Shown here in pieces: positions 1 through 5,334 of a stretch of DNA of 5,334 nucleotides. Source of the DNA: Candidatus Undinarchaeales archaeon SRR5007147.bin71. GTDB taxonomy: Archaea > Undinarchaeota > Undinarchaeia > Undinarchaeales > Undinarchaeaceae. A program made the translations under genes and the position numbers. The notes under the pieces are model-generated. The model was not told where the DNA came from and ran no database searches. It was given only the letters and a program-made list of their open reading frames with translations. Location: positions 1-5,334 of the forward strand of contig DVAE01000005.1 of the NCBI GenBank assembly GCA_014189675.1. The letters run 5' to 3'. The first letter of the stretch is position 1; each line of letters starts with the position of its first letter.

Positions 1-1885
1 GAAGCATTTTGGATTCTTCAACAAATTTGATAAGGTTCTCAGATGAAAGTCCTTCCTTCCCTTTGTCCCTTTCTTCAAGAAGGTAGCGGTATGAGTCCAT
101 AGTCTTTTGTCTGCTTTTTTCGGTTTTTCCAAGAACTTCTTTCTTCTCTCTCTCAAGCGGTCGGCTTCTTCTCTTGACATTTATCCCAGTCACTTCAGCA
201 AGAGCTACGGAGAGTTCCTTGCTGTCAATTGCCTTCTCTATCTCTTTGTCTACAAGAACTTTTTTACCTGAGAATTCAGCTTCCGTCTCCTCTATTTCCA
301 CCTTTTCTATCAAAGGCGCCGGTTTTCCAATCTGGTGACCTGCTTCCAGCAGGTCTTTTGCGTTTTCCCAGCCCTGCTCTTCAACAAGTCCATCTCTTCC
401 TAACTGTTCCCATATTTTTTGGGCGGTTTCGGGCATAAAGGGACTTAGCTGTATTGCAAGTGAGTTGACGACGGAAGCGCAGAGATTCAATGGAGTTCCA
501 TCTTCCTTGTTTTTCCAGGGAGATTTTTCATTTAGGTACTGATTTCCTGCCGCAGCAAGGGCAAGAACTTCCTTCAGCGCGTCCATAAACTTAAATTTTT
601 CTATGTGCTTCGCTGCATCGTCTGGTGTTTTCTGTATCTTTTCAATAATTGTCTGGTCAGCATCATCTAATTCGGCCTGCTCAGGAACTTTTCCCTCGTA
701 GAATTTTTCTATAAAGGTGAGAACTCTGTGAACAAAATTTCCAATAACGTCGGAGAGTTCATTGTTTATTCTTGCCTGGAAATCATCCCAGGAAAAATCC
801 ATATCGCTGTCCAAAGGCGAGTTTATTGTAAGATAATATCTCAGATAGTCTGCGGGATAGTCCTTGAGAAAGTCATCTATCCATATAACCCAGTTTCTTG
901 AAGTTGACATTTTCTTGCCCTCAAGGCTCAGGTATTCACCTGCTGGTATTGTCCATGGGAGTGAATATTTCCCGTGCGCTTTGAGCATCGCCGGCCAGAA
1001 AAGAGCATGATGGTATATTATGTCCTTTCCAATGAAGTGGACAATTTTTGAGTCTGTCCAGTATTTCTCCCAGTCCTTCCCTGTCTTCTTTCCCCACTCT
1101 TCTGTGGCTGAAATATAGCCAATAGGAGCATCCCACCAGACGTAGAGGACCTTTCCTTTACTGTTCTTTACAGGTACAGGAATTCCCCAGTCCATATCTC
1201 TTGTAATGCACCAGTCTTCCAAGTTCTCCAGCCAAGTTACTGCATAGTTCTTCACATTGTCCTGAAGCTCGTCACTGTCTAAGAACTTGGAAAGGTCTTC
1301 CTTGAATGATCTAAGCTTGAAAAACCAATGCTCAGTTTTCTTCATTTCGGGACTGCTGCTGCACAGCATACATCTTGGATTGACAAGCTCGCTCAGAGCC
1401 TGTGCACATTTTTCACAGTGGTCTCCTCTCGCTCCCTCTGCGCCACAGTCGGGACATTCTCCTTCGACATAGCGATCCGGAAGAAATCTTGAGCAGTGCT
1501 CGCAATAGTACTGGTCAACTTCTTTTGTGTAAATATGTCCGTTTTTTTCTGCTTCAGTAAAAAATTCCTGCGCCTTCTTAATGTTTGTTGGGCTGCTGGT
1601 CCTTGAAAAATAGTCAAATTTTATATTTAATCCCTCAAAATTTTCCTTTATTACCTTGTGGTACTTTTCGGCAACTTTAATCGGGCTTATTCCCTCCTTT
1701 TCCGCGCTGACCGTTATTGGTGTTCCGTGCTCGTCTGTAGAGCAGATAAATAGTGATTCCTTGCCTCTAAGTCGAAGGTAGCGCGCGTATAAGTCTCCAG
1801 GGAGATAAGTGGACCTAATGTGGCCCACGTGCAGAGGCCCGTTCGCGTATGGAAGCGCACAGGTAACTAAATAGCGTTCGGTCAT
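1..1885 (-). CDS. metG: Methionyl-tRNA synthetase, archaeal type (C-terminus beyond window)
   Basis: Class I aminoacyl-tRNA synthetase that charges tRNA-Met with methionine in the cytoplasm. My translation of the minus strand from the ATG at 1885 is open for 628 codons to the left edge, with no stop. Visible hallmarks: the HIGH motif as HVGH (residues 19-22) after LPYANGPL; the zinc-binding insert with four CxxC pairs (C128/C131, C144/C147, C157/C160, C172/C175), the two-knuckle form; YVWWDAPIGY (248-257); HFIGKDIIYHHALFWPA (283-299); the KMSKS loop as KMSTS (325-329); and the helical anticodon-binding domain with RINNELSD (372-379) and SPW (455-457), where W457 matches the conserved anticodon-reading tryptophan. 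Residues from about 530 form a charged, Lys/Glu-rich extension in which I do not recognise the EMAP-II/Trbp-like tRNA-binding domain; one may lie past the edge. Start choice: TATA-like box 29 bases upstream, also an AAGGAGTG. Transcribed divergently from the gene at 1964. Identification is firm. Confidence 0.97.
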   Translation of the reverse strand, partial: MTERYLVTCALPYANGPLHVGHIRSTYLPGDLYARYLRLRGKESLFICSTDEHGTPITVSAEKEGISPIKVAEKYHKVIKENFEGLNIKFDYFSRTSSPTNIKKAQEFFTEAEKNGHIYTKEVDQYYCEHCSRFLPDRYVEGECPDCGAEGARGDHCEKCAQALSELVNPRCMLCSSSPEMKKTEHWFFKLRSFKEDLSKFLDSDELQDNVKNYAVTWLENLEDWCITRDMDWGIPVPVKNSKGKVLYVWWDAPIGYISATEEWGKKTGKDWEKYWTDSKIVHFIGKDIIYHHALFWPAMLKAHGKYSLPWTIPAGEYLSLEGKKMSTSRNWVIWIDDFLKDYPADYLRYYLTINSPLDSDMDFSWDDFQARINNELSDVIGNFVHRVLTFIEKFYEGKVPEQAELDDADQTIIEKIQKTPDDAAKHIEKFKFMDALKEVLALAAAGNQYLNEKSPWKNKEDGTPLNLCASVVNSLAIQLSPFMPETAQKIWEQLGRDGLVEEQGWENAKDLLEAGHQIGKPAPLIEKVEIEETEAEFSGKKVLVDKEIEKAIDSKELSVALAEVTGINVKRRSRPLEREKKEVLGKTEKSRQKTMDSYRYLLEERDKGKEGLSSENLIKFVEESKML

Positions 1886-1892
1886 CTTTTAA

Positions 1893-1900
1893 CACTCCTT
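1893..1900 (-). promoter_or_regulatory. Possible Shine-Dalgarno site of metG
   Basis: The minus strand reads AAGGAGTG, ending seven bases before the metG ATG at 1885, a normal ribosome-binding distance. It is the only clear Shine-Dalgarno-like sequence before any start in the window. It is usable only if transcription starts upstream of 1900, which conflicts with the start near 1888 predicted from the nearest TATA box. Confidence 0.45.
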
Positions 1901-1908
1901 GCTGTTCC

Positions 1909-1919
1909 TTTTATATATT
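1909..1919 (-). promoter_or_regulatory. TATA-like promoter box for metG
   Basis: Read on the minus strand this is AATATATAAAA, centred about 29 bases upstream of the metG ATG at 1885. Archaeal transcription usually starts some 25 bases past the box centre, which puts the start near 1888 and gives an almost leaderless mRNA. A second AT-rich box at 1931-1945 could instead drive a longer leader that would include the Shine-Dalgarno sequence at 1893-1900. Confidence 0.6.
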
Positions 1920-1932
1920 GTTAATTCGCCAA

Positions 1933-1941
1933 TTATAAATA
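1933..1941 (+). promoter_or_regulatory. TATA-like promoter box for the membrane-anchored paralogue gene
   Basis: TTATAAATA, centred about 27 bases before the ATG at 1964, with no Shine-Dalgarno sequence between them. The spacing predicts transcription starting at or beside the A of the start codon, so a leaderless mRNA. The element sits in a 78-base region shared with the divergent metG promoter. Confidence 0.65.
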
Positions 1942-1963
1942 AAAGACTTTCCACATAGTTTTC

Positions 1964-3694
1964 ATGAGTTCCGCTGCAAAAGCTGCAAAAAAGAGAATTA
2001 TTCTTGGAATTAAGGTAACTGTAATTATTCTCGTTGTCGGCGGTCTAATTTTTGCAGTGGATAAAGGCTTTGATATTGGCATTTATTCTGCTATAGGTTC
2101 TGGTATAGGTTCCATAAGCACCGGTGGCGGTGGAGGAAGAGGAGTTTCTGGCGGAGCTGGCGGAGACGGATCTGGCGGAGCCGGAGCCGGAGGAATGGGC
2201 ATTATTTTGCTTGCTGTAGCAGCAATTTTACTTTTATTTTTAGGACGAAAAGGACTTGGTGGAATTGGAAGGTGGCGTGCAAGGCACAGAGATCCTGGAG
2301 AAGCCCCAGATATATATGGTGACGATGCAGACGATGCTGATGACGAAGAAGGAGAAGGGGGAGAAGAGGATGATGAAGGTGACGCTGGTCTCGTTCCGGA
2401 AGACGAAGTACCTGGTGGCGGTCCTCTTGTTCCGGATGAAGTTCCTCCTGATGCTGCAGCCCTTGTAGACGATGAATCAGGAAGGCACTATAATTACACA
2501 AGAAGAATAATGTCTCACAGAAGGCGACTTGCTATACATGATTATATTGAGGAGTTCTTCGTGCACCACCATGAAAATGATAAGATTCCATTGTTTGAAT
2601 TGATAGCTGGTGGCTGTGACCGTGACGATAATACTCTTTTTTTAAGCCATTATTATGTATTAAGAAAGAACTTGACGAGAGATATGATGTCTCGTTTTCT
2701 TATCGAGCACGGTTTTAATGCAATAATGGATACCTGGCAGATGGGTCGTTCAAAGAAAGTAAAAATAACAGATTACAATTATGCAAAAGAGCTTCCAATG
2801 GTCCTTGCAATAACAAATTATTACAGACATGAGGAAAAAAAGCTTCCAGAATACATTGAAAGAAAGATGCCACTTGCCCATCTCTTTGGTGAAACTGTCT
2901 GGGTCTCTGGTAAGGGAAAACGCCAGTTCAGCAAGCTTGTTATGTCTGAACACAAACCTAATTATCTTCATTCTGATGATACGATGAGGCAATTTTTTCC
3001 CGCTCTTCAAAAATACAATGAGCTTCTTGATGACCACGAAATCAGGGACGACTATCTCCATTCAAGAGAGTTCCGTGACCTTGATAATTTTCCTGAGGAC
3101 TTAAAACTTAATGCTGCAAGCTTCAACACTGATGAAGTGCAGCGCTTCTATATGGCTCTTACATCCTATCTGTGGAGTGTTTTCAGCAGAAGATTACCAG
3201 GGGCTACTATGGACACTTTCCTAAAGGTTGTTTCAGGATTCCAGACTTCTTCAGGAGTAAATACGGCTTATGGCATTCAACACAGGCTATATACTATCAT
3301 AACTGAGCGTGAAATTAAAAGTGCTCTTGAAAGAGCTAATTATGAATCAATAAAAGGGCAGACAATAGCTGCTTCCCAAAAAGTTCCTGACTTAATAAAT
3401 ATATGTGAGCAGGAACTTGCCACTCTAAATGAGATATGTGAAACTATAGAGAGTGATGATTTTAGAACAATAAAACGTCTTGTCAAGAGAAATACTTCAT
3501 ATGAAGACAGAGACGGAAATAAAGTTCTGGTTTTTACTGCTGATGCTGAGCTGGACACAATTGTTCCACAACTAAAAGCATTTTTACTCCTGGTATTTGT
3601 CCCATGGAAGCATTTAATGGCCGACCAGAAGTTGCATGCCATTGTCTGGGCTAAATTAGTTGAGAATCTGAAAAATCTCTCAAATACGGAATAG
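1964..3694 (+). CDS. Unrecognised membrane-anchored protein with paralogous helical cytoplasmic domain
   Basis: 576 residues; I do not recognise the family and assign no function. Order of parts: short basic N-terminus (K6, K9, K10, R11); transmembrane segment 1 (about 12-33); Gly/Ser-rich loop (about 45-79); transmembrane segment 2 (about 79-94); basic stretch (R95, K96, R103, R105, R107); acidic Asp/Glu linker (about 116-140); Pro/Val/acidic linker (to about 172); then a soluble, mostly helical domain (about 173-576). The positive-inside rule puts both ends of the hairpin and the large domain in the cytoplasm, with the glycine loop outside. The domain aligns along its whole length with the next protein (3726-4973): LFEL (210-213), WQMG (258-261), MPLAHLFG (302-309), KPN (331-333), YLWSVFSR (402-409), YGIQHR (436-441), VKRN (507-510) and FVPW (545-548). 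No HExxH, Walker or other catalytic signature was seen. The start is supported by a TATA box 27 bases upstream and by the basic-then-hydrophobic N-terminus. Confidence 0.93.
   Translation: MSSAAKAAKKRIILGIKVTVIILVVGGLIFAVDKGFDIGIYSAIGSGIGSISTGGGGGRGVSGGAGGDGSGGAGAGGMGIILLAVAAILLLFLGRKGLGGIGRWRARHRDPGEAPDIYGDDADDADDEEGEGGEEDDEGDAGLVPEDEVPGGGPLVPDEVPPDAAALVDDESGRHYNYTRRIMSHRRRLAIHDYIEEFFVHHHENDKIPLFELIAGGCDRDDNTLFLSHYYVLRKNLTRDMMSRFLIEHGFNAIMDTWQMGRSKKVKITDYNYAKELPMVLAITNYYRHEEKKLPEYIERKMPLAHLFGETVWVSGKGKRQFSKLVMSEHKPNYLHSDDTMRQFFPALQKYNELLDDHEIRDDYLHSREFRDLDNFPEDLKLNAASFNTDEVQRFYMALTSYLWSVFSRRLPGATMDTFLKVVSGFQTSSGVNTAYGIQHRLYTIITEREIKSALERANYESIKGQTIAASQKVPDLINICEQELATLNEICETIESDDFRTIKRLVKRNTSYEDRDGNKVLVFTADAELDTIVPQLKAFLLLVFVPWKHLMADQKLHAIVWAKLVENLKNLSNTE
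2124..2196 (+). repeat. GGN-rich low-complexity stretch coding the glycine loop
   Basis: A G-rich run of GGN/GCN codons (ggtggcggtggagga, then several ggcgga units) encodes the Gly/Ala/Ser loop between the two membrane segments of the protein at 1964. It stands out against the AT-rich flanks. Units are imperfect, so it is a low-complexity coding tract, not an exact tandem repeat; it may vary in length between strains. Confidence 0.7.
2320..2382 (+). repeat. Low-complexity acidic (Asp/Glu) codon tract
   Basis: Purine-rich gac/gat/gaa/gag codons, with imperfect gacgatgc units near its start, encode the Asp/Glu-rich linker (about residues 119-140) of the protein at 1964. It separates the membrane hairpin from the soluble domain and is probably disordered. 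The soluble paralogue at 3726 has no counterpart. Confidence 0.65.
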
Positions 3695-3702
3695 TTTATA
3701 TA
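3695..3702 (+). promoter_or_regulatory. TATA box for the soluble paralogue, abutting the upstream stop codon
   Basis: TTTATATA begins at the base after the TAG stop (3692-3694) of the preceding gene and is centred about 27 bases before the ATG at 3726. No Shine-Dalgarno sequence precedes that ATG. The arrangement predicts a separate leaderless transcript, although read-through from the upstream gene is not excluded. Confidence 0.7.
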
Positions 3703-3725
3703 CAAGATTTGACATCGTTAATAAC

Positions 3726-4973
3726 ATGGCGACCTATAAAGATACAAAATTCAGGAATGCTGCGTACGATAAAATTTCTGACTGGTTTGAGGACGTTCAG
3801 GAAGAAGACTCATTTTCAAAAGATTTACACCTCTTTGAGCTTGCGAAGGGTTCAGAAGACCCCGTAGCAATTGAAGGAACAAGTTATTATCTAGGATATC
3901 CAGGTTTGGAAACGAAGACTTACAAAGGTGTATGCACTCGTTTTTATAGTAAACGATATAAGAAAATCAAAAAGGATTGGCAGATAGGCGGAGAAGACGC
4001 AGATAAAGATGCTGATTTTACATATGGTGATGAGCTTTCCTGGACTCTCTCAGTTTTAGAATTTCTCAAACAGGATGAGCGAGAAATAAACGAGAGTATG
4101 AGGGAGAGAATGCCCCTTGCCCACTTGTTTGGTCAGAAATTATGGGTGGCAGGAGGAACAAGGAGAAATTTCAGAAATATTGTTATGGCTGAGAAGAAGC
4201 CAAACTTCCTTCCGGATGATAGCTCTCTTGCTCAGTTAATGGCAGCGTATAAGGCATACAATAAGGTGGTTGAGGATGCTAGATTTACTGAGCATTATAG
4301 TATAGATGCTGACTTAGGTATGAGGCGTGGTATTGTAGTTGGTGGTTTTACATTTAAAGGAAGTGGCATATCTTCTAAAGTTTCAAATAAATACTTCTCA
4401 ATATGTCTCACAGCTTATTTGTGGCGGGTTTTCAGCAGAGAGCTCAGAGGAAAGGACATGGACGCATTTACAAGAGTGATGAACACAAGAGTCAATGAAA
4501 GTTCTGAATCCTCTACAGTTTATGGAGATGTACACAGAGTACTTTCTCTTGTATCAAGCCGTGAAATGAAGTACGCCCTTGAAAATGACGATTTCAGCAA
4601 TGTTGAAGGTCAAATAGTCAAGCTGAAAGAGCTCAAAAAGAGACTTCTTGAACAGTCTCAGTTTGATCTAAAAACTGTTTACAAGGTTCTTGATGTAATT
4701 GAACACACATCAGAGAATAAAATAGAGAGAATAATTAAGAGGAATATAAAGTACTTGGACAGGAGTGATAATGTCAAGTATATCCTTCCTGAGGAGAAGC
4801 TGGATGTAATTCTGGATTTCTATTCTCCAAGAATAAAAGCATACCTGATACTCACATTCAGACCTTGGGTGGAGTATCTAACTCACTACAGAATACTTTC
4901 AATAGTTATAGCAAAGTTTGTTGATTCTCTTGAGAAATCGGCAAAAGACCTAAGTACAAAGGTTTTGGCATAA
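3726..4973 (+). CDS. Unrecognised soluble protein, paralogue of the preceding membrane protein
   Basis: 415 residues with no signal peptide or membrane segment; probably cytoplasmic and mostly helical. Family not recognised; no function assigned. It aligns end to end with residues about 180-576 of the protein at 1964. Shared landmarks: LFEL (36-39), WQIG (85-88), MPLAHLFG (129-136), KPN (158-160), YLWRVFSR (231-238), YGDVHR (266-271), SREMKYALE (278-286), IKRN (337-340) and FRPW (378-381). Over the 56 residues starting at MPLAHLFG I count 26 identities by eye. It lacks the membrane hairpin and both linkers, and around 198-220 carries a Gly-rich stretch that differs from its partner. Residues about 293-330 are Lys/Glu/Leu-rich and could form a coiled coil. 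The gap from the previous gene is only 31 bases and contains its own TATA box; the ATG has no Shine-Dalgarno, as expected for a leaderless start. Tandem duplication followed by gain or loss of the anchor is the simplest origin (inference). Confidence 0.93.
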   Translation: MATYKDTKFRNAAYDKISDWFEDVQEEDSFSKDLHLFELAKGSEDPVAIEGTSYYLGYPGLETKTYKGVCTRFYSKRYKKIKKDWQIGGEDADKDADFTYGDELSWTLSVLEFLKQDEREINESMRERMPLAHLFGQKLWVAGGTRRNFRNIVMAEKKPNFLPDDSSLAQLMAAYKAYNKVVEDARFTEHYSIDADLGMRRGIVVGGFTFKGSGISSKVSNKYFSICLTAYLWRVFSRELRGKDMDAFTRVMNTRVNESSESSTVYGDVHRVLSLVSSREMKYALENDDFSNVEGQIVKLKELKKRLLEQSQFDLKTVYKVLDVIEHTSENKIERIIKRNIKYLDRSDNVKYILPEEKLDVILDFYSPRIKAYLILTFRPWVEYLTHYRILSIVIAKFVDSLEKSAKDLSTKVLA

Positions 4974-4982
4974 GTACCTAGA

Positions 4983-4989
4983 TTTATAT
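4983..4989 (+). promoter_or_regulatory. TATA-like box for the last, partial gene
   Basis: TTTATAT, centred 26 bases before the ATG at 5012, lies in the 38-base gap after the TAA stop at 4971-4973. No Shine-Dalgarno is present, so a leaderless transcript is predicted, as for the two genes upstream. Confidence 0.6.
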
Positions 4990-5011
4990 CTTCTCCAATC
5001 TAAGACATTTT

Positions 5012-5334
5012 ATGAAAGATTTAATCAAGAGTCTGGATTTTGCAAAGGGTTCGGTTATGGACAGCTCTATTATGCAGTCAGGCCAGGGAATCTCCAAATA
5101 TGACCTGAATCCTGTAAGCCCTGAGCTTTTCAGCTCCTACGAGCCCTACGACGCCCCGAAGGACTTCAAACTGGCTGCTTTTGACGGCGGCTCTCTGATG
5201 ATTTACGAAACCCCCACTATCGGTTTCGCCTATTACAAGCTTGCCTTCAGGCAGTTTCAAGTTAACTTGGAAGAGAAGACCTGCACAACTGTAGAGATAA
5301 ACAAAGACCTTCAACACGGCCTTTTTCTGCTCTC
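5012..5334 (+). CDS. N-terminal part of an unidentified gene, possibly a NurA-domain nuclease
   Basis: An open frame of 107 codons plus two bases runs off the right edge. It begins MKDLIKSLDFAKG and contains AAFDGGS (residues 55-61) after a short N-terminal helical and Pro-containing segment. NurA-family 5'-3' nucleases, which work with HerA, Mre11 and Rad50 in archaeal DNA end resection, have an early strand ending in a catalytic Asp within a DGS or DGGS-like motif. D58 fits that pattern, but the remaining catalytic residues would lie beyond the window, so the assignment is tentative. An unrelated protein with a chance DGGS is possible. The start is supported by the TATA box 26 bases upstream and the lack of an in-frame alternative with better signals. 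It seems to use more C-ending codons (gac, ggc, ccc, tac) than the two genes before it; this was judged by eye. No herA is visible here. Confidence 0.85.
   Translation, partial: MKDLIKSLDFAKGSVMDSSIMQSGQGISKYDLNPVSPELFSSYEPYDAPKDFKLAAFDGGSLMIYETPTIGFAYYKLAFRQFQVNLEEKTCTTVEINKDLQHGLFLL

What the first reader, a model, noticed from the sequence alone, without database searches (positions are those of the whole stretch)
1964..4973. Tandem paralogues of an unrecognised family, one membrane-anchored and one soluble
The C-terminal ~400 residues of the first protein and the whole of the second align in the same order with matching spacing (MPLAHLFG to YLWxVFSR is 100 residues in the first and 102 in the second). 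Identity is high in blocks (26 of 56 from MPLAHLFG; 13 of 23 around YLWxVFSR) and low elsewhere, which suggests an old duplication with both copies under selection. A tethered and a free copy side by side suggests a two-component assembly, such as a hetero-oligomer recruited to the membrane. The alignment is seen; the joint role is inferred.
Basis: partly seen in the sequence, partly recalled or inferred. Interest (0 to 1): 0.65.

Follow-up and report, generated by a model that had tools for sequence, protein, structure and literature searches.

The report
Swappable membrane-tethered and free protein pair
In a tiny uncultured archaeon, two neighbouring sister genes (one protein fixed to the inner face of the membrane, one free in the cell) form the one stretch of the compared genome that has been replaced wholesale between related species while the genes on both sides stayed nearly identical, which points to a fast-changing recognition or conflict system of unknown type.

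Summary
P1 (1964-3694) and P2 (3726-4973) are paralogues: 31% identity over 398 residues, E 2e-58. P1 has an N-terminal TM-glycine loop-TM hairpin and P2 has none. The shared ~390-residue domain matches nothing in Pfam, NCBIfam, PADLOC, PHROGs or PDB; an AlphaFold2 model (pLDDT 71, pTM 0.77) is an all-helical bundle.

Against a sister species, DNA identity is 90.6% up to window 2313 (end of the hairpin), vanishes over 2314-4981, and returns at 94.3% at NurA. This is the only such break in ~402 kb of aligned DNA (mean identity 84%), apart from a 0.7-kb gap between poorly conserved flanks. Near the cassette, 54% of informative sites contradict the species grouping, against 18% farther out (p~1e-20), so the flanks have recombined between species. 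Within each genome P1 and P2 resemble each other more than their counterparts elsewhere.

In other genera the MetRS-NurA interval also holds hairpin-anchored genes, with different domains and a KaiC ATPase. Best reading: an allele-matched tethered/free recognition module spread by recombination in conserved flanks. Its role is inferred. Closest analogue: Thermococcales VARTIG, but not a member.

The parts
1964..3694 (+). P1, membrane-tethered paralogue, 576 aa
   Evidence: ORF; paralogous to P2; two hydrophobic segments
1964..2313 (+). Conserved anchor of P1: TM1 (about residues 12-32), glycine-rich 44-residue loop, TM2 (about 75-97), then an Arg-rich patch; N-in/C-in by the positive-inside rule, so the C-terminal domain is predicted cytosolic
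   Evidence: Hydropathy; 87% nt / 83% aa identity with G001; the same hairpin recurs on a papain-like protein and in G004
2314..4981 (+). Variable cassette: cytosolic part of P1 plus all of P2; no DNA similarity to the sister species G001, whose equivalent is 2469 bp
   Evidence: blastn break at 2313 and 4982; the only such replacement with well-conserved flanks in ~402 kb aligned
2525..3676 (+). Shared helical domain in P1 (residues 188-571)
   Evidence: blastp alignment with P2
3726..4973 (+). P2, soluble paralogue, 415 aa, consisting wholly of the shared domain
   Evidence: ORF; no hydrophobic segment; AF2 model all-helical, pLDDT 71, pTM 0.77
2867..3034 (+). Matched block 1 in P1 (MPLAHLFG...): resembles P2 of the same genome, differs between genomes
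4110..4277 (+). Matched block 1 in P2
3161..3229 (+). Matched block 2 in P1 (YLWxVFSR block)
4410..4478 (+). Matched block 2 in P2
1932..1944 (+). TATA-like box (AATTATAAATAAA) about 26 bp upstream of the P1 ATG; read by eye, suggests a leaderless transcript
3694..3704 (+). TATA-like box (GTTTATATACA) about 26 bp upstream of the P2 ATG; P2 may have its own promoter
2..1885 (-). Left recombining flank: methionyl-tRNA synthetase (cut by the contig end)
   Evidence: Pfam tRNA-synt_1g 3e-162; fourfold-site divergence from G001 13% in the 300 codons nearest the cassette, about 29% farther away
5012..5334 (+). Right recombining flank: NurA nuclease 5' part; HerA follows on contig C28
   Evidence: Continues in L016 as NurA-like then HerA (DUF87); the G003 syntenic NurA is confirmed by Pfam; 5' part pS 0.149 against a genome median of 0.485

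Best explanation
P1 and P2 form one allele-matched, two-protein module on the cytoplasmic side of the membrane. P1 holds one copy of a new helical domain at the membrane through a glycine-rich TM hairpin; P2 is the same domain without the anchor. Shown: paralogy, co-occurrence, and replacement of the whole domain pair (not the anchor) between species, with homologous recombination in the MetRS/anchor and NurA flanks. Predicted: the TM hairpin and its topology. Inferred: (i) the two copies co-assemble through the two blocks in which they match each other within a genome but differ between genomes, or they bind one common variable partner through them; (ii) the free copy exchanges with or caps the tethered one, so that a mismatched or missing partner is read as a signal; (iii) selection for rare or different types, from viruses, mobile elements or contact with other strains (self/non-self), keeps alternative cassettes in circulation.
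For: Break and return of DNA identity at 2313 and 4982 with 90.6% and 94.3% flanks. In ~402 kb aligned the only other collinear gap over 500 bp in both genomes is 0.7 kb between 67-74% flanks. P1/P2 is the most divergent syntenic locus of 391 compared genes; the one lower pair is two unrelated glycosyltransferases, judged by eye. Divergence falls towards the cassette on both sides. Mosaic flanks: in the anchor G001-G002 differ by 0.055 and G000-G002 by 0.121; near the cassette 85 of 158 informative sites contradict the species grouping, against 216 of 1195 farther out, p 1e-20. Within-genome matching: 28 sites against 4 and 3, with the G001 pair 100% supported in the tree. Both genes under constraint. 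Anchor hairpin plus soluble genes recur at the same place in other genera, including a non-homologous tethered/free paralogue pair.
Against: No interaction evidence and no complex model. Only three genomes of the genus, in effect two cassette types. No defence or toxin family match. Overall omega is below 1 (0.22 and 0.50), so positive selection is at most local (P2 residues 41-80). Each gene seems to have its own promoter. Recombining flanks show exchange near the cassette, but not that selection on the cassette drove it.
Confidence: 0.45

Rival explanations
1. The locus is a KaiC-centred membrane signalling hub. Hairpin-anchored and soluble scaffold/adaptor proteins work with a KaiC-family ATPase in related genera, and P1/P2 are the remnant or a re-tooled version in a genus that lost the KaiC.
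For: KaiC ATPase (Pfam 2.8e-20) between the anchored/soluble genes and NurA in G003; the two halves of one KaiC lie at the facing contig ends of the same interval in G004; one anchored G003 protein has a weak DUF835 match, E 0.004-0.016. DUF835-KaiC association and KaiC hubs in archaea are known from the literature (recalled; that paper was not readable here).
Against: No KaiC in the locus in the window's genus; the remaining KaiC-family hits there have RadA/RadB sizes (inference). The helical domain of P1/P2 is not detectably related to the G003 domains tested. The DUF835-like fold could not be modelled (pLDDT 46).
Confidence: 0.2
2. A polymorphic-toxin-like system: the anchored protein carries a variable effector domain, and the free copy is a spare effector cassette or a protector.
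For: A first long gene followed by a shorter gene homologous to its C-terminal region, with exchange of the C-terminal part, is the layout of polymorphic toxin systems as summarised in PMC8416519. The same anchor carries a papain-like peptidase at a second locus, next to T4SS genes in G001.
Against: No signal peptide; the C-terminal domain is predicted cytosolic. No toxin or immunity family match. Both copies carry the same domain rather than effector plus immunity.
Confidence: 0.12
3. No cassette exchange: an unconstrained scaffold pair simply diverges very fast in place, and its flanks happen to be conserved.
For: Only three genomes; the domain aligns end to end at 24-27% between G000 and G001 orthologues, so the two versions are homologous.
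Against: Identity drops from about 90% to nothing within a few codons; purifying selection between G000 and G002; topological conflict in both flanks; no other locus in ~402 kb behaves so.
Confidence: 0.15

Closest known systems
VARTIG modules of Thermococcales (Makarova et al. 2021, PMC8416519)
   Same: First gene long with a hypervariable C-terminal region, followed by shorter genes homologous to that region; diversification by recombination between species rather than between loci of one genome; function unknown, conflict or self/non-self proposed. G003 and G004 versions of the locus carry Ig-like or CarboxypepD_reg domains.
   Different: The window pair has no Ig domain, no signal peptide and a predicted cytosolic all-helical domain; it sits at one fixed syntenic place, and both copies change together. 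The VARTIG paper reports no counterparts outside Thermococcales and could not map recombination at DNA level; here the breakpoints and recombining flanks are visible.
Polymorphic toxin systems of archaea and bacteria
   Same: Conserved N-terminal part, exchangeable C-terminal part, downstream homologous short gene.
   Different: No secretion signal, no recognised toxin or immunity domain; the N-terminal part is a TM hairpin that keeps the domain inside.
Archaeal KaiC/DUF835 signalling proteins
   Same: A KaiC ATPase lies in the same interval in two other genera, and one anchored protein there has a weak DUF835 match.
   Different: No KaiC in the interval in the window's genus, and P1/P2 have no DUF835 or KaiC domain.
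HerA-NurA end-resection operon
   Same: Immediate neighbour, in synteny in several genera of the order.
   Different: Ordinary housekeeping neighbour; no domain of P1/P2 suggests a part in DNA repair, and its role here looks like that of a conserved recombining flank.

Membership tests
VARTIG | Hypervariable C-terminal region of the long protein, changed by interspecies recombination | tested here: met
[quoted passage not shown]
   P2 aligns to P1 residues 188-571, E 2e-58
VARTIG | Immunoglobulin domains in the long protein | tested here: not met
   No Ig family in P1/P2; AF2 model of P2 all-helical
VARTIG | Signal peptide / cell-surface location | tested here: not met
   TM-loop-TM hairpin with Arg-rich patch after TM2 predicts a cytosolic C-terminal domain; P2 has no hydrophobic segment; prediction only
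Polymorphic toxin system | Recognisable toxin or immunity domain | tested here: inconclusive
   No match in Pfam, NCBIfam, PADLOC, PHROGs; an unknown toxin cannot be excluded
Polymorphic toxin system | Secretion or trafficking N-terminal region | tested here: not met
   Hairpin anchor, no known trafficking domain
KaiC/DUF835 hub | KaiC-family ATPase in the locus | tested here: not met
   Absent from the interval in G000, G001, G002; present in G003 and G004
KaiC/DUF835 hub | DUF835 domain in the anchored or soluble partner | tested here: not met
   None in P1/P2; E 0.004-0.016 only in one G003 protein
Known anti-phage defence systems | Match to a PADLOC model | tested here: not met
   No hit for P1/P2; best for the G001 homologue E 0.018
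Alpha-helical pore-forming toxins (ClyA/AhlB type) | Fold match of the shared domain | tested here: inconclusive
   VIA Z 6-7.5 among generic helical bundles, below the level expected by chance for helical models; Foldseek best E 0.09

The most novel reading that the evidence does not exclude
An intracellular self/non-self (allotype) recognition system of small-genome archaea: a membrane-tethered and a free copy of one polymorphic helical domain check each other for identity, alternative types are maintained in populations and swapped between species through conserved flanks, and other genera use unrelated domains in the same tethered/free layout at the same chromosomal position.
Probability: 0.15. 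Interest if true: 0.9.

Novelty: new variant of a known kind. Interest (0 to 1): 0.6.

Why it matters
Hypervariable recombining modules of this kind in archaea were described for Thermococcales only, and that paper found no counterparts elsewhere and could not resolve how the recombination happens (PMC8416519). Here, in a small-genome archaeal lineage outside Thermococcales, one can read the breakpoints and the recombining flanks in DNA, and the variable unit is a pair of matched proteins with one simple difference, an anchor. That makes a concrete question testable: do the two copies recognise each other, and does the match matter? It also adds an unclassified protein domain and a conserved membrane hairpin that carries different cytosolic domains.

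Tried and rejected
Pfam, NCBIfam, PADLOC, PHROGs and PDB sequence searches for P1/P2: nothing above cut-offs. Viral contigs and plasmids: no relatives. About 390 further archaeal genomes with the profile: only chance-level hits outside the order. Structure search of the P2 model: no Foldseek match (best E 0.09); VIA best Z 7.5 to artificial and pore-toxin helical bundles, taken as generic. A DNA-repair role from the NurA-HerA/Mre11-Rad50 neighbours: rejected as the main reading, since the neighbours are housekeeping genes kept in synteny. DUF835 fold of the G003 pair: AF2 model too poor (pLDDT 46), so not searched. Homology of the G004 384-aa soluble gene to P2: not shown (blastp against its own anchored neighbour E 0.93; hhalign against the family E 0.17); the strong scores for G004 are circular, since those sequences were in the profile. 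Homology of the G003 788-aa and 620-aa genes to the domain: not shown (control). Chimeric assembly as cause of the break: rejected, since the G000-type cassette is in two independent MAGs and the G001 cassette lies inside a 173-kb contig with both flanks.

Full report
SETTING. The window is one whole contig (C27, 5334 bp) of a 624-kb, 83%-complete archaeal MAG in 39 contigs. A genus-mate, G002, is archaeon UBA55 (its contig C9 and DAFN01000018.1 are both 48,808 bp with the same match); another, G001, is at about 84% DNA identity to the window genome. Only six genomes of the phylum are held. Gene order in the genus: MetRS (minus) | P1 | P2 | NurA | HerA, then a 267-aa membrane protein and Rad50 convergent. 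G000 contig C28 continues C27 with an exact 141-bp overlap inside NurA.

P1 has a TM hairpin with a 44-residue, 21-Gly loop and an Arg-rich patch after TM2; by the positive-inside rule the rest of P1 is cytosolic (prediction). P2 has no hydrophobic segment.

IDENTITY OF THE DOMAIN. No family matches, no PDB sequence match. AlphaFold2 of P2 with six sequences: pLDDT 71, pTM 0.77, nearly all helix, best in residues 220-410; no convincing fold match. It is an unclassified helical domain; a known fold missed by these searches is not excluded.

THE CASSETTE. Between G000 and G001 blastn runs at 90.6% from window 1 to 2313, stops, and resumes at 4982 at 94.3%. The break in P1 lies just behind the anchor; the other lies in the last bases before NurA. 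The interval is 2668 bp in one and 2469 bp in the other, with homologous but 24-27%-identical proteins. In about 402 kb of aligned DNA (mean identity 84%) the only other collinear gap above 500 bp in both genomes is 0.7 kb between 67-74% flanks. G000 and G002 share one cassette type at about 95%. Gene-wise, pS against G001 is 0.149 (NurA 5'), 0.24 (NurA 3'), 0.25 (anchor) and 0.32 (MetRS), against a genome median of 0.485 over 391 genes, and rises to 0.49-0.63 in HerA and Rad50; taken alone these are low but not extreme (NurA 3' lies at the 7th percentile, MetRS at the 15th). Fourfold-site differences in MetRS are 14/104 in the 300 codons nearest the cassette and 31/108 beyond (summed). A topology test does not depend on conservation: near the cassette 85 of 158 informative sites contradict the G000+G002 grouping, against 216 of 1195 beyond 1.6 kb on the NurA side (Fisher p 1e-20; sites are not fully independent). 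In the anchor G002 is closer to G001 (0.055) than to G000 (0.121). So the flanks have exchanged between species while the interior differs by type. This is the pattern of allelic replacement by homologous recombination; it is shown for two types in three genomes only.

THE TWO COPIES MATCH EACH OTHER. Quartet sites: 28 join copies within a genome, 4 join orthologues, 3 are crossed; the G001 pair is 48% identical, orthologues 24-27%; bootstrap 100. Either each lineage duplicated the domain anew, or the copies are kept alike. Both fit contact with each other or with one shared variable partner (inference). Between G000 and G002 omega is 0.22 (P1 domain) and 0.50 (P2), against 0.07-0.30 in neighbours, with a local excess of amino-acid changes in P2 residues 41-80.

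WIDER LOCUS. Next to MetRS, other genera of the order also have hairpin-anchored genes. G004: anchored 584 aa (CarboxypepD_reg, 1.9e-27), anchored 499 aa, soluble 384 and 386 aa, then half a KaiC at the contig end; the other half starts the NurA-HerA contig, so the contigs probably adjoin. The 499-aa protein is a distant homologue of the P1 domain (hmmsearch E 0.006 at the C-terminus; hhalign E 2e-4 at the N-terminus, score 39 against 15-22 for controls). G003: anchored 788 aa, anchored 677 aa, soluble 592 aa (paralogue of the 677-aa one, E 6e-17), a 620-aa gene, KaiC, NurA, HerA. G005: one anchored 755-aa gene, then the contig end. Thus the tethered/free layout recurs with other domains at one chromosomal place. 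A second locus in the genus carries the same hairpin fused to a papain-like peptidase domain (Peptidase_C1 3e-17).

EXPRESSION. TATA-like boxes lie about 26 bp before the ATGs of P1, P2, NurA and MetRS in G000, so the genes may be transcribed separately and leaderless (inference).

COMPARISON. The layout and mode of change resemble VARTIG, but the Ig domain and surface location, both defining features, were tested and not met, so it is not filed as VARTIG. It works like a hypervariable recombining module; what it recognises is unknown. Confidence in the molecular function is moderate to low, in the evolutionary anatomy high.

Noticed in passing
L028:7670-9283 (G001), L027:1-1458 (G000), L029:4904-6574 (G002): The same TM-glycine-TM hairpin is fused to a papain-like (Peptidase_C1) domain predicted to lie in the cytosol; a 173-174-aa soluble orphan lies next to it in G001 and G002.
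   Followed up: partly
L028:2193-6161 (G001): A type IV secretion-like cluster (T4SS pilin, multi-TM protein, PrgI, VirB4/TraG-like ATPase) next to the papain-like hairpin gene.
   Followed up: no
window 5194-5334; G002 C3/C9 ends at window ~2259-2290: Contig ends fall at or near the cassette boundaries in two MAGs (G000 with an exact 141-bp overlap), possibly because alternative alleles coexist in the sampled populations.
   Followed up: partly
L109 (G004) end and L019 start: KaiC gene split across two contigs; their order suggests MetRS - anchored/soluble genes - KaiC - NurA - HerA as in G003.
   Followed up: partly
L109:788-2542, L133:3046-9301: Ig-like and CarboxypepD_reg domains on proteins predicted to be cytosolic, which is unusual for these normally extracellular domains.
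   Followed up: no
L077:14088-18710 (G000) against L053 (G001): A second fast-diverging stretch with SufD/IscU-like proteins at 46-66% amino-acid identity (names by eye) and pS 0.75-0.83, but still collinear.
   Followed up: no
L133:7523-9301 (G003): The soluble 592-aa paralogue overlaps the end of the anchored gene and starts at TTG, unlike the spaced window genes.
   Followed up: no
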